From Bacteroidota bacterium (GTDB taxonomy: Bacteria; Bacteroidota; Bacteroidia; B-17B0; Aurantibacillaceae): a stretch of DNA of 64,000 bases. A program made the translations under genes and the position numbers. Location: positions 1-64,000 of the forward strand of contig PLYA01000045.1 of assembly GCA_003153315.1 (NCBI GenBank), given 5' to 3'. This document shows, piece after piece, positions 1 to 64,000 of the stretch (its first letter is position 1; every line of letters starts with the position of its first letter). The notes below the pieces were generated by a model. It was given only the letters and a program-made list of their open reading frames with translations. It was not told the DNA's origin and ran no database searches.

Positions 1-390
1 AATTTTGAAGGTAAACTTGTATTAGTCTCCTTAACTACATCTGTTTGTAATATACCAACTGAAATACTACTAGATGGGTGTATTAAGCATGACGATAGAA
101 ACATACACTCCTATTTTTTTCCGAAGGATAAAATAATTTCTGATAATGGTTTCTTTTTTGAAAAAGATACTTTTATAAATATAAATCGTTCACAGGTTTT
201 TGAAAGTGAAATTCAATATATAAATACCAAATATGTTGAACCCGGTAAAACAGAAGAAAAATGCTGCATAAATGACGCACATTTCTTAGAATTACTTTAC
301 TGTATTTATAAAAGTAAATTTATTCCTAAAAAAACTAAACAAATTCTTGAACCTGTTTTAGAGGAATTATCTAAAAAGGCAAATACATAA
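1..390 (+). CDS. Unrecognised protein, C-terminal part (5' end cut by window)
   Basis: Frame 1 is open from the first base to a TAA at 388-390, giving the last 129 residues of a protein. It starts NFEGKLVLVSLTT, has a cysteine pair (EKCC) near residue 84 and a lysine-rich C-terminus. I do not recognise the family. The opening beta-strand pattern (KLVLVSLTT, then a short acidic segment and an HDD) is vaguely like PemK/MazF-type barrels, but this is too weak to name. It converges on the DUF262 gene at 421-2211 with a 30-bp gap. Confidence 0.6.
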   Translation, partial: NFEGKLVLVSLTTSVCNIPTEILLDGCIKHDDRNIHSYFFPKDKIISDNGFFFEKDTFININRSQVFESEIQYINTKYVEPGKTEEKCCINDAHFLELLYCIYKSKFIPKKTKQILEPVLEELSKKANT

Positions 391-420
391 TTTAGTTGGG
401 GCTTAAAACAATATTGATTT

Positions 421-2211
421 TTATCCCAATGAATTATTTTTAATCTCACTTAAATCAATCTCAAGAATTGTTTCGACCTCATCACAAAACCACTCCCAAC
501 GGTTATTAATAGCATCTTTACTCCATTCTTTATTGAACTTATTTGATTTATAATCATTTACTATGTTCTGAGTAATATTAAAAGATGAAATCTTATCATC
601 GTCCTTTTTATGATTACCCCTTCCGTCATAAGCAACTATTTTTTTATTCAAACCATCATTACTTGCTGCAATATTTTTAGAGCCACTTAATAGAGTAAGA
701 TTAGCACCACTGTTTATCCATACATCCATTTCATTAACCTCTTCTAATGCTTCAATATGTCGCCACTCTTTCCTTTTAGAGTATGCTTGCGGTATAATAT
801 GTTCAACATGAATATTTTTATCCCACATTGCATAATATTTTGGGCTATCCTGTTGATTATATTCAATCATAAATAACAATGGTTTGCACCAAGCTTCATG
901 GTAAATATCTGTATCTAAATTAGAAATTGCTCTGTTTATTGTATTATTAGAAATGTCCTTTAAAGATGTTTCTAATTCTCTTCTTATAAATGACAGGGTT
1001 TGACTTTCTTTAAGCCACTTAATAATATTGAATGATGTTTGTTTAATTTTACTAAGGGTATTGCCTGCAATCCAATTTATATAATAATAACGTCTAAAAA
1101 CTTTTAAAAATTCGCTGTACTCCGGGTATTCGGTATGTAGTGCTGTTAACACGATTGTTTTCCAATACATTGACCATTTAATGTACCATAAACTATAAAT
1201 AAGTGGGTCTTCTTTAACATAAATTTCATCCTTATATCTCTGAATGAATTTTTTAAAATCTGCAATAACATCGCCAGGTTCTTTATTTGCAAAAAGAGTA
1301 ACTAACTCTTCGTATAGTGACTTCTCAGGGTTTTTACCCAATAAGTAATATTCATATAGTACAAATAAGTCGTTAATAGTTACTTCTGTATCTATTGCGA
1401 TGTTTTCACAATATTTCCAGTCATCCATGAATTGGTCTTCTTTTTGCTTTTTTAATTCGGGATTTTGGTCATATAATTTATGTATTCTACCAATTAAAAA
1501 ACTTTTAATTAAATCGGAATTTGACAAGTCTAAACCTCTATCATTAAGCACTTGAAATAACTTTATGGCAAAGCTGACCGATTGACAATCAATTCTTATA
1601 ATCTTAACTTTATTAAACAAATAATTAATAAATAAACCCGCTTCACCTACCCCCAATTCCTCAAGCTTTTCAGTAAAAAAGGCTGATGTATTAATGAATT
1701 TATAGGTAGGTGCTTCTTCTATTTTTAAATGCTTTTTAAAGGGTCTTTTGTTTTTGATTGATGCCCCTTCATTTAAAACTAATTGTTGAAAATCACTTTC
1801 ATGGTTTGAGTGGGTTTTAAGTCTTAACCTTTCAAACCTATCATTGTAACGAATGGAAGACTTAACAATATTAAAGTCAATGGCAAATGGGTCTGTATCT
1901 AAAATTGCTTGGTTTATTTGTGGATATAAATCTCTGAAAACACAAAGCATAATTAATAATGTTGTTAGTCTTTGTTGACCATCAACAATATCTAAATAAT
2001 TTGAAGCTTCTTCAGGTTTTGCAGTTATTACAGAACCTAAAAAATAATTTGCTTCAAATTGTTGAGCTTCTCTTAAATCATCCCAAAGTTTTTCTAATTG
2101 CTCATCACCCCAAGAATATGGGCGTTGATAACGAGGGATTTGATAAAGTGCTTCGGGATTGCCAAAAAGAGATTTAATTGTTAGGCTGTGAGGTTTAAAT
2201 ATATCTTCCAT
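421..2211 (-). CDS. DUF262/DUF1524 (GmrSD/SspE-like) nuclease
   Basis: 596 aa with two recognisable modules. The N-terminal DUF262 domain has the family signatures YQRPYSW (residues 28-34) and DGQQR (77-81), the ParB-like nucleotide-binding motif. The C-terminal DUF1524 His-Me-finger nuclease has HVEHIIPQ (468-475) followed by NLTLLSGSKN. Known relatives are GmrSD, a type IV enzyme that cuts modified DNA, BrxU and SspE. These use NTP binding by DUF262 to control nicking by DUF1524. It is the third gene of an operon behind the methyltransferase (3335-4387) and the HNH protein (2256-3338), with a 44-bp gap. Role inferred: effector nuclease of a defence system. The modification it senses or avoids cannot be read from the sequence. 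Confidence 0.85.
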   Translation of the reverse strand: MEDIFKPHSLTIKSLFGNPEALYQIPRYQRPYSWGDEQLEKLWDDLREAQQFEANYFLGSVITAKPEEASNYLDIVDGQQRLTTLLIMLCVFRDLYPQINQAILDTDPFAIDFNIVKSSIRYNDRFERLRLKTHSNHESDFQQLVLNEGASIKNKRPFKKHLKIEEAPTYKFINTSAFFTEKLEELGVGEAGLFINYLFNKVKIIRIDCQSVSFAIKLFQVLNDRGLDLSNSDLIKSFLIGRIHKLYDQNPELKKQKEDQFMDDWKYCENIAIDTEVTINDLFVLYEYYLLGKNPEKSLYEELVTLFANKEPGDVIADFKKFIQRYKDEIYVKEDPLIYSLWYIKWSMYWKTIVLTALHTEYPEYSEFLKVFRRYYYINWIAGNTLSKIKQTSFNIIKWLKESQTLSFIRRELETSLKDISNNTINRAISNLDTDIYHEAWCKPLLFMIEYNQQDSPKYYAMWDKNIHVEHIIPQAYSKRKEWRHIEALEEVNEMDVWINSGANLTLLSGSKNIAASNDGLNKKIVAYDGRGNHKKDDDKISSFNITQNIVNDYKSNKFNKEWSKDAINNRWEWFCDEVETILEIDLSEIKNNSLG

Positions 2212-2255
2212 TTTTAAATTTTAATAAAGGTCTTTTTGCACTGCTATATGCTTTT

Positions 2256-3338
2256 TTATTTTCCTGATTTTCTTCGGTTATCGTCTTTGCATAACATTTG
2301 GCAATTTTCTTCTATTGTTTTTCCGCCTTCGTGCCAAGGTGTAATATGGTCTGCTTCCATTTGGTAGATTTCAAATGGTTCATGGCATTGATTACAAACG
2401 CCATCCTGAATTTCATATACCTTTTGCTTTATATTATCCGAGAATGCACGAATGGATAGATATTTTTCATCACGGGTTAAAATATAAGGGTAAATACCAC
2501 TCTTTTTTTCTACATCATCATCAGCAATTAATTTAGCAGTTTCTTCTTCAATTGCTTTTGTGTCGTAGATTACATCTTTGTATTTATTGTAAAGCATACC
2601 CCAATCTACACCTTTCATAAATTTTCTCTTCTTTGTAAAAGTTCCATTTATCCATGTGATTACAGCTTGAAAATAACCCCACAAAGCCAAAGCATTTGGG
2701 TCTTTTTGATGATTTGCCATATAAACTTCTATATTTCCATTAGAAATCCATTCTATAGCCGTTTCAAAATATTCCTGACGAATTGCCGAACCGTTGAGAT
2801 AATCACTACCTATTTGATACGCAACACATCCACTCTTACTAAAATAGCGTTTGGCATCTGACACCCAACTACCTGCATATACAGCATTTAGCAATTCTTG
2901 GTTTGTTAATGGTTTCCCTGCTATATTTATGGTTTTAAACCATTGCAATTTTTCGCTGTTTGTGCCGCTGCATAAATAAACCATCAATTTATAATTAAGT
3001 ATTTGTTCTTTCTCGTCATCTTGCAGATTATGAAAATACTTGAACATATATGCAAAATCACCATTGATATATTGACAAATAGAAATTGTTCGTTGTTGGC
3101 CGTCAATCACTTCAAAATTTCCGTCTTCTCTAACTGCCCAATACATTACATTAAGGGGAAAATCTTTTGTAACTGTATCAATAACTGCGTTTCGTTCCTT
3201 TTCTCCGTATATAAATTCTCGTTGGTATGGTGGGCGTATATCAAGTTTGCCTCCAAAACCTACAACACCATTTTCTGCGTTGTCTTTGTAACCGGCTGCT
3301 AAATTACGGACTGTAATTTCTTTAAGTTCTATTTTCAT
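2256..3338 (-). CDS. DUF262 domain protein with C-terminal HNH endonuclease
   Basis: 360 aa. The N-terminal DUF262 domain carries PPYQREFIYG (residues 36-45) and DGQQR (79-83). The C-terminus is an HNH zinc-finger nuclease: CNQC at 315-318, ADHITPW at 329-335 and CQMLC at 346-350, ending NRRKSGK. The two CxnC pairs should bind structural zinc and the DH pair lies in the catalytic beta-beta-alpha fold. It overlaps the upstream methyltransferase by 4 bp (ATGA at 3335-3338), so translation is probably coupled. It differs from its neighbour at 421-2211 in nuclease type (HNH against DUF1524), so the operon has two different nucleases on the same sensor domain. Confidence 0.85.
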   Translation of the reverse strand: MKIELKEITVRNLAAGYKDNAENGVVGFGGKLDIRPPYQREFIYGEKERNAVIDTVTKDFPLNVMYWAVREDGNFEVIDGQQRTISICQYINGDFAYMFKYFHNLQDDEKEQILNYKLMVYLCSGTNSEKLQWFKTINIAGKPLTNQELLNAVYAGSWVSDAKRYFSKSGCVAYQIGSDYLNGSAIRQEYFETAIEWISNGNIEVYMANHQKDPNALALWGYFQAVITWINGTFTKKRKFMKGVDWGMLYNKYKDVIYDTKAIEEETAKLIADDDVEKKSGIYPYILTRDEKYLSIRAFSDNIKQKVYEIQDGVCNQCHEPFEIYQMEADHITPWHEGGKTIEENCQMLCKDDNRRKSGK

Positions 3339-4387
3339 AGTTTCTTGTTTTTTATTAAAATCCTTGCATAGGGTACATCAACAATTCCATCTTTTATCAT
3401 GTATAAATCACCATCAACTGCCCCTCTTTTTTGAATTTCTTTTCTGTATTTTTTATGTTCTTTTTTATATGGCTGAACTCCAACATCTATTCCTGAATTA
3501 GATATGCCTAATCCGATTATCTCAAACTGTTCAGGATTAAATTTATCAATAAAAGTTATTGGCACACCCATAGCACCTTTATAATCTATTGGTATATCCT
3601 TTGTTACATCAACATTAATAGCGTCATAATTATCGTATTTAGGAAATTCTTCGGGTGTGTATTTTTTATAAAGAATTAAATCTTCGTGCCGTTCTTCATA
3701 ATCTAAATTAGTGAACCAACGAACTCCCTTTACTCTTATATACTTGTAACCATCTTCGTCAGTTCGGCTACTCGCTGCATTTAAAGGATAACTTTCAGGC
3801 ACTCTAAATTCTCTATCACCACTATGAATACTATATCCAAACCATATTTTATTCTCCTTAACCAATTTAAAAATATCTTTATATGTTAATGCGTTAAGGT
3901 TTCCAATTATAACAAATTTTTTTTCATATTCTATTAGCTGTGCCACGTATTCCCTGAACAAAGAAAAAGGCGGATTTGTAATTACTATATCAGCTTGTTT
4001 CAACAATTCAATACATTCTTTACTGCGAAAATCGCCATCGCCTTTTAATTGTTTAATGCCAATTTCTTCGGGGTTGGGTATGTGGTCTCCGTTTTTATCG
4101 CCTGTGTATTCTAAATAAATTGCTTGTTCAGATTTGTTCTCACTAAACAAATCCATGTTTTGACTTTTATAACAGGTAGTAATTAATTTTTTCAGTTCTA
4201 ATTTCTCAAAGTTGTAGGATAAATAATGGAAGAAATTACTTACACGCGGGTCATCGCAATTACAAAAAACAACCTTGCCCTTAAAATGCTGTTTGTAATG
4301 ACTAAGCTCTTTTTCAATGTCAGAGAGTTGCGTATAAAACTCATCTTTTTTACCTGTCTTTGCGCTCTGTAAATTTTTATTAGCCAT
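3335..4387 (-). CDS. EcoRI-family adenine-specific DNA methyltransferase
   Basis: 350 aa, close to the 326 aa of M.EcoRI and colinear with it. Shared features include DEFYTQ near residue 15, CNCDDPRVSNFF (42-53), GDGDFRS (117-122), catalytic NPPFSLFREY (138-147), YDNYDAINV, TKDIP.DY.G.MGVPITF and KFNPEQFE. The final ARILIKNKKL matches the end of M.EcoRI. The family transfers methyl from SAM to adenine N6 in a short recognition site; M.EcoRI modifies GAATTC, but specificity here is not proven. No EcoRI-like endonuclease is encoded nearby. The gene leads an operon with two DUF262 nucleases. It may protect the host from them, or create the mark they read. Confidence 0.93.
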   Translation of the reverse strand: MANKNLQSAKTGKKDEFYTQLSDIEKELSHYKQHFKGKVVFCNCDDPRVSNFFHYLSYNFEKLELKKLITTCYKSQNMDLFSENKSEQAIYLEYTGDKNGDHIPNPEEIGIKQLKGDGDFRSKECIELLKQADIVITNPPFSLFREYVAQLIEYEKKFVIIGNLNALTYKDIFKLVKENKIWFGYSIHSGDREFRVPESYPLNAASSRTDEDGYKYIRVKGVRWFTNLDYEERHEDLILYKKYTPEEFPKYDNYDAINVDVTKDIPIDYKGAMGVPITFIDKFNPEQFEIIGLGISNSGIDVGVQPYKKEHKKYRKEIQKRGAVDGDLYMIKDGIVDVPYARILIKNKKL

Positions 4388-4470
4388 CTCTGTTTAATGC
4401 TTTAATGCAATATCTCTCAAAGTATATATTACAAATCTAATTGAATTTTCTAAAAACCTATATTTACAAA

Positions 4471-4520
4471 ACTAACAAATACTAACAGGCTGTTTTAATG
4501 TATTTTGATGTATTTTACAT
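4471..4520 (+). repeat. Imperfect direct repeat, copy 1
   Basis: Reads ACTAACAAATACTAACAGGC, then TGTTTT and two GTATTTT words ending GTATTTTAC. It matches copy 2 at 4781-4829 over about 50 bp with one single-base gap and roughly a dozen mismatches. Each copy contains a doubled CTAACA motif followed by GCTGTTTT. Confidence 0.65.
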
Positions 4521-4780
4521 TGTATTTTATAGTATTTAACAATGAGGTTTACCTAAATCTGCCTATTTAATGTTAAGTTTTGCTAAGTTCTAATCTCAGG
4601 TTTTATGAGGTAGGTATTTGCTTTTACTTACCTTTTGCTTAACATAGCTTACCTTATACTGGTTGCCCTTTTGTTGCCAATTGTTGCCATAATTTGCCAT
4701 ATTTTATGGGAGCGAGGTTAGGTTATCTTTTTGTTACCATTTGTTACATTTTTTATGACCGTAGAAAAATCAATGGCAAT

Positions 4781-4829
4781 GCTAACAAAAGCTAACATGC
4801 TGTTTTGCGTATTTCAACGTATTTTACGC
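4781..4829 (+). repeat. Imperfect direct repeat, copy 2
   Basis: Reads GCTAACAAAAGCTAACATGC, then TGTTTT, GTATTTC and ACGTATTTTAC. It lies 310 bp from copy 1 in the same orientation. The blocks CTAACAAA, CTAACA, GCTGTTTT and GTATTTTAC are kept exactly in both copies, and the bases between them vary, as expected for protein-binding sites. Confidence 0.65.
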
Positions 4830-5087
4830 AAAGATTCATACTATTTTACACTACATTAGTATGAAATAAAAGTAAGGTTTTGTAAGGTTGCGTTTTTGTT
4901 GCCAATTTTACCCAACTTTTCCCAAATTAAGGTTATGCTTTTGTTAGGTTTTGTTAGGTTCTTTTAAAAGGCGCATGACACTTTAAGTTAGTTTGACTTC
5001 TACTTTACTCTACTTTAGAGTAAAGTTGATTTGAAAAAAAACTGATTAATCAAGTTGATTTTAATAAAAGTTAATTAATTAAATCTC

Positions 5088-5855
5088 TCAGGCTTTATTG
5101 AGTTTATAATAGAAGTGCTTATTAGAACTACTAATCCCTGTATATGTTTTTAGTTTGCGCCGTTTACGAAGTGCAAATTGCGGCAAAATAAGGTCTATTA
5201 ACCTAAAGCATACTTTACCGTCTCTTATAAGGAGCTTTTCGCCCTCCGGCATGAATTTTCTTGCTAAATTTATCTGCGCTTTGGGTAGTTCTTTGATGTC
5301 GAAATCCTTTAACACCTGAATATAGCCGACTTTTTCGGCTTGGTGCTTTAGGATAGAGGCTTTATTAATTGAAATGCCGTATAAGGCTTTTATACCCGTT
5401 GTGGCGATGGGTAAAAAGCGTTTTGATGCAGAAAAAGAGGGAGAGAAGGAATGATAGGTACGTCCCTTTAGTCGCACGACCTTCTCTCTTTTTATCCTCC
5501 TTTGAAAGTCTTTATAGAGGTAGGTGTAAATTGCTGCACCGATAAACGCAGAGATGTTTTGTAAATCGGTTAAGTAGCATATTGCACCTGCCCGCGAAGG
5601 CTGATTATCTGTTATGGCAATTTTATCAAAGGACTTTATAAGGTAGTAACCTGTGGCTTGGTTTAATCTTATCCACCCTATTTGCTGCAACTTTTGAAGC
5701 TGCTTTTTAACTTCGCGCTCATCCTTATACTTTAATAGCTGTGCTAAAAATTTAAACTCACTATCTGTAAACTTAGCTTTACCCTCCGGGCAAACTAATT
5801 TGAGTAGTAGAAATAACCTAAAGGGTTTTACTAAGCTGTGTTTAGCAGCGTACAC
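5088..5855 (-). CDS. Unrecognised mobile-element protein, winged-helix-like N-terminus
   Basis: 255 aa, basic. Residues about 25-75 read as a winged-helix fold: a helix with FTDSEFKFLAQLLKY, then REVKKQLQKLQQIGWIRLN, followed by a beta hairpin. The C-terminal half is lysine/arginine rich, including ALRKRRKLK. I do not recognise a named family. Position beside the repeat-rich 4388-5087 region and downstream of two HTH genes suggests a replication, partition or regulatory role. This is inference from context only. The gene is 32 bp downstream of the HTH gene 5888-6163 and probably in the same transcript. Confidence 0.65.
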   Translation of the reverse strand: MYAAKHSLVKPFRLFLLLKLVCPEGKAKFTDSEFKFLAQLLKYKDEREVKKQLQKLQQIGWIRLNQATGYYLIKSFDKIAITDNQPSRAGAICYLTDLQNISAFIGAAIYTYLYKDFQRRIKREKVVRLKGRTYHSFSPSFSASKRFLPIATTGIKALYGISINKASILKHQAEKVGYIQVLKDFDIKELPKAQINLARKFMPEGEKLLIRDGKVCFRLIDLILPQFALRKRRKLKTYTGISSSNKHFYYKLNKA

Positions 5856-5887
5856 GCATAAGTGAACCGGAACGACTGTATAATCAA

Positions 5888-6163
5888 TTACTTTTTTTTT
5901 GAATGTGGCTTTAGGTAACTTTCTATAAACTCATTGATATGCTCTTGCTTATAGTAGATTTTGTTACCGATTTGCGAATAGGTTATTAAACCTTCATTAC
6001 GCCACTCGTGCGCTGTGCGGTTGCTGATATTCATTAGCTGAATGAAATCGCTGTTATCATACAGGACAAATGATAAACCTTTTTGTTTTTGAGCTAACAT
6101 AGCTTCGATTTTAGTAAGCCTTTTGATTAACTCCTGATATTCTGTGTCGGATAAAACTTTCAT
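5888..6163 (-). CDS. Helix-turn-helix (excisionase/MerR-like) protein
   Basis: 91 aa. An N-terminal helical segment (YQELIKRLTKIEAMLAQKQ) precedes a HTH_17-type domain: SDFIQLMNISNRTAHEWRNE, then a GLITYSQIGNKIYYK wing and a FIESYL helix. Such small proteins are typical of Bacteroidota conjugative and integrative elements, where they act as excision factors or regulators. It starts 1 bp after the stop of the related HTH gene 6165-6464, so the two are co-transcribed and possibly work as a pair. Confidence 0.8.
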   Translation of the reverse strand: MKVLSDTEYQELIKRLTKIEAMLAQKQKGLSFVLYDNSDFIQLMNISNRTAHEWRNEGLITYSQIGNKIYYKQEHINEFIESYLKPHSKKK

Positions 6164-6164
6164 G

Positions 6165-6464
6165 TTATTTACGTTTGTTTTTAATTAAGTAATTAGCTGC
6201 TTGGGTTTCTATGTCTTCGGCAGAAGACTGGCGGTTGCGCTGCAACCAAATATCTAACTCGGTGCGTTTGAAGTACAGCTTTTTGCCCTGTGGGCAAAAG
6301 TGCGGTACTTGCTTTGTGCTTGTTAGTTTATACAAATGGCTTTGGCTAACATTAAGATACTGGCAGGTTTCGTTAAAGTTTAGCACATCTTTTTTTAAGA
6401 GGGTTTGCTCGGTAAGCATTTGCTCTATGTTGCTTAGCTTATCTATTATTACTTGTTCTTGCAT
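6165..6464 (-). CDS. Helix-turn-helix (excisionase-like) protein
   Basis: 99 aa from the ATG at 6462-6464. The reading frame stays open for 46 further codons upstream, but these are cysteine/leucine-rich and unlike the family; starting MQEQVIIDKLSNIEQML matches the helix opening of the downstream partner. The HTH_17 domain spans LNFNETCQYLNVSQSHLYKL and the wing PHFCPQGKKLYFKRTELDIW. The protein resembles the neighbour 5888-6163 in layout (helix, then HTH), suggesting ancient duplication. Likely role: excision or transcription control of the element. Confidence 0.8.
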   Translation of the reverse strand: MQEQVIIDKLSNIEQMLTEQTLLKKDVLNFNETCQYLNVSQSHLYKLTSTKQVPHFCPQGKKLYFKRTELDIWLQRNRQSSAEDIETQAANYLIKNKRK

Positions 6465-6540
6465 GGTTTTTATTTTATAGTTTATACTGTTTTGGTTTGT
6501 TATAACGATACAAACGTAGCGCAAAGCGAATCGCAAAAGG

Positions 6541-6558
6541 GCTATGCGAAAGCATAGC
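6541..6558 (+). promoter_or_regulatory. Perfect 7-bp hairpin with GAAA loop upstream of the HTH pair
   Basis: GCTATGC (6541-6547), GAAA, GCATAGC (6552-6558). It lies 77 bp upstream of the start at 6464 in a short region also rich in AGAGTATAGAGTATT repeats (about 6570-6593). It could be a dyad operator for one of the element's HTH proteins. No U-tract follows, so it is not an obvious terminator. Confidence 0.45.
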
Positions 6559-6691
6559 AGAGTGAATTGCAGAGTGTAGAGTATAGAGTATTGGCAAAAC
6601 ATTAGTGTTTACCGATGTTTTACTTAACTGCTTTTTGTTTGGGTGGGGTTTCTTTTATTTAGAAAAAAATAAGGAGGGTAGAGTAGAAAGT

Positions 6692-7873
6692 TTATAAATG
6701 AGATACGATAGTATCGAGTTTAATTTTACTTGCAGGATTTTTTTGTCCTCTGAATTTTTGATAATCGTAGTTGTTGCCATCGGCATCAACGAAGCAATTA
6801 GCGGTTATTTTCCAAACCTCTTTTCCGGTGCTATTGATTAGCTTTTTATCGTTATGCAGCAGTTTTATTAGGTAATAAAGCTCGGATAAGTTGCCAGTCC
6901 ATTTGATAGGGTTAACGGGGAGTTCGTTTTTAAATACTTTATTGAAGTTGGCTAAAGAAGTTCCTTTATCAATAAAACCTGCTGCAATAAGGTCTTTGCG
7001 GAACTCGGTTAAATTATTTTTAGCACTTGCGCCTGTTTTGGAATAGGTAAAAGCAAGGTGTTTTGAGGGTTGTGGTTGTTTTGTTTCTTCTAAGTTCTCA
7101 ATAGAGCTATTTTCGTTTCTTGAGAGATGAAGCATTTCCCTTACATAACTTATTTGCTCGGTTAATACTTCTTCGTATTTCTCAATATCCTCTATATCAA
7201 ACTCGATTTTAGTTTCTCTGCCTATTAATCTTGTCGCCTGCTTTAATTTATACTGATTAAACTTGTTTTTTTTCTGTAGTAAATATTTTAATAATTCGGG
7301 ATAATCTTTGTTTTCATTAACTACTTTGTAAACCTCCTGAGTTGATAATTTAATAGAATCACTTAGTAAGCATTTTAAATTAAGTATTTCCCATTGTATT
7401 GCTTCTTGTGTATTAGCACTCATTTGAGAACTAATCATTAAGCTCCTTTCATTATATTCATTAGGTAAAGAGTTGTGAGCATCATTATAAATCTTTGACC
7501 TTAACTTGTCAACCGATTGCAATTCCTTTAATATCAGATTAACATCTTTACCCTCCTTATCATTAATAGATAGTTTATTTGAGAGTTCTAACCTTTTTTC
7601 ATCATACTCTTTAAGCAAAGCGGTTTTACCTTGCTGGTCTATTATTGCTTTTACATTTTCATTAATTTGAGATTGTAAGTTATTCCATTCGCCTTGCAAT
7701 CTTTCTGCGTATTCTTCTATTTGCCTTTTAGCAGGTGTAGGTGTTGTATATTCTTTAAGTAATGCTGCTCTGCTCTCTGTGTCTAATGAAATAAGCAATT
7801 TGGTTTCAATAGATTTTTTGCTCTCAAGAATTACTGAAAGTGTAGTTTGTTTAGATTTAGTAGGCTTACCCAT
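6692..7873 (-). CDS. Coiled-coil mobile-element protein, possibly RteC-related
   Basis: 393 aa, lysine/glutamate-rich. Most of residues 1-260 are predicted long helices (for example LQGEWNNLQSQINENVKAII and YEEVLTEQISYVREMLHLS). The last 100 residues are a separate domain with IKWTGNLSELYYLIKLLHND, followed by GKEVWKITANCFVDADG. The WTG..sELyyLI.lLH pattern recalls the C-terminal domain of RteC, a regulator of excision in Bacteroides conjugative transposons, but the match is partial. The gene lies 13 bp downstream of the integrase, in the same direction, and belongs to the element backbone. Confidence 0.6.
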   Translation of the reverse strand: MGKPTKSKQTTLSVILESKKSIETKLLISLDTESRAALLKEYTTPTPAKRQIEEYAERLQGEWNNLQSQINENVKAIIDQQGKTALLKEYDEKRLELSNKLSINDKEGKDVNLILKELQSVDKLRSKIYNDAHNSLPNEYNERSLMISSQMSANTQEAIQWEILNLKCLLSDSIKLSTQEVYKVVNENKDYPELLKYLLQKKNKFNQYKLKQATRLIGRETKIEFDIEDIEKYEEVLTEQISYVREMLHLSRNENSSIENLEETKQPQPSKHLAFTYSKTGASAKNNLTEFRKDLIAAGFIDKGTSLANFNKVFKNELPVNPIKWTGNLSELYYLIKLLHNDKKLINSTGKEVWKITANCFVDADGNNYDYQKFRGQKNPASKIKLDTIVSHL

Positions 7874-7886
7874 TGAGTAATAAAAC

Positions 7887-8993
7887 CTAAATATCTAACT
7901 TTATTTTATTAGCAGCAAGAGTTTTTCTCTCATCAATGATTTTGGCGTAAATCTGCGTGGTTTTTAAATCTTTATGCCCTAATAACTTTGAAACAGTATA
8001 AATATCTGTGCCTAATGTAAGCTGCAAGGTTGCGTAAGTATGCCTGGCACAATGGAAGGTAATTATTTTGGTTATACCTGCCCGCATAGCCCATTGTTGC
8101 AAACGTAAATTATGCCATGCGCTATATTTTAAGCCGACAAATACCCTTTCATTTTCTACGTTTTTAACGCCCATTAATTTAACGGCTTCTTCGCTAATAG
8201 GCAGGGTTTCTGCTCCTTTGGTTTTCTTTTGAGTGAAACGAATGTAATTACCAATTTCTTTTGAGTGCTGAACTTCTGCCCATGTTAATTTATTTACATC
8301 TGACCAACGCAAGCCTGTTAATGCACTAAATAAAAAGGCATTTTTTAAAACAGGTATTTCGCAATCTGTTTTTGACATGGCAATTAATTCATCATAGGTT
8401 AAAAACTCTCTTTCGGGTTCTCCGGCTTTAATACCCTCTACCTCATCGGCAGGATTGCGTGAAATATAACCGTCTTTAAATGCCTCTCTTAACGCTGCTC
8501 TTAGCTTGTTATAATAGGAGTGCTGCGAGTTTTGCGAAAGATTAACGCTGTGGCTATGGATTTTTACTGTATGTAAATACTCTTTAAAATCTTCTAACCA
8601 CTTTTTATTTATTTCTTCAAAAGATACATCGGTAGGCGCAAACTTTTTAAGATACTTTAATGTGCTATCCCAATTGCCGTAATTGCCTGCGCTATCCTTT
8701 CTTTTTTCGGTAAGGATTTCAAAGTATTTAAGGAAACTGCCTTTTGATTTGCCTAAATCTTTAAAGCCATACATGCCGTTTTTAATTTCTAAATGGCGTT
8801 TGCTTTTTATGGCTTCTGCTAAATCGATATTCATTTTGTTTTCATCCTTTTGCTTTTTAGTGAGCTTACCCTTTGCAGGTTCAGGAGTTAAATACAATTG
8901 TAAGTATTCATACTCTCGCTTACCATTTGAGTAATATTCAAGGTAAAGACTGATTTTACCACGTTGTTCGCGTTGCCTTAAATTAACTGTCAT
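7887..8993 (-). CDS. Tyrosine recombinase / integrase
   Basis: 368 aa, the usual size for Bacteroidota element integrases. An N-terminal arm-binding region is followed by a SAM-like core-binding domain (about 85-185) and the catalytic domain (about 195-365). The active-site set is complete: R229 in TGLRWSDV, H314 and R317 in HCARH, H340 in LLGHKDLKTTQ, and nucleophile Y349 in IYAKI. It overlaps the upstream zinc-finger/HTH gene by 4 bp. Lying 570 bp from the mnmE stop codon, it is the likely enzyme for insertion at the mnmE 3' end. Confidence 0.93.
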   Translation of the reverse strand: MTVNLRQREQRGKISLYLEYYSNGKREYEYLQLYLTPEPAKGKLTKKQKDENKMNIDLAEAIKSKRHLEIKNGMYGFKDLGKSKGSFLKYFEILTEKRKDSAGNYGNWDSTLKYLKKFAPTDVSFEEINKKWLEDFKEYLHTVKIHSHSVNLSQNSQHSYYNKLRAALREAFKDGYISRNPADEVEGIKAGEPEREFLTYDELIAMSKTDCEIPVLKNAFLFSALTGLRWSDVNKLTWAEVQHSKEIGNYIRFTQKKTKGAETLPISEEAVKLMGVKNVENERVFVGLKYSAWHNLRLQQWAMRAGITKIITFHCARHTYATLQLTLGTDIYTVSKLLGHKDLKTTQIYAKIIDERKTLAANKIKLDI

Positions 8994-9346
8994 ACTACTA
9001 TATTAAAAAGGTTATTTATTTCTTCTCGTTGTATTATTGTTCTTGCGCCAAGTTTGGCCGCCTTAATTTTGCCATCATCAATAAGCCTGTAGATAGTCCA
9101 ACGGCTTGCACCCAAAAGCATACAAACTTCATTTACGCTTAAAAACTCTTTTTCTTTAACTACCGGATTGAAAGGCTTTTTGTTGTTCTCGGCTTCAATG
9201 GTTTTGGCAATTAGCTCGGTGCGCTTGCGCTTTTTGTAGTTGCGTTTGCTGCAAGCATCTGAGCATATTTCGGATGTTGTCTTTTTTGCAACAAAAGGCT
9301 TGCCGCATTCAACACATATTTTATCTATCCTAATATTACTGCTCAT
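8990..9346 (-). CDS. Zinc-ribbon plus helix-turn-helix protein
   Basis: 118 aa. Residues 11-32 carry four cysteines (C11, C14, C28, C32) in a CVECGKPF...CSDACSKR zinc ribbon, followed by a basic linker (NYKKRKR). Residues about 68-112 are a HTH_17 domain: FLSVNEVCMLLGASRWTIYR, then an LGARTIIQREEI wing. It overlaps the integrase start by 4 bp (8990-8993), so it is translationally coupled with the recombinase. It is probably a directionality factor or regulator of integrase expression. Two identical palindromes lie 74-152 bp upstream of its start. Confidence 0.82.
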   Translation of the reverse strand: MSSNIRIDKICVECGKPFVAKKTTSEICSDACSKRNYKKRKRTELIAKTIEAENNKKPFNPVVKEKEFLSVNEVCMLLGASRWTIYRLIDDGKIKAAKLGARTIIQREEINNLFNIVV

Positions 9347-9419
9347 TTTGTAGCTACGTGTTGCTGGTTGTAGCTAAGTGTAGCTGTGTGTAGCATAACT
9401 TCGCCTGACCTCTGTTTTT

Positions 9420-9498
9420 TGTTGTTCAACAACACGAACAACAAAAACGAACAACATTATAGCATCAAAAGTAGCTTAAAAAGTGTTGTTTAACAACA
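9420..9498. promoter_or_regulatory. Pair of 15-bp palindromes TGTTGTTYAACAACA
   Basis: TGTTGTTCAACAACA at 9420-9434 and TGTTGTTTAACAACA at 9484-9498 each have perfect 7-bp arms around one central base. Between them, CGAACAAC occurs twice. They lie between the mnmE stop and the zinc-ribbon/HTH start, so could be operators of that gene or arm-type sites for integrase/excisionase. Confidence 0.7.
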
Positions 9499-9565
9499 AA
9501 TAAGAGAAAGATGTTAGGGCAATTTATCAACAAAAACAGGGTGTTGGAAGACAAAGGAAAGATAA

Positions 9566-9586
9566 TTACTTTCCGATACAAAAGCG
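9566..9586 (-). other. Putative attachment site (mnmE 3' end)
   Basis: The last codons of mnmE (minus strand, ...CGCTTTTGTATCGGAAAGTAA) encode RFCIGK and stop. This is the position used by the SGI1 integrase in trmE of enterobacteria, where the target is the last 18 bp encoding the same residues. The integrase gene lies beside it. The second att copy should be at the other end of the element, beyond position 1, so the site cannot be confirmed here. Confidence 0.5.
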
Positions 9587-10966
9587 GGTAAAAATATTCG
9601 TAAGCAAGTCTTCATTTGTCACCTCACCTGTAATGGTTCCAAGGGCATCTAAGGCATAGCGTATATCCTGTGCCAGCAAATCGGTTTGTATATTGTTGCT
9701 TAAGCCTTCTATAACGCGGTATAAATTGCTATTGGCTTTGCGCAGGGCATCGGCATGGCGGGCATTGGTAACAACGGTTTCGGTTATGTTTACGGTGCGG
9801 TTATCAAACAGGGCTACCAGTTTGGTTTTTAAATCATCAATATACAAATGTGTTTTGGCAGATATATAAAGCACGTTATCTAAATCGCTATACTCTTTTT
9901 GCAGCTCGTTCAAATCTTCGGTATCAATTTTGTTGCACACCATCAGCAGCTGCGAGTTGCCAATGTGTTCTTTTATTTTTTGGGTTTCCAGTATCAAATC
10001 CTGCTTGCTTAGCTCGTGCGCATCAAACAAATAAATTACAATAGCCGATTTTTGCATGGCCTGCAGGGCTTTGTTTACCCCTATTTGTTCTATCACATCG
10101 CTGGTATCGCGTATGCCTGCCGTATCTATAAACCTAAAGAGAACCCCGTCTATGGTTATTTCATCCTCTATGGTATCGCGGGTAGTGCCCGGTATTTCAG
10201 ATACGATGGCTCTTTCTTCCTGCAAGAGCACATTAAGTAAGGTTGATTTGCCTGCATTGGGTTTGCCCACAATGGCAACAGGTATGCCGTTCTTTATCAC
10301 ATTACCCAATTCAAAAGATTCTATCAGCTTATCTAAAATGTGTTGTATGGAGGCTATTAAATTCTTTAACTCGCCCCGGTTGGCAAACTCCACATCTTCT
10401 TCGCTAAAGTCAAGTTCCAGTTCTATTAAAGAAGCAAAGTCAATAAGCTTGTCGCGCAGTATTTTTATTTTGTTAGAAAAACCACCGCGCATTTGCTGCA
10501 TGGCTACCTGATGAGACACGGCCGAGTTGGAACTGATTAAATCTGCCACGGCCTCTGCCTGAGATAAATCGAACTTACCGTTTAAAAAAGCACGCAAAGT
10601 AAACTCGCCGGGCTGTGCCATACGCGCGCCTTGTTTGGTAAGCAGTTGCAATAACTGTTGTTGTATAAACTGACTGCCATGACAGGATATCTCAATACTA
10701 TCTTCCCCTGTATAGGAGTGCGGGTTTTTAAAGAGAGAAACCAAAACTTCATCAATAATGGTATCGCCCACACAAATTAAACCATAATGCAGCGTGTGCG
10801 ATTTTTTATCGGATAAGGTAATAGGTTCATGCTTTTGAGTAAAGAATATCTTCTCGGTAATGACTATACTATCTTTCCCTGAAAGACGGATAATGGCAAT
10901 AGCACCACTTCCATGCGGAGTGGCAAGGGCAGTAATGGTATCTTTATGTAAAGCGTTGTTAAGCAC
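9566..10966 (-). CDS. mnmE: tRNA uridine-5-carboxymethylaminomethyl(34) synthesis GTPase MnmE
   Basis: 466 aa, full length. With MnmG it makes the cmnm5 modification at U34 of certain tRNAs. The N-terminal formyl-THF-binding/dimerisation domain starts IAALATPHGSGAIAIIRLSG-like (residues about 10-30), the helical domain contains FTLRAFLNGKFDLSQAEAVA, and the inserted G domain has GKPNAGKST (P-loop), DTAGIRDT (switch II) and NKID. The protein ends in the invariant CIGK motif, intact despite the element next door. It is a housekeeping gene and marks the edge of the mobile element. Confidence 0.97.
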   Translation of the reverse strand: MLNNALHKDTITALATPHGSGAIAIIRLSGKDSIVITEKIFFTQKHEPITLSDKKSHTLHYGLICVGDTIIDEVLVSLFKNPHSYTGEDSIEISCHGSQFIQQQLLQLLTKQGARMAQPGEFTLRAFLNGKFDLSQAEAVADLISSNSAVSHQVAMQQMRGGFSNKIKILRDKLIDFASLIELELDFSEEDVEFANRGELKNLIASIQHILDKLIESFELGNVIKNGIPVAIVGKPNAGKSTLLNVLLQEERAIVSEIPGTTRDTIEDEITIDGVLFRFIDTAGIRDTSDVIEQIGVNKALQAMQKSAIVIYLFDAHELSKQDLILETQKIKEHIGNSQLLMVCNKIDTEDLNELQKEYSDLDNVLYISAKTHLYIDDLKTKLVALFDNRTVNITETVVTNARHADALRKANSNLYRVIEGLSNNIQTDLLAQDIRYALDALGTITGEVTNEDLLTNIFTRFCIGK

Positions 10967-11061
10967 AGTATATAATGCTCTAATTTAAGTAGATTTTTTC
11001 TAAAATTTATGGGTGGTTGATAAGAAGCTGTTTAATGTTTATTTCATAAAGTTTTTTTACG

Positions 11062-11323
11062 TTCTTTTTCCTTGACGAAAAAGAACCAAAAAGTCAAGAC
11101 CAAACGATCTGCTATGCACCAAGCCACTCTGCTCCGCGTTTTGTCGGGCTCGCGCTCGGGTTTCAGATTACGTTGGTTACTTATATCAGGGGCAGGTGTC
11201 CACGAACGGTGCGAACCGAAAGTTTCGTGGCATGAGAGGGCAGGCTTGTGTGACAAACGAAAGCTTTAGGTTGGCGTTCGTGGTGGCTTTTTGCCATACT
11301 TTTTTGCGGCAGAAAAAAGTATG
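11062..11323. repeat. Hairpin-bounded intergenic repeat-like element
   Basis: The segment between mnmE and the nitroreductase gene is GC-richer than its surroundings and bounded by dyads. Left: TTCTTTTT (11062-11069) pairs with AAAAAGAA (11078-11085), and CTTGAC (11071-11076) with GTCAAG (11093-11098). Right: CATACTTTTTT (11295-11305) pairs with AAAAAAGTATG (11313-11323), perfect 11-bp arms. Short frames run through on both strands but have no family features. From memory, similar CTTTTTCCTTGACGAAAAAG segments recur in Bacteroidota intergenic DNA. I treat it as an interspersed repeat, not a gene. Confidence 0.6.
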
Positions 11324-11365
11324 AATAAAAAAATATTCAATTTTAAATAGTTTATACGTTTTTAT

Positions 11366-11380
11366 ATAGTTACTAACTAT
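11366..11380. promoter_or_regulatory. 15-bp palindrome upstream of nitroreductase
   Basis: ATAGTTA-C-TAACTAT has perfect 7-bp arms and lies 64 bp upstream of the start codon at 11444. Size and place fit an operator dyad. No matching regulator gene is adjacent. Confidence 0.4.
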
Positions 11381-11443
11381 TTAGATACTCCCTTTACGTA
11401 CATAAATTATATTTACGATACTTGTACTCCTAAAAAAGCACAA

Positions 11444-12103
11444 ATGGAATTACTAAAACAACTTAACTGGCGCTACGCTACCAAACATATGAATGGTAAG
11501 AAAGTGCCTGCGCAAAAAGTAGAAGCTATTTTAGAAGCTATCCGCCTGTCGGCCTCTTCTATTGGCATACAACCCTATACCATATTGGTAATTGAAGATG
11601 AAGTGCTTCGCAAAAAAATAAATGAAAATATTTGTAAGCAACCTCAAATTGTAGAGTGCTCGCATTTACTGGTGTTTGCCGCATGGAGCAACGTTACTGA
11701 ACAGCACATGAATGAGTATGTAAATGATATTGTTGCCCAACGTGGCGTTACACCCGAATCATTAGCCCCCATGAAAGATAATTATGGTAAATTAATTCTT
11801 TCCCGCCCGGCAGAGCAAAACTTTACATGGGCTGCCAAACAAGCTTATATTGCTTTAGGTTATGGTTTAGTAGCTGCCGCTATGGAAGAAGTTGATAGTA
11901 CACCCATGGAAGGTTTTAATGCACCTGCTTTGGATGAGCTTTTACAATTGGAAGCAAAGGGCTTGAAAAGTGTATCGCTGTTGCCTTTAGGATACAGAGA
12001 TGAAGCTAATGATGTTTTGGTAAAAGCTAAAAAGGTGCGCCGTGCAAAAGAAAAGTTGTTTGTAGAAGTATCTGATAAGAACTTAAACACGTTTACGGTT
12101 TAA
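11444..12103 (+). CDS. NAD(P)H-dependent nitroreductase family protein
   Basis: 219 aa, normal for the NfsB-like nitroreductase family of FMN flavoproteins. The N-terminal RYATKHMNGKKVPAQKVEAI and the IRLSASSIGIQPYTILVIED segment match the FMN phosphate-binding region and first strand; the C-terminal half has an AAKQAYIALGYGLVAAAMEEVDSTPMEGF stretch, with the SLLPLGYRDE.ND end typical of the family. Likely a cytoplasmic oxidoreductase for quinones or nitro compounds. It stands alone, converging with the NlpC/P60 gene. Confidence 0.9.
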   Translation: MELLKQLNWRYATKHMNGKKVPAQKVEAILEAIRLSASSIGIQPYTILVIEDEVLRKKINENICKQPQIVECSHLLVFAAWSNVTEQHMNEYVNDIVAQRGVTPESLAPMKDNYGKLILSRPAEQNFTWAAKQAYIALGYGLVAAAMEEVDSTPMEGFNAPALDELLQLEAKGLKSVSLLPLGYRDEANDVLVKAKKVRRAKEKLFVEVSDKNLNTFTV

Positions 12104-12112
12104 GCTTAGTAA

Positions 12113-12898
12113 CTAATCAGCTAAAACCTTTTTTATTACGCGCAAATGATGCGAGTACTTTTTGGTATCTAAATTAAAGATACCGTAGTGGTCTAATTTA
12201 TCTATTCTTACTTTACCCGAAGCGTGGATGATTTTATTATCATCAAGCACAATGCCTACATGAATTATTTTACCTTCTTCATTATCAAAAAAGGCTAAAT
12301 CTCCCGCCTGTGCTTCTTCTACAAAAGATAAAGGAAGTCCTAAGAGAGCTTGTTGAGAAGCATCACGCGGTAATTTAAAACCGTTTAGTTTAAAAACTAT
12401 CTGCGTAAAACCCGAACAATCTATTCCAAAAAAACTGCGGCCACCCCATAAATAAGGGCTGTTTAAATAAGGATAAGCCGTTGAGACGATCTTGTTACGT
12501 GAAATATGTTGTGAATCCGGTAAAATGGATTCACCTGAAAACTCGTACACATTATTCTCTAACTGAATTTCTTTGCCTGATAAGAAAGGAAGTAAACTGC
12601 CTGCCACAATAGGGAAGAAGCCATTTGTTTTCTTATCCTGTATCAGTTGCATGGGCTCAGTAGATAAAGGCTGTGCCACACTTTGCAGTTTTTTAAAGGT
12701 ATCTTCTTTTATAGAAAGGTATTGTTTATTGCTTATCCAGCAATCATAAGCATCATAAGCAGTAAGTATGTGAGCCCACTCTTCGGTTTCTTCAAGAATA
12801 GTAAAGGACTCTCCAAACAAGAGTTGTGTAACCATTTCGCTGCGGTGAGAAGCCTCACTTCGACAGGGAACTATACTCTGATTACAAATTCCGAACAT
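12113..12898 (-). CDS. C40 (NlpC/P60) peptidase with N-terminal SH3-like domain
   Basis: 261 aa. The N-terminal half (about 1-130) is built from SH3-like strands (LFGESFTILEETEEWAHILT, YDCWISNKQYL). The C-terminal papain-like domain has catalytic C161 in DCSGF, H213 in IIHVGIV and a polar third residue near H225 (IIHASG). These enzymes cut gamma-D-glutamyl-diamino acid bonds in peptidoglycan stem peptides. No clear signal peptide is seen, as for the cytosolic dipeptidyl-peptidase VI type. It follows the thiolase gene by 14 bp on the same strand. Confidence 0.9.
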   Translation of the reverse strand: MFGICNQSIVPCRSEASHRSEMVTQLLFGESFTILEETEEWAHILTAYDAYDCWISNKQYLSIKEDTFKKLQSVAQPLSTEPMQLIQDKKTNGFFPIVAGSLLPFLSGKEIQLENNVYEFSGESILPDSQHISRNKIVSTAYPYLNSPYLWGGRSFFGIDCSGFTQIVFKLNGFKLPRDASQQALLGLPLSFVEEAQAGDLAFFDNEEGKIIHVGIVLDDNKIIHASGKVRIDKLDHYGIFNLDTKKYSHHLRVIKKVLAD

Positions 12899-12912
12899 GC
12901 GTTGAAACTTAA

Positions 12913-14088
12913 TTAAAGTCTCTCAATAACTATTGCGCTTCCGCCACCGCCACCGTTACAAATACCTGCAGCACCATAACGTGCATTTTTTTGTTTCAAT
13001 ACATTTAGTAAGGTAACTATAATACGAGCACCTGAACATCCTAATGGATGACCTATAGCAACTGCACCACCGTTAATATTTACTTTGGCAGGGTCTAATT
13101 TCATTAACTGGTTATTAGCAATAGATACTACTGCAAAAGCTTCGTTTATTTCGAAGTACTCTATATCACTCATCTTTAAACCTGCTTTTTGAACAGCAGC
13201 CGGGATAGCTTTAGATGGTGTTGTGGTAAACCACTCAGGCGCTTGCTCAGCATCTGCATAACCAATTATTTTAGCCAAAGGTTTTAAACCTAATTTATCT
13301 GCTTTTTCTTTGCTCATTAAAACCAAAGCGGCAGCTCCATCATTCAAAGTAGAAGCATTGGCTGCAGTTACGGTACCTGCTTTGTCAAACACAGGTTTTA
13401 GTTGAGCTACTTTTTCAAAGTTTACTTGTTTGTGTTCTTCATCTTCAGCAACAACAACATCTCCCTTTTTAGTTGTAATAGTAACCGGAATAACTTCTTC
13501 TTTAAAATTACCGTCTTTCCATGCTTTTGCAGCGCGGGTGTAAGATTCTATTGCAAAAGCATCCTGCTGCTCTCTGGTAATGCCATATTCTTTCGCACAA
13601 AGCTCGGCAGAGTTACCCATGTGGTTTTGATGATATACATCTGTTAAACCATCTTTTACCAAACCGTCAATTACCACACCATTACCCAAACGATAACCGC
13701 TACGGGCTTGATCTAAGTAATAAGGAACAGCACTCATGTTTTCCATACCACCGGCGACTACAACCTCTGCATCGCCCAACATAATGTTTTGCGCAGCAAT
13801 CACAACCGATTTCATGCCTGATGCACAAACTTTATTAATAGTAGTACACTGTGTTTCGTTTGGAAGACCTGCAAACTTTGCAGCTTGTCGGGCAGGAGCC
13901 TGACCTAAATTACCCTGTAACACACTGCCCATATATACCTGTTGAACTTCAGCAGGATTAAGTTTTATTCTTTCTATAGCTGCTTTAATAGCTGCGGCAC
14001 CTAACTTAGGAGCTGCTATACTTGCTAAGGCTCCGTTAAACGAACCAATTGGTGTTCTAACGGCTGATACGATATATACTTCTTGCAT
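12913..14088 (-). CDS. Acetyl-CoA C-acetyltransferase (thiolase)
   Basis: 391 aa, the normal thiolase length. All three active-site regions are present: C88 in NKVCASGMKS (acyl-enzyme cysteine), H347 in GHPLGCSGAR, and C377 in GICNGGGGG. It condenses two acetyl-CoA to acetoacetyl-CoA, or the reverse in fatty-acid breakdown. The VHP..TT pattern of the GFNGALASIAAPKLG start suits the biosynthetic/acetyl-specific subgroup, but substrate range is uncertain. It heads a two-gene unit with the NlpC/P60 gene. Confidence 0.95.
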   Translation of the reverse strand: MQEVYIVSAVRTPIGSFNGALASIAAPKLGAAAIKAAIERIKLNPAEVQQVYMGSVLQGNLGQAPARQAAKFAGLPNETQCTTINKVCASGMKSVVIAAQNIMLGDAEVVVAGGMENMSAVPYYLDQARSGYRLGNGVVIDGLVKDGLTDVYHQNHMGNSAELCAKEYGITREQQDAFAIESYTRAAKAWKDGNFKEEVIPVTITTKKGDVVVAEDEEHKQVNFEKVAQLKPVFDKAGTVTAANASTLNDGAAALVLMSKEKADKLGLKPLAKIIGYADAEQAPEWFTTTPSKAIPAAVQKAGLKMSDIEYFEINEAFAVVSIANNQLMKLDPAKVNINGGAVAIGHPLGCSGARIIVTLLNVLKQKNARYGAAGICNGGGGGSAIVIERL

Positions 14089-14170
14089 ATTTTTTAGTTT
14101 GAAGCCGCCAAATTAACAATTAAGGCTGATTGGCAAAACAATATAACACTAACAAATTGTTAGCAAATTG

Positions 14171-15187
14171 TTAAGCCCAAACCTTGGTTCCTTCGGTACA
14201 ATTACTACAGATATCAATCTCTTTGCGGGAGTGTAATATGGATGAACGGAATTGATTATATCCCTCACTTTGCCAAACTTCTTTTAATGATGTTTCTTTC
14301 AAATTACCCAAACGATGCTGCGCATCTTTATCAAAACAACAAGGCACTACCAAGCCATCCCAGGTAATAACACAACCGCTCCACATTCGCCAGCATTGGT
14401 TCAGTAATTTGTTTTTAATGGAATAGGTGCCATCTGTATTTTTTTTGTAGCGACTATACGCAATATTATCAGGGATTAATTCATTACCGTTTTCGTAGCT
14501 ATAAACCTGTGCGGTCTTGAATTTAATCTCATCAACACCCAATTCTTTAGTTAGTTTTTTAGCATCTTCCATCTGATGCTCGTTTGGCTTTACTACCAAG
14601 AACTGAAATACAATATAAGGTGTTTTACTTTTTAGTTGTCGTTTCCATTTCAGGATATTTTTAGTACCTTCAATTACTTTCTCTAAGTTACCGCCTACAC
14701 GGTATTGCTCATACACCTCTTGCGTAGTACCATCAATAGAAATAATAAGTTTATCTAACCCCGATTCTACCGTTCTTTTAGCATTTTCATCGTTAAGGTA
14801 ATGCGCATTGGTAGAAGTAAACGTAAAAATGTTCTTCTGCGAAGCATACTTTACCATATCCAGAAAGTTAGGATTAAGATACGGCTCTCCCTGAAAATAA
14901 AAGGTAAGATAAATTAGCTTATCATATAACTCATCAATTGTTTTTTGAAAGAACTTCTGTTCCAGCATACCTGTTGGGCGCGAGAAAGATCTTAAACCAC
15001 TGGGGCACTCGGGGCAACGGAGATTACAACTGGTAGTAGGTTCAAAGTTTAATGAGAGCGGCATACCCGCATGTTTGTTTTGTTTGCTAATGCGTGAATA
15101 ATGATAAGAAGCAAAAACAGCAGCAGCGTTTAAAATCTTTTTAGGGCTTAATTTGCCCAGCACACGTATGTTTTCTTTAAAACTCAT
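14171..15187 (-). CDS. Radical SAM/SPASM domain protein
   Basis: 338 aa. The [4Fe-4S]-SAM site is CxxxCxxC at C54, C58, C61 (CNLRCPEC). A C-terminal SPASM region holds further cysteines: CWRMWSGCVITWDGLVVPCC and DICSNC near the end. Such enzymes usually modify peptides or proteins, or nucleoside precursors. No precursor peptide gene was found beside it. It begins 8 bp after the membrane sensor gene 15196-15909 on the same strand, so they are likely co-transcribed. The substrate is unknown. Confidence 0.9.
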   Translation of the reverse strand: MSFKENIRVLGKLSPKKILNAAAVFASYHYSRISKQNKHAGMPLSLNFEPTTSCNLRCPECPSGLRSFSRPTGMLEQKFFQKTIDELYDKLIYLTFYFQGEPYLNPNFLDMVKYASQKNIFTFTSTNAHYLNDENAKRTVESGLDKLIISIDGTTQEVYEQYRVGGNLEKVIEGTKNILKWKRQLKSKTPYIVFQFLVVKPNEHQMEDAKKLTKELGVDEIKFKTAQVYSYENGNELIPDNIAYSRYKKNTDGTYSIKNKLLNQCWRMWSGCVITWDGLVVPCCFDKDAQHRLGNLKETSLKEVWQSEGYNQFRSSILHSRKEIDICSNCTEGTKVWA

Positions 15188-15195
15188 ACGTTGGG

Positions 15196-15909
15196 TTACT
15201 TATCCTTATCTTTTAATTTATTCAACGATTTTTCAATATATTTTTCGGGCGTAATTAAGGCATCCTGTATTCTTTTTGCATAAATAATACTGTCGGTTAT
15301 CTCTTTGTTTTTTTCGCTTACCATTTCATGCATTTTTATCAACGTGTTTTCATATTCCTCGTTGGCGGCTTTAAAATAAAACACAAGAAGCCAGGCAATA
15401 AGGGCAGAGCAAATAATATTAAGGAGTTTAAAAAGCATAGCTTCTTCTTTAGTGGCAGTAATTAAAGGCGTAACAGAGGCCTGATTTAATTTTAATACAA
15501 CTACCAAAACAAGTAATGCAACAAGATAACAGCCTGCAGTTTTTCTGCATTTAAAAATAATTAAAGGCATAGCCACCAGAGGTATAAAAAATGCTTCGCT
15601 AAACATTTCTCCCGTAAACAGGGTAAAAAAACCAATGCATATAGCAATAACAATCATAGAGAAATGTTTGGCAGGTGCGTATGCTTTTTTATACAACAGG
15701 AATAAATTAACTGCCAGAAAAAACATAATGGTAATAAGCAAAGGAATAAACGTGTGGATACCTATTATCAAATCAACAATAAGATACAAAAGCAGAACCC
15801 AAAAGGTGATAGAGTTGAGGCGACTTAAAAGTTTGATTCTTCTGGCTTCTTCAAGAGACAAATCGGGACTATAACCCATGCTAGAAATAAAATCCCAAAA
15901 CTTTTTCAT
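15196..15909 (-). CDS. Multi-pass membrane sensor module lacking an output domain
   Basis: 237 aa. Six hydrophobic helices fill residues about 33-180, followed by a coiled coil (EYENTLIKMHEMVSEKNKEI) and the sequence TDSIIYAKRIQDALITPE. That last motif is the linker that joins sensor regions to SpoIIE/PP2C phosphatase domains in this window (TDSIRYAKRLQEAIIPT in 16093-17892; DSINYAERIQRSFIAT in 33490-35610). Here the protein stops about 15 residues later, with no phosphatase domain. It may be a truncated paralogue or a regulatory partner that dimerises through the coil. Upstream of the radical SAM gene by 8 bp. Confidence 0.75.
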   Translation of the reverse strand: MKKFWDFISSMGYSPDLSLEEARRIKLLSRLNSITFWVLLLYLIVDLIIGIHTFIPLLITIMFFLAVNLFLLYKKAYAPAKHFSMIVIAICIGFFTLFTGEMFSEAFFIPLVAMPLIIFKCRKTAGCYLVALLVLVVVLKLNQASVTPLITATKEEAMLFKLLNIICSALIAWLLVFYFKAANEEYENTLIKMHEMVSEKNKEITDSIIYAKRIQDALITPEKYIEKSLNKLKDKDK

Positions 15910-16092
15910 TACTAAGCAAATGTAAGGCTATTTTAATAAATGGGGTGTTCTCACTAATGGAGGGAGGCTAATGTTTTTGAATGGCAAAATAATTATTGAT
16001 GCAAGTAGTTTAAATGAAGGAGTGAATAACCTAAGTATTATAAGTAATAGTGGAGTTATAAATAAAAGATTGATTATTGTTAGGTAGAGTTA

Positions 16093-17892
16093 TTAAACTT
16101 TTACTCCTATAATAAGGATATCATCTACCTGTTCTAACTCTCCACGCCAGTTTTCGATGGTGGTGTTTAAGAAGTCTTTCTGTTGTTCTATTGGTTTTTT
16201 ACTGGTTTCTATAAGCAGATTTCTAAAGTTGCCTGTCATGTATTTTTTACCGTTAGGCCCGCCAAACTGGTCGGCATACCCATCACTAAAAATATAGAAG
16301 GTATCTCCTTTTTGCAGTTGAATAACATTATTAGTAAAGTTTTGAATATGGTCATCTATCCTAAACCCGATAGGGAACTTATTGGCTTTATATTGAATCA
16401 GTTTCCCTTCTCGTATTAAATAAAGTGGATTAAAAGCACCAGCGTATTGCAGCTCCATCTTATTATAATCAACACAACACAGGCTCATATCCATACCATC
16501 TTTGGTTTGGTTGGCAGTTTCTGCCTTACCCGATTTTGGGTTTAAAGTTTTTACAACTCCTTTACTCATTTTATCCATAATAATGGAAGGAGCAATGGCT
16601 ACTTCATCATTAAGAGTAATTTCTTTTAAAATATTATAGCCAACTAAACTCATAAATGCACCCGGAACTCCATGCCCCGTACAATCAATAGCCGCCACAT
16701 ACGATTTGTTTTCTATGTGGTTTATCCAATAGAAATCCCCACTTACAATGTCTTTAGGTTTAAATAATACAAACGATTGAGGTAGTATTTGTCTAACGGC
16801 AATATCTGTTGGGATGATAGCTTCTTGCAAGCGTTTGGCATAGCGTATGCTATCTGTAACGTGTTTGTATAATATTTCAAGCTGATTGTTTTTACTTTTA
16901 ATCTCTTCACTTTGTTTTACTACCTGTTCCGTGCGTTCAATTACCTTTTGTTCAAGTACACGCTCATTCTCTGCTAAATCAGTACGCATTTTTAGCAAAG
17001 CATGCCCCAAATTATCTTGTTCGCTAAGTGGTTTGTAATAAGAGTTAAAATTACCGCTACCTACTTCTTTAGCAAACTCTGTAGTAAGTTCCATTGACTG
17101 AACCAAGCCGTTAAGGGCAATATTCATGTCTCCAATTTCATCATTTTTATATTTTATACGGGTTTTTGGCAATACACCAAAGCTCATATCTTGCAGCACA
17201 TTTTTTAATTTCTGCACAGGTTTTACAATAGTTCTTATAGTGAAAAATGCAATTAAAACACCACCTATAACTAAACATATGCCTAAGTACTTTACAAATT
17301 GCATTAAAAAATTAAACGAGGTAAACATTTGATGAGTAACTATATCTGCATTGTTCTTTTCAGAATTAATAAGTGAAGTAAGTCCGTTGTATATAACTTT
17401 TAATTCCTCATCAGCTTCTTCTAAACTTAACTGAACCGGAAAAGTTATAGAAGCATCATCATAAGCCGAAAATGAATTTATCTGACTCATAATATCCTTT
17501 TGATATTTTTCAAAAAGATTATCCGTAAAAGAAAAAATGTTTTTTATTTGTTCTTTTTCATCTGGAGTCCAGTTAACAGAAAGGCTGTCTATTCCCTTTT
17601 TTAATCCGGGGTATTCATATTTAATCAGCTCGCGCAGTTCTTTCTTAAAAGGGTCGTCATTCGGACTTTGTACATGATACCATTTAGTAATTAATATTTG
17701 CGAACGTTGCAAGATAGAATGAAAGGATTCTAAGGAAGTAACACTGGGAGTAACTATCTTTACTACTTCATCAGTTTTCTTTTTACTTTCATTAATAATT
17801 ACATTGGTATATATAAAAGCTATAAGAGTAAATAAAATAACCAAGCCAAAACCCGCGCCTATTTTTTTTCCTATAGTAAATTTAAAAGCCAT
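16093..17892 (-). CDS. Membrane HAMP-SpoIIE (PP2C) serine phosphatase
   Basis: 599 aa. TM1 is at about 10-30, a helical periplasmic sensor region at 31-195, TM2 at about 198-220 (FVKYLGICLVIGGVLIAFFTI), HAMP to about 270, and coiled coil to 345. The SpoIIE domain runs from about 370 to the end: FVLFKPKDIVSGDFYW, AAIDCTGHGVPGAFMS (metal-binding Asp), KDGMDMSLCCVD, DTFYIFSDGYADQFGG and QVDDILIIGVKV. These phosphatases typically act on anti-sigma-factor antagonists. Its start directly abuts the stop of the TPR gene 17893-18783, which follows a YfiR-like gene, so a three-gene signalling operon is likely. Confidence 0.93.
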   Translation of the reverse strand: MAFKFTIGKKIGAGFGLVILFTLIAFIYTNVIINESKKKTDEVVKIVTPSVTSLESFHSILQRSQILITKWYHVQSPNDDPFKKELRELIKYEYPGLKKGIDSLSVNWTPDEKEQIKNIFSFTDNLFEKYQKDIMSQINSFSAYDDASITFPVQLSLEEADEELKVIYNGLTSLINSEKNNADIVTHQMFTSFNFLMQFVKYLGICLVIGGVLIAFFTIRTIVKPVQKLKNVLQDMSFGVLPKTRIKYKNDEIGDMNIALNGLVQSMELTTEFAKEVGSGNFNSYYKPLSEQDNLGHALLKMRTDLAENERVLEQKVIERTEQVVKQSEEIKSKNNQLEILYKHVTDSIRYAKRLQEAIIPTDIAVRQILPQSFVLFKPKDIVSGDFYWINHIENKSYVAAIDCTGHGVPGAFMSLVGYNILKEITLNDEVAIAPSIIMDKMSKGVVKTLNPKSGKAETANQTKDGMDMSLCCVDYNKMELQYAGAFNPLYLIREGKLIQYKANKFPIGFRIDDHIQNFTNNVIQLQKGDTFYIFSDGYADQFGGPNGKKYMTGNFRNLLIETSKKPIEQQKDFLNTTIENWRGELEQVDDILIIGVKV

Positions 17893-18783
17893 TTATTGTT
17901 TGCTCATCTCCTCAAATTTCTTTTTATACTCATTATATTTTTCGGTATCATTAAGCAAGTAATATATTCCGGCAAGCCCTTCAATAACCGATTTATCGTT
18001 TGGATTAATTTCATGAGCTTTTAAAAGATAAGGTAAGGATTGTTTTCCAAGTTTAATAGACTGGTCTTGATAGACGGGTAATTGGTCAAGTGGCACATCA
18101 TAATCCATTTTTTTAATAATATCAACCGCCTGGTTATAATATAAAACACCTAAGTTTTTATTGATAAAATCAGTATTATTATTTATTTCATAAGCTTTCA
18201 GCAGATATGTTTTAGCCATATCAAGCAGGTTTTTGGATGACTTTTGCTCATATCCTTTTTCAAACATAGAACCAATGGCTGAGTATACCTCATAGTTATA
18301 TTTCTTTTCATCAAAGGCAGGGTCAATAAGTTTCATAAGTTCTTTATGTCTATCAGAATTTATAATAGCCTGCTTGTAGCCTACGGTATCAAGTATTTTG
18401 TTTATATCGTTATGGTAAGTTGAAGCTAAATATTTTAAAGACTGAATTAAACTAGCCTTTTGAGGATTTTTATTATCCTTGTCTAATTGTAAAGATTGCA
18501 CAAAAGATTCAGCCGAGCTTTCTCTTAAAGGAGACGCCGGATTTTTACTTTCATTGGCCTTATATAAATCTTTGTATATAAAGCCTCGCACCATCCATGC
18601 CTGAAAATCTTTTGCAGTTTCAGGATTTTGAATAGCTTCATTAATCAAAACCTTAGCAGAATCAAGTTTTTTAGCCTGATATAACTCCGAAGCTTTTTGA
18701 ACCAAATCAGTTTGGGCAAAAGAAACCTGCTTTGCCAGTATAAACAGCAATAAACAAAAAGATATGTTTTTTAATCCTTTCAT
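17893..18783 (-). CDS. Exported TPR-repeat protein
   Basis: 296 aa. N-terminal signal peptide (LKNISFCLLLFILAKQVSFAQ), then TPR-like helices: ASELYQAKKLDSAKVLINEA near residue 35, a YLLKAYEINNNTDFINKNLG unit near 190, and YLLKAHEINPNDKSVIEGLAG near 255. It likely sits in the periplasm as a scaffold. It lies with no gap between the YfiR-like gene and the HAMP-SpoIIE phosphatase gene; that arrangement suggests it links a periplasmic signal to the phosphatase's sensor domain. Function inferred from context. Confidence 0.85.
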   Translation of the reverse strand: MKGLKNISFCLLLFILAKQVSFAQTDLVQKASELYQAKKLDSAKVLINEAIQNPETAKDFQAWMVRGFIYKDLYKANESKNPASPLRESSAESFVQSLQLDKDNKNPQKASLIQSLKYLASTYHNDINKILDTVGYKQAIINSDRHKELMKLIDPAFDEKKYNYEVYSAIGSMFEKGYEQKSSKNLLDMAKTYLLKAYEINNNTDFINKNLGVLYYNQAVDIIKKMDYDVPLDQLPVYQDQSIKLGKQSLPYLLKAHEINPNDKSVIEGLAGIYYLLNDTEKYNEYKKKFEEMSKQ

Positions 18784-19320
18784 TTAGTTAAAAACATTCG
18801 CGGCAAGTTTTTCAATACTAGAGCCTACATTTAATCCTGCTTTAGCTGCTGCGGCTTTATTTAATTCAAATTTTTGTCGGTTTTCTTCTATAATAAAATT
18901 AATGGCAGCACCCACTTTAGCCAAACCTTGTTTATCGGTAATAATTAAAACACCCTTACCTTTAAATTTAACCAGCGCATCTGCCAGTAAATGAGATTTA
19001 TCGGGCGTTATGAAAAGAATGTTAGACCTTTCAATCTCATTAATAAGTTGATTGTTTTTAATTTCAATCTTTTGTGAACCAACCATTTTGGTTTTTGCCA
19101 TATTACTTAGTTCATTTACTAAACCTGTATTTTCACCTAAAATGGTAATGGTAAAGTTGCCCTCCTTGTTATTTATCCATTCAAAATATTTAGTGAAATT
19201 ATAAATGTAGGCAGCTTTAATTTTTGCCTGAGTATCTTCTTTTTGTTGTAATAAGGGGTATTCAACCCAATCAGTTGATAAAGTAAGGAAGGCTATGGAC
19301 AGAAATAAAAACTTACGCAT
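18784..19320 (-). CDS. YfiR-family (DUF4154) periplasmic protein
   Basis: 178 aa with an N-terminal hydrophobic export signal. Family features: IKAAYIYNFTKYFEWI (residues 34-49), ITILGENTGLVNELS, a strand-helix ILFITPDKSHL, GVLIITDKQGLAKVGAAINF and the C-terminal KFELNKAAAAKAGLNVGSSI. YfiR of Pseudomonas is a periplasmic repressor of the HAMP-GGDEF enzyme YfiN. Here the co-encoded HAMP enzyme is a SpoIIE phosphatase (16093-17892), so the same type of control may act on a different output. It is the first gene of the operon. Confidence 0.88.
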   Translation of the reverse strand: MRKFLFLSIAFLTLSTDWVEYPLLQQKEDTQAKIKAAYIYNFTKYFEWINNKEGNFTITILGENTGLVNELSNMAKTKMVGSQKIEIKNNQLINEIERSNILFITPDKSHLLADALVKFKGKGVLIITDKQGLAKVGAAINFIIEENRQKFELNKAAAAKAGLNVGSSIEKLAANVFN

Positions 19321-19375
19321 AAACGCGAATACTCCTTTTTTAAGAGGAGTTTCAAATATACAAATAAGTTTTTAG

Positions 19376-20371
19376 CTATAAACGGAAAGAAAAACCTACG
19401 TAAGGCAAAGCAAAAGCTGTATTAGTAGTTGAGCCTTTATTTGTAGACGTAAAAAATACCCCATCTATACCAAAAACCCATGAAATGTTTGGTTTTATGG
19501 CAGTTCTAATAGCCGGAGACAAACTGTAGAATCCCATTTGCGAGGCGGCAAGATTAGAAGTATTGTATACAGTAATTTTTGGAGCAGCAAGAAACTCTGC
19601 CACAAAGTGTATTTTAGCAGAGATTGCGTAAGACATAGCTGCTCCTGCCATAACGGAGTATATATTATCAAAATAACCGGCTCTTCCAAATCCTCCTCTT
19701 CGTCTTCGTTGAGGCTTTATATAATAATCTAGGTTTCCATAGCCGGCAAAAACGGTAAAGTTATCCTTAACGTCTCCGTATGTTACTTTAGCAAGCCCGC
19801 CACCGCCATACGATTTAGTACTAAGCCACGAGCCCGTACCTAAAAGCCCGTCAACCCCTATATAAAGTTTATGTGCTACCTCAAAGTTTGCTTTTGCATG
19901 AAGCGAAATAGGTGCTGCAAGCACAGAGGTAGAAATGCCCAGCGAAAAGTTTTGGTTAAAGGCATAGTTAATATTATTATTAAAGATAAAACCGTTGGAA
20001 CTTCCATAAACTTCTCCTTTCTTTAAAAGAAAAGCATTACTGAATACCACATAATAATTATAGGCAATGTTGGGTATATGAATAAGCATATTGCCCGTAG
20101 AGTCTTTGGTGGTATGACCATTTATAAAATCAATACTATTGATTTGTTTTTTAGGTACATGAATTAAAACCCCTACGCTACTTTTTAAATAAATTAATGA
20201 ATCGTTTTGTTTTTCTATATATCCTTTATATAAAGAGCCGTCGTGCATTTTAATTTCGCAGAGCATAGTTTTTGGGGCGGTTTTGGGTAAAATAGAATCG
20301 TTTTGTGCAAAACAGTTACTAGGTAATAGCGAATAGGTAATGGTAATAAGAAAGAAAATTAGTTTCCGCAT
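19376..20371 (-). CDS. Outer-membrane beta-barrel protein, unknown function
   Basis: 331 aa. Signal peptide (KLIFFLITITYSLLPSNCFAQ), then a short strand-rich domain of about 90 residues (LCEIKMHDGSLYKGYIEKQ, IDFINGHTTK) that reads as a small beta domain, followed by alternating hydrophobic strands typical of an outer-membrane barrel and a C-terminal aromatic (GFSFRL). A basic loop PQRRRRGGFGRAG lies near residue 225. No specific family is recognised. It is transcribed toward, but 55 bp from, the YfiR gene and may precede the operon in the same transcript. Confidence 0.8.
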   Translation of the reverse strand: MRKLIFFLITITYSLLPSNCFAQNDSILPKTAPKTMLCEIKMHDGSLYKGYIEKQNDSLIYLKSSVGVLIHVPKKQINSIDFINGHTTKDSTGNMLIHIPNIAYNYYVVFSNAFLLKKGEVYGSSNGFIFNNNINYAFNQNFSLGISTSVLAAPISLHAKANFEVAHKLYIGVDGLLGTGSWLSTKSYGGGGLAKVTYGDVKDNFTVFAGYGNLDYYIKPQRRRRGGFGRAGYFDNIYSVMAGAAMSYAISAKIHFVAEFLAAPKITVYNTSNLAASQMGFYSLSPAIRTAIKPNISWVFGIDGVFFTSTNKGSTTNTAFALPYVGFSFRL

Positions 20372-20491
20372 ACTACAAAAGTATACATAAAAAAGGGCAG
20401 TCTTTTTGTTTTTAACACCTTTAAACTAACAGGTGGGTGTTATCAAAGAACCTCTCTTGCGTTTTCCTAAAAAGGGAAGGGTTAGGTGCAG

Positions 20492-21220
20492 CTATGTAAT
20501 AATACAAAAAAACACAGGGCTCCAGCTATGTATTACCCCACGGGTATCTACCCAGGCGGCAAAGCCCCATAGTTTTTGTCCGGCTGTTTCTCTGCTTACA
20601 TCTTTAGTGAAGGGAGATTTTTGCGCCTCTATGTGTTTGTTGCAAGCCTCCTCTCCGGTAGGAGCAGCAGCGTTGGCAGCCGTAATAATATACTGTATTA
20701 AAATATGGTGCATGCCTGCTTCTACGCCCTGCGATTTGCTGCCCAACGCACCAAAACTAAAGGTTACTGTGCCCGGACTGTTAGATTTTGCCGCTATAGC
20801 CGGATAGTCAGGCACTTCACGCTCTACTATAGAAGTTTGCGTGCTATGCTTACCTGTTCCTGTGTTTGCGGTAATAGGCAAACCAATTAGTTGTTTTTGA
20901 TAATCGCTAAGGGCATCATTATTACGTATGTATTGGGCTGTAATTTGCTGTATTCCGCTTTTAAAAAGCTTTTCTGCTTTGTTGCGTGCCGTAATGAATG
21001 CCCTGCCGGGGTATGTATGCGGAGGTGCTGCATTATATGCCGACACATAAGCAGCTTGCAAAGCCAGCAATGCCTCCATTTTACTACCCACGCCCGTAGG
21101 TATGCCTGTTAAAGGACCAATTACAGAGTCTTGTACCTCCGTCATAAAGGTTTCCTGCCATAAGTAGAACCGAAGTAGCTGCATCGGAATCCAATACACT
21201 CTTTTCTTTTTTGTTTTCAT
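20492..21220 (-). CDS. Conserved-type hypothetical protein
   Basis: 242 aa, no signal peptide. N-terminus MKTKKKRVYWIPMQ, then helical segments rich in alanine (LLALQAAYVSAYNAAPPH, AEKLFKSGIQQITAQYIRNN), a G-rich linker (LPITANTGTGKHS), a beta region (GTVTFSFGALGSKSQG) and a C-terminal GFAAWVDTRGVIHSWSPV end. The layout (helical bundle then strands ending in a tryptophan-rich motif) is familiar from uncharacterised Bacteroidota proteins, but I cannot assign a role. An array of 21-bp palindromic repeats lies 30-214 bp upstream of its start and may control it. Confidence 0.7.
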   Translation of the reverse strand: MKTKKKRVYWIPMQLLRFYLWQETFMTEVQDSVIGPLTGIPTGVGSKMEALLALQAAYVSAYNAAPPHTYPGRAFITARNKAEKLFKSGIQQITAQYIRNNDALSDYQKQLIGLPITANTGTGKHSTQTSIVEREVPDYPAIAAKSNSPGTVTFSFGALGSKSQGVEAGMHHILIQYIITAANAAAPTGEEACNKHIEAQKSPFTKDVSRETAGQKLWGFAAWVDTRGVIHSWSPVFFCIIT

Positions 21221-21250
21221 GGTTATATATTTTTATTAGTTAATAATCCT

Positions 21251-21434
21251 GTTTAGTTATTCGGGTAATCGAGTTAGTTATCATGATAAGCAAGTTCATT
21301 ATCAGGGTAACTAAGTTCATTATCTTGATAAGTAAGTCTGTTATCAAGGTAATTAAGTTCCTTATCCGGATAACTAAGTTCATTAGCATGGTAACTAAGT
21401 TTGTTATCAGGATAAGAGAGTTCCTTATCCGTTG
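21251..21434. repeat. 21-bp tandem array of TTATCnnGRTAA palindromes (8.7 copies)
   Basis: Units start at 21251, 21272, 21293, 21314, 21335, 21356, 21377, 21398 and 21419 (partial). Even units (2, 4, 6, 8) contain the perfect 12-bp palindrome TTATCnnGATAA (21278-21289, 21320-21331, 21362-21373, 21404-21415). Odd units carry GGTAA instead of GATAA, so the higher-order period is 42 bp. Because 21 is a multiple of 3, both strands are open and read as heptads, but there are no proper starts or family features. The array sits just upstream of the gene at 20492-21220. Confidence 0.88.
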
Positions 21435-21597
21435 TTTTTTTTTCAAAGAGCCTTTTTCTACTTGTTTGCCATAGCTAAGTTACCTAAACATGGGCTATTA
21501 ACCAAGGAATGCAAGGTATTTAGTTACTAACTACGGTTAATACTTTGCATTAGGAAATGTGGGGTTTTCGTTTATATTATAGGGACGGAGGTTTTTG

Positions 21598-21605
21598 TAT
21601 ATTTG
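21598..21605 (+). promoter_or_regulatory. TAnnTTTG promoter element (TATATTTG)
   Basis: It matches the Bacteroidota primary sigma -7 consensus. Only 4 bp separate it from the GTG start at 21610, so the transcript would begin at or within a few bases of the start codon. Confidence 0.55.
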
Positions 21606-21609
21606 AGGG

Positions 21610-22278
21610 GTGAAAAAGGTTACTCCTATATTATTTCTTCTTCTATCATTCTCTGCTTTCGCACAAAAGACTGATAGTACCAAAAAGCAGTTAGGCTTGG
21701 TTGTTAAGGGAGATATTTTAATGCCCATTTATTCTTTAGTGAATACTGACCATTATAAAATACACTCATTTACAGTAGAAAAATTGTTTAGTAAGAGGCA
21801 TAGTTTGCAATTAACCGTTTTATCACTTACTCAAAATACTAAATCAGTAAAGGAGTATAATAATATAACAAATACTAATCAGATGAATTTTAGTTCTCTG
21901 GCAATAATTCCTGAATATAAATTCTTTGTCTCTAAAAAGAAGAACCATACCGGATATTATGTTGGGGCTTTTGCCCAATATCTTTATGATATAGGGAAGA
22001 TTGCAAGCACTCAATTTATACCTGCTGGATATAGTTTTCCTTATTATCCTAATACTCCGGCAGTAACTTATTATGATAATACGGAGATTATTTATCAACG
22101 CCTTGCAATAGGTTTAATGAATGGCATCCAATATTATTTATTTAACCACCTTGTTATAGATTGTCTTGTTGGAATAGGTCCAGTCGGCACAATTGTTCAA
22201 AAGGGTTCAGGTACTCCTAATACCTATATAGACCCATTAGTTCCAAGAGCAGCCATAAATATTGGCTATAAGTTTTAA
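21610..22278 (+). CDS. Outer-membrane beta-barrel protein
   Basis: 222 aa from a GTG start at 21610; no upstream ATG fits and the signal peptide (KKVTPILFLLLSFSAFAQ) begins directly there. The mature part is made of alternating amphipathic strands (LGLVVKGDILMPIYSL, HSLQLTVLSLTQN, GYYVGAFAQYLYDIGK, AIGLMNGIQYYLFNHLVIDC) and ends RAAINIGYKF, a terminal phenylalanine typical of Bam-assembled barrels. The size fits an 8-stranded porin-like protein. No specific substrate or family can be named. Confidence 0.82.
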   Translation: MKKVTPILFLLLSFSAFAQKTDSTKKQLGLVVKGDILMPIYSLVNTDHYKIHSFTVEKLFSKRHSLQLTVLSLTQNTKSVKEYNNITNTNQMNFSSLAIIPEYKFFVSKKKNHTGYYVGAFAQYLYDIGKIASTQFIPAGYSFPYYPNTPAVTYYDNTEIIYQRLAIGLMNGIQYYLFNHLVIDCLVGIGPVGTIVQKGSGTPNTYIDPLVPRAAINIGYKF

Positions 22279-22280
22279 GC

Positions 22281-22373
22281 CCGCTCGCGTTAGGGATTGC
22301 AACGAAAATCCTTTTGTTGTAATCGGCAAAAGATTGCAGTGCAAAGCCCGCCGTTGTAATCAACGGAACGCCC
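22281..22373 (-). repeat. Interspersed palindromic element (GGGCGTTCC family)
   Basis: Read on the minus strand it opens GGGCGTTCCGTTGATTACAA, contains GGCGGGCTTTGCACTGCAATC and ends in ATCCCTAACGCGAGCGGG. An internal hairpin pairs AATC.TTTT with AAAA.GATT around TTGTTGTAATCGGC. A second, rearranged member is at 25287-25593. From memory, elements with these words are common between Bacteroidota genes; whether this copy is a terminator for the convergent genes on each side (both stop within 3 bp of it) is an inference. Confidence 0.6.
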
Positions 22374-22375
22374 TA

Positions 22376-23581
22376 CTAATAAGCGTAATCTTTTAAATAA
22401 TCAAAAGCAGGCATTAGTTTACCTTGTTTGCATATTGTGGCGCGCTCAATAACTTTATCGGTATCGGGGTTTAGCAGGCAGGGTATTACGCGCTCTTCCA
22501 AATCTTTTCCAAAATCATCGCTGCTGTCGCGGGGCAATTCGCAAGGCAGGTTATCTACCGCCATGATGCAAATGGTATCTTTAGTAAAGGCCAAATCTTC
22601 TTTATCGGTTTTCATGTTATACCCATAAAAAGGCTTATCAATGGTACTGGCGCGTATGGTAGTTGGCACCGAGCCATTAATATCGCAGGTTATATCGGCA
22701 ATTACACTTACATGAAAATCAGCAGCTTTAATATCATCGGTAGTAAACATTTTAGGCGAGCGGGGGTCCCAGTAATGGGCAGAGATAAACAAATCAGTCT
22801 CTTTGGTATAAGGCGCAAACTTACTGGTAAAATGCTCGGGGTGTTTAAAGAAATCGTGCAAATCAAAGTTATGGTCGCCCTCACGCTCTACATAGTCTTT
22901 AGGGTTTAACTGACAATACACAGGCTCACGAAATGAACTCATCAAAAACTCTTCGGGGGTTACTTTGCGGATACGTAAGGCAGATAATGTCTCAATAGCA
23001 CCATTGGCAACACGTCCGCCACCCGTAAGCGCAATTTTAATATTTGGGAGCTTTACGCGTTTAAGTTCTTCTTCCATCTCGGCTCTGTCGCGGCATTTAT
23101 GCGCAGCGTGCAAACGAAACAAATCATACTTCAACCCATAACCTAAAATACCGTTATAAGCCCCAACTACACCCGCATATCGCCCAAAACCAATAATACG
23201 GTTATGGTTTTTATCCGTCAGGGTTTCATAATCTATCATCTCTATTTGCTTGCTTATCAGGGAATGCATTAGTTTACTATTGTGAGGCTGTTTCTTTATC
23301 GTATGAGAAAAGAAAAAGTATTTCTTGTTAGGAATGAGCTTATCAGCAGGCACTTCTTTTACGCCCATTAGTATATCGCAATCGGATAAATCTTCTTTAA
23401 GCGTAACGCCAAAAGCCGTATATTCACTATCATGATAGCAACGTATGGCGCTTGGTTGCACATATATTTCTAAGTTTGGGTATTGCTTGGTTAGCTCAGC
23501 ACAAATTAAGGGAGTTAGCGGTACGCGCAAATCAGCCGGAGTTTTTTCTTCGCGCAGAACGCCTATTTTTACTTTAGTCAT
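22376..23581 (-). CDS. NAD-dependent saccharopine/alanine dehydrogenase-like protein (Lys1 type)
   Basis: 401 aa. The N-terminus (KIGVLREEKTPADLRVPLTP) is the AlaDh/PNT N-terminal domain signature. A DYETL segment follows the substrate-site lysines (PADKLIPNKKYFFFSH). The Rossmann strand appears as IKIALTGGGRVANGAIETLSALRIRKV (near residue 178). The C-terminal half contains ADITCDINGSVPTTIRAST, typical of lysine-forming saccharopine dehydrogenases. Family reaction: reversible NAD-linked cleavage of saccharopine to lysine and 2-oxoglutarate. Exact substrate is not proven. It is single-gene and convergent with the barrel gene. Confidence 0.88.
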   Translation of the reverse strand: MTKVKIGVLREEKTPADLRVPLTPLICAELTKQYPNLEIYVQPSAIRCYHDSEYTAFGVTLKEDLSDCDILMGVKEVPADKLIPNKKYFFFSHTIKKQPHNSKLMHSLISKQIEMIDYETLTDKNHNRIIGFGRYAGVVGAYNGILGYGLKYDLFRLHAAHKCRDRAEMEEELKRVKLPNIKIALTGGGRVANGAIETLSALRIRKVTPEEFLMSSFREPVYCQLNPKDYVEREGDHNFDLHDFFKHPEHFTSKFAPYTKETDLFISAHYWDPRSPKMFTTDDIKAADFHVSVIADITCDINGSVPTTIRASTIDKPFYGYNMKTDKEDLAFTKDTICIMAVDNLPCELPRDSSDDFGKDLEERVIPCLLNPDTDKVIERATICKQGKLMPAFDYLKDYAY

Positions 23582-23590
23582 AGATGAAAT

Positions 23591-23627
23591 TTTGACAAAT
23601 ATAAGAGCTTAATTTTATGTATCTTTG
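23591..23627 (+). promoter_or_regulatory. tmRNA promoter
   Basis: TTTG at 23591-23594 and TATCTTTG at 23620-23627 fit the Bacteroidota sigma consensus (TTTG, then TAnnTTTG), with a spacer of 25 bp, slightly longer than usual. The -7 element lies 17 bp before the mature tmRNA 5' end. Confidence 0.65.
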
Positions 23628-23644
23628 TGTGTTCTTTGATTTAT

Positions 23645-24009
23645 GGGCCCGACCGGTTTTGACAGCGAGAGCAGTAGGATTGTAAGCACGTGGTGTGTTG
23701 TGAACATGACACCTAAAACCTAATTCTCAAAACTTCAATTGGCGAAAATAACTACGCCATGGCTGCTTAATTAGCTCAGCTAATTCAGCCTTTGCAACCC
23801 CATTAGCGCCCTTGCTTAGCGAGTGGGATGTTGCATCATAAAATAGCAAGTTGTTTTAGTGATGTTGTTAACTAAAGCAATATCAGCAACTAAGCTTTTG
23901 GTTGGTTTGTGTAAATACCTGCCATTTGACGAAAATTAAATTTGCGCTAAACGTGTAGAAAGCTTTTTTATTCCTTGTTTGGACGAGGGTTCGAATCCCT
24001 CCGGGTCCA
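23645..24009 (+). ncRNA. ssrA: Transfer-messenger RNA (tmRNA)
   Basis: The 5' end GGGCCCGACCGGTTTTGACAG and the 3' end GGTTCGAATCCCTCCGGGTCC are the tmRNA tRNA-like domain. GGGCCCG (23645-23651) pairs fully with CGGGTCC (24002-24008), including one G-U. The discriminator A is at 24009 and the CCA is not encoded. The tag frame GGC GAA AAT AAC TAC GCC ATG GCT GCT TAA at 23741-23770 gives GENNYAMAA. It rescues stalled ribosomes by trans-translation with SmpB. Pseudoknot regions lie in 23771-23960. The 365-nt length is normal. Confidence 0.96.
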
Positions 24010-24011
24010 CA

Positions 24012-24051
24012 AATTGTGCTATAATACAATTTATTGTGTTGTAGCACAATT
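24012..24051 (+). terminator. Hairpin terminator after tmRNA
   Basis: AATTGTGCT (24012-24020) pairs with AGCACAATT (24043-24051), with further pairing of AATACAA against TTGTGTT inside. A T-rich tail (TCCTTTCTTGTTT) follows. Beyond it, 24052-24316 holds nothing I can identify. Confidence 0.7.
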
Positions 24052-24316
24052 CCTTTCTTGTTTGAATTGATAACTTAGAACTAATAACTAAGACGTGTCT
24101 TTTTCTGCTTATTACTACTAACTGTTATAAGAGCAGGGATAAAATAAAAAGTAACATAGCCCTGCTTCTTAACTATTACACTTAATGAGAGATTTAGTTG
24201 ATTGAGTAGTAAGGATTGTACCTGCATTTTCCTGAAAAGGAAATAAATTTTCTTTTTTGCTTGTAATGGCATTATTCTTCCATCTTAAATAAGACAAAAT
24301 TAGCTCTAAAATGTTC

Positions 24317-24324
24317 TACCTTTG
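24317..24324 (+). promoter_or_regulatory. TAnnTTTG promoter element of the DUF2911 gene
   Basis: TACCTTTG matches the -7 consensus. It predicts a transcript start near 24331 and a leader of about 40 bases before the ATG at 24374. Confidence 0.6.
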
Positions 24325-24373
24325 TCGCCGATTAAAACGAAAAATACACTAACAAAAAAATTAAACCCAAACC

Positions 24374-25231
24374 ATGATAATGAAAACAAAAAAAATAATC
24401 GCTGCATTAGCTATTGCGGCACTTAGTTTTAACAGCTTAAACATACAGGCACAACAATTAAAAGTTCCGGCACCAAGCCCCACACAAACCATAAAACAAA
24501 ACTTTGCTTTGGGTGATGTTAGTTTCGAATACTCCCGCCCTGCCGCTAAAGGCCGTGTTATATTTGGCGATGTGGTTCCCTATGGCAAAACATGGCGCAC
24601 GGGTGCTAATGGAGCTACAAAAATTACTTTTTCCGATTCGGTGAAATTAGAGGGCAATGGTGTAAAAGCAGGTACCTATGCTTTATATACCGTTCCAAAT
24701 AAAGACAGCTGGGATATTATGCTTTATAAAGACCTTACCTTGGGTGGTAACGTAGCCGATTATAAAGCAGAAAACGAAGTATTGCGTTTTAAAGTAAAAC
24801 CTGTTGCTATGGCTAATAAAATGGAATCGTTTACCATTAATATGGCAGATGTTTTAGCTACATCGGCAACTATTGAGTTAATGTGGGAAAACACCCGTGT
24901 GCCCATAAAACTTACTACCGATATTGATGCTAAAGTAATGAAGAACATTGATGCCAATGTGGTTAACGATAGCCGCCCATATTTTCAGGCAGCAAGCTAT
25001 TATTACGAAAACAATAAGGACTTAAAACAAGCAGCAGCATGGGTAGACAAAGCTTTAGAGCAGAATCCGAAAGCATTTTTTATGATGTTGCTTAAAGCAA
25101 AAATTGCTTACAAACAAGGTGATAAAGAAAACGGTAAAGCTGCTGCAGAAAAAACTATTGCCTTAGCTACCGATGCTAAAAATGATGATTATGTAGCTAT
25201 GGCTAAAAAGCTGATGACTGATAATAAATAA
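24374..25231 (+). CDS. Exported DUF2911 protein with C-terminal TPR-like region
   Basis: 285 aa. Signal peptide MKTKKIIAALAIAALSFNSL; the ATG at 24380 could equally be the start. DUF2911 features: VKVPAPSPTQTI-like opening, LGDVSFEYSRPAAKGRVIFG (residues about 45-65), VPYGKTWRTGANGATKITF, AGTYALYTVPNKDSWDIMLYKD and IELMWENTRVPIKL. After residue 205, helices AASYYYENNKDLKQAAAWVDKAL and FMMLLKAKIAYKQGDKENGK form TPR-like pairs. Function of the family is unknown; it is a common periplasmic protein of Bacteroidota. Own promoter and terminator flank it. Confidence 0.92.
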   Translation: MIMKTKKIIAALAIAALSFNSLNIQAQQLKVPAPSPTQTIKQNFALGDVSFEYSRPAAKGRVIFGDVVPYGKTWRTGANGATKITFSDSVKLEGNGVKAGTYALYTVPNKDSWDIMLYKDLTLGGNVADYKAENEVLRFKVKPVAMANKMESFTINMADVLATSATIELMWENTRVPIKLTTDIDAKVMKNIDANVVNDSRPYFQAASYYYENNKDLKQAAAWVDKALEQNPKAFFMMLLKAKIAYKQGDKENGKAAAEKTIALATDAKNDDYVAMAKKLMTDNK

Positions 25232-25250
25232 GATATCCTTGAATTTGATT

Positions 25251-25285
25251 AAAAAGAGCCTCGTTTTGTACGGGGCTTTTTTATT
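25251..25285 (+). terminator. Rho-independent terminator of the DUF2911 gene
   Basis: AGCCTCG (25257-25263) pairs with CGGGGCT (25271-25277) with one mismatch, around TTTTGTA, followed by TTTTTTATTT. It lies 20 bp after the stop codon. Confidence 0.8.
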
Positions 25286-25286
25286 T

Positions 25287-25593
25287 GGGCGTTCCCCCGC
25301 CGCGTATCAACTCGAACATTGAGCCTGTCGAAAGGTGAAGAAGGCGGGTCGGGCTTCCCTTTCCAAAGACATAACTATCGACGAAACCCCTATAATAATC
25401 GTCCGTTTGCGTTCCGTCTCTTCGGTATTGCATCCCGTTCCTTTTGTATTGCATTCCGTTCCTTTTGTATTGCTTTCCGCCTTTTGGGTATTGCTTCCCG
25501 CTCCTTCAGTATTACGTTCCGTTCAAAAGGCGTTGCTTGCCGTCTAATAGGTATTGTGTTTTAACAAAGCGGCAGTTCACCGCCGGAACGCCC
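25287..25593. repeat. Inverted-repeat-bounded element enclosing a second 21-bp tandem array
   Basis: GGGCGTTCC (25287-25295) and GGAACGCCC (25585-25593) form 9-bp inverted ends, the same word that opens the element at 22281-22373. Next to the left end is ACTCGAACATTGAGCCTGTC and GGGTCGGGCTTCCC. The core is a 21-bp tandem array at 25404-25571. Units such as GTATTGCATCCCGTTCCTTTT start at 25425, 25446, 25467, 25488, 25509, 25530 and 25551, with a degenerate one at 25404. The plus strand is open as heptads (for example ASRSFCIAFRSFCIAF), but no gene features support translation. Confidence 0.8.
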
Positions 25594-25600
25594 AAAAGAT

Positions 25601-27325
25601 TTATACTTCGATACTTTTTACGGCAGGTTTAGGCAATACTTTTTGTAGTACCCAGGCAAACAACATAACCAATAAACAACCGATAACGTTGAGCCACAGA
25701 AAAGAAATAACATCGGCTATGTAAATGGCAATTACGCAAAGCTCGGTAGTGATGGCTGCATAGAAAACGGCTTTGCCGCCAATTCGCTTCATATAAAAGG
25801 CTACGAGGAAGATGCCCAAAATGGTGCCGTAGAAGAGAGAGCCTAATACGTTTACGGCCTCGATTAAACTACCCAGTTTGCTGGCAAACATGGCGGTGGC
25901 AATGCAAAACAAGCCCCAGCCAAAGGTTATCCAGCGCGATGCCTTGAAGTAGTGTGTTTCGGTTTGGTCTTTTACCCAAAAGCGTTTGTATAAATCTATT
26001 ACGGTGGTTGATGCCAGTGAGTTTAATGCGGCTGCAATGCTGCCCCAGGCTGCCAGGAATATCATGGCTATTAATAAACCTATCAACCCACGTGGAAGGT
26101 TTTGCACCACAAAATAGAGGAAGATATAATTGGTATCGTTTGTATCGGCGGTTTTATCTGCCTGCTTCATTACGGCAACGGCCTCGGCACGGATGGCTTT
26201 GGTTTGTTTATCTATTTCGTTTAAAGAAGCTTTTGTGTTTTGAATCTGTTCATTATTTTTTTGATGGATAGCATCTACCAGTTGATGTGTTTGAATTTGC
26301 TTAAGGGTATTTAAGGAATCGTTTTTGTTTTGAAGCGCAACGAAAGGGGCTTTGTAATCGCCGGCTAAAACTTTATCAATCTCTTTTTGATTAAAGAAAA
26401 CAGGGGATTGGTAAAACATATAGAATACAAAAACCAAACTACCCACCATAAGAATTAAAAACTGCATGGGTACTTTTACCAAGCCATTCATTAATAAACC
26501 TATGCGACTTTCTTTGGTGTTCTTGGCTGTTAAATAGCGCCCTACCTGCGATTGATCGGTTCCGAAATAAGAAAGGGCTAAAAAGAACCCGCCAATTAAA
26601 CCACTCCAGATATTGTATTTATCTTTCCACCAATGCGAATCGGTAACATCTATTTTTGTTTCAATAACATTCAGTTTGCCCATTTTGCCTGCTACGTGCA
26701 AAGCATCTGAAAAGCTAACATCGGGCGGAAGCATGTGTACCACCATATAGCCTGCCAAAAACATACCGATAAAAACAATGGCCAGTTGTTGCATTTGTGT
26801 ATAGGTAACGGCTTTGGTGCCACCGCTAACGGTATAGATAATTAAGAAACCACCCATAACAAGATTAGTATAATAAATATTCCAGCCCAGTAGAGAAGAT
26901 AAAATAATAGAAGGAGCATAAATGCTAATACCGGTTGATAATGCCCGTTGAATTAAAAACAGGATGGATGCCAGGGCACGCGTTTTTAAATCGAAACGTT
27001 GTTCTAAAAATTCATAAGCGGTAAATACTTTTAGTTTATGATAAATGGGAATAAAGGTTACACATAACACTACCATAGCTAAGGGTAAGCCGAAGTAATA
27101 TTGCACAAAGCGCATGCCGTCAGTATAGGCTTGCCCGGGTGCCGATAAGAAAGTAATGGCGCTTGCCTGCGTACCCATGATGGAAAGCAAAATCAAAAAC
27201 CAACTCATGGAGTTGCTGCTTTTAAAATAACCGTCTAAGGTTTTCTCGCTCTTGCTTTTATATACGCCATAACTAATTACAGCCAGTAAGGTTATGATGA
27301 GGACAATCCAATCTACAACACTCAT
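25601..27325 (-). CDS. Sodium:solute symporter (SSS family)
   Basis: 574 aa, about 13 transmembrane helices starting VDWIVLIITLLAVISYGVY. SSS features: GTQASAITFLSAPGQAYTDG (residues 50-69), the sodium-site region in the second half TDQSQVGRYLTAKN, and LLIAMIFLAAWGSIAAALNSLASTTVIDLY (about 427-456). A charged loop of about 60 residues (near 330-395) between helices is longer than in typical members and is glutamine/lysine rich. The start ATG overlaps the stop of the 38-aa gene 27322-27438 (ATGA), so it is translationally coupled. Substrate is unknown; linkage to a PIG-L hydrolase suggests a sugar derivative or its product. Confidence 0.93.
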   Translation of the reverse strand: MSVVDWIVLIITLLAVISYGVYKSKSEKTLDGYFKSSNSMSWFLILLSIMGTQASAITFLSAPGQAYTDGMRFVQYYFGLPLAMVVLCVTFIPIYHKLKVFTAYEFLEQRFDLKTRALASILFLIQRALSTGISIYAPSIILSSLLGWNIYYTNLVMGGFLIIYTVSGGTKAVTYTQMQQLAIVFIGMFLAGYMVVHMLPPDVSFSDALHVAGKMGKLNVIETKIDVTDSHWWKDKYNIWSGLIGGFFLALSYFGTDQSQVGRYLTAKNTKESRIGLLMNGLVKVPMQFLILMVGSLVFVFYMFYQSPVFFNQKEIDKVLAGDYKAPFVALQNKNDSLNTLKQIQTHQLVDAIHQKNNEQIQNTKASLNEIDKQTKAIRAEAVAVMKQADKTADTNDTNYIFLYFVVQNLPRGLIGLLIAMIFLAAWGSIAAALNSLASTTVIDLYKRFWVKDQTETHYFKASRWITFGWGLFCIATAMFASKLGSLIEAVNVLGSLFYGTILGIFLVAFYMKRIGGKAVFYAAITTELCVIAIYIADVISFLWLNVIGCLLVMLFAWVLQKVLPKPAVKSIEV

Positions 27326-27438
27326 GCAAATTGTTTGGTGAAAAAGTAAAAGAAAACAATAAGCATAAACAAAACTCCGATAACTAAAATATAGGCATTA
27401 CGCCACTTTTTGTTACCCGATGTTTTTTCTTTCTGCAT
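27322..27438 (-). CDS. 38-aa single-span membrane protein coupled to the symporter
   Basis: ATG at 27436-27438 directly follows the TAA of the PIG-L gene, and the TGA at 27322-27324 overlaps the symporter ATG in ATGA. The protein has a basic N-terminus (MQKEKTSGNKKWRN), one hydrophobic helix (AYILVIGVLFMLIVFFYFF) and TKQFA at the C-terminus. The tight fit on both sides strongly supports translation. Some SSS transporters have small partner subunits; this could be one. No homologue is known to me. Confidence 0.8.
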   Translation of the reverse strand: MQKEKTSGNKKWRNAYILVIGVLFMLIVFFYFFTKQFA

Positions 27439-29928
27439 TTATTTGTTGGGAGGTATACTGAGTAAATTTACAAATAAACGGTAAGCACCCGGAATGCCTG
27501 CAGGTAATTCACGGAAGAAAACAAGCCCGGTATATACAAAGTTTCCTTTACCATACTTGCCAACGATTAAACTTCCTTCGCTTGGTTTTTCCTTAGGGTC
27601 GTTCATAGAAAAAAAGGTTTCGTAGTTTTTATCTATATCCGTTGCAAAATAAATTCCGCGTTCCTGTACCCATCCTTCAAAATCTTTTTGTGTGATAATG
27701 TTCGGAGAGTTTAAAACAACGTGTTTAGGATTTATAAAACGTACTTCCGCATTATCATCGGTAACCCTGTCTCTCGAAATTGTAAAAGGATATGGGCCAA
27801 CCTTAGTACCCACAGGTCCTACACGGCTATTGGTATTATACTGCACAACCAGGTTTCCACCATTCTTTACATAATCCATTAATTTGTTGTAATGCACCTG
27901 CAGGCGTTCGTTAGTATTGTATGCACGCACACCGGTAATAATGCAATTGTATTTAGAAAGATTTTCTTTCGTTAGTAGTTCATCAGTCAGTATGGTAATA
28001 TTATATCCCACTTGTTTTAAACAAGCAGGCACATCATCCCCGGCACCGGGAATGTACCCAAGAGTAGTACCGGCAGTTTTTAAATCTACATGCACCAGTT
28101 TAGCTTCTGCATCACTTAAAATAAACTGATAAGGAATATGGTCGTACTCTATACGTTTGATGCTTTTTGTAAATACACTTCCGCTAATATTTACCGAAGC
28201 CTGCAAGATACCATCGCTGCTGTTTTTATTGGGTGTGATGGTAGCTTCTATAATTGCTTCATCTCCTTTTGTAGCTAATTTAAAATCTGGGTTTTTTATT
28301 GTAATCATCCATCCATCAGGAACCTTTACCTGAACCGTTCCGTTTACATTTGCTGCATTTGCCTTTACGGTAAATTGTACATCCTTCGGGTTAAGTGAGT
28401 TGAATACATACACCTTATCTGAAATATTGATGGTGGCTGGAGGTAAAACTTCAAAAGGGCGATACACTTCTCCTTTCACAGGATCGGTGTATTTATACAC
28501 TAAGCCTCTTTCAACCTTCAAATTCAAATCATTTATAGTTACATCAAACGTTACTTTAACTGCCGCATCATTTTCGGGTTTACCGATGAGTAGTTTATTC
28601 TTTATTTCATACATACCAACTCCATGTTTTTCGTTTAACCAATAAGGGTTTGAGAAAGGAGTTGCGGCGGCAATTTTTTCTTTATGCTTAAATGTGTATA
28701 GCTCGTTTGTTTTTAAACTTAATGCTGTTGAGCTATCTGTTTGGTTAAAGTAATTCACCCCGTTTAATTTTGCTTCGCTGTTATTTCGTTTAATGATTTG
28801 TGCAGTAACTAAAACATCATTGCCCGGCACCGCCATATAATCTACTGCACTGGCTTCCATCCATAAACCGCTGCAGGTAAGTAAAAGTGTTTCACACTCT
28901 TTCATTTTCAAAGTTTCCCAATATTTAATATTAACATCACTCTCATCCAATGCCTGTATCTGTTTATAAATAGCAACTAAATCAGGAACTGTTTTTTCAG
29001 GTGCCTGCGGATTGTATTTCTTAATACAATCATCCATCATCTTTTGAAGAGAAGAAGTTGTAGGGAACCTTGTCCATGTTTGGTTAATGCCTTCAAACAA
29101 ATCTTTAGTTGCCGTTTCACCTTTTAAGAATTTAAAATATTCTATGCTCTCGCCTCTTGTTTTTGCAGAACCAAAGCCTTGGCTTTTATGCATAGAACGG
29201 CTATCAGCGGCTACCTCTCCATAGCTTTTACCTAATAAGGGATTAAAAACACCTACATCAACTTTCAATTGGTCGGGAGATGTTGTGTTTGTCCCACCAA
29301 AATTAAAGGTATTCCAAAAAATGCGTTTAACCTGCCATACTTGTGTATACGCTAATTGCTCAGGAAATCTTTTAGGGTCAGCCGCCGCATCAAAAGCCTC
29401 TAAAGCCAGTATAGCAGAAGCTGTGTGATGCCCGTGTCCACCCTCTCCTGTAGTAGGAAAACGACAAATAATAACATCCGGTTTAAACTTCCTGATTACC
29501 CAAACCACATCAGCCAATATGCTATCTTTATTCCAGATGGTAAAAGTCTCTTCCGGGTTTTTAGAAAAACCAAAATCATTAGCCCGTGTAAAAAACTGTT
29601 CTGCTCCATCTGTCCTGCGTGCCGCTAATAATTCCTGAGTGCGTATTAAACCCAGCAATTCACCCTGCTCTTTACCAATCAGGTTTTGTCCACCATCACC
29701 ACGGGTAATAGATAAATAGCCTGTACGCAAATTCCTTTCTTTAGCCAAATACCCAAGCAAACGTGTATTCTCATCATCCGGATGAGCCGCAATATAAAGA
29801 ACAGAACCAACTGTATTCAGTTTTTTTAATGATTGCAATATCTCTGCCGAATTCAGTTGGGGAGAATTCTGTGCGTTTATTAACTGACCGATAAAATAAA
29901 TACTTAACAGGAAAATTCTTTTCACCAT
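27439..29928 (-). CDS. PIG-L family (LmbE-like) deacetylase, secreted
   Basis: 829 aa. Signal peptide MVKRIFLLSIYFIGQLINAQ. The catalytic PIG-L domain (about 35-290) has the zinc/base motif AHPDDEN (48-54), LSITRGDGGQNLIG, ELLAARRTDGAEQFFTRA and the GGHGHHTAS zinc histidines (near 165-172). The middle (about 330-640) is beta-sandwich-like, and the C-terminus (about 650-829) contains a GATase-like fold: LSKYNCIITGVRAYNTNERL, GGNLVVQYNTNSRVG, GSLIVGKYGKGNFVYTGLVFFRELP. Members remove N-acetyl groups from GlcNAc-type sugars. It leads an operon with the 38-aa protein and the sodium symporter. Confidence 0.92.
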   Translation of the reverse strand: MVKRIFLLSIYFIGQLINAQNSPQLNSAEILQSLKKLNTVGSVLYIAAHPDDENTRLLGYLAKERNLRTGYLSITRGDGGQNLIGKEQGELLGLIRTQELLAARRTDGAEQFFTRANDFGFSKNPEETFTIWNKDSILADVVWVIRKFKPDVIICRFPTTGEGGHGHHTASAILALEAFDAAADPKRFPEQLAYTQVWQVKRIFWNTFNFGGTNTTSPDQLKVDVGVFNPLLGKSYGEVAADSRSMHKSQGFGSAKTRGESIEYFKFLKGETATKDLFEGINQTWTRFPTTSSLQKMMDDCIKKYNPQAPEKTVPDLVAIYKQIQALDESDVNIKYWETLKMKECETLLLTCSGLWMEASAVDYMAVPGNDVLVTAQIIKRNNSEAKLNGVNYFNQTDSSTALSLKTNELYTFKHKEKIAAATPFSNPYWLNEKHGVGMYEIKNKLLIGKPENDAAVKVTFDVTINDLNLKVERGLVYKYTDPVKGEVYRPFEVLPPATINISDKVYVFNSLNPKDVQFTVKANAANVNGTVQVKVPDGWMITIKNPDFKLATKGDEAIIEATITPNKNSSDGILQASVNISGSVFTKSIKRIEYDHIPYQFILSDAEAKLVHVDLKTAGTTLGYIPGAGDDVPACLKQVGYNITILTDELLTKENLSKYNCIITGVRAYNTNERLQVHYNKLMDYVKNGGNLVVQYNTNSRVGPVGTKVGPYPFTISRDRVTDDNAEVRFINPKHVVLNSPNIITQKDFEGWVQERGIYFATDIDKNYETFFSMNDPKEKPSEGSLIVGKYGKGNFVYTGLVFFRELPAGIPGAYRLFVNLLSIPPNK

Positions 29929-29999
29929 ATCTCTATAATTGAGTGCGAAAATTAGGTATTATTAAGGAAAGAGAAATGCTAATTAATTTTAAAAAGATC

Positions 30000-30461
30000 T
30001 CATTGCGCATTAACTATATCGCTGATTATATCAAGGTGATGTTTTGTATGGAGTCTGAGAAACTTGGTTGTAGATTTTACATTTAGTAATCCGAAATAAG
30101 GATGTTTAAAATTTTGATTAGCGCTTAAACTAGAAAGGCCTTTCACTTTGTCTTTTGCTGTTTCAATATTTTTCCTGAAATTTTCTCCCTGAATAATACC
30201 TTCCGGCTGAACAACCTTCGGGGCTTTTCCTCTACCTCTTGGGAATTTATTCAAGCTATAAGTAATTAATCTTGGAAAACTAAATCCCCATTTATAATCT
30301 TGAGAGGTTGAGTTTTCTAATGCTTTTATTGTTTTATTAATAACTAACAATGAATGTTCTAAATGCCACCCTACAGTAACTTTTGAAATAGAAGGGGCTG
30401 ACTTCTCGTTATTTAAGATATTAGATTCCAATTCGGTTATAAGGACTAAAAGTTTATCCAT
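30000..30461 (-). CDS. DUF1569 (DinB-like) family protein
   Basis: 153 aa four-helix protein. The family's histidines are visible: VGWHLEHSLLVINK (near residue 32), and KFLRLHTKHHLDIISDI at the C-terminus. These fit the DinB/DUF1569 metal-binding bundle. No export signal. Function unknown; possibly thiol-related chemistry as for DinB superfamily enzymes. A TACCTTTG promoter element lies 15 bp upstream on this strand, and the gene is divergent from the ABC exporter. Confidence 0.85.
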   Translation of the reverse strand: MDKLLVLITELESNILNNEKSAPSISKVTVGWHLEHSLLVINKTIKALENSTSQDYKWGFSFPRLITYSLNKFPRGRGKAPKVVQPEGIIQGENFRKNIETAKDKVKGLSSLSANQNFKHPYFGLLNVKSTTKFLRLHTKHHLDIISDIVNAQ

Positions 30462-30475
30462 TTATTTTTTAGGTT

Positions 30476-30483
30476 CAAAGGTA
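30476..30483 (-). promoter_or_regulatory. TAnnTTTG promoter element of the DUF1569 gene
   Basis: TACCTTTG on the minus strand, 15 bp before the start codon at 30461, predicts a very short leader (about 8 bases or less). Confidence 0.6.
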
Positions 30484-30537
30484 AATTATTAATTAGTCCG
30501 TTTCTCTAAACCTTATCTTTACAACTTCATATTTCAA

Positions 30538-32289
30538 ATGAAAATCCTTCTATCCTACTTAAAGAATTATAAAGGCATTGTTTTGCTTGCTTTGTTACTG
30601 GCAGCTATCAATCAATGCTTTTCTATGTTAGACCCCTACATTTATGGAAAGATATTAAATAAGTTTGGTGTGGGTCATCAAACTTATAAAGGAGATACTG
30701 CCCGTTTTATTCGAGAAATAATGCCATACCTATTAGGGGTTATTTCGGTAGCTATGATTTCCAGAATAGCTAAAAACTTTCAGGATTATTTTACCAGTGT
30801 TATTATTCAACGCACGGGTGCAGAATTATATCAGGATGGTATTAAGCGTTCTTTAGATTTACCCTTTCAGGAATTTGAAGACCAAAGAAGCGGAGAAACT
30901 TTAGGTAAACTACAAAAGGTACGCCTTGATTGTGAGAAGTTTATTACCTCATTTATAAGTGTAATCTTTCAAACATTAGTAGGCTTTACCTTTGTTTTAG
31001 TCTTTGCCTTTAGAACCAATTGGATGATAGCTCCCGTATTTTTTATAACGGGTCCCATACTTGCTTTTATAAGTAACCTGTTAAGTAAAAGGATTAAAAC
31101 CATATCCAAAATAATTGTAGGAGAAACCACAGCCTTAGCAGGTTCTACAACTGAATCGTTACGGAATGTAGAGTTGGTAAAAAGTTTAGGCTTAACTACT
31201 TCAGAAATAGGAAGACTAAATACTATTACCATTAAGATATTAAAACTTGAACTAAAGAAAGTACGTTTTATAAGAAGTTTAAGTTTTGTACAGGGTACAG
31301 TAGTTAACTTATTGCGTACCGCACTTGTTTTTGTTTTGTACTATCTGGTTTTTAAAGATGAAATAAATGTGGGCCAATTACTAACGCTTACTTTTTATTC
31401 TTTTTTTATTTTTAATCCACTGCAGGAGTTAGGTAATATCGTAGCTTCTTATCGTGAGGTGCAAGCTTCTCTATCAAATTTTGAGAAACTGATGAGTACG
31501 CCTATTGAGGTAAAACCTGTAAACCCTATTAAGCTAGGGGCTATTGAAACGCTGGAATTTAATCATGTATCATTTAAACACAGAACGGCTCAAACAAGCG
31601 CTGTGGAAGATATTACATTTACTATTGGAAAAGGAGAAACCATCGCCTTTGTAGGTCCATCAGGTTCGGGCAAAACAACATTGGTAAAATTACTTGTTGG
31701 TTTATACAATCCTATAAGCGGTACTGTTCTGTATAATAATAAAAAAGCAACGGATATTAATTTGGATGAGTTGCGTATGCAACTGGGGTTTGTTTCTCAG
31801 GACACACAATTGTTTGCAGGCACGATTAAAGAGAATTTATTATTTGTAAAACCCGATGCCACAGATGAAGAATGTTTAAATGCTTTAAATAAAGCAGCTT
31901 GTCAGAATTTATTGTCACGTGCTGATAAAGGTATTGATACCGTTATTGGTGAAGGGGGTATTAAAATATCAGGAGGAGAAAAGCAGCGCCTTTCCATTGC
32001 TCGTGCTTTATTGCGCAAACCAAACCTTTTAATATTTGATGAAGCTACTTCGGCTTTAGATTCTCTAACTGAAGTGGAGATTACAGAAACCATAAGTGAT
32101 ATATCGGGTAAAAAGGAGCAAATAACTATAATGATAGCACATCGATTATCTACAATTATGAATGCCGATAAAATATATGTTTTAGAACATGGAAAGATTA
32201 TCGAACAAGGCAAGCATAATGATTTGCTTGAGCTTAAAGGTTTGTATTATGCCATGTGGAGACAGCAAGTGGGTGAAAGAAAGAAATAA
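30538..32289 (+). CDS. MsbA-like ABC exporter (fused permease and ATPase)
   Basis: 583 aa. The membrane domain (about 1-310) has six helices, beginning YKGIVLLALLLAAINQCFS. The ATPase domain has Walker A GPSGSGKT (373-380), Q-loop LGFVSQDTQLFAGTI, signature ISGGEKQRLSIARALL (about 476-491), Walker B LLIFDEATSALDS and the switch histidine in IMIAHRLSTIM. As a half-transporter it works as a homodimer exporting lipids or other hydrophobic substrates; the exact cargo is not evident. Monocistronic, with a hairpin terminator at 32501-32534. Confidence 0.95.
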   Translation: MKILLSYLKNYKGIVLLALLLAAINQCFSMLDPYIYGKILNKFGVGHQTYKGDTARFIREIMPYLLGVISVAMISRIAKNFQDYFTSVIIQRTGAELYQDGIKRSLDLPFQEFEDQRSGETLGKLQKVRLDCEKFITSFISVIFQTLVGFTFVLVFAFRTNWMIAPVFFITGPILAFISNLLSKRIKTISKIIVGETTALAGSTTESLRNVELVKSLGLTTSEIGRLNTITIKILKLELKKVRFIRSLSFVQGTVVNLLRTALVFVLYYLVFKDEINVGQLLTLTFYSFFIFNPLQELGNIVASYREVQASLSNFEKLMSTPIEVKPVNPIKLGAIETLEFNHVSFKHRTAQTSAVEDITFTIGKGETIAFVGPSGSGKTTLVKLLVGLYNPISGTVLYNNKKATDINLDELRMQLGFVSQDTQLFAGTIKENLLFVKPDATDEECLNALNKAACQNLLSRADKGIDTVIGEGGIKISGGEKQRLSIARALLRKPNLLIFDEATSALDSLTEVEITETISDISGKKEQITIMIAHRLSTIMNADKIYVLEHGKIIEQGKHNDLLELKGLYYAMWRQQVGERKK

Positions 32290-32500
32290 TGATCTTATGT
32301 TAGTTTAAGAAGAAAGGAATTGTGCTATAATAATACAACAGTGAAGTTAATAAACAATACTGTTTCAGCTAAAGCAGGAAATTAGATTATTATTTGCCTA
32401 AAATTATTTTAAGTAAGTGTTTGAAATCCAGCCAGAAGGAGTTCGACAATAGGTCCTTTGCCTCCACAAAATTGACCTTTTAGGTCTATCAAAAAATAAT

Positions 32501-32534
32501 AAACCCCTGTAAGCATAATGTTTACAGGGGTTTT
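32501..32534 (+). terminator. Rho-independent terminator
   Basis: AAACCCCTGTAA (32501-32512) pairs perfectly with TTACAGGGGTTT (32522-32533), loop GCATAATGT, then TGTTTTTTA. It lies 211 bp after the ABC exporter stop; between them I see no gene. Confidence 0.85.
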
Positions 32535-32577
32535 GTTTTTTACAATACCCAACAAATCACAAGAAATAACTTATAAT

Positions 32578-32710
32578 CGGTAACCTATTCGGTAACCTGT
32601 TATAACTTCGATTTCAGGTTACCGATTTTTACTGAAACCATTGATTTTATTGACTTAAACGGACATGGAAAAAGAGTAAAATTCATTAACAGTTACCCAA
32701 TTCGGTAACC
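32578..32710. promoter_or_regulatory. Cluster of four CGGTAACC motifs
   Basis: CGGTAACCT occurs at 32578-32586, 32590-32598 and 32703-32711 on the plus strand, and as AGGTTACCG at 32616-32624 on the minus strand. GGTAACC is a near-palindrome. Clustering in 135 noncoding bases between two hairpins suggests a binding site array for an unknown regulator. Confidence 0.55.
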
Positions 32711-32759
32711 TAAAGAGGTCAAAAAACATGAAAATAAATTACACTTTCAGTATTTTGTT

Positions 32760-32966
32760 TTGGTTGTACAAAGGAAAAGCAGACGTTGGGAATTTTTCTT
32801 CTATGGATTTTTGGCAGGTATTATAGCAGGAATCATTTTAAGTGTATTAATGAAAATTGCGCACCTATCCCTAAGATTATTTTTTATGCTTCAAACACCC
32901 AGCAAAATAAATATAACTGAGCAAATATTGATTCAATCAATAACTACCAGCAAATACGAACCTTAA
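32760..32966 (+). CDS. Possible 68-aa single-span membrane protein
   Basis: From a TTG start the frame reads KSRRWEFFFYGFLAGIIAGI, a charged start followed by a plausible membrane helix, then a polar tail. There is no ATG and no clear ribosome site, and the frame is open further upstream. It sits alone in 1.2 kb of otherwise gene-free DNA (32290-33489). It may be a decayed or spurious frame. Confidence 0.3.
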   Translation: MVVQRKSRRWEFFFYGFLAGIIAGIILSVLMKIAHLSLRLFFMLQTPSKINITEQILIQSITTSKYEP

Positions 32967-33153
32967 ACGCACAATATCAAATCATTACAAAATGAATAAA
33001 ATAATCTTAGGGATACGTGTGGAAAATTGCATAAGAGAATGACCTTACAATTATACTGGATAGGATAAGCGAGAATACGTTTTTAAAGATACCATAAACC
33101 GACATCAGTGTTTATAAATACTATTGGGATACGGTTTGAGAAAGCTGCCAATG

Positions 33154-33261
33154 GTAGACCCTACAAACAAAATCTCGAACTCTTTAATACAAGATTTGAA
33201 GTTATTAATCTAAAATCTACGATGTATCGTAGATTTTCATTCAGAAAATACTGCTTTTACC
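33154..33261 (+). repeat. Intergenic repeat A, copy 1, with perfect 10-bp hairpin
   Basis: GTAGACCCTACAAACAAAAT continues to a hairpin AAAATCTACG (33213-33222) / CGTAGATTTT (33228-33237) and TTCATTCAGAA. The same order of words recurs at 36070-36249. The two copies flank the TPR-SpoIIE gene. The rest of 32967-33489 contains no gene I can support. Confidence 0.7.
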
Positions 33262-33474
33262 CGTGCCGCAGTTATGATATACTTTTTAAGTATACTTCTA
33301 AAGGTTAGGGAATTGCTTGTCAAGGGAAGATTATCAATAATAATTACGTTGATAAGGAGGGGGAAGGAGGTACTCAACAGAAATTCATATAAACGATATA
33401 ATATTATTGGGAAGTAAAAATAGTGCAGGTGAATAATGCTTTAAAAGCCTCACAGTAATAGGAGGTTTTTCTTT

Positions 33475-33482
33475 TATATTTG
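33475..33482 (+). promoter_or_regulatory. TAnnTTTG promoter element (TATATTTG)
   Basis: It lies 7 bp before the ATG at 33490, so transcription would start at about the start codon (leaderless or nearly so). Confidence 0.55.
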
Positions 33483-33489
33483 TTACATA

Positions 33490-35610
33490 ATGAAGAAGCT
33501 ATTTATTCTTTTCCTTTTTTTAATTACAAATATTGCGCAACAATCTTATGCCCAACAAAACAAAATAGACTCTCTTCTTACCCTTATAAAAACAGATAAA
33601 GAAGATACCAACAAAGTAAAGCACCTATACCAACTTAGCGAAGAATCGACGGATAATAAGGATGTGATGAACTATGCGCAGCAAGCCCTTTTGCTTGCCG
33701 AAAAACTGAATTATAAAAAGGGCATTGCCAATGCTGCCAATAACATAGGTTTTGTATTTAATGCTGAAGGACAAATAAAAGAGGCATTAGACTACCTTCA
33801 CCGCGCTTTAAAGATACAGGAAGAAATAAACGATAAGCTCGGCATTGCCAACTCGCTGAACAACATAGGGGGTATCTTTAATTCTCAAGGACAAATCAAA
33901 GAGGCGCTTGATTATTATCACCGCTCTTTAAAGCTGCGCGAAGAAATAAACGATAAGCTTGGCATTGCCAACTCGCTGAACAATATAGCAGTGATATACG
34001 AAATTCAAGGGCAAAAAAAAGAGGCCCTCGATTATTTTCAGCGCGCTTTAAAGCTCTACGAAGAAATAAATGATAAGCTCGGCATTGCCTACGCGCTGAA
34101 CAACATAGCTGGGATATTCCAAAATCAAGGACAAAGCAAGGAGGCACTTGATTATTATGACCGCGCTTTAAAACTCCAAGAAGAAATAAATGATAAGCTC
34201 GGTATTGCCAGCTCGTTGAACGGCATAAGTATGGTCTTCTATAATCAAGGGCGGATTAAAGAGGCGCTTGATTATTCTCATCGCGCTTTAAAGCTCCGAG
34301 AAGAAATAAACGATAAGCTTGGCATTCCCAGTTCCCTGCACAATATAGGGGATATATATTTTAAACAAAAGAAGTACGCCCTTGCACTAACTTATGCCGA
34401 TAGTGCTTTGCAAATAGCCCAAGCTATGGGCTATCCTGAAGACACACGCAATGCGGCAGAGTTGCTATGCCGGGTTTACAAAGCACAAAAACAATGGCAA
34501 TCTGCTTTGCGTATGAACGAGCTATATATTACCATGCGCGATAGCGTTGCCAATGCCGAAACAAAAAAGGCAAGCATACGCAAACAAATGGGTTATGAGT
34601 ATGAGAAAAAAGCTGCCGCCAGCAAAGCCGAACAGGATAAACTGGATGCCATTGCCGCAGAAGAAAAACAAAAACAACGCATTGCCCTTATACTTGTTGC
34701 TATTGTTTTGCTTTTGGTAGCCGTGTTTGCTGTATTTATGTACCGCAGGTTTAAAATAACCCAAAAGCAAAAACATATTATAGAGCTACAAAAAGAAGAA
34801 GCAACTCGCCAAAAAACCATTGTAGAGGAACAAAAACATTTGGTAGAAGAACACCAGAAAGAAATTATAGACAGTATAAATTATGCAGAGCGCATACAAC
34901 GCAGTTTTATTGCCACCAAAGAAATATTAAACGAGAACCTGAACGATTACTTTGTTCTTTTTAAACCCAAAGATATTGTAAGCGGAGATTTTTATTGGGC
35001 AAGTAAACTAAACAACGGCAATTTTGCTTTGGCTACTGCCGATAGCACAGGGCATGGTGTGCCAGGTGCTATTATGAGTTTATTGAATGTTACCAGTTTA
35101 GAAAAAGCCGTTGAAACCCACACCCAACCGGCTGATATATTAAACGCTACCCGCAAAATAATTATAGAACGCTTAAAGAAAGATGGCAGCGCGGAAGGTG
35201 GTAAAGATGGTATGGATGCCAGCCTAACTGTATATAATTTTAAAACCAATAAATTAAGTATAGCAGCAGCCAACAACCCCGTTTGGATTATAAGAGGAAC
35301 TGAAACGATAGAAATTAAACCTGATAAAATGCCTGTGGGTAAGCACGATAAACAGGTTATTTCTTTTACTCAGCAAGAGATAGATTTACAGATAGGTGAT
35401 GTGGTTTATACTCTTACGGATGGTTTCCCCGACCAGTTTGGCGGAGAAAAGGGTAAAAAGTTTATGAGCAAAAACCTGAGGGAACTATTGACTGCTAATG
35501 CCCATTTACCTATGCCCGAACAAAAAGCCTTATTAGAAACCACCTTTAAAAACTGGGTAGGTAATTTAGAGCAGGTAGATGATGTAACTTTAATTGGAGT
35601 AAGAGTTTAG
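33490..35610 (+). CDS. TPR-repeat SpoIIE (PP2C) serine phosphatase
   Basis: 706 aa. Signal peptide MKKLFILFLFLITNIAQQSY; then a TPR array from about 40 to 330 with 40-residue units of the form EALDYyhRALKLrEEINDKL; a transmembrane helix near 398-417 (LILVAIVLLLVAVFAVFMY); coiled coil; the DSINYAERIQRSF linker; and the SpoIIE domain: FVLFKPKDIVSGDFYWAS, ATADSTGHGVPGAIMS, GGKDGMDASLTVYN, DVVYTLTDGFPDQFGGEKG and QVDDVTLIGVRV. The TPRs are periplasmic and the phosphatase cytoplasmic, so it is a one-protein signal transducer. It resembles 16093-17892 in its output domain. Confidence 0.95.
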   Translation: MKKLFILFLFLITNIAQQSYAQQNKIDSLLTLIKTDKEDTNKVKHLYQLSEESTDNKDVMNYAQQALLLAEKLNYKKGIANAANNIGFVFNAEGQIKEALDYLHRALKIQEEINDKLGIANSLNNIGGIFNSQGQIKEALDYYHRSLKLREEINDKLGIANSLNNIAVIYEIQGQKKEALDYFQRALKLYEEINDKLGIAYALNNIAGIFQNQGQSKEALDYYDRALKLQEEINDKLGIASSLNGISMVFYNQGRIKEALDYSHRALKLREEINDKLGIPSSLHNIGDIYFKQKKYALALTYADSALQIAQAMGYPEDTRNAAELLCRVYKAQKQWQSALRMNELYITMRDSVANAETKKASIRKQMGYEYEKKAAASKAEQDKLDAIAAEEKQKQRIALILVAIVLLLVAVFAVFMYRRFKITQKQKHIIELQKEEATRQKTIVEEQKHLVEEHQKEIIDSINYAERIQRSFIATKEILNENLNDYFVLFKPKDIVSGDFYWASKLNNGNFALATADSTGHGVPGAIMSLLNVTSLEKAVETHTQPADILNATRKIIIERLKKDGSAEGGKDGMDASLTVYNFKTNKLSIAAANNPVWIIRGTETIEIKPDKMPVGKHDKQVISFTQQEIDLQIGDVVYTLTDGFPDQFGGEKGKKFMSKNLRELLTANAHLPMPEQKALLETTFKNWVGNLEQVDDVTLIGVRV
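33781..34380 (+). repeat. Five 120-bp DNA-level tandem repeats inside the phosphatase gene
   Basis: Units begin at 33781, 33901, 34021, 34141 and 34261, exactly 120 bp apart, each starting GAGGC and containing GAAGAAATAAAYGATAAGCT and GGCATTGCC or close variants. The protein units are 40 residues, against 34 for a canonical TPR. Low divergence between units, even at silent sites, points to recent expansion or gene conversion. Confidence 0.9.
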
Positions 35611-35612
35611 AA

Positions 35613-35744
35613 ATGAAAAAGCTCTTTTATATACTTCTAACTTTCTTTTTCCTTTTTGGAAAAGGGTTGGTGCTGAGTGTTTATGCGCAACAGTGTAAAC
35701 CACTTTATCCAGACCCTCCAAGGTATATCATGGAAATAACATGA
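35613..35744 (+). pseudogene. Signal-peptide remnant of a secreted protein (43 aa)
   Basis: ATG at 35613, 2 bp after the phosphatase stop, encodes MKKLFYILLTFFFLFGKG, then LVLSVYAQQCKPLYPDPP and a stop at 35742-35744. This is a complete signal peptide with an AQ cleavage site, as in T9SS substrates, followed by only about 18 mature residues. It looks like the start of a truncated secreted protein, though a true short secreted peptide is possible. Confidence 0.5.
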
Positions 35745-36069
35745 AACGGGTCCCGTATGACCTCTCTAAAGTATAAAACAAAAAAAACTAAGCCTACCTA
35801 ATTCAAGTTGACTTTTGTTTTTTTATTTGCCAAATTAACAATATCATATTATAGCTCTTTGATAGAATAATAAAACAAAAAAGCCACCGTCATTGGTAGC
35901 TTTCTCTAACCGTTAGAGTTGATACCTATAATACAACTGCCATGAGTCAATTGCAAGGTGGCGGTAGTTATCCGATAATTTTCCCTAATCCAAACAATGA
36001 TAGCTTGGGTAGGCCGGATACTTAAAAAATTACTGTATAATATAATAAATTGTATTATACAGTAATTTT
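35745..36069. other. Gene-free segment with one hairpin
   Basis: No open gene. AAAGCCACC (35879-35887) pairs with GGTAGCTTT (35894-35902) with one mismatch; read on the minus strand it is followed by a T-rich run and could stop transcripts coming from the alpha-2-macroglobulin gene. A second palindromic pair, AATTTATTATATT-like, surrounds 36030-36062. Confidence 0.4.
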
Positions 36070-36249
36070 GTAGACCCTAACAGTCAAAATCTCAAACTCT
36101 TTATTGCAAGATTTAAAGCTACTAATTGACTATTAATGAATTAATTAATAGTTAAAATATAAAATTATCATTTTAAAGCGGACTACTTTATTTCCTAAAA
36201 TCTACGGTGGATCGTAGATTTTCATTCAGAACATACAGCTTTTACCAGT
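36070..36249 (+). repeat. Intergenic repeat A, copy 2, with 70-bp insertion
   Basis: GTAGACCCTAACAGTCAAAAT and CTCAAACTCTTTATTGCAAG match 33154-33200. Then about 70 bp not present in copy 1 (with CTATTAAT/ATTAATAG dyad) intervene before the shared end: AAAATCTACG (36196-36205), CGTAGATTTT (36213-36222), CATTCAGAA. The hairpin also lies 40 bp beyond the stop of the 36261 gene on the minus strand and may be its terminator. Confidence 0.7.
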
Positions 36250-36260
36250 GGTAAAACAAA

Positions 36261-39200
36261 TTACTTATTCACGGTAACCCTTACCCCTTCGCTATGGCTT
36301 GTAAACTCGGGTGCATACATGCATTGCAAGCTGGTAACCCCATTACTAAAATTACCTGCATGACTAACGTTTAGCGAGTACTCAAACACATAAGTGCCTT
36401 TGGGTAAATAACTGAAGAAGAAATTGGTTGCAGCGTCTCGTGTGCTTTGGTAATAACCCAAACCATCCTGCCATTTATAACCGCTCAATACATTTACGGG
36501 TTCAAAGCCACTGGCACGCATATCTTTCATGTGTACGTATTGCATATCGCGGTCAACTCGTAACTCAATTCTCACTTTTATTTTATCTCCTACAGTAAGG
36601 GCATCGTTGTTTTTTATTTCCTGTAGTATTGGTCCGCTTGCAGTATTTTTTTGTACGAATAATTTTTTGTTAAGTTTTAAATTGGTCTCGGCAGAGGTTA
36701 TTTTATCTAACTGCTCAAAGTACTGCCAGTAAACAGCACCCCAGCTTATGCCAGTTCCTTTTTTAACCACTTTTACTTTGCCCATCTCGGGTTTTATTTC
36801 TGTTCCGTTCCAAACTTTTTTAAAGTAACCGGTACCTGCTTCTACTTTCATATCAGGCTCCTTGGTTGGGTCTACCAGAATAGTACCCAATGTAATTTCT
36901 ACATTGGGTTCTGTAGCCAACCAGTTGGTGCCTTGCAGTAATAAAGCGTACACCGCTTCACAGGTGGCTTTGGTGGTCTTCCAGTTCTGTGTTTGCTTGC
37001 TTTTTAATAACCAGATACGTAATTCATCAGCCAATTTGGTATCGGCAGCCACTTCGGTAAATGCTTCAATAATCAAGCTCTGTGCTTCAATGGGCGATTC
37101 GTACCAATAGTATCCCGCATAATTTTCTTTATAATACATACCCATCTCTTCGCTCTGCAAAGCATTTTCTTTTAACGATTTTATAATATCGTTGGCGGTT
37201 GTTTTTTCATTATTCCTGAATAAAGAAAGGCACATCATAGATTGCATATAACGCCCCTGCACGTTCCAGTATTTTTTTGATTGTGCCATAAAGTAATCAT
37301 AAGCATCTTTGGCATTTGAGTTTACAGCTACATCCATATAAAAACTACGTGCATATAAATATTGTATAGCATTTTGCGAAAGGTGATTTTCTGTTTTATA
37401 GTCTTTGTAATATTTTTTTATTCTGTCGTATTCCTCATCCATACGATTGTCGCAATAAACAAGGGCGCGTTTCAAAGCATTCCACCACTGGTAATCGTTT
37501 CTTATTTTTAGGGCGCCCAATTTATCTAAATGTCCAAAACCGCAAACAATGTGTTGAGTTATGTATTCATCATCGGGCATACCTGTAAACCAAGGCCATC
37601 CACCATTGCTGCATTGCATTTGTAAAAGTTTGCGTTGGGCAGTTCCCATTTCATTACCCATACGGTTAAGGTCAAATAATAAACCAACTCGACGTTTACT
37701 TTCACTTTCGTTTTTAGAATCCAGTACCCAAGGGGTTTCTTCGAGCATAACCGATTTTAGTTCCTGATTTTTTTGAAGGTTAGAATAGAATGCTTCAGGT
37801 GATGTGTTTTTCCACGAATCAAAAACTTTTTTAATAACCGGTTTTGAATTGGCAATGTAACTGGCCAATGAATTTGCATAATATCTGCTGAAAGTCTGTT
37901 CGGCACATTCATAAGGATACTCCATTAAGTAAGGCAAACTTTGTACTGCATACCATGCAGGGTTTGAGGTAAACTCTAAGGTAAGTTTATGATTGCGAAG
38001 CGTAGTAGAGGCATTATTCTGATTAATTAATTTCTCGAAAGAAAAAGTTTTTGTTTGATTTCCTCTTATAGGCAAAGGCATGCTTTCTGTAACCAACATT
38101 CTATTAGTTAAAACGGGCGCTGTGTTTTCTTCTCCATCAGAAACGTTATTTGCACGTGCTACAACTTTATAGGTTATGGCACCTAAGCCTTCGGGAATTG
38201 CCATTTCCCAGCTTAGTGATGTGCTTTTGCCTTTATCAGCTTTAAAGTTTTGAGTAGTTGAAGTACTGATTAGTTTGGAAGTAATGTTTTCATTACTGAT
38301 AGCATCCAGCAAAGTTATTTCGGCGGTTCCGTTATAATTTTCACTACCTGTATTTGAAATTTTTACCGGAAAAGAAATCTTATCTCCCTCGCGGAAGAAA
38401 TGCGGTGCATTAGCCTGTATCATTATTTGTTTTTGTGTTACAAGCTCTTTAGTCATTTGCCCGCTTTTTAAATCTTTGGTGTGCGCATAGGTCATAAACT
38501 TCCAGCGTGTAACAGCATCAGGCATCGTAAATTTTACAATTACTTCTCCCTTTTCATTGCTTTGTAATTGAGGATAGAAGAAAGCGGTCTCGTTAAAATT
38601 CTTACGCATTTGCACAGGTTCATTACTATTTTGTCCTGCAACGGAAGAAGTAGTTGTTTCATACAAACCATTCCGGTTATCAAGCTCTCCGCTTTTATCT
38701 TTGTTTTTAGCATAATCTCCATGTCCATCCATTTTTCCACCCAAAGCAGCGGTAGTAATATCCTGAGCTGCACCTGTTGCTGCCGGAGCACTTGATTCTT
38801 TTGTGCTTGTTTTCTTTTCCGCAACTTCTTCATCTGCCATTTTCTCATTTTCAGTATAGGCTAAACTCCTGTTGCTTTTTGTATAACCTCCTCTATAATA
38901 ATGCCTGCCATAATAACTTTGTAAGGCATCAAAATCATTCAAATCATCGTAAGCACGAATTACAGGATACGCATAGGTGTTGTCATTATAATAGTAGGAA
39001 TAAGAACTTGAGATACCTTCAATATTATTTTGCAAATAAATGTGTGCATAATAACTCTGGAAAAAAGAGGCGCTCCAGTAGTTAGGTGCAAAAGCATCTA
39101 AAGAAGCATCATACATAGAGGCTAACATTTCGGCACTTTCTTTTTCTCCCTTTTTATTTTTAATCACCACTTTCCATTCTTCTGCTTGCCCCGGCAATAA

Positions 39201-42200
39201 TTTATTTCGGAATGTTTCGGTAGATATTTCCAGATCTTTATTACTAAAAGGAACGGTAATGGTATTTGAATGATAATAGAAACGGTTGTTCTTTACATAG
39301 CTTATATGACAAACAAAATTTCCCCGCATATCTTCCGTGATGGGAATTTCATACGCTTTCATATTGACAGGAATAAATTTTCGGGAAACAATTTTCTTAT
39401 CGCGCTCTATCTGCAAAAAATAGTTTACGTCTTTATGCGCTGATGACATGATAAAGGAAGCTTTCTCTCCGGGTTCGGCAATGGGTTTTAACTCATAAAA
39501 CCATTCGGGAGAGTTAATGGGTTGTGTTTCATTTTCTCCTTCAGAAAACAGGGTTATATATTTCAAATCTTTTACTTCTTTTCCTCTTTCATCTTTGCAG
39601 GTAGCTTCAATTACATAAACCCCGTTGGGTGATTTTTTCATTTCTGAAATATTTACACCGACTGTATCTGCCGAGTTAAAATTGGTTTCAAAAACTTTCT
39701 CTCCTCTTGCCCATTTGTATTGATTTAATTCATCTTCATACAAGTCATTTGGAAATAATTTGTAGTACTCTTCTTTTGTATATAGATGTTTATCGGCCTG
39801 CTGCCACAAGCGGGTTCTGAAAATTCGCTCTGGCTTTTTTAAAGAAAAAATCCTAAGTGTACCGTTTGTTTTTTCATTATGGTAATTGGCATTTCTTGCA
39901 GTAATAAATAGTTTTTTCAGGCTTGCCTTATTTAATTTATCATCAATATTGATGCTTAAGTATAATGATTGATAGCCCACATTTATACCTTCTTGTATGC
40001 TGTGTGTTTCTCCGCTAATATCAGTTACATCCATAATGACGGAGTAATTGAAGGTAGCATTATCTTTTTCTGAAAACTTCTCATCAGGCAGGGCTTTAAA
40101 CTTTATAATAATTCCTCCTGTATCATTGGTTGTAATGGTGCCATTACTAATTTCTGTTGCTGCCGGAACCTGATGATAAGGCCTGTACCACCAATACCAA
40201 TAAGGTAGTTGTGTATTACGGACCACCCTGTATTTTACTGTTGCACCATCAACTGCCTGTCCGGCATAAGCACTTGCTTTTGCTTTACAAATAACACTAT
40301 CATTGGGTTTATAAGTCCCTTCAATTTCATTTGCCATCAATTCAAAGGTAGGGCGTTTATATTCCTCTACTCTGAAATAAGAGCTTCCGTAATTTTCATT
40401 TAAACTCATTTGTCCGTTTAAAACATTTTGCGGGGCTATAAAGGAACCCGAGGCTGTACCATAATCATTGGTGGTTACGGTAAGTGTTGAAACAGTCTGA
40501 TAGTTTACATCTTTAAAGGTTACTGTCAATGCTTTGTTTGGAGCCAGCTTACAATCCTTTCCGTTGGTTGAAACATGCAATAGTTTAAACTGTACAGTTT
40601 GTCCGGGGCGATAAATGGCTCTGTCTAAAAAGAAAAAAGTACGGTACGTGTTATATTCCTGATCGTTGTATTTATAAATATAAAAACTCTGAACACTGTT
40701 AAGTATATCATTTCCATAAGAAAAATCAATAGTGAAGTTGTTGCTTTCAGAAAAATCTCCGACTTTAATGGTAAACATCCCATTCTCATTTGTGGTATAC
40801 TCCGGCCCTTTGTCTTTAACATAACTGCGTGTTATATAACTATACTTATCAAACCAAACCTGTGCCTTTGCTTTTACCAAATGAGTTCCATTCATGCGGT
40901 GAGAGACAAAAAATTCAAAATCACCATTAGGCAGGCGTTGGTTTTGCCATGCTATATTACTAACCTGAAAATTAAAATAGCTGACAATGTTTTTTGTATT
41001 TTTAAAATCAGGCGATGTGGAACTTAGCACAACATAATATCCTGCCGGCAATTCGGGCATTTTTACTTCTATGCTATGTTCGTTATAGTCTCCATCATCA
41101 GGTAATTTATAACTAAAGTTTTGAACTTCGGGTAATGCAAGATATTTGTTAATCAGTTTTTGCTCATAGTTATTCCGGCGAATTTCTTCGTCATTACGCC
41201 AAGTGGTTTTAAAAACTTTAAAATAAACCTCATTTATGTTTTTGTACTTTACCAATACCCTTGATGCCTTTTCAGGCTCGTTCACCTGTTCTGTTTCGCA
41301 ACTAAGTGTTTTTAGGTTCAGAGTATGGAGCAATGTTTTACATAATGATGCGCCATAGCTTTCGGGGTATTTTTTTACTGCATCGTCAGCTATTTTATGT
41401 GCGGTTTTGTTATTCCATTTTAGACTATCGCTTTGTAAGGGATTATATCCGGTGCTTTTTGTATTAAACCATAAGGCCTTATGATAACTTACTTCGGCAC
41501 TAGCGGGGCTTGAAGAATAATTTTCTTCAAGCTTCTTTAGTGATTGTATATACAGAGAATCTTTATCATTTAGCGTGCAACTGCTTAAAACCCAGTTAAG
41601 CCTTTCTAATTCCAAATCAATCAAAGCATCGGGTGTATCATCTTTAGCATGAAATGCCTCGGCATCCTGTAAAAATTTCAGCGCAAAATACTTCAGGTTA
41701 AACGTATCCGTATTCTGCGAAAGGCTTGTTTGCAAAAAATCTTTATGCCAGCTTAAATAAGCTGCATTATTCATACTAAATGTAACGGCAGGTCTGTTTA
41801 CATCAGCTTCTGAGTTTTTAAAGAAATCGACCGCGCGATGCAAAATAAAATCGTACAGACTGGGGCGTAGTTTTCGCGAATCCAAATTTCCTTTGGTAAT
41901 AATGTCTTCATACAAATCAACTTTCACTCTTTTCAGGCTATCAGCATTGTTTAATGAGGCCAGATAGTTTTTTACACAGGCGTTTGTAATAGCTGTTAGA
42001 TCCCAGGTAGCTAAATCATTTCCGTTTACACTTAGTTTGCTGCGTTGTTGTATCTGCCAGCGATTTGTCTGGTAATAATTCCAGTAAGCTTCGGCAATAA
42101 TACTTTGAATAAGAGACTTTACAGGAAATTTACTTGTTGCTGCTTCTTTCGTAAAACGTTCTATGGTTTTTTGCAGGCTGTTTTCTTCCTTATAATTTTG

Positions 42201-42458
42201 AAATTTAGCTTGGTTAAGCAAGGCTTTTACCAATTGCCCCGGGTTGTTTTCGGCTTTTGCTTTTTGGTAAATTATATCAACTACCTTTAAAGCCGATTCT
42301 GTTAACCCTTTATTCTGGCAGGAGTCAACCCGCTTCCAAAGCTTATTGTAAGGTTCTTTATCGCTTAAAGTAAAGGGTTTAGTATGGTTAAACCAGGTTA
42401 TTGCCGACATACATACAAATCCGGCAAGGGTTAAAAGGGCGATGAAATTCTTCTTCAT
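36261..42458 (-). CDS. Alpha-2-macroglobulin family protein with thioester motif
   Basis: About 2065 aa from the ATG at 42458 (MKKNFIALLTLAGFVCMSAI); the frame is open for 36 more codons upstream, but these precede a proper signal peptide. Domains in order: helical N-terminus to about 400, MG2-type domains (AIYRPGQTVQFKLLH near 650), an alpha-2-macroglobulin bait/complement segment (FFYPQLQSNEKGEVIVKFTMPDAVTRWKF near 1320), and the thioester domain with PYECAEQTFSRYYAN near 1515, keeping the C-x-E-Q thioester residues. Bacterial members trap attacking proteases at the cell surface. Contains tyrosine-rich low-complexity near 1170. Confidence 0.92.
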   Translation of the reverse strand: MKKNFIALLTLAGFVCMSAITWFNHTKPFTLSDKEPYNKLWKRVDSCQNKGLTESALKVVDIIYQKAKAENNPGQLVKALLNQAKFQNYKEENSLQKTIERFTKEAATSKFPVKSLIQSIIAEAYWNYYQTNRWQIQQRSKLSVNGNDLATWDLTAITNACVKNYLASLNNADSLKRVKVDLYEDIITKGNLDSRKLRPSLYDFILHRAVDFFKNSEADVNRPAVTFSMNNAAYLSWHKDFLQTSLSQNTDTFNLKYFALKFLQDAEAFHAKDDTPDALIDLELERLNWVLSSCTLNDKDSLYIQSLKKLEENYSSSPASAEVSYHKALWFNTKSTGYNPLQSDSLKWNNKTAHKIADDAVKKYPESYGASLCKTLLHTLNLKTLSCETEQVNEPEKASRVLVKYKNINEVYFKVFKTTWRNDEEIRRNNYEQKLINKYLALPEVQNFSYKLPDDGDYNEHSIEVKMPELPAGYYVVLSSTSPDFKNTKNIVSYFNFQVSNIAWQNQRLPNGDFEFFVSHRMNGTHLVKAKAQVWFDKYSYITRSYVKDKGPEYTTNENGMFTIKVGDFSESNNFTIDFSYGNDILNSVQSFYIYKYNDQEYNTYRTFFFLDRAIYRPGQTVQFKLLHVSTNGKDCKLAPNKALTVTFKDVNYQTVSTLTVTTNDYGTASGSFIAPQNVLNGQMSLNENYGSSYFRVEEYKRPTFELMANEIEGTYKPNDSVICKAKASAYAGQAVDGATVKYRVVRNTQLPYWYWWYRPYHQVPAATEISNGTITTNDTGGIIIKFKALPDEKFSEKDNATFNYSVIMDVTDISGETHSIQEGINVGYQSLYLSINIDDKLNKASLKKLFITARNANYHNEKTNGTLRIFSLKKPERIFRTRLWQQADKHLYTKEEYYKLFPNDLYEDELNQYKWARGEKVFETNFNSADTVGVNISEMKKSPNGVYVIEATCKDERGKEVKDLKYITLFSEGENETQPINSPEWFYELKPIAEPGEKASFIMSSAHKDVNYFLQIERDKKIVSRKFIPVNMKAYEIPITEDMRGNFVCHISYVKNNRFYYHSNTITVPFSNKDLEISTETFRNKLLPGQAEEWKVVIKNKKGEKESAEMLASMYDASLDAFAPNYWSASFFQSYYAHIYLQNNIEGISSSYSYYYNDNTYAYPVIRAYDDLNDFDALQSYYGRHYYRGGYTKSNRSLAYTENEKMADEEVAEKKTSTKESSAPAATGAAQDITTAALGGKMDGHGDYAKNKDKSGELDNRNGLYETTTSSVAGQNSNEPVQMRKNFNETAFFYPQLQSNEKGEVIVKFTMPDAVTRWKFMTYAHTKDLKSGQMTKELVTQKQIMIQANAPHFFREGDKISFPVKISNTGSENYNGTAEITLLDAISNENITSKLISTSTTQNFKADKGKSTSLSWEMAIPEGLGAITYKVVARANNVSDGEENTAPVLTNRMLVTESMPLPIRGNQTKTFSFEKLINQNNASTTLRNHKLTLEFTSNPAWYAVQSLPYLMEYPYECAEQTFSRYYANSLASYIANSKPVIKKVFDSWKNTSPEAFYSNLQKNQELKSVMLEETPWVLDSKNESESKRRVGLLFDLNRMGNEMGTAQRKLLQMQCSNGGWPWFTGMPDDEYITQHIVCGFGHLDKLGALKIRNDYQWWNALKRALVYCDNRMDEEYDRIKKYYKDYKTENHLSQNAIQYLYARSFYMDVAVNSNAKDAYDYFMAQSKKYWNVQGRYMQSMMCLSLFRNNEKTTANDIIKSLKENALQSEEMGMYYKENYAGYYWYESPIEAQSLIIEAFTEVAADTKLADELRIWLLKSKQTQNWKTTKATCEAVYALLLQGTNWLATEPNVEITLGTILVDPTKEPDMKVEAGTGYFKKVWNGTEIKPEMGKVKVVKKGTGISWGAVYWQYFEQLDKITSAETNLKLNKKLFVQKNTASGPILQEIKNNDALTVGDKIKVRIELRVDRDMQYVHMKDMRASGFEPVNVLSGYKWQDGLGYYQSTRDAATNFFFSYLPKGTYVFEYSLNVSHAGNFSNGVTSLQCMYAPEFTSHSEGVRVTVNK

Positions 42459-42566
42459 AAAAGTTTCGTTTACATAGATGATGCGGAAACATATAATATT
42501 CCATAAATGTATTAAAATGATTTTTAACCCGAGGAGCCAAATGGAGTAGAAATCCTTTGTATTCAA

Positions 42567-42920
42567 TATATTCGAGTATAATTTTTATTTTATGTTCACG
42601 GATACAACTCTCTTTTAAACACAAAACCTATCAGAAAACATCTTTATTTCTACTAAATCATCAAAATTATGGTTCGAAATTTGAAACGTTCTGCCCCCAC
42701 AAGGGGACAATAGAGTTTTTTTACTTTTTTGTCCCTTTTTATTTCCCCCTGCATCCACCGCTGGTAAAGTAAGATTCCTATTATCCTGAATCTTTGAAAA
42801 TATTGCAGATGTAAGTATTTTACTAAAAGTGTAAAAACCATATCTTGGAAATTTTAGTTTAAATTTGTAATGCTGCTTTCACCCAAGTAGGTATTTATAA
42901 GAACCTAAGTTTATATTGAG
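42567..42920. other. Gene-free intergenic region
   Basis: 354 bp between two minus-strand genes. It contains short frames without family features and a GC-rich island (CTGCCCCCACAAGGGGACA at 42691-42709, a small GGGG/CCCC dyad). Nothing else is recognised; the promoter of 36261-42458 should be here or in 42459-42566. Confidence 0.4.
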
Positions 42921-44483
42921 TTATTTCTTTTCAGAAAGTAAAGTTAGCTTTCCATAAGATTGATTGTTTCCAGCTTTGATAATGTAAAAATAACTCCCAG
43001 TTGCTAAACTAGTTCCATCATTATTTTTTCCATCCCATATAACTTCATTTAGACCGATGTTTTCAAAGCTACTTTTAAATGTCCTTACATTTGTACCTAA
43101 AACAGAATATATTTCTGTATTTACTTTAACAGGATTATCTAATGTATATCTTATGTTTACAGTATTTTCAAATGGATTAGGGAAGGCGTAGCTTTGTAAG
43201 CTATTTATATTCGTATTTTGACATATAGAGGTTAGTAAAGGATCGATAACTAGTAAAGAATCTATATTAATAAATTCGTCCCGCTCTTTATATTCGAGCC
43301 ACTGAAAAGCATCATGTAACATTTCATTTGAAGAACTGGTGCCAGATACAATATCTGCAGGAGGGCTGTTAGGATTATCAGGGTTATTTGAAGTATTATC
43401 AAACACATGCTTAGCGTATAAATTATATGCTTGCGGAATTTTAGGCATATGGCGAAATATATAAAACCCTTGAAAGTCAAAATCCCATTTGTTTATTCTA
43501 ATTAAAGGTATTGTATCATGAGATGCATAAGCATAATTCAGAACCTTTGTACATAAATAGTGTGAATGAGGAAATATAGAAAAAACAGAAATTGTTTGAT
43601 TTACTAAATGGCTTGCGCTGAAAACTTTTATAGAATCGGCAGGTATGTTTAGAGAATCATTACGTAGAAATAGATTGGTATGAATTTGGCGAACGTTTGT
43701 TGTGCCTAAAGGGTAAAAATACAGTCTGATTTTTGTGCTATCTATTTGCCCGGCAGTACCTGCAGAATAATGAATTTGAATTATAATATTAGAGCCTGCT
43801 TTTAAACGAATTCCTGCTTTAAATATTGATGAATTAGGAAAAACAGATGGAGAAGAACCCGGTGCATAGCCACCCATACAAAAATCTCCCATAGCCGTAT
43901 AACAACTACCTGACAAATCAGAGGTTGTTGTCCCTGTTGTATCAATATTTACTACTACGTGATGTATAATAGGGAGGGTACCTGGCGCAATTTCAAATGC
44001 TCTAATAATTCTATCTTGAGTAAGATCAGATGGTAATGAAAAACAAACATAGCTGTCATGAGTGGAGGCATTACTGGTAAATGTAGGTATAGAAAGTTCC
44101 AAATCAGGAGTAGCACTTATTTGGTATTTTGTATAAACCGGAGGAGAAGGAGCAAGTGTAGTATCTCCTTTTAATACCCCCCCTGCAATCCAATTAAGAA
44201 TAGCATTTTTTTCTATTACTGTTATTGTACGCTCATGTACAAATCGGGTATAAGTAGTATCAGGTTTCCAAGGCGGCATATACCCTGAAGTAAGATAAGA
44301 TTGTATAGTGGATGTATAATGGCTTATCTGACTATAATTTAATAAAGAAACTGCATGACTTATTTGATTGTGACAACCGGTACATTTACTATAAAAAATG
44401 GGAGCTATATCACTATAAGTTATTTGTCCAACAGTTTTAGTTGTAATAAAGAATATAACTAATAAGGGCAATATTTTTTTCAT
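42921..44483 (-). CDS. Secreted haem c / copper type II monooxygenase-like protein with T9SS domain
   Basis: About 520 aa. I place the start at 44483 (MKKILPLLVIFFITTKTVGQ) because a TACATTTG promoter element overlaps the alternative ATG at 44501. A haem c site CTGCH lies near residue 33. The middle resembles the PHM/DBM copper-monooxygenase fold: the CuA-type HH in IIHHVVVNI, H in IQIHYS, the CuB-type HxH in FPHSHYL, and a methionine in NEMLH. The C-terminus (FPNPFENTVNIRYTL ... TGSYFYII) is a type A T9SS sorting domain. Such proteins occur in Bacteroidota and marine bacteria with unknown substrates. Ascorbate or a small hydroxylation is inference. Confidence 0.82.
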   Translation of the reverse strand: MKKILPLLVIFFITTKTVGQITYSDIAPIFYSKCTGCHNQISHAVSLLNYSQISHYTSTIQSYLTSGYMPPWKPDTTYTRFVHERTITVIEKNAILNWIAGGVLKGDTTLAPSPPVYTKYQISATPDLELSIPTFTSNASTHDSYVCFSLPSDLTQDRIIRAFEIAPGTLPIIHHVVVNIDTTGTTTSDLSGSCYTAMGDFCMGGYAPGSSPSVFPNSSIFKAGIRLKAGSNIIIQIHYSAGTAGQIDSTKIRLYFYPLGTTNVRQIHTNLFLRNDSLNIPADSIKVFSASHLVNQTISVFSIFPHSHYLCTKVLNYAYASHDTIPLIRINKWDFDFQGFYIFRHMPKIPQAYNLYAKHVFDNTSNNPDNPNSPPADIVSGTSSSNEMLHDAFQWLEYKERDEFINIDSLLVIDPLLTSICQNTNINSLQSYAFPNPFENTVNIRYTLDNPVKVNTEIYSVLGTNVRTFKSSFENIGLNEVIWDGKNNDGTSLATGSYFYIIKAGNNQSYGKLTLLSEKK

Positions 44484-44498
44484 TAGAGGAGGGAACGA

Positions 44499-44506
44499 CA
44501 AATGTA
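44499..44506 (-). promoter_or_regulatory. TAnnTTTG promoter element of the monooxygenase-like gene
   Basis: TACATTTG on the minus strand, 15 bp upstream of the ATG at 44483. It overlaps the alternative ATG at 44501 and so favours the downstream start. Confidence 0.55.
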
Positions 44507-44547
44507 TATAAACAAAACTTTAAACCAAATCATTGTACTATAATAGT

Positions 44548-45129
44548 CTAAACGTATATGTAAACGATTTTAATATCGATGGTTACTCCTACTCCGGAGG
44601 CAATATGCGCATCAATAAAATTTCTTGCTGCAATATAATCATTTACATAAGCTGATGAACCAGCTGCAGAGCAACTGGGATCGGGGATTTCTCCAATCAT
44701 AGTATGCGTGCCATCGCTAAGTACCAAATGGTAATTGCTATCAGTTTCTACTTTTTTAATGGTTATTTTACAAGTAACATTATAGGTTTTATCTTCTACA
44801 CCCGCATACCTTGGCATGGTAGGACTGGATGAAGGCGTTGTAATACCCACCATATAACCTACGTTTGCAGCAATGGGCGTAAAGTTTATCGTGCTTATAG
44901 CAGCATCAACCAATACTTTTTGAGACCAACGTTCTGTACCACCACACAGAGTTTTACCATTTGCCAACTCATATTCTTCTTCCTCCTCTACCTTTTCTTT
45001 ACGATTATTTTGTGCATTTGTTATATTGACCGAAAGCAATAATAACAATAGGAATAGATTAACTAATTTAAAACTGTTTATTAGTTTATGCTTTAATTCA
45101 AACATGATTAAAATAGATTTTGTTACCAT
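44548..45129 (-). CDS. Exported protein of unknown function
   Basis: 193 aa from 45129, or 185 aa from the ATG at 45105, which leads into the hydrophobic export segment LVNLFLLLLLLSVNITNAQ. A glutamate cluster (KEKVEEEEEYE) follows. The mature part contains TERWSQKVLVDAAI, an alternating beta region, and the pattern DSNYHLVLSDGTHTMIGEIPDPSC ending in cysteine. Similar conserved DxxYHLVL...MI.EIP.P.C sequences occur in uncharacterised Bacteroidota and phage proteins as far as I recall, so the mature region is probably a real conserved domain. No function assigned. Confidence 0.75.
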   Translation of the reverse strand: MVTKSILIMFELKHKLINSFKLVNLFLLLLLLSVNITNAQNNRKEKVEEEEEYELANGKTLCGGTERWSQKVLVDAAISTINFTPIAANVGYMVGITTPSSSPTMPRYAGVEDKTYNVTCKITIKKVETDSNYHLVLSDGTHTMIGEIPDPSCSAAGSSAYVNDYIAARNFIDAHIASGVGVTIDIKIVYIYV

Positions 45130-45413
45130 TTTTAAAGATTTTTTGGTTACTAATTAAAAAAACTTTAAAGGCGGTTAAGGATGGTAGAATTTTGTAGTAG
45201 TTTCTCCAATTCCTTTAAGGTGGGCACCTTATTCAAGGTATATTATCAAAAAGGCGATGTCAAGTTACTTTCGACTAATTTGGTTTATTTTTGACGAAAA
45301 TAACGTAATGAGATTTTTTTTAACATATTAAGAGATGCCAACAAAACAATCATTTGCCGAAATAGTAAAGTTTAAATATTATTATACCTTCGCTATAATT
45401 AAATTTCACTACA

Positions 45414-47294
45414 ATGAATAAGCTTTTACTTACCCTTATTGTTTTAACAACAGGTATGACTCTTTTTGCTCAGAAAGTTATTCGTAATAAAGATGGCTCT
45501 TATTTTAAACAATGTAGCAGCTTTTCTATTTCTCGTCCGCTAAGCGAGTTGGCAAAGGAACATCCTGCAGTTAAAAAATTGGGAGTCCAAAAAGAAGCTA
45601 AAGATGCTGACAGAAAATTTCCATGGAAACATCCATCTAATGTGCCTTTTAGCGAAGACCCTATTGCCCAAAGAGAGCAGGGTACGCAGGCAACCAGTAG
45701 TGCAATAGTAAATATAGATGGCCAAAATAATTCGGTTAGTGGTTTCGATCCTTTAGACCCTAACGGAATGGTTGGCCCTAACCATTATGTACAGGCAATA
45801 AATAGTAATTACCAGGTGTTTAATAAAAACGGAACTGTTTTAACGGCTTCTATTGATTTAATGACTTTATTCCCTGGTTCTTTAGATGATGGAGACCCTG
45901 TGGTGATGTATGACAGGTTTGCCGACCGTTGGATAATTACAGAATTTCTTTGTCCGGGTGGTAATAATTGCACTAATTTATTATTTGCGGTTTCTACTAC
46001 TCCCGACCCAACTGGTACTTATTATTTGTACAACTTTGAACCTGATGCATCTGATTATGCCGATTACCCCAAATATTCTATTTGGTCTGATGGGTATTAT
46101 GAAACCTGCAACTGCGATAATCAAAAAGTTACTGTTTATGATAGAGCTAAAATGCTGGTTGGTGATACAAGTGCTGGCTTTATTGTAATACCATCTATAT
46201 CAGATCCTAATACCAGTGCTGGTGGTGGTTTCTTTTGTCCGCAAACCCTATATGCCGATGGCACTTTGCCACCTTATGGTTCTCCCCAGTATATGTTTTA
46301 TTTTACGGATGATAATTGGGGTTCAGGTTTTACAGATATGATTCATATTTACAAAATTACTGCCAACTGGACAACTAAAACAGGAACCTTAGCTGTTTAT
46401 GATTCTTTAGCCCCTCAGCCCTTTAACTCTTATTTTACTGGAGGAACTGAAAAAGATATTTCTCAACCTGGTACCACCAAAAAGTTAGATGCACTGGATG
46501 GCTTCTTTTCCTACCGTATTCCTTATTTGCGTTGGGGTACTTACAATGCTGTTGTAATGTGTCATCCTGTAAACACAGGTAGTGGAAGTACTATTATAGC
46601 TGGTATTAGGTGGTACGAATTGCATCAGGATACTACAACTGCCAAATGGAGCATCTTTCAGCAAGGCACTTATTCTCCTTCTGATGGTGTTAGCAGATGG
46701 AATCCTGCGATTGCTATGGATGCTAATGGAAGTATAGGTTTAGCGTATTCTGTTTCAGCCCCAACATCTGTTTATCCCGGCACACGTTTTACCGGAAGAA
46801 CAAAATGCGATACATTAGGAAAAATGTCACTTATAGAAACAACAGCCATTGCAGGTTCATCTGCATGGACGAGTGATAACCGTTGGGGAGATTATTCTCA
46901 CACCTCTGTTGACCCATCTGATGGAATTACTTTTTGGCATACAAATCAATACATGGCTACCAGTAGTCAAATAAATACACGTATTTTTTCTTTTCAAATT
47001 AGCCCGTGCAGCACAACAGGTATTGCGGGTATAAACGGAAATACAGCAACTGTTTTAACTGCTTACCAATTGGGTAATCAATTAAATGTTAAGGCAAATA
47101 ACCTCCCATCTGATGACAATGCGGAAGTAAGTTTATATAATTTAGAAGGAAGACTGATTACAGTAAAAGATGTTCGCCCTGCATTAAATGCAGTTGAAAC
47201 AACACTAAATCTAAATGGACTTGCCAAAGACATTTACTACATAAGAATTGGTAATAATAATTACCAACGGGTTATAAAGGTGCCTGTGCATTAG
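45414..47294 (+). CDS. Secreted T9SS substrate, beta-propeller-like
   Basis: 626 aa. Signal peptide MNKLLLTLIVLTTGMTLFAQ, a basic propeptide-like region, then repeated strand motifs (NHYVQAINSNYQVFNKNGT, DPVVMYDRFADRWIITEF, YADYPKYSIWSDGYYETCN) typical of large beta-rich exoproteins. Cysteine pairs and asparagine/tyrosine-rich composition suit an extracellular location. The final 80 residues (LNVKANNLPSDDNAEVSLYN...DIYYIRI) match a type A T9SS sorting domain. The catalytic role, if any, is not evident. A TACCTTCG element at 45385-45392 resembles a promoter. A lipoprotein gene follows after 1 bp. Confidence 0.88.
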   Translation: MNKLLLTLIVLTTGMTLFAQKVIRNKDGSYFKQCSSFSISRPLSELAKEHPAVKKLGVQKEAKDADRKFPWKHPSNVPFSEDPIAQREQGTQATSSAIVNIDGQNNSVSGFDPLDPNGMVGPNHYVQAINSNYQVFNKNGTVLTASIDLMTLFPGSLDDGDPVVMYDRFADRWIITEFLCPGGNNCTNLLFAVSTTPDPTGTYYLYNFEPDASDYADYPKYSIWSDGYYETCNCDNQKVTVYDRAKMLVGDTSAGFIVIPSISDPNTSAGGGFFCPQTLYADGTLPPYGSPQYMFYFTDDNWGSGFTDMIHIYKITANWTTKTGTLAVYDSLAPQPFNSYFTGGTEKDISQPGTTKKLDALDGFFSYRIPYLRWGTYNAVVMCHPVNTGSGSTIIAGIRWYELHQDTTTAKWSIFQQGTYSPSDGVSRWNPAIAMDANGSIGLAYSVSAPTSVYPGTRFTGRTKCDTLGKMSLIETTAIAGSSAWTSDNRWGDYSHTSVDPSDGITFWHTNQYMATSSQINTRIFSFQISPCSTTGIAGINGNTATVLTAYQLGNQLNVKANNLPSDDNAEVSLYNLEGRLITVKDVRPALNAVETTLNLNGLAKDIYYIRIGNNNYQRVIKVPVH

Positions 47295-47295
47295 T

Positions 47296-47670
47296 ATGAA
47301 ACAAGTATCAGGTATCAAGTTTCAAATCCGGTTACTTGTTATTTCTAACTTGTTATTTGTTTCCTGCAAATCAAAGCAATCTAATTCTACTCAGATAACT
47401 GAAAAATCTGATAAGACAAGTCAATCTGCTAATTCTGTAAAAGCTATTGGAATGGTTTCTCATCAATATAACTCATCAGGTTGCGGAACAATAATATTAT
47501 GCAAAAGAGAAATTGAAAAGGATACCTTGTTCTTAATCCCAATGACTCCTTTAGGAGAATATGATAAAGATGGTTTGGAAATATTTTTTAATTATAGAAT
47601 ACTAAGAATACATAATCCTAAAGGATGCAAAGGTACACCAGTTCAAGTTTCTAATATCAAAACAAAGTAG
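47296..47670 (+). CDS. Small lipoprotein of unknown function
   Basis: 124 aa. Signal with lipobox LLFVSC near residue 20-25, followed by a Ser/Asn/Thr-rich spacer (KSKQSNSTQITEKSDKTSQS), as usual for surface or outer-membrane lipoproteins. The rest has SSGCGTIILCKREIEKDTLFLIP and a cysteine pair. It starts 1 bp after the stop of the T9SS gene, suggesting co-expression. No family recognised. Confidence 0.8.
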   Translation: MKQVSGIKFQIRLLVISNLLFVSCKSKQSNSTQITEKSDKTSQSANSVKAIGMVSHQYNSSGCGTIILCKREIEKDTLFLIPMTPLGEYDKDGLEIFFNYRILRIHNPKGCKGTPVQVSNIKTK

Positions 47671-47673
47671 CAT

Positions 47674-47811
47674 CTAAATGCTTTTGGCATTTACATATAC
47701 ATTGACAATTTTGCAAAGCAAAAAAGAGATAAAAGAGGAAAGTATGATAAGCATCAATAAAACGAACTTATCATGATTTGAAAACCACTCTATTAGTTTA
47801 GTTATTCTCAT
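47674..47811 (-). CDS. 45-aa single-span membrane miniprotein (copy 1)
   Basis: ATG at 47809-47811. It reads MRITKLIEWFSNHDKFVLLM and continues with LIILSSFISFLLCKIVN. A paralogue is at 49780-49899, sharing LIEWxSxHxKxxLLxLIILxSFISxxLxKI with many changed codons, which supports translation. The frame remains open upstream to 47916 but that part (MIKVLIVEDNYLL...) resembles a receiver-domain start that quickly loses similarity. TAAGAGAAATG precedes both start codons. Confidence 0.65.
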   Translation of the reverse strand: MRITKLIEWFSNHDKFVLLMLIILSSFISFLLCKIVNVYVNAKSI

Positions 47812-48269
47812 TTCTCTTACCGTCAGAAAGCTCATGATGGTTATTTGGAAATGTTTACAGCTGAGGTTTAAAAAGTTAAGCAAATAATTATCCTCTACTA
47901 TTAATACTTTTATCATTTGTGTATTTGATTTTTGTTTTTGACCCTAGGAAGATTCCAGCTTAACTAATTCTCCCTGCTTTAAAGCTTTATAACATATATC
48001 TACAACATGATTTTTTGTATAACCCTAAAACTATTGTTTTAGTATACTTCCGCAAGCGTGCAAAAGGTTCTGCGCCCGGAGTGATAATTAAATGATTAAT
48101 GAGCTTGGCAATGGCACGGAAAGTTTAAATCGCTAACACTGACTAATAAAATCATCTGATAATATTTTTTCAGAATAAGGACTTGACTCAAAATTGGAAA
48201 ATATGTCATTATAAGAACTAAGCAATATGCTTATTTCTAAAAAAAAGAGTTATTTAATTTTTAAGAATA
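47812..48269. other. Mostly gene-free region with possible gene remnants
   Basis: On the minus strand 47878-47916 encodes MIKVLIVEDNYLL, like the start of a response regulator, and 47946-48025 encodes GYTKNHVVDICYKALKQGEL and a stop. Both are short, without complete domains, so I treat them as possible decayed coding sequence. Nothing else is seen. Confidence 0.3.
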
Positions 48270-49700
48270 CTACCTAACAATAACCAACCTCTTGTTTACG
48301 ACGCCATCGTTGTTAGTAATGTTCACGTTGTAAATGCCATCATTTAAGCTACTTGCATCAATAATAGTTTTACCATTCATGTTTTGGCTCAATACAAGTC
48401 TGCCATTTATATCATATACATATACTACAGCTTCTCCATTCACGCCTGTATAATCAATATGGAAATTATTTGAAGAAGGGTTTGGGTAGATATTAAAAGC
48501 ATTGTCTAAAGTTTTTTGGTCTATACCTGTTGTGTTGCAACCCATTAAAGCTCTAAGTTGAGTTATAGTACCATTAAAGATATCCGCGTCAACACCCCCT
48601 GTGGTTATACCAGGAACGGTAGTAGTCCAAGAATATTGATTAAAACTCCAATTAGGATACCATGCAGCCTGGTCGTAAGTTGAGGGTGTAGGTGGTGGTG
48701 GTGATGGAGGTATAGTTGTTGCGCTGCCATTATCCGTTGCTATCCAAAGTTTACAATAAGAAGCTAAAGCGCTGGTAAATTGATTCGCAATAGAGCCACC
48801 CGTATAAAGAATAGGCATTATACCTGTTGCAGTTTGAACAGTGTTCATCCAACTTTCAACCCATGCAGTTTGTTGAGCACCAGTCATAGATGCCGACACA
48901 TCTGTTTCATAATCAAGCATAGGAGGTAATTCACAAGCTATAATATAGGGTTGTGCCACGCTTAAAAAGTGATTTGCTTCGGAAATAGCACCCGCAGTAG
49001 TAGGGTCAGTATCCGGATGAGCAAAGTGATAGGCACCCATATAAACTCCGGCAGATACTCCGCTTGTTGCGTTGGTTATATAATCAGGATCAACATAAGT
49101 GGTTCCTTCAGTAGCTTTAGCCCATGCATAGGTAACACCTCCTGCCTTTACCTGTGTCCAATTAATAGGATTTTGGTAATGAGAAACATCAATACCAATA
49201 TTGGAAGTACCCCCCACAGGAGCTGCTATACTCGTGTCTCTCCAAACTAAGGTAGAATAAGGCATGCCGCTATTGGTTGTACAACCGGATACGGTAGTTA
49301 AAAGTTTTACAACGCCAGTAAAGGTTGCAGTCCATCTGATATAAGGTGCAGTAGAGCAGTTTGGTCTCCCGCAATTGTTGGCATAACAAAGCGTAACTCC
49401 ACTGGTGTTATTGAACAAAGTTAATTCAGCATCCCAACCCTGACTACCACCAAAATCACTACAGTATGTCCACTCATAAACATTTCCATTGATTACATCA
49501 AACAGGGTGTAATTTCCAGCGTTCATGTAAGCACTAACGGTCATCCAAGCATTAGTAGAAGCAGAAAAAGCACCTGTTGGATACTGCCCCGTTGAGTTAG
49601 TTGCTGTTGGAGAACAGAAACCCGATGTGGCACAGGTTTGTGCGCTAATACCAAAACCTATAATGGTTAATGCTGCGATAAGGAATAATTTTTTCTTCAT
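48270..49700 (-). CDS. Secreted GH25-type lysozyme with T9SS sorting domain
   Basis: 476 aa from the ATG at 49700 (MKKKLFLIAALTIIGFGISA), chosen over an upstream ATG at 49751 because it gives a clean signal peptide. An N-terminal beta domain of about 130 residues is followed by the GH25 catalytic domain (about 165-395): GIDVSHYQNPINW, YAWAKATEGTTYVDPDY, LPPMLDYETDV (catalytic Asp-x-Glu) and the VDADIFNG end. The C-terminus (NIYPNPSSNNFHIDY ... LNDGIYNVNI) is a T9SS type A domain. It likely attacks peptidoglycan of other cells. Its role in predation or competition is inference. Confidence 0.92.
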   Translation of the reverse strand: MKKKLFLIAALTIIGFGISAQTCATSGFCSPTATNSTGQYPTGAFSASTNAWMTVSAYMNAGNYTLFDVINGNVYEWTYCSDFGGSQGWDAELTLFNNTSGVTLCYANNCGRPNCSTAPYIRWTATFTGVVKLLTTVSGCTTNSGMPYSTLVWRDTSIAAPVGGTSNIGIDVSHYQNPINWTQVKAGGVTYAWAKATEGTTYVDPDYITNATSGVSAGVYMGAYHFAHPDTDPTTAGAISEANHFLSVAQPYIIACELPPMLDYETDVSASMTGAQQTAWVESWMNTVQTATGIMPILYTGGSIANQFTSALASYCKLWIATDNGSATTIPPSPPPPTPSTYDQAAWYPNWSFNQYSWTTTVPGITTGGVDADIFNGTITQLRALMGCNTTGIDQKTLDNAFNIYPNPSSNNFHIDYTGVNGEAVVYVYDINGRLVLSQNMNGKTIIDASSLNDGIYNVNITNNDGVVNKRLVIVR

Positions 49701-49779
49701 TTGTTTTTGTTTTTTAGTGCAATAAATATAGTATTTGTTTAATGACCTCACAAGAACAAACTTTTATTTACAAATCTAA

Positions 49780-49899
49780 CTACATACATGTTGCTATTTT
49801 GGCTAAACATAAGGATATAAAAGATGTAAGTATAATGAGCAATAGTAAAATGATCTTCTCATGACTTGAAACCCATTCTATTAGGTTAGCTACTTTCAT
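49780..49899 (-). CDS. 39-aa single-span membrane miniprotein (copy 2)
   Basis: ATG at 49897-49899, stop TAG at 49780-49782. It reads MKVANLIEWVSSHEKIILLL and continues LIILTSFISLCLAKI, aligning with copy 1 at 47674-47811. Differences are mostly conservative or silent, so the protein is probably selected. A charged N-terminus and one hydrophobic helix suggest an inner-membrane miniprotein. Function unknown; a toxin-like or regulatory peptide is possible. Confidence 0.65.
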   Translation of the reverse strand: MKVANLIEWVSSHEKIILLLLIILTSFISLCLAKIATCM

Positions 49900-49976
49900 T
49901 TCTCTTATTAAACTCAATAAAGAAACCTGTTTTTAAAATTTAATTATCTCCTTCTCATTGACATATTAAAAAAACA

Positions 49977-50222
49977 CTATTCAACTACTAAAACACCAAA
50001 GGTATTAGGTTTAATGACTAGTATAGGACGTGGGTTCTCTTTGGTAGCTGCCGACGTTTCTCCAAATTCTGCTGTAGGTAGATATAATTGATGCTTGGTT
50101 TTATTTAAGGTAATAGTTCTTGCTCTTTTTTGTGTTTCAATTGTTTCTACAACTGTATAAGAGTTTTCATTTTCTTGTTTCACCAAAGTTACCGTTCCTT
50201 CTCCATTTATAAAACGAAGCAA
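49977..50222 (-). pseudogene. C-terminal fragment of a YncE-type beta-propeller protein
   Basis: The 81-residue frame contains EGTVTLVKQENENSYTVVET, TQKRARTITLNKTKHQLYLPTAEFG and RPILVIKPNTFGVLVVE. This is the typical C-terminal end of YncE/40-residue-repeat propellers, which are usually 330-380 residues and carry a signal peptide. Here the frame has only a TTG at its start, with a stop just upstream, and similarity ends at 50222, where a truncated recombinase begins on the other strand. It is therefore the remains of a larger gene. Confidence 0.8.
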
Positions 50223-50250
50223 GGTTAAAGTCTCTTACATTATTGTTTAT

Positions 50251-51555
50251 ATGCTCGATAGATTTTCTCGATCAGGAGCAAACGCTATTTACATTAAGGA
50301 ACAATTAAAGAGTCAAGGAATTTATATTCAATCAGTAAAACAACCGATTGATGGTTCGACATCTAGCGGAGACTTTCAACAAAACATTCACATGATTTTT
50401 TTGCATTATGATAATCAATTGCGAAAGGAACGTTGCATGGCAGGAACAAGAGAAGCTTTGATGAGAGGAGTTTGGTGCGCTCATAAACCAATAGGTTATG
50501 ATAAAATAGTAATCAATGGTGAAACTAAATTAGTTGTAAATAATGACGGCAAACTTTTAAAGAAAGCATTCTACTGGAAGGTAAACGAAAATCTTAATAG
50601 TGAACAATGCGTTGCAAGGCTTGCTAATCTTGGTTTAAAAGTATCACACCAAAAGATGTCTACCATTTTTAGAAACCCTTTTTATTGCGGATTAATTTCG
50701 CACAACCTTTTAGAAGGAAAGATGGTTGAGGGCAAGCGCGAAAAGTTAATTTCAAAGGAAGTATTTTTAAAAGTAAATGAAATCCAAAACAAAAATTCCT
50801 TTGGCTATAAACAAACGCCGGAACAAATTAATATACCCTTAAAGGTTTTTGTAAAATGTGATAAGTGCGGATTAGGTCTTACAGGCTACGTTGTAAAAAG
50901 TAAAAACCTTTGGTATTACAAATGCCGGAATAAGGGTTGTTGCGTAAACAAGGCTTCTGAACCGTTAAACGTTTTATTTGAAAACGTTTTGACGGATTAT
51001 TCTCTTGATCCGGAGAACTCATCTCTGATGCTAGAACTGCTGATAACCGAATTTTATGCAAGAACCAAGGAGAACGAGGAGAACCTAAAACTACTAAAGG
51101 AGAATTATCAGGAAATTAACCGCAAATTGGAGCGTTTGGAACAGCGCTTTATGAGCGAGGAAATCACAAAGGAGTTATACTTAAAGTTCGTTGAAAAAAA
51201 TAAGGAGGAACAGGTCAAAATTCACCGGGATTTGCAACAATTCGAACTTGGGACTTCGAACCCGGAAGATTGCGCCCAGCTAATTACTAGTTACGCCCAA
51301 GACCTTCGTAAAATTTGGCTCTCCGGCGATTATGTTCAAAAACAAAAGCTCCAAAACTACCTGTTTCCGAAGGGAATTCGGTACTGTAAAAATTCAGGGC
51401 TAGTTCGAACCGAAGATTATAATTCTGTATTTCTCTGGATTGCCCTAAAACAGGGCGATTTGGGGCAAAAAAAATGCGGCATACCAAGTTTAAATCTTGA
51501 TTATGCCGCCTTGGTAGACCCAACAGGAATCGAACTAACTTTCTGCTTTTTCTGA
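50251..51555 (+). pseudogene. Serine recombinase lacking its N-terminal catalytic part
   Basis: Residues from the ATG read MLDRFSRSGANAIYIKEQLK, matching the middle of resolvase catalytic domains (usually VYKLDRFSR). In-frame similarity reaches back to about 50230 (VSYIIVYMLDRF) and then stops. About 80-90 residues including the catalytic serine are missing. Downstream parts are intact: the recombinase domain (GVWCAHKPIGYDKI), a zinc ribbon (CDKCGLGLTGYV ... CRNKGCC), and a coiled coil with EEQVKIHRDLQQ. The enzyme should be inactive. It is head-to-head with the YncE fragment. Confidence 0.85.
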
Positions 51556-51590
51556 ATTAGGAAACTTCGGTACACCGAAGTTTCCTAATT
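51555..51590. repeat. 36-bp almost perfect palindrome at the recombinase 3' end
   Basis: AATTAGGAAACTTCGGT (51555-51571) is the exact reverse complement of 51574-51590, with only AC between. It begins at the last base of the recombinase stop codon. No U-tract follows on either strand, so it is not a normal terminator; it may extrude a cruciform, or be a recombination or protein-binding site. Confidence 0.85.
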
Positions 51591-51737
51591 AAAGAAGAAA
51601 AAAATTGATTTAAACTAAAGAGAATGATAGGAATAAAAAATTAAAATATTTTACAGTTTTTATCCAAGACGAGAATTTTGCATATTTATTTTCTTTACCA
51701 TTTCTATGGACGGTTAAAAGGAGTAATAACCAAGACT

Positions 51738-51792
51738 AGGAAAAAAATTATTTTATAAAACAATTAATTATATTATAAAATAATTTTTTCCT
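51738..51792. repeat. 20-bp AT-rich inverted repeat
   Basis: AGGAAAAAAATTATTTTATA (51738-51757) pairs with the reverse complement of 51773-51792, one extra A being the only difference, around a 14-bp centre. It is in a gene-free stretch (51591-52052). Its origin is unknown. Confidence 0.75.
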
Positions 51793-51895
51793 TAGACGCC
51801 TACAAACTACTTTACAAAGATAACTTTAGGTCATTTATAATTTTTAACTGTTCTATTAAATGGTTCGAAATTTTATCCATGGAGTCTACTATCTC

Positions 51896-51924
51896 AAAAT
51901 CCCTTGATTATCAAGGGATTTTTT
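51896..51924 (+). terminator. Strong hairpin terminator
   Basis: AAAATCCCTTGA (51896-51907) pairs with TCAAGGGATTTT (51911-51922), loop TTA, followed by TTTTATTTAT. No functional gene lies immediately upstream on this strand, so it may be the old end of a lost transcript or act on the minus strand for a neighbour. Confidence 0.7.
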
Positions 51925-52052
51925 ATTTATATCTTGAGGGAATCGAACTTTTTTAGTCCACTAGGCTTTAACGCTTAAGATTCAATAAAGCAAAACAGAT
52001 TCCCTCTTATTATAATAGAATAGATTAGCGAATGGAATTTTCATTTAAATAA

Positions 52053-55000
52053 TTATTTTACCACAGTAACTGTACCCGTATATTGGTGCTGAGTCCCAAA
52101 AATATCATTCAATTGTACTTTCCATACATAAACATCTTCTTGCACTATGTTACCTTTTGAATTTATTTTACCATCCCAACCCTTATTAGGGTCTTGTGTT
52201 TTAAAGATTAAATTACCCCAACGGTCGAACACCCACAAATTATAAGTAGAGTCATTCCAGCCTTCTCCAATAGGTAAAAATTTGTCATTTTGATTATCAT
52301 TGTTTGGTGTAAATGCATCGGGTGCATAAAAAGAATACACGTCGTTTATGGTTACCTCTTCAATTACCGTATCTCTGCAACCATTCTGGGTTTTAGCAAT
52401 CAACATTACCGAATAAAAACCAATTTGCGTATAGGTATGACTTGGGTTTTGGGTATTTGATCCTGTGCCGTCTCCAAAAGTCCATTGCCAGCTATTTGAA
52501 TTTACTGATTCATTATAAAAGAACACTTCGGGGTTAAAGATATCTGTTGGGTTTGGTGATGCTGAAAACAAAGCATGAGGAACAGGATAAACATCTACCA
52601 CATGCGTATAGGTTACCGAACTGGCACAACCAATAGTTGTGGTATAAGATAATCCAATATTAAATGAACCTGCTGTGGTGTAACAGTGACTTGGATTTGG
52701 CTGACTGGAAGATGCGCCATCGCCGAAAGTCCATTGCCAGTTTACCAGACCTGTAGGGTTAGTAAAGCTTATGCACACAGGCGCACAACCCGAAGCAGGT
52801 ACAGGTGGCGGAATTACAGGTGGTGGTGTAACGTTTACTATACCTGTATCGCTTGCAGAAATAGTTGTACAGCCATCGTTTACCGTAACTACATAAACCG
52901 TAGTAGTTGCTGGAGACACAGATACTGTGTTTCCATTTAATCCACCGGGCATCCAGTTATATATATATGCACCATTTCCACCAGAGGCTGTAGCATTAAG
53001 TGTAGCCGAATTTCTGGCACAAATAGATGCATCGTTAACGGTCACTTGTAGTGGTGGCCTAACTCCAACAACTACCGAACTATCTATAATAGGCTGGCAT
53101 CCATTGGCATCTGTAACTACAACTGTATATTCTGCTGAAGATGCAGGGGTAACTATATAAGGGTTTGTTGCACTGGCTCCATTGTTCCAATTATACGTAT
53201 AAGGGCTTGTTCCGCCTGTTACAAGGGCATTAAGCGTATAGCTTTGTCCGGTACAAATAATGCCACTTGTTACAGTTAAACTTAAATGTTGTGGTTGAAT
53301 AATAGAAACTGTTCGCGTTGCGGTACAACCTGCACTATCGGTAACCATACAAGTGTATGTACCTGCCGGTATGTTGGAAGCAACTGCGTTTGTGCCCCCT
53401 GCAGGAGACCACACATAGGTATATGCTCCTGTTCCTCCCGTTGGAGTAATTGTTGCATCGCCATTACTTAATCCATTACAGGTAACACTGCTTGTTGTAA
53501 CCGAAGTTGTAATACCGAGTGAATTTGACACCGTTAAAGTTGTCGTAGCCTGGCAACCATTTGCAGATGTTCCTGTTACCGTATAATTTGTACTTGTCCC
53601 CGGATTGGCAATTACCATACTACTGGTAGTAGCACTTAACCCCGTGGCAGGTGTCCAGTTATATGTATTTGCTCCACTCACCGTTATTGTTACAGATGTA
53701 CTTGAACATAAAGAAGCATTATTAACGGTTACTGTTGGCGATGGATTGATGGTAACTGTTGATGTTCCGGGAATTGCATTACAAGTACCTACACTGGCCG
53801 TTACAGTATATAGGGTAGTACTTGAAGGATTAGCAATAGTAACACTTCCGCTTGTTATGCTTAATCCTGTTGCCGGAGACCACGTGAAAGTACCCGATCC
53901 GTTTGCGGTTGCGGTTAAGGTTGCCGAAGCACCTGCACATAAAGTCGCAGAGTTTACTGTTATAGTTGGATTAGAAACAACATTAATGTTTACGGTATCT
54001 GAGGCAGTACATGTTCCTGAACTAACTGTAACAGTATAAATACCGCTATTGGTAATAGATGCACTTGCAATAATAGGGTTTTGTAAATTGCTTGTAAAGG
54101 TATTAGGGCCACTCCAACTATATGTTGCCCCACCGGTAGTATTTACTCCTAAGTTTATGGCTTGTCCCGCACAAACCAAAGCTGTGCTTATAGTAGCCGT
54201 AGCTGTTGGCCCTGCATTAATTGTAATAACAGTAGAATCGGAAGAACCACAACTTCCGCCGATAACATAGCTTATAGTATATGTTCCAACACCTGCTACC
54301 GATGGATCAAAAGTGCCAGTAAGTGTGTTTGTTATTCCTATACCACTCCATGTTCCGCCTGCAACAGATGCGTTTAAGTTTGTAGCAGCAGCTCCACTAC
54401 AAAATGGCCCTGCAGGTGTTATGGTAACACTGGTAGAGTTTGTAACCGTTACACTTATGCTACTTACTGCTGTACAACCATTTGTAGAAACTGTTATCGT
54501 ATAAACACCACTATTAATTGCTGCAGCATTTGTTATGCTTGGGTTTTGCGTATTATTAGAAAACGCATTAGGCCCACTCCATGTATAAGAGGTTGCTGTT
54601 GTTGTAACACCTAAATTAATAGTTTGCCCGATACAAACTAAAGCTGTTCCGATAGCGGTAGCAGTTGGCACAGGATTAACCGTTATGGTTGATGTAGCCA
54701 TTGATGAACAAGTGCCCGAAGTACCTGTAACCGTATAAACTGTAGTAGCTGTTGGTGTTGCTGTAACCGTTGCACTGGTAGTAGAACTTAAACCTGTGGC
54801 TGGTACCCAATTATACGTAGTTGCACCACTAACTGTTAATGTTGATGGTGTGCCCGCACAAACCGTTGTACTGTTTACAGTAAGTGTTGGTGTAGCGGGT
54901 TGCGTAATATTTACTGTTATAGTCCCCGTGCAAGTGGTACTATTGGTAGCCGTAACCGTATATATACCCACAGCAAGTGCATTTTGCATAGCACCATTTA

Positions 55001-57551
55001 AGTTGCCTGGTTGCCAAGTGTATGTATATGTATCCGCAGGAGTGGCTGTTATAGTTGCTGCACCTGTGCTGCCACCACTGCAAGCTACGTTAGTTTGCGC
55101 TGCAATAGATAAAGTTGGATTCGTACAGGAAGTTATTGAGCAAGTTGGTAAAGATGCCAATGAAGTAATCGTATAGGTGTTAGAAGCGTTATCTTCTATT
55201 ATGATAGGAAGAGTGCCCGGGGTTATTATGCTTGCAGTATTAGTACCTACAGGAGTTAATGAAGTACTTACTACACCAGAGCAAATAAACGGAACGCAAT
55301 TTCCTCCAGGACAAGCACTGCAATTTGTATATGTAGTAGGCGTGTACCAGTTATAAGGTGCCGTACCACCGCTTACATTTAGTGTGTTACCATTTTGACA
55401 AACTGTAAAAGTAGCACAGGCATTAACAATTATTTGAATTGAATCACTTCCGCATGCAAGGGTATAAACAACGGTATGAGTCCCTGTTCCGGCTGTTGCA
55501 GGATTGAATACACCCGATGCATTAACACCGGCTCCGCTCCATGTTCCGCCCGCTGTTGCAGTAGTTAACGTTACCGATGGAGCTGTTGAACAAAACGGGC
55601 CTGCAGGACAAATAGTAGCATCGCAGCAAATTAATGTTAAAGGATTACAGGCTCCCCAGTTGATTGATTGCACATACCCTGTTCTACTGGTAGTAGTCCC
55701 AACTCCAGTTGCCCCACACACAACAACATTTCCGCCGGAGTTAACAGCAATATCATACACAGCAAAAGGAAGTGCAGTTGAAGCAAGTTGATTTAAATTG
55801 GCATCGTATTTTACTACAGCGTTGCCCGAACCCACATATATATTTCCGCAGGTATCAATATCAATTCCACTATTGCCAATTTGATTTCTTCCTCCTGATG
55901 AAATAGAAATGCCTCCAGGAATTGGTGCAGAACCTAAAACCGCACCTGATGCAAGTGACCGTTTCTGAATAGTTGTTCCATTGGAAGTATAGACAAAATT
56001 CTTGTTTGCACGAATAGATTTAATACCTGAATTACCATTTGGCGGACGGTAATTTTCGCATTTATAGCCTAAGGTATAACCGCTGCTAATGGCAAATATT
56101 GGACTGCTTGTAGAGCAAGCTGATAAATTTTGGTCTATACATCCAATAGTATCCAACGTAAGATAATAATACCTGCCATTATAAGATGATGTTAAAGACC
56201 TGCCTTCGTTAATAAGAAAGCCTTGCATGGCTCCAATATTTACTTTGTTTAATACGCTTCCGTTTGCTGTATTAATATTAAAGATGCATCCGTTTAAATT
56301 GAAACCAGTACCTGTTGTGCCGGCAACTATTAATTTTGTTTGGTCGCAATTAAATGAAATACTCCAGTATTCATCTACACTACCCCCTGTAACACTATAT
56401 ACTTGTGTGCCGGCAGCATTTACTTTTGTAATAGCCGCTGTAGAACCACAAGTAACGTAAGAATTTCCGGCTAAATCAGTTGCAAGAGTACCCAACCATT
56501 CGCCATTATTACCACCAACCGAACCGGTATCATAAGCAGTAGCAAAAGTCCACTGTAAGGCACCCGCGGCATTGTATTTTAATAATTTCATAGGAGAATC
56601 GCCGCCAATTATATAAACATTTCCAGCACCATCTCTTTCACATTCCCAAACACCGTTTGAATTATTTATGGTTGGTGTTTGTACCCAAGGGTCTATTACC
56701 AATGTTTTAGTTTTATCATATCCTTCTACATAAAATGAAAGACTTGCGCCATTTTTAATAAAGGCGGAAGCAACAACGGTAGTTTTATTAGTTGCATAAA
56801 ATGTTTTAGGAGCACGCTCAATTATATCGCCAAATTTGGTAGAAATGTGTATCTCTCCGTTATCTTTTAATTTAACGTGCTTAGAGTATTTTAATTTAAT
56901 AAGTGAAGCATCTGCACCAGGATGAAGAATAATGGAGTATTTAATTCCATCGGTGGGGTGCATAACATATTCTACATCTATATTTGGATACAGGTTTTTA
57001 TACGTTAATTTCTTATACGCGTTAATAAAGTTTACGTTTTTGTTAGTGCCATTCTCGTTAAAACTATAACTATAATATTCAGGTGCTAATCCTTCAGAAA
57101 CTATTTCAACATTTTCATCGGCTCCTTCCCACTCAGTACTTATAACATCTCTTTTATATTCAATAACTTTCTCTTCCCTTTCTTTCTCCAGATATTCTTC
57201 TACATCCTTAACTTTTTCTTTACTTTCCCTTTTTTCTTCCTCCTCGTCTTTATCTTTCCCTTTCTTCTTTTCTTTAAAGCTGTAAATAATACCTTTGGGT
57301 GTAAAGTAAATAAGCGTTGTGCCTTCATCGTAGGCATACTTAACTGATGATTTTATCTCACTTGAAACTGGTAATTTAAACTGTCCTTTATTCTCAATAA
57401 AAACCTTAGACGCTTGCCAAGTGGCTGACCAATTAGTATTGGTATTAGTAAAACTATTTTTAGTTGCTAAGCCCTGCGCAATTAAGGTAAAAACATTAAG
57501 CAATAAAATAATAGCTAACAAATAATTCTTATATAGTTTTTTTATCATCAC
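52053..57551 (-). CDS. Giant cell-surface adhesin with gliding-type C-terminal (T9SS type B) domain
   Basis: 1832 aa. Signal region MIKKLYKNYLLAIILLLNVFTL. An N-terminal propeller-like domain of the DUF7948/SBBP type (FIENKGQFKLPVSSEI near residue 50; PEYYSYSFNENGTN near 160) holds a highly charged insert (KEKKKGKDKDEEEEKRESKE near 92-115). From about 660 to 1540 there are many immunoglobulin-like repeats with TVCAG/TLCAG and SYTWSGPN motifs. PKD-type repeats (WQWTFGDGASSS, WQWTFGDGTGSN) follow near 1610-1700, then the C-terminal FYAPDAFTPNNDNQNDKFLP gliding/T9SS-B sorting domain. Likely a secreted surface filament or adhesin. Confidence 0.92.
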   Translation of the reverse strand: MMIKKLYKNYLLAIILLLNVFTLIAQGLATKNSFTNTNTNWSATWQASKVFIENKGQFKLPVSSEIKSSVKYAYDEGTTLIYFTPKGIIYSFKEKKKGKDKDEEEEKRESKEKVKDVEEYLEKEREEKVIEYKRDVISTEWEGADENVEIVSEGLAPEYYSYSFNENGTNKNVNFINAYKKLTYKNLYPNIDVEYVMHPTDGIKYSIILHPGADASLIKLKYSKHVKLKDNGEIHISTKFGDIIERAPKTFYATNKTTVVASAFIKNGASLSFYVEGYDKTKTLVIDPWVQTPTINNSNGVWECERDGAGNVYIIGGDSPMKLLKYNAAGALQWTFATAYDTGSVGGNNGEWLGTLATDLAGNSYVTCGSTAAITKVNAAGTQVYSVTGGSVDEYWSISFNCDQTKLIVAGTTGTGFNLNGCIFNINTANGSVLNKVNIGAMQGFLINEGRSLTSSYNGRYYYLTLDTIGCIDQNLSACSTSSPIFAISSGYTLGYKCENYRPPNGNSGIKSIRANKNFVYTSNGTTIQKRSLASGAVLGSAPIPGGISISSGGRNQIGNSGIDIDTCGNIYVGSGNAVVKYDANLNQLASTALPFAVYDIAVNSGGNVVVCGATGVGTTTSRTGYVQSINWGACNPLTLICCDATICPAGPFCSTAPSVTLTTATAGGTWSGAGVNASGVFNPATAGTGTHTVVYTLACGSDSIQIIVNACATFTVCQNGNTLNVSGGTAPYNWYTPTTYTNCSACPGGNCVPFICSGVVSTSLTPVGTNTASIITPGTLPIIIEDNASNTYTITSLASLPTCSITSCTNPTLSIAAQTNVACSGGSTGAATITATPADTYTYTWQPGNLNGAMQNALAVGIYTVTATNSTTCTGTITVNITQPATPTLTVNSTTVCAGTPSTLTVSGATTYNWVPATGLSSTTSATVTATPTATTVYTVTGTSGTCSSMATSTITVNPVPTATAIGTALVCIGQTINLGVTTTATSYTWSGPNAFSNNTQNPSITNAAAINSGVYTITVSTNGCTAVSSISVTVTNSTSVTITPAGPFCSGAAATNLNASVAGGTWSGIGITNTLTGTFDPSVAGVGTYTISYVIGGSCGSSDSTVITINAGPTATATISTALVCAGQAINLGVNTTGGATYSWSGPNTFTSNLQNPIIASASITNSGIYTVTVSSGTCTASDTVNINVVSNPTITVNSATLCAGASATLTATANGSGTFTWSPATGLSITSGSVTIANPSSTTLYTVTASVGTCNAIPGTSTVTINPSPTVTVNNASLCSSTSVTITVSGANTYNWTPATGLSATTSSMVIANPGTSTNYTVTGTSANGCQATTTLTVSNSLGITTSVTTSSVTCNGLSNGDATITPTGGTGAYTYVWSPAGGTNAVASNIPAGTYTCMVTDSAGCTATRTVSIIQPQHLSLTVTSGIICTGQSYTLNALVTGGTSPYTYNWNNGASATNPYIVTPASSAEYTVVVTDANGCQPIIDSSVVVGVRPPLQVTVNDASICARNSATLNATASGGNGAYIYNWMPGGLNGNTVSVSPATTTVYVVTVNDGCTTISASDTGIVNVTPPPVIPPPVPASGCAPVCISFTNPTGLVNWQWTFGDGASSSQPNPSHCYTTAGSFNIGLSYTTTIGCASSVTYTHVVDVYPVPHALFSASPNPTDIFNPEVFFYNESVNSNSWQWTFGDGTGSNTQNPSHTYTQIGFYSVMLIAKTQNGCRDTVIEEVTINDVYSFYAPDAFTPNNDNQNDKFLPIGEGWNDSTYNLWVFDRWGNLIFKTQDPNKGWDGKINSKGNIVQEDVYVWKVQLNDIFGTQHQYTGTVTVVK

Positions 57552-57595
57552 TGTTTTTTAAAAAAATCATAAGTACCATTTAACAAAGCACAAAT

Positions 57596-57603
57596 CAAAT
57601 ATA
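57596..57603 (-). promoter_or_regulatory. TAnnTTTG promoter element of the adhesin gene
   Basis: TATATTTG on the minus strand, 44 bp upstream of the ATG at 57551. Confidence 0.55.
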
Positions 57604-57654
57604 TAAAAATTAATAATTATGTCAAATTTATCATGATCCTTAATCAGATTAAAT

Positions 57655-57690
57655 AGAGTAATCAACCTATTTTTATAGGATTATTACTCT
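57655..57690. promoter_or_regulatory. Nested perfect hairpin between divergent genes
   Basis: AGAGTAAT (57655-57662) pairs with ATTACTCT (57683-57690), and inside it CCTAT (57666-57670) with ATAGG (57675-57679). It lies between the divergent adhesin and histidine-kinase genes and may be an operator or a bidirectional regulatory hairpin. Confidence 0.5.
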
Positions 57691-57846
57691 ATAGATAGTA
57701 CCCTCCTTTAACGCCAAAACTTTCAATGTCAACCTCGGTACGTGTCCGGTTTTTTTTGGTTTGGAGTATGAAGGAAGATTAATTTTCTTTAGGACTTATT
57801 ATATAAAATGAATAATATTAACGATATTTATTTTTAGATTTTACCC

Positions 57847-59928
57847 ATGTTGCTAAAAATACCTGCCAGAAAGATAGCTTATATAGCCTCCGTTCTTTTG
57901 TGCGCATTTTCCTTTTCGACATTTAGTATTGATTCGGTTGATAGTTTAAAAAACTTATTGCTTGCCGATAAAGCAGATACCAATAAAGTAATTCATTTAA
58001 ATGCACTTTGCAGAGAGTATCAAGGTATTCGCAATTTCAATACTGCCTTGCAGTGCGGAAACAGCGCTTTAACTTTAGCCAAACAGATAAATTACAAAAA
58101 GGGCGTTGCCTCTTCCTACAACAATATTGGTATTACTTATTATAACCAACGTAGCTTAGAAAAAGCATTAGAAAATTTTTCTATCGCTTTAAAATTAAGA
58201 TTAGAACTTGGTAACAAACAAGATATAGCTACTTCCTATAACAACTTAGGATTGATTTATTGGAACCAAGGTAATTATACTCTGGCTCTTAAAAATCATT
58301 TTTCTTCATTAAAGGTTTATGAAGAAATAGGCGATAAGAAATTTATTACCAATGCTTATAACAATATTGGGAGTACCTATTATAGTCAGGGAAATTATGA
58401 TAAAGCCTTAGAGAATTATTTTACTGCTTTAAAAATACAGGAAGAATTGGGAGACAAAAACCAGAAGCCAGATAAATATTCTATTGCTGCTTCCTGCGAT
58501 GGCATTGGCGGAGTATTAACTGTCGAGAAAAATTATATCAAAGCCTTAGAGTATTATAAAAAAGTACTCGATGTTGTGCAGGCTCTTCAACGAAAAGATA
58601 AAATAATTGTGGCTTTAAATAATATAGGCAACACCTATATGCAGTTAGATAAGGATGATTCTGCACTGGCTTTTCATGAAAAAGCCCTTGTTATAGCTAC
58701 AGAAACGGGAGACAGTATAGGTGTAGCAGCTTCTTTGAACGATTTGGGTGCAACGTACCGAAAAGCAAAAGAATACAATAAAGCCAGGCAGGTTTTAGAA
58801 AGGTCTTATGTAATACTGAAAACATCAAACAATAAGATATGGTTGGGCGAACTATTGAGTGATATGGGCGCCATACTTACCGAACAAAGGCAATACACAG
58901 CAAGTATTAATTACCTGAAAGATGCTATGAGTTTGTTAAAAGAAACAGGCAATAAAAATCATATAAAAGATACCTATTATAATCTTTCACGTGCTTATGA
59001 AGGCATGAATGATTATAAAAATGCCTTTGAAAACTTCAGGCAATATACACTCTATAAAGATTCTATATTTAATACAAACATGGTAACTCAGACAACTGAG
59101 ATGCAAGCCAAATACGAAACAGAAAAAAAAGAAAAGGAAATAGCAGCACAAAAGGAACAAATTAATCAGCAAAATTTCAAATTACTAACGGTGATAATTG
59201 TGTCTATATCCGTAATTATTATTGTGCTTTTAATAAGCTACCTTTTTTACAATCGGTATCGTAACAAACAAAAAGCAGAGCTTAATAAAATGTTGTTAGA
59301 CGAACAAAAAATGCGCATAAAAGCCATTATAGATGCACAGGAAGAAGATAGAAAGCGTATTGCTAAAGATTTGCATGATAGCGTAGGTCAGCTACTATTT
59401 ATTTTAAAAATGAATTTAGAAAAAGCAGATATTAAAGAATCTATAAAAATAACCGATGAAGCTAATATTGAATTGCGCAACATTGCCCTTAAAATGATGC
59501 CCCGCACATTAAGCGAAACCGGAATTAGCGGAGCTATTAATGACTTATTGGATAAGGCTTTAAAAAGTAATGGGATAAATTACAATTTTGAAACCTTTTC
59601 TACTGACAAAAAGTTTGATGAACATATTGAGATTGGCGTTTTTAGAATATTTCAGGAAATACTGAGTAATATTTTAAAGCATGCAAAGGCTACCGAAATT
59701 AATGTTCATTTACACTTAGTTGGTAAACAATTACTTGTAATAATTGAAGATAACGGAATAAAATTTAATTTTGATATTCAAACAGCTAAAGCACATATTC
59801 CAAAAACAGGCAATACCGGCATGGGATTGCTTAATATTGCAATACGTGCTGAGGCATTGAATGGAACTGTTTTATATGAACCATCGCCAATAAAAGGAAC
59901 TATAACAACTATTAAAATATCTGTATAA
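57847..59928 (+). CDS. TPR-repeat sensor histidine kinase (HisKA_3 type)
   Basis: 693 aa. Signal-anchor MLLKIPARKIAYIASVLLCAF; TPR units of about 40 residues from 70 to 400 (YNNIGITYYNQRSLEKALEN, YNNLGLIYWNQGNYTLALKN, and others), a transmembrane helix near 447-467 (LTVIIVSISVIIIVLLISYLF), then HisKA_3 with phosphoacceptor H510 in RKRIAKDLHDSVGQLLFIL. The ATPase domain contains FRIFQEILSNILKHAKATEI (N-box) and GMGLLNIAIRAEALNG. It precedes its LuxR-type regulator by 6 bp. The TPR sensor design parallels that of the phosphatase 33490-35610. Confidence 0.95.
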   Translation: MLLKIPARKIAYIASVLLCAFSFSTFSIDSVDSLKNLLLADKADTNKVIHLNALCREYQGIRNFNTALQCGNSALTLAKQINYKKGVASSYNNIGITYYNQRSLEKALENFSIALKLRLELGNKQDIATSYNNLGLIYWNQGNYTLALKNHFSSLKVYEEIGDKKFITNAYNNIGSTYYSQGNYDKALENYFTALKIQEELGDKNQKPDKYSIAASCDGIGGVLTVEKNYIKALEYYKKVLDVVQALQRKDKIIVALNNIGNTYMQLDKDDSALAFHEKALVIATETGDSIGVAASLNDLGATYRKAKEYNKARQVLERSYVILKTSNNKIWLGELLSDMGAILTEQRQYTASINYLKDAMSLLKETGNKNHIKDTYYNLSRAYEGMNDYKNAFENFRQYTLYKDSIFNTNMVTQTTEMQAKYETEKKEKEIAAQKEQINQQNFKLLTVIIVSISVIIIVLLISYLFYNRYRNKQKAELNKMLLDEQKMRIKAIIDAQEEDRKRIAKDLHDSVGQLLFILKMNLEKADIKESIKITDEANIELRNIALKMMPRTLSETGISGAINDLLDKALKSNGINYNFETFSTDKKFDEHIEIGVFRIFQEILSNILKHAKATEINVHLHLVGKQLLVIIEDNGIKFNFDIQTAKAHIPKTGNTGMGLLNIAIRAEALNGTVLYEPSPIKGTITTIKISV

Positions 59929-59934
59929 GAAGCT

Positions 59935-60588
59935 ATGCAAAAAATAAAACTAATGATAGTAGATGACCATCAAATTGTGATTGATGGAATTAAATCTTCG
60001 TTAGAAGAGTATGCAGACATCGTAGTTATTACCGAAGCGTTGAACGGCAAAGAAGCTTTAGATAAACTTGCGCGGCAGCAGGTAGATGTTGTTTTGATGG
60101 ATGTAGATATGCCTGTGATGAATGGTTTTGAAACCACTGGCGAAATAGTGAAGCAATATCCTAGAGTAAAGATTATTACCCTTACGATGTTTAACGAGAA
60201 ATCGTTAATTAATAAAATGCTTGGTGCGGGCGTATCGGGTTACCTGCTAAAATCGGTAGGAAAAGAAGAGCTATATAAAGCTATCAGACAGGTAGGAGAC
60301 GGCAAACAATACCTGGGTGCAGATATTGCCCTATCCATTGCCAAGCCTGAGTATAAGGACATCCTTTCTAAACAAAATAAAATTACACCTATTACCCCCT
60401 TATCTACCCGAGAGATTGAAATACTAAGATGCATTGCACAGGGCTTGTCTAACACTGAAATAAGTAAAAAACTATTTATAAGTGCGCGTACGGTTGATAA
60501 CCACCGTACCAATATTATGAAAAAACTAGACGTTCATAATATAGCCGGCATTATACGGTATGCCATTCAGAATAATATTATAGAATAA
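59935..60588 (+). CDS. NarL/LuxR-type response regulator
   Basis: 217 aa. The receiver domain (1-125) starts KIKLMIVDDHQIVIDGI with the acidic pair DD and phospho-Asp D56 in VVLMDVDMPVMNG; the conserved T/K region is near LTMFNEKS and LLKSVGK. The C-terminal LuxR HTH (about 150-215) contains LSTREIEILRCIAQGLSNTEISKKLFISARTVDNHRTNIMKKLD, given here in parts: REIEILRCIAQGLS and TVDNHRTNIMKKL. It is co-transcribed with the kinase 57847-59928 and is its cognate regulator. The regulated genes may include the surface genes nearby, but that is inference. Confidence 0.96.
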   Translation: MQKIKLMIVDDHQIVIDGIKSSLEEYADIVVITEALNGKEALDKLARQQVDVVLMDVDMPVMNGFETTGEIVKQYPRVKIITLTMFNEKSLINKMLGAGVSGYLLKSVGKEELYKAIRQVGDGKQYLGADIALSIAKPEYKDILSKQNKITPITPLSTREIEILRCIAQGLSNTEISKKLFISARTVDNHRTNIMKKLDVHNIAGIIRYAIQNNIIE

Positions 60589-60756
60589 CCCACTTTTTTC
60601 TCCTTAAATTACCAATAGGGTAATGACCTTATGGAAATGAGTAAATCACTCTATTTCGATTGATTTTCTATTTCTTTAATTTTGATATGTTGTTTTTATG
60701 TTAAGTTATTGTTAAATCTTACTTAAGTAAAAAGCACTTTCAGATTAAAATAAAGA

Positions 60757-62331
60757 ATGGCAGGTAGCACCAATAATTTGTTTTCGTGTAAGGTAATTAT
60801 GATTCTTCTTGTTTTGGTATTTATTACTCAAACAGCAAAGAGTCAATGGTGTATCGCTGGTAGCCTATCCGAAGGAGCAATAACACCAACCATTACTTCA
60901 CAAACAACCGCAGGATTTAACCCTAATGGTAATGTGCCTTATTGGAGTTTTGTAGGTACTGCAGGTACTACTTATTATTTTGGTCTATGTTCTAGTGCTA
61001 ATACTAATAATTCTGTTTTAAGTATATATGATGGCGCAACTCCTTCAGGTAATCTAGTAGCTGCAAATGATGATGCCTGTGGCAAAAAATCAAGTATGAC
61101 ATTTGTATGCCCTGCCACTCAAACCTATTATATTGCTGCAAATAAGTATCCTAATTCAAATTTTTCAAATGCAGGAAACTTAGTATTAACTTATTATACC
61201 TGTGGTGTTATTACACCCGTGGTAACAAGTCTGACAGAAGATTGGTCTGTATCTAACGTAACTACAGCTTGTACTAATTGGATGGCACATGGAACGGGTG
61301 CAGAGGGAGATTGGGCTATAAATAATGTTGCTTACGGCTTTGCTTATGGCACTAATTTAGCTGGCGGCAGCGGTAATGAATTATTATTTTACGGGAATCA
61401 GTATGAGATTTATGGTACAGGAGTTACAAAAGTGGCAACTGTAACATCTTTCCCAATTAATACTATGGGCGAGAGCTTTATAACATTTTCTTGGCTACAT
61501 TCTCTACAAATTAATGGTGATAATGGGGTTTCCGGTTCAAATACGGTAACATTAAAACTACAAAGTTCGAATGATTTAATTAACTGGACGGACCAATGGA
61601 GTGCCAGTTATCCTGTAACATCTGCTGCAACTGCACCTCTTAATAATACAACTCAATCAGTTGTTATTAATACAAGTGTTAATGGTACAACTTGGATTAG
61701 GTTTTATTTAAATGCGGTACCAGGTAAATTAGCTTTTTGGGCTATTGATAATGGAACCACGCCTACTATAGTATTACCTATCGAGTTAACAAAATATACG
61801 GCCCAACAACTAAATACTAAAACCAAATTGGAATGGACCACAGCAAGCGAAACCAATAATAATTATTTTACTGTTGAGAGATCACTTGATGGAAAGAATT
61901 TCACCGCCATTGCAACGGTAAAAGGGGGAGATAACATCAATACTTTATTAAATTATAGTGCCTTTGACGAAGAACCTGCTATAGGAATAAATTATTACCG
62001 TTTGAAGCAAACAGATTATAGCGGGAGCTACAAATATTCCAATATTATACCTCTGAATTTTTTATCAGAAGGAGTAGTGTTCAGTAATATTCGCCCTAAT
62101 CCGGCTACTGATAATATCAGTTTTGATTTTTATTCTCCTATAAGTACAAAGGGAAATATACAAATTATAGATATTACTGGGAGATTGGTGAGCAATGAAT
62201 CGCAAAATATTTCTGCAGGGAATCAAACTATTAATACAACACTAAACTCGTTATCGAATGGTATTTACTATTTAAAAGTTTCTATAGACCAACTTGGTTA
62301 TAGTCATACAAGTAAGATAATTAAAAATTAA
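60757..62331 (+). CDS. Secreted protein with T9SS type A sorting domain
   Basis: 524 aa. N-terminal signal (KVIMILLVLVFITQTAKSQ), then a PPC-like sandwich (VPYWSFVGTAGTTYYFGLCS, LSIYDGATPSGNLVAANDDA, QTYYIAANKYPNS), a larger beta domain (about 170-340) and a beta-sandwich before the end (WTTASETNNNYFTVERSLDG). The last 80 residues (FSNIRPNPATDNISFDFYS ... LSNGIYYLKVSID) are a T9SS sorting domain. No enzymatic motif is seen; it is probably a structural or binding surface protein. The kinase/regulator pair lies just upstream. Confidence 0.88.
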   Translation: MAGSTNNLFSCKVIMILLVLVFITQTAKSQWCIAGSLSEGAITPTITSQTTAGFNPNGNVPYWSFVGTAGTTYYFGLCSSANTNNSVLSIYDGATPSGNLVAANDDACGKKSSMTFVCPATQTYYIAANKYPNSNFSNAGNLVLTYYTCGVITPVVTSLTEDWSVSNVTTACTNWMAHGTGAEGDWAINNVAYGFAYGTNLAGGSGNELLFYGNQYEIYGTGVTKVATVTSFPINTMGESFITFSWLHSLQINGDNGVSGSNTVTLKLQSSNDLINWTDQWSASYPVTSAATAPLNNTTQSVVINTSVNGTTWIRFYLNAVPGKLAFWAIDNGTTPTIVLPIELTKYTAQQLNTKTKLEWTTASETNNNYFTVERSLDGKNFTAIATVKGGDNINTLLNYSAFDEEPAIGINYYRLKQTDYSGSYKYSNIIPLNFLSEGVVFSNIRPNPATDNISFDFYSPISTKGNIQIIDITGRLVSNESQNISAGNQTINTTLNSLSNGIYYLKVSIDQLGYSHTSKIIKN

Positions 62332-62367
62332 TTTTTTGAATCTATTAATTTAACTAATAAAGAAAGC

Positions 62368-64000
62368 ATGGATAAAATATACTCCTTCAAAATAACAAAC
62401 TCAATATCTTCATTAAAGAGAATATTTATTATTTGTGCATTAGTGCAAGTGTTTTTTATGCCACGTGCTATTGCACAATGGTCTCAGTTGGGTGTGTGTC
62501 CTAATTGCGGCGCAAATGATATGGTTTATGCTATGTCTCCTGATGTAACCAATACGGGTATTTATTTTGGAATAACTGATGTAAATGTAACACCTGGAAA
62601 TAATTATATTTCCTATTGGAACGGAACTACAGTGGCAAACCTGAATGCCAATTGCTATGTAAACGGATATATATATGCCATAGCCGTTAGCGGAACTAAA
62701 GTATATGTGGGCGGTAGTTTTACTACTGCCGGAGGTGTTGCAGGTTTTAATAACATAGCCTGCTGGAACACGGCTACTAACACTTGGAGTACTGTTGGTA
62801 CAGGTGCTGCAGGTTCTAACGCAACCGTTTATGCGCTAATCGTTAATGCCGGTATCTTATATGCAGCAGGAGAGTTTACATCCATAAGTGGAGTAGGAGC
62901 AAATAATGTGGCAGCCTATAACATTGGTACAGCAACCTGGTCGGCATTAGCTGGCGGTGTTACAACTCTTCCGGGTGGCTCTGCTCCGGGTACTGTAGCG
63001 GGTGCTTATGCGTTAACCTATTGTAATAATAAATTATATGTGGGCGGAAAGTTTGTAAATGCAAATGGTGCAGCTGCAAATAGCATAGCTGCATGGAATG
63101 GTGCTGCATGGTCTACCTTAACGGGTGGTGGACAAATTGGTGTTTCTAATACTACAGTTGTTAATCCTGCAAATGTAGCCTCACCGATTTATGATGCACC
63201 CGTGATGGCTTTAACCAACGATGGAACTACAGTTTATGTAGGTGGGGATTTTAATAAAGTAAACAATGCTGTTGGTTGTAATAATATTGCCGCATGGAAT
63301 ACAACTTCATTAACATGGAGTACCATGGGTGCAGGTATGACATGGCCTGGTGCAGGTATTACTCCAACCGATAATACGTTTGGAGACCAAGCCAATGTGT
63401 ATGCCTTAACTATGTATGGTGGAAACGTAATTGCCGGTGGCGATTTTATGAAAGCAGGTACGGTTGGAGGGGCTAATACGGATTTATTTGTTGCCCAATG
63501 GAATGGCTCTGCTTGGTCTGCTTTATCTACAAATTGTGGAGGGGGAGTTGAAAGTGATATTTTTTGTTTAACCGTATCTAATGGTATTTTATATGCAGGT
63601 GGTCAATTTGAACCGCCGCCTACAGGTTTAAACTTCATTGCTGAATATACAGGCGCAGGTCCAAATATATCAATTGCGGTTGCTCCAACCAATACGATAT
63701 GCGCAGGGGGGTCTACTATTATAACAGCAAGTAGCGGGGCAAGCAGTTATTCATGGTTACCGACAACCGGATTAAGTTGTACGGGTTGTGCTGCGCCAAC
63801 AGCATCTCCAACGGTAACTACTACGTATACCGTAACAGGTACTTTAGGAGGATGCAGCAATACAAAAACAATCACGGTAGTTGTAAACCCTAAACCTACT
63901 ATAACATTAACGCCCACTTCATCAACTTTATGCGGTTCAAGTAGCACTACAACTATAACTGCTTCCGGTGCCAATACGTATACTTGGAATAATGCAGCCA
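62368..64000 (+). CDS. Secreted repeat protein, 3' end cut by window
   Basis: ATG at 62368 and open to the last base (544 codons). Signal region ALVQVFFMPRAIAQ near residue 25-40. The mature part is a propeller-like array with recurrent VYVGGSFTTAGG, LYAAGEFTSISG, LYVGGKFVNANG and VYVGGDFNKVNN units, about 45-75 residues apart. From about residue 432 come repeats like those of the adhesin 52053-57551: TICAGGSTIITASSGASSYSW and YTVTGTLGGCSN, TLCGSSSTTTITASGANTYTW. The C-terminus, presumably a T9SS domain, is beyond the window. Confidence 0.85.
   Translation, partial: MDKIYSFKITNSISSLKRIFIICALVQVFFMPRAIAQWSQLGVCPNCGANDMVYAMSPDVTNTGIYFGITDVNVTPGNNYISYWNGTTVANLNANCYVNGYIYAIAVSGTKVYVGGSFTTAGGVAGFNNIACWNTATNTWSTVGTGAAGSNATVYALIVNAGILYAAGEFTSISGVGANNVAAYNIGTATWSALAGGVTTLPGGSAPGTVAGAYALTYCNNKLYVGGKFVNANGAAANSIAAWNGAAWSTLTGGGQIGVSNTTVVNPANVASPIYDAPVMALTNDGTTVYVGGDFNKVNNAVGCNNIAAWNTTSLTWSTMGAGMTWPGAGITPTDNTFGDQANVYALTMYGGNVIAGGDFMKAGTVGGANTDLFVAQWNGSAWSALSTNCGGGVESDIFCLTVSNGILYAGGQFEPPPTGLNFIAEYTGAGPNISIAVAPTNTICAGGSTIITASSGASSYSWLPTTGLSCTGCAAPTASPTVTTTYTVTGTLGGCSNTKTITVVVNPKPTITLTPTSSTLCGSSSTTTITASGANTYTWNNAA

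Follow-up and report, generated by a model that had tools for sequence, protein, structure and literature searches.

Tandem arrays of 21-bp units make up a class of non-coding intergenic elements in the window genome and its relatives, and the class is almost certainly linked to a family of uncharacterized genes, family-1. On the best explanation of the comparisons made here, the arrays would be defined by where they lie and by the register of their units rather than by what the units spell. Conserved non-coding elements are normally recognized by a conserved sequence, whereas here location, period, and symmetry are kept.

The 21-bp array upstream of gene 20492-21220

The window is the whole stretch of DNA that was analyzed, 64,000 nucleotides in length. 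It contains two 21-bp arrays, the first of which has a family-1 gene on one side and a conserved flank on the other. The features are as follows.

20492-21220, minus strand: 242-aa gene, a member of family-1 (about 230-280 aa, uncharacterized), whose members have a 21-bp array upstream
21221-21256, minus strand: short leader from the array to the start codon; a similar A-rich AACCAATAAAAA..ATG leader is present in close paralogues
21257-21431, no strand assigned: 21-bp tandem array of eight full units (21257-21424) and a partial unit, TTATCCG (21425-21431)
21432-21610, minus strand: conserved flank on the side of the array away from the gene, containing CTTTGAA...AACAACGG
25407-25553, no strand assigned: second 21-bp array of seven units with a consensus of about TTGCATTCCGTTCCTTTTGTA, unrelated to the first array

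The earlier note described nearly nine exact 21-bp units directly upstream of gene 20492-21220, and both parts of this description are confirmed. Eight full units and a partial unit are present, and autocorrelation gives a lag-21 identity of 0.70 over 159 bp, compared to 0.47 for the best of 40 simulated 64-kb sequences and 0.50 or less at the other lags in the window. The array is separated from the ATG of the minus-strand gene by 36 bp. The unit consensus, TTATCnnGRTAAnnnAGTTnn, contains the dyad TTATCnnGATAA, which is exact in the four units that start at 21278, 21320, 21362, and 21404. The dyad symmetry of the unit is significant by column permutation (p = 0.002), and the self-folding of the array relative to column-permuted arrays has z-scores of -1.9 on the gene strand and -6.3 on the other strand. 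Three paralogous loci, C54, C1, and C85, show 80-83% identity in the flank at 21432-21610, which is promoter-like by position only.

The window genome and two sister genomes all have eight units at this locus, and the columns TTATC..GATAA..AGTT are constrained across the three species. The G005 orthologue has one 1-bp insertion, seen on inspection by eye. A strict alternation of GATAA and GGTAA units with a resulting 42-bp higher-order period had also been claimed. The alternation is strict at unit position 9 (G,A,G,A,G,A,G,A), which is one of 11 variable columns, but it does not extend to the other 10 columns or to the orthologous arrays in the sister genomes (L065; L159/L268 from G005), which have eight units that do not strictly alternate. 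The 42-bp period survives as a mild even/odd tendency that is weaker than strict alternation but general across arrays: in 44 of 58 arrays, identity at lag 42 is higher than the average of the identities at lags 21 and 63 (p = 1e-4).

A dispersed class of arrays linked to family-1 genes

The array in the earlier note is one of many. An autocorrelation scan of 830 kb, about 20% of the 4.14-Mb genome, detected 57 tandem arrays, and the 51 with a period of 21 or 42 bp have unrelated unit sequences. The density of ~1 array per 16 kb extrapolates to about 250 arrays in the whole genome, an assembly with an estimated contamination of 6.2%. All arrays are intergenic by simple ORF calls, and those with both neighbors called lie between divergent (22), co-directional (18), or convergent (6) genes. 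The second array in the window is flanked by convergent genes encoding a DUF2911/TPR protein and a sodium:solute symporter, and it has one relative at another locus (L056 9640-9941). The tmRNA gene (window 23645-24012) is located between the two window arrays. Contigs C25, C49, C19, and C85 begin or end inside 21-bp arrays (L010, L033, L035, and L041), which means that arrays probably break the assembly and are undercounted.

Units are contiguous and all similar within an array, and they differ from array to array. No motif common to the G000 arrays was found; all-pairs unit similarity matches the permuted null apart from a few related groups. The sister genome G005 has the same array density of about 62 per Mb and G006 has one array in 80 kb. 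No 21-bp array was found in 421 kb from four other genomes of the same genus or in the small samples taken from more distant genomes. A search of open-licence papers found no matching description of such arrays.

Searches with the 242-aa gene gave no Pfam match at an E-value of 0.001, no PHROG match at 0.05, and nothing credible in NCBIfam or PDB. Family-1 was also tested for a relationship to partition/iteron-type adaptors or initiators and has no Pfam, PHROG, or credible NCBIfam/PDB match. Single-sequence structure prediction gives a pLDDT of 34, and relatives were not found in the viral contigs or plasmids searched. There are 28 family-1 matches in the window genome, one of which is a short fragment, and 11 in G005. 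An upstream 21-bp array is present in 27 of the 27 members checked in the window genome (26 found by the scan and C32 recognized by eye across an N gap) and in all six G005 members with upstream sequence; the remaining five G005 matches are fragments or run off their contigs. Complete family-1 genes in G039 and G045, which belong to other bacterial families, and in G013, from another genus of the same family, also have upstream arrays. In the family-1 genes checked, the array has a conserved flank on one side and the start codon on the other. The sequences of these arrays are unrelated, and no other 21-bp array was found in the 118 kb read from the three genomes. One G039 case has a small helix-turn-helix-like reading frame between the array and the family-1 gene. 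G001 has a single family-1 copy, and the array upstream of it is degenerate, with lag 21 and lag 42 as the two highest upstream autocorrelations. Of the 395 genomes sampled from the class, 20 have family-1, and these are distributed over eight of 196 genera.

The earlier claim that the array is tied to gene 20492-21220 therefore holds for every family-1 member checked, including those in other bacterial families. The earlier note regarded random positions without gene association and varied units as evidence against its reading. This is borne out in part: many arrays are found elsewhere, including between convergent genes, and the unit sequence does vary. Many arrays in the window genome are not next to family-1 genes, and their neighbors include unrelated short proteins with fibronectin-III-like or carboxypeptidase-regulatory-like domains. 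The association of arrays with these other neighbors is not independent evidence because the profiles were built from array neighbors. The multi-copy neighbors (L009, L012, L054, L061, L264, and others) include proteins in which a ~220-aa N-terminal domain without a Pfam match is joined to a carboxypeptidase-regulatory-like domain, as well as fibronectin-III-like proteins that carry 'LTGNxNF' motifs.

Conserved register and replaced sequence

The period is 21 bp whatever the array sequence. Phase segmentation of 74 arrays, using a high switching penalty that can miss single-base shifts, identified five phase switches, several near array edges, among 4556 departures from the column consensus. 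About 160 switches are expected from the 0.035 gaps per substitution measured in the conserved-flank control. This indel deficit is strong but not pure evidence of selection because unit exchange keeps register and could remove indels. In 41% of the arrays the units are more dyad-symmetric than column-permuted controls (p < 0.05), and in most single arrays the symmetry is not significant.

Intrinsic curvature was rejected as the trait under selection, and the arrays are not phased A-tracts. The mean predicted curvature of the arrays is 4.8 degrees per turn compared to 2.6 in a genomic sample (wedge model with the Bolshoy-Trifonov parameter set), and it is at background when the period is set to 20 or 22. 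The arrays are curved through their period but no more so than column-permuted versions of themselves, so selection for curvature is not visible. A/T periodicity at 10.5 bp is not above chance; the A/T Fourier component at two cycles per unit has a mean p of 0.60.

Sequence comparisons indicate that location and register are conserved and the array sequence is not. The C103 and C104 genes are 90% identical, as are the 150 bp upstream of their arrays, and the array units are at chance similarity (0.43 versus 0.48 ± 0.05). C104 and C4 are less alike outside the array and have the array in common (0.90). Paralogues that are 80-93% identical often have unrelated arrays. The same replacement is seen between two species at orthologous loci, where 21-bp arrays with unrelated units occupy the same place at a family-1 locus (L017/L252) and 21-bp palindromic arrays with unrelated units occupy the same site at a non-family-1 locus (L062 9226-9432 and L263 7635-7888). 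Related units are kept at other orthologous loci, such as the window locus (z = 7.3) and L063/L180 (z = 3.9). The L063 array at 17891-18135 is absent from G005, and other orthologous loci differ in array length or have one species without an array. Co-evolution of the array sequence with the downstream protein was rejected; the relationship is weak and there are clear counter-examples.

Candidate mechanisms and known repeat systems

On the mechanism we tentatively favor, the DNA upstream of family-1 genes would form a nucleoprotein array that is phase-locked and tolerant of sequence. Selection would maintain a run of roughly eight or more dyad units at a spacing of exactly two helical turns, so that each unit would face the same side of the DNA. 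This face could be occupied by stacked copies of a dimeric DNA-binding protein that tolerates sequence differences, or by a set of proteins each specific to its array, and the assembled nucleoprotein, or the curvature given free by phasing, would determine how the downstream gene is expressed. The array sequence would be renewed by unequal exchange or by wholesale replacement, with the register left intact. This mechanism starts from what is observed of the arrays, namely where they lie, their register, their excess of dyads, their non-coding nature, and the replacement of their sequence, and extends it to putative protein binding and expression control. It is possible, with somewhat more reserve, that the arrays are a cis-element defined by geometry alone, in which a 21-bp dyad register at fixed positions is kept across several families and its sequence is repeatedly replaced. 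Such an element would imply machinery that reads register and tolerates sequence, and a process that installs or rewrites arrays. Because the array sequence is free, similarity searches would miss the class, which is visible by lag-21 autocorrelation. The linkage connects an uncharacterized protein family to a specific DNA architecture, and more than 70 natural sequence variants on one helical period could serve to ask which properties of DNA, other than its base sequence, a cell reads.

The main rival is a neutral or selfish minisatellite, in which an ancestral 21-bp array spread by gene duplication and dispersal, the common period is a functionless frozen accident, and unequal exchange between units preserves the register for ever. 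This explanation is rather unlikely, and several observations are consistent with it. Higher-order duplications of two and three units occur (L010, L047, and L283), and the 63-bp higher-order repeat at L283 2230-2497 (G039), which is nearly perfect and built of three different 21-bp units, points to segmental duplication of unit blocks. End units are degraded in L015 and L050, the L063 array is present or absent depending on the species, and two genomes have about 62 arrays per Mb compared to none in the 421 kb from four genomes of the same genus. However, under neutral descent the similarity of two arrays should be close to that of their 90%-identical flanks, and some arrays are at chance. 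Neutral descent also does not predict the dyad enrichment, and the position upstream of family-1 genes is kept across bacterial families. Bacterial minisatellites/VNTRs are head-to-tail tandem units of about 10-100 bp, which describes the 21-bp arrays, and the two are further alike in being intergenic, homogenized within an array, and located upstream of multigene-family members. The arrays differ in having one fixed period over unrelated sequences, dyad enrichment, eight units in three species at the window locus, and wholesale replacement between conserved flanks. Promoter-region repeats that tune surface genes are exemplified by the 7-bp repeats of Haemophilus influenzae hmw.

Satellite DNA under concerted evolution resembles the arrays in the homogenization of units within arrays, their divergence between arrays, and the presence of higher-order repeats. 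The arrays differ from it in having about 8-20 units, a bacterial chromosomal setting, and conserved positions upstream of one gene family.

It is unlikely that the array is an operator through which a cooperative, sequence-specific regulator controls gene 20492-21220. The constrained columns TTATC..GATAA..AGTT in three species, the exact spacing, and the location just upstream of the gene fit an operator, and the helical phasing of dyad sites expected of one was found (period 21, few indels, and dyad excess). Arguing against it are paralogues with 80-84% protein identity and unrelated arrays, and the lack of a motif common beyond chance among the G000 arrays. The specific TTATCnnGATAA-reading protein that the earlier note proposed as controlling family-1 is contradicted by the unrelated arrays at close paralogues with conserved flanks and by the lack of a motif across arrays. 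Known parallels include plasmid iterons and partition centromeres (ParR, omega, or RepA sites), which have one sequence per system and a known DNA-binding protein. They are like the arrays in consisting of direct repeats at helical spacing beside a gene; in contrast, family-1 has no match to such proteins and close paralogues have no common array sequence.

A transcribed leader, in which the array is a repetitive or structured 5' untranslated region that controls mRNA translation or stability, is quite improbable. The array sits between a promoter-like flank and the ATG, and its self-complementarity exceeds column-permuted controls. The self-folding energy, however, exceeds the controls on both strands (mean z of -2.0 on the gene strand and -2.5 on the other), and the strand difference is not significant (p = 0.15), so RNA-strand-specific structure was rejected. 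An excess on both strands without a strand difference points to DNA rather than RNA and fits dimer binding. Arrays also occur downstream of and between genes, and A-form RNA has ~11 bp per turn.

The arrays are non-coding, and a heptapeptide-repeat protein can be dismissed: 21 bp is seven codons and several arrays have open frames, but open frames are at expectation (76 observed versus 71.9 ± 7.1), codon periodicity of variation is found in 0 of 51 arrays at p < 0.05, and none of the frames that stay open through the whole window array is organized as a gene. Tempting single open frames do exist, for example on both strands of the window array.

CRISPR arrays, which are likewise regular arrays in intergenic DNA, were rejected because the 21-bp units are contiguous and similar, with no repeat/spacer division and no unique spacers. 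The TAACTGA heptamer repeats found in Beggiatoaceae, Cyanobacteria, and some Bacteroidetes are similar in that they form numerous sets of direct repeats in intergenic DNA, frequently a short way ahead of a start codon, and are patchily distributed (PMC4679880). That system uses one fixed sequence, and related heptamers seldom occur as repeats (PMC4679880). The 21-bp arrays instead have a fixed period over free sequence; they do not have the one fixed repeat sequence of the TAACTGA type, and this assignment was rejected.

Other repeats and RNA elements were observed in the same sequences. Positions 22274-22357 of the window match the Rfam Flavo-1 RNA, and a GCGTTAGGGATTG-type sequence resembling Flavo-1 recurs right beside several 21-bp arrays (L052, L053, and L055; L164 in G005). 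A ~90-bp dispersed repeat at L063 8908-8999 has dozens of copies in the related genomes G001 and G005. A 120-bp tandem repeat of about five copies at window 33767-34351 is apparently TPR coding sequence.
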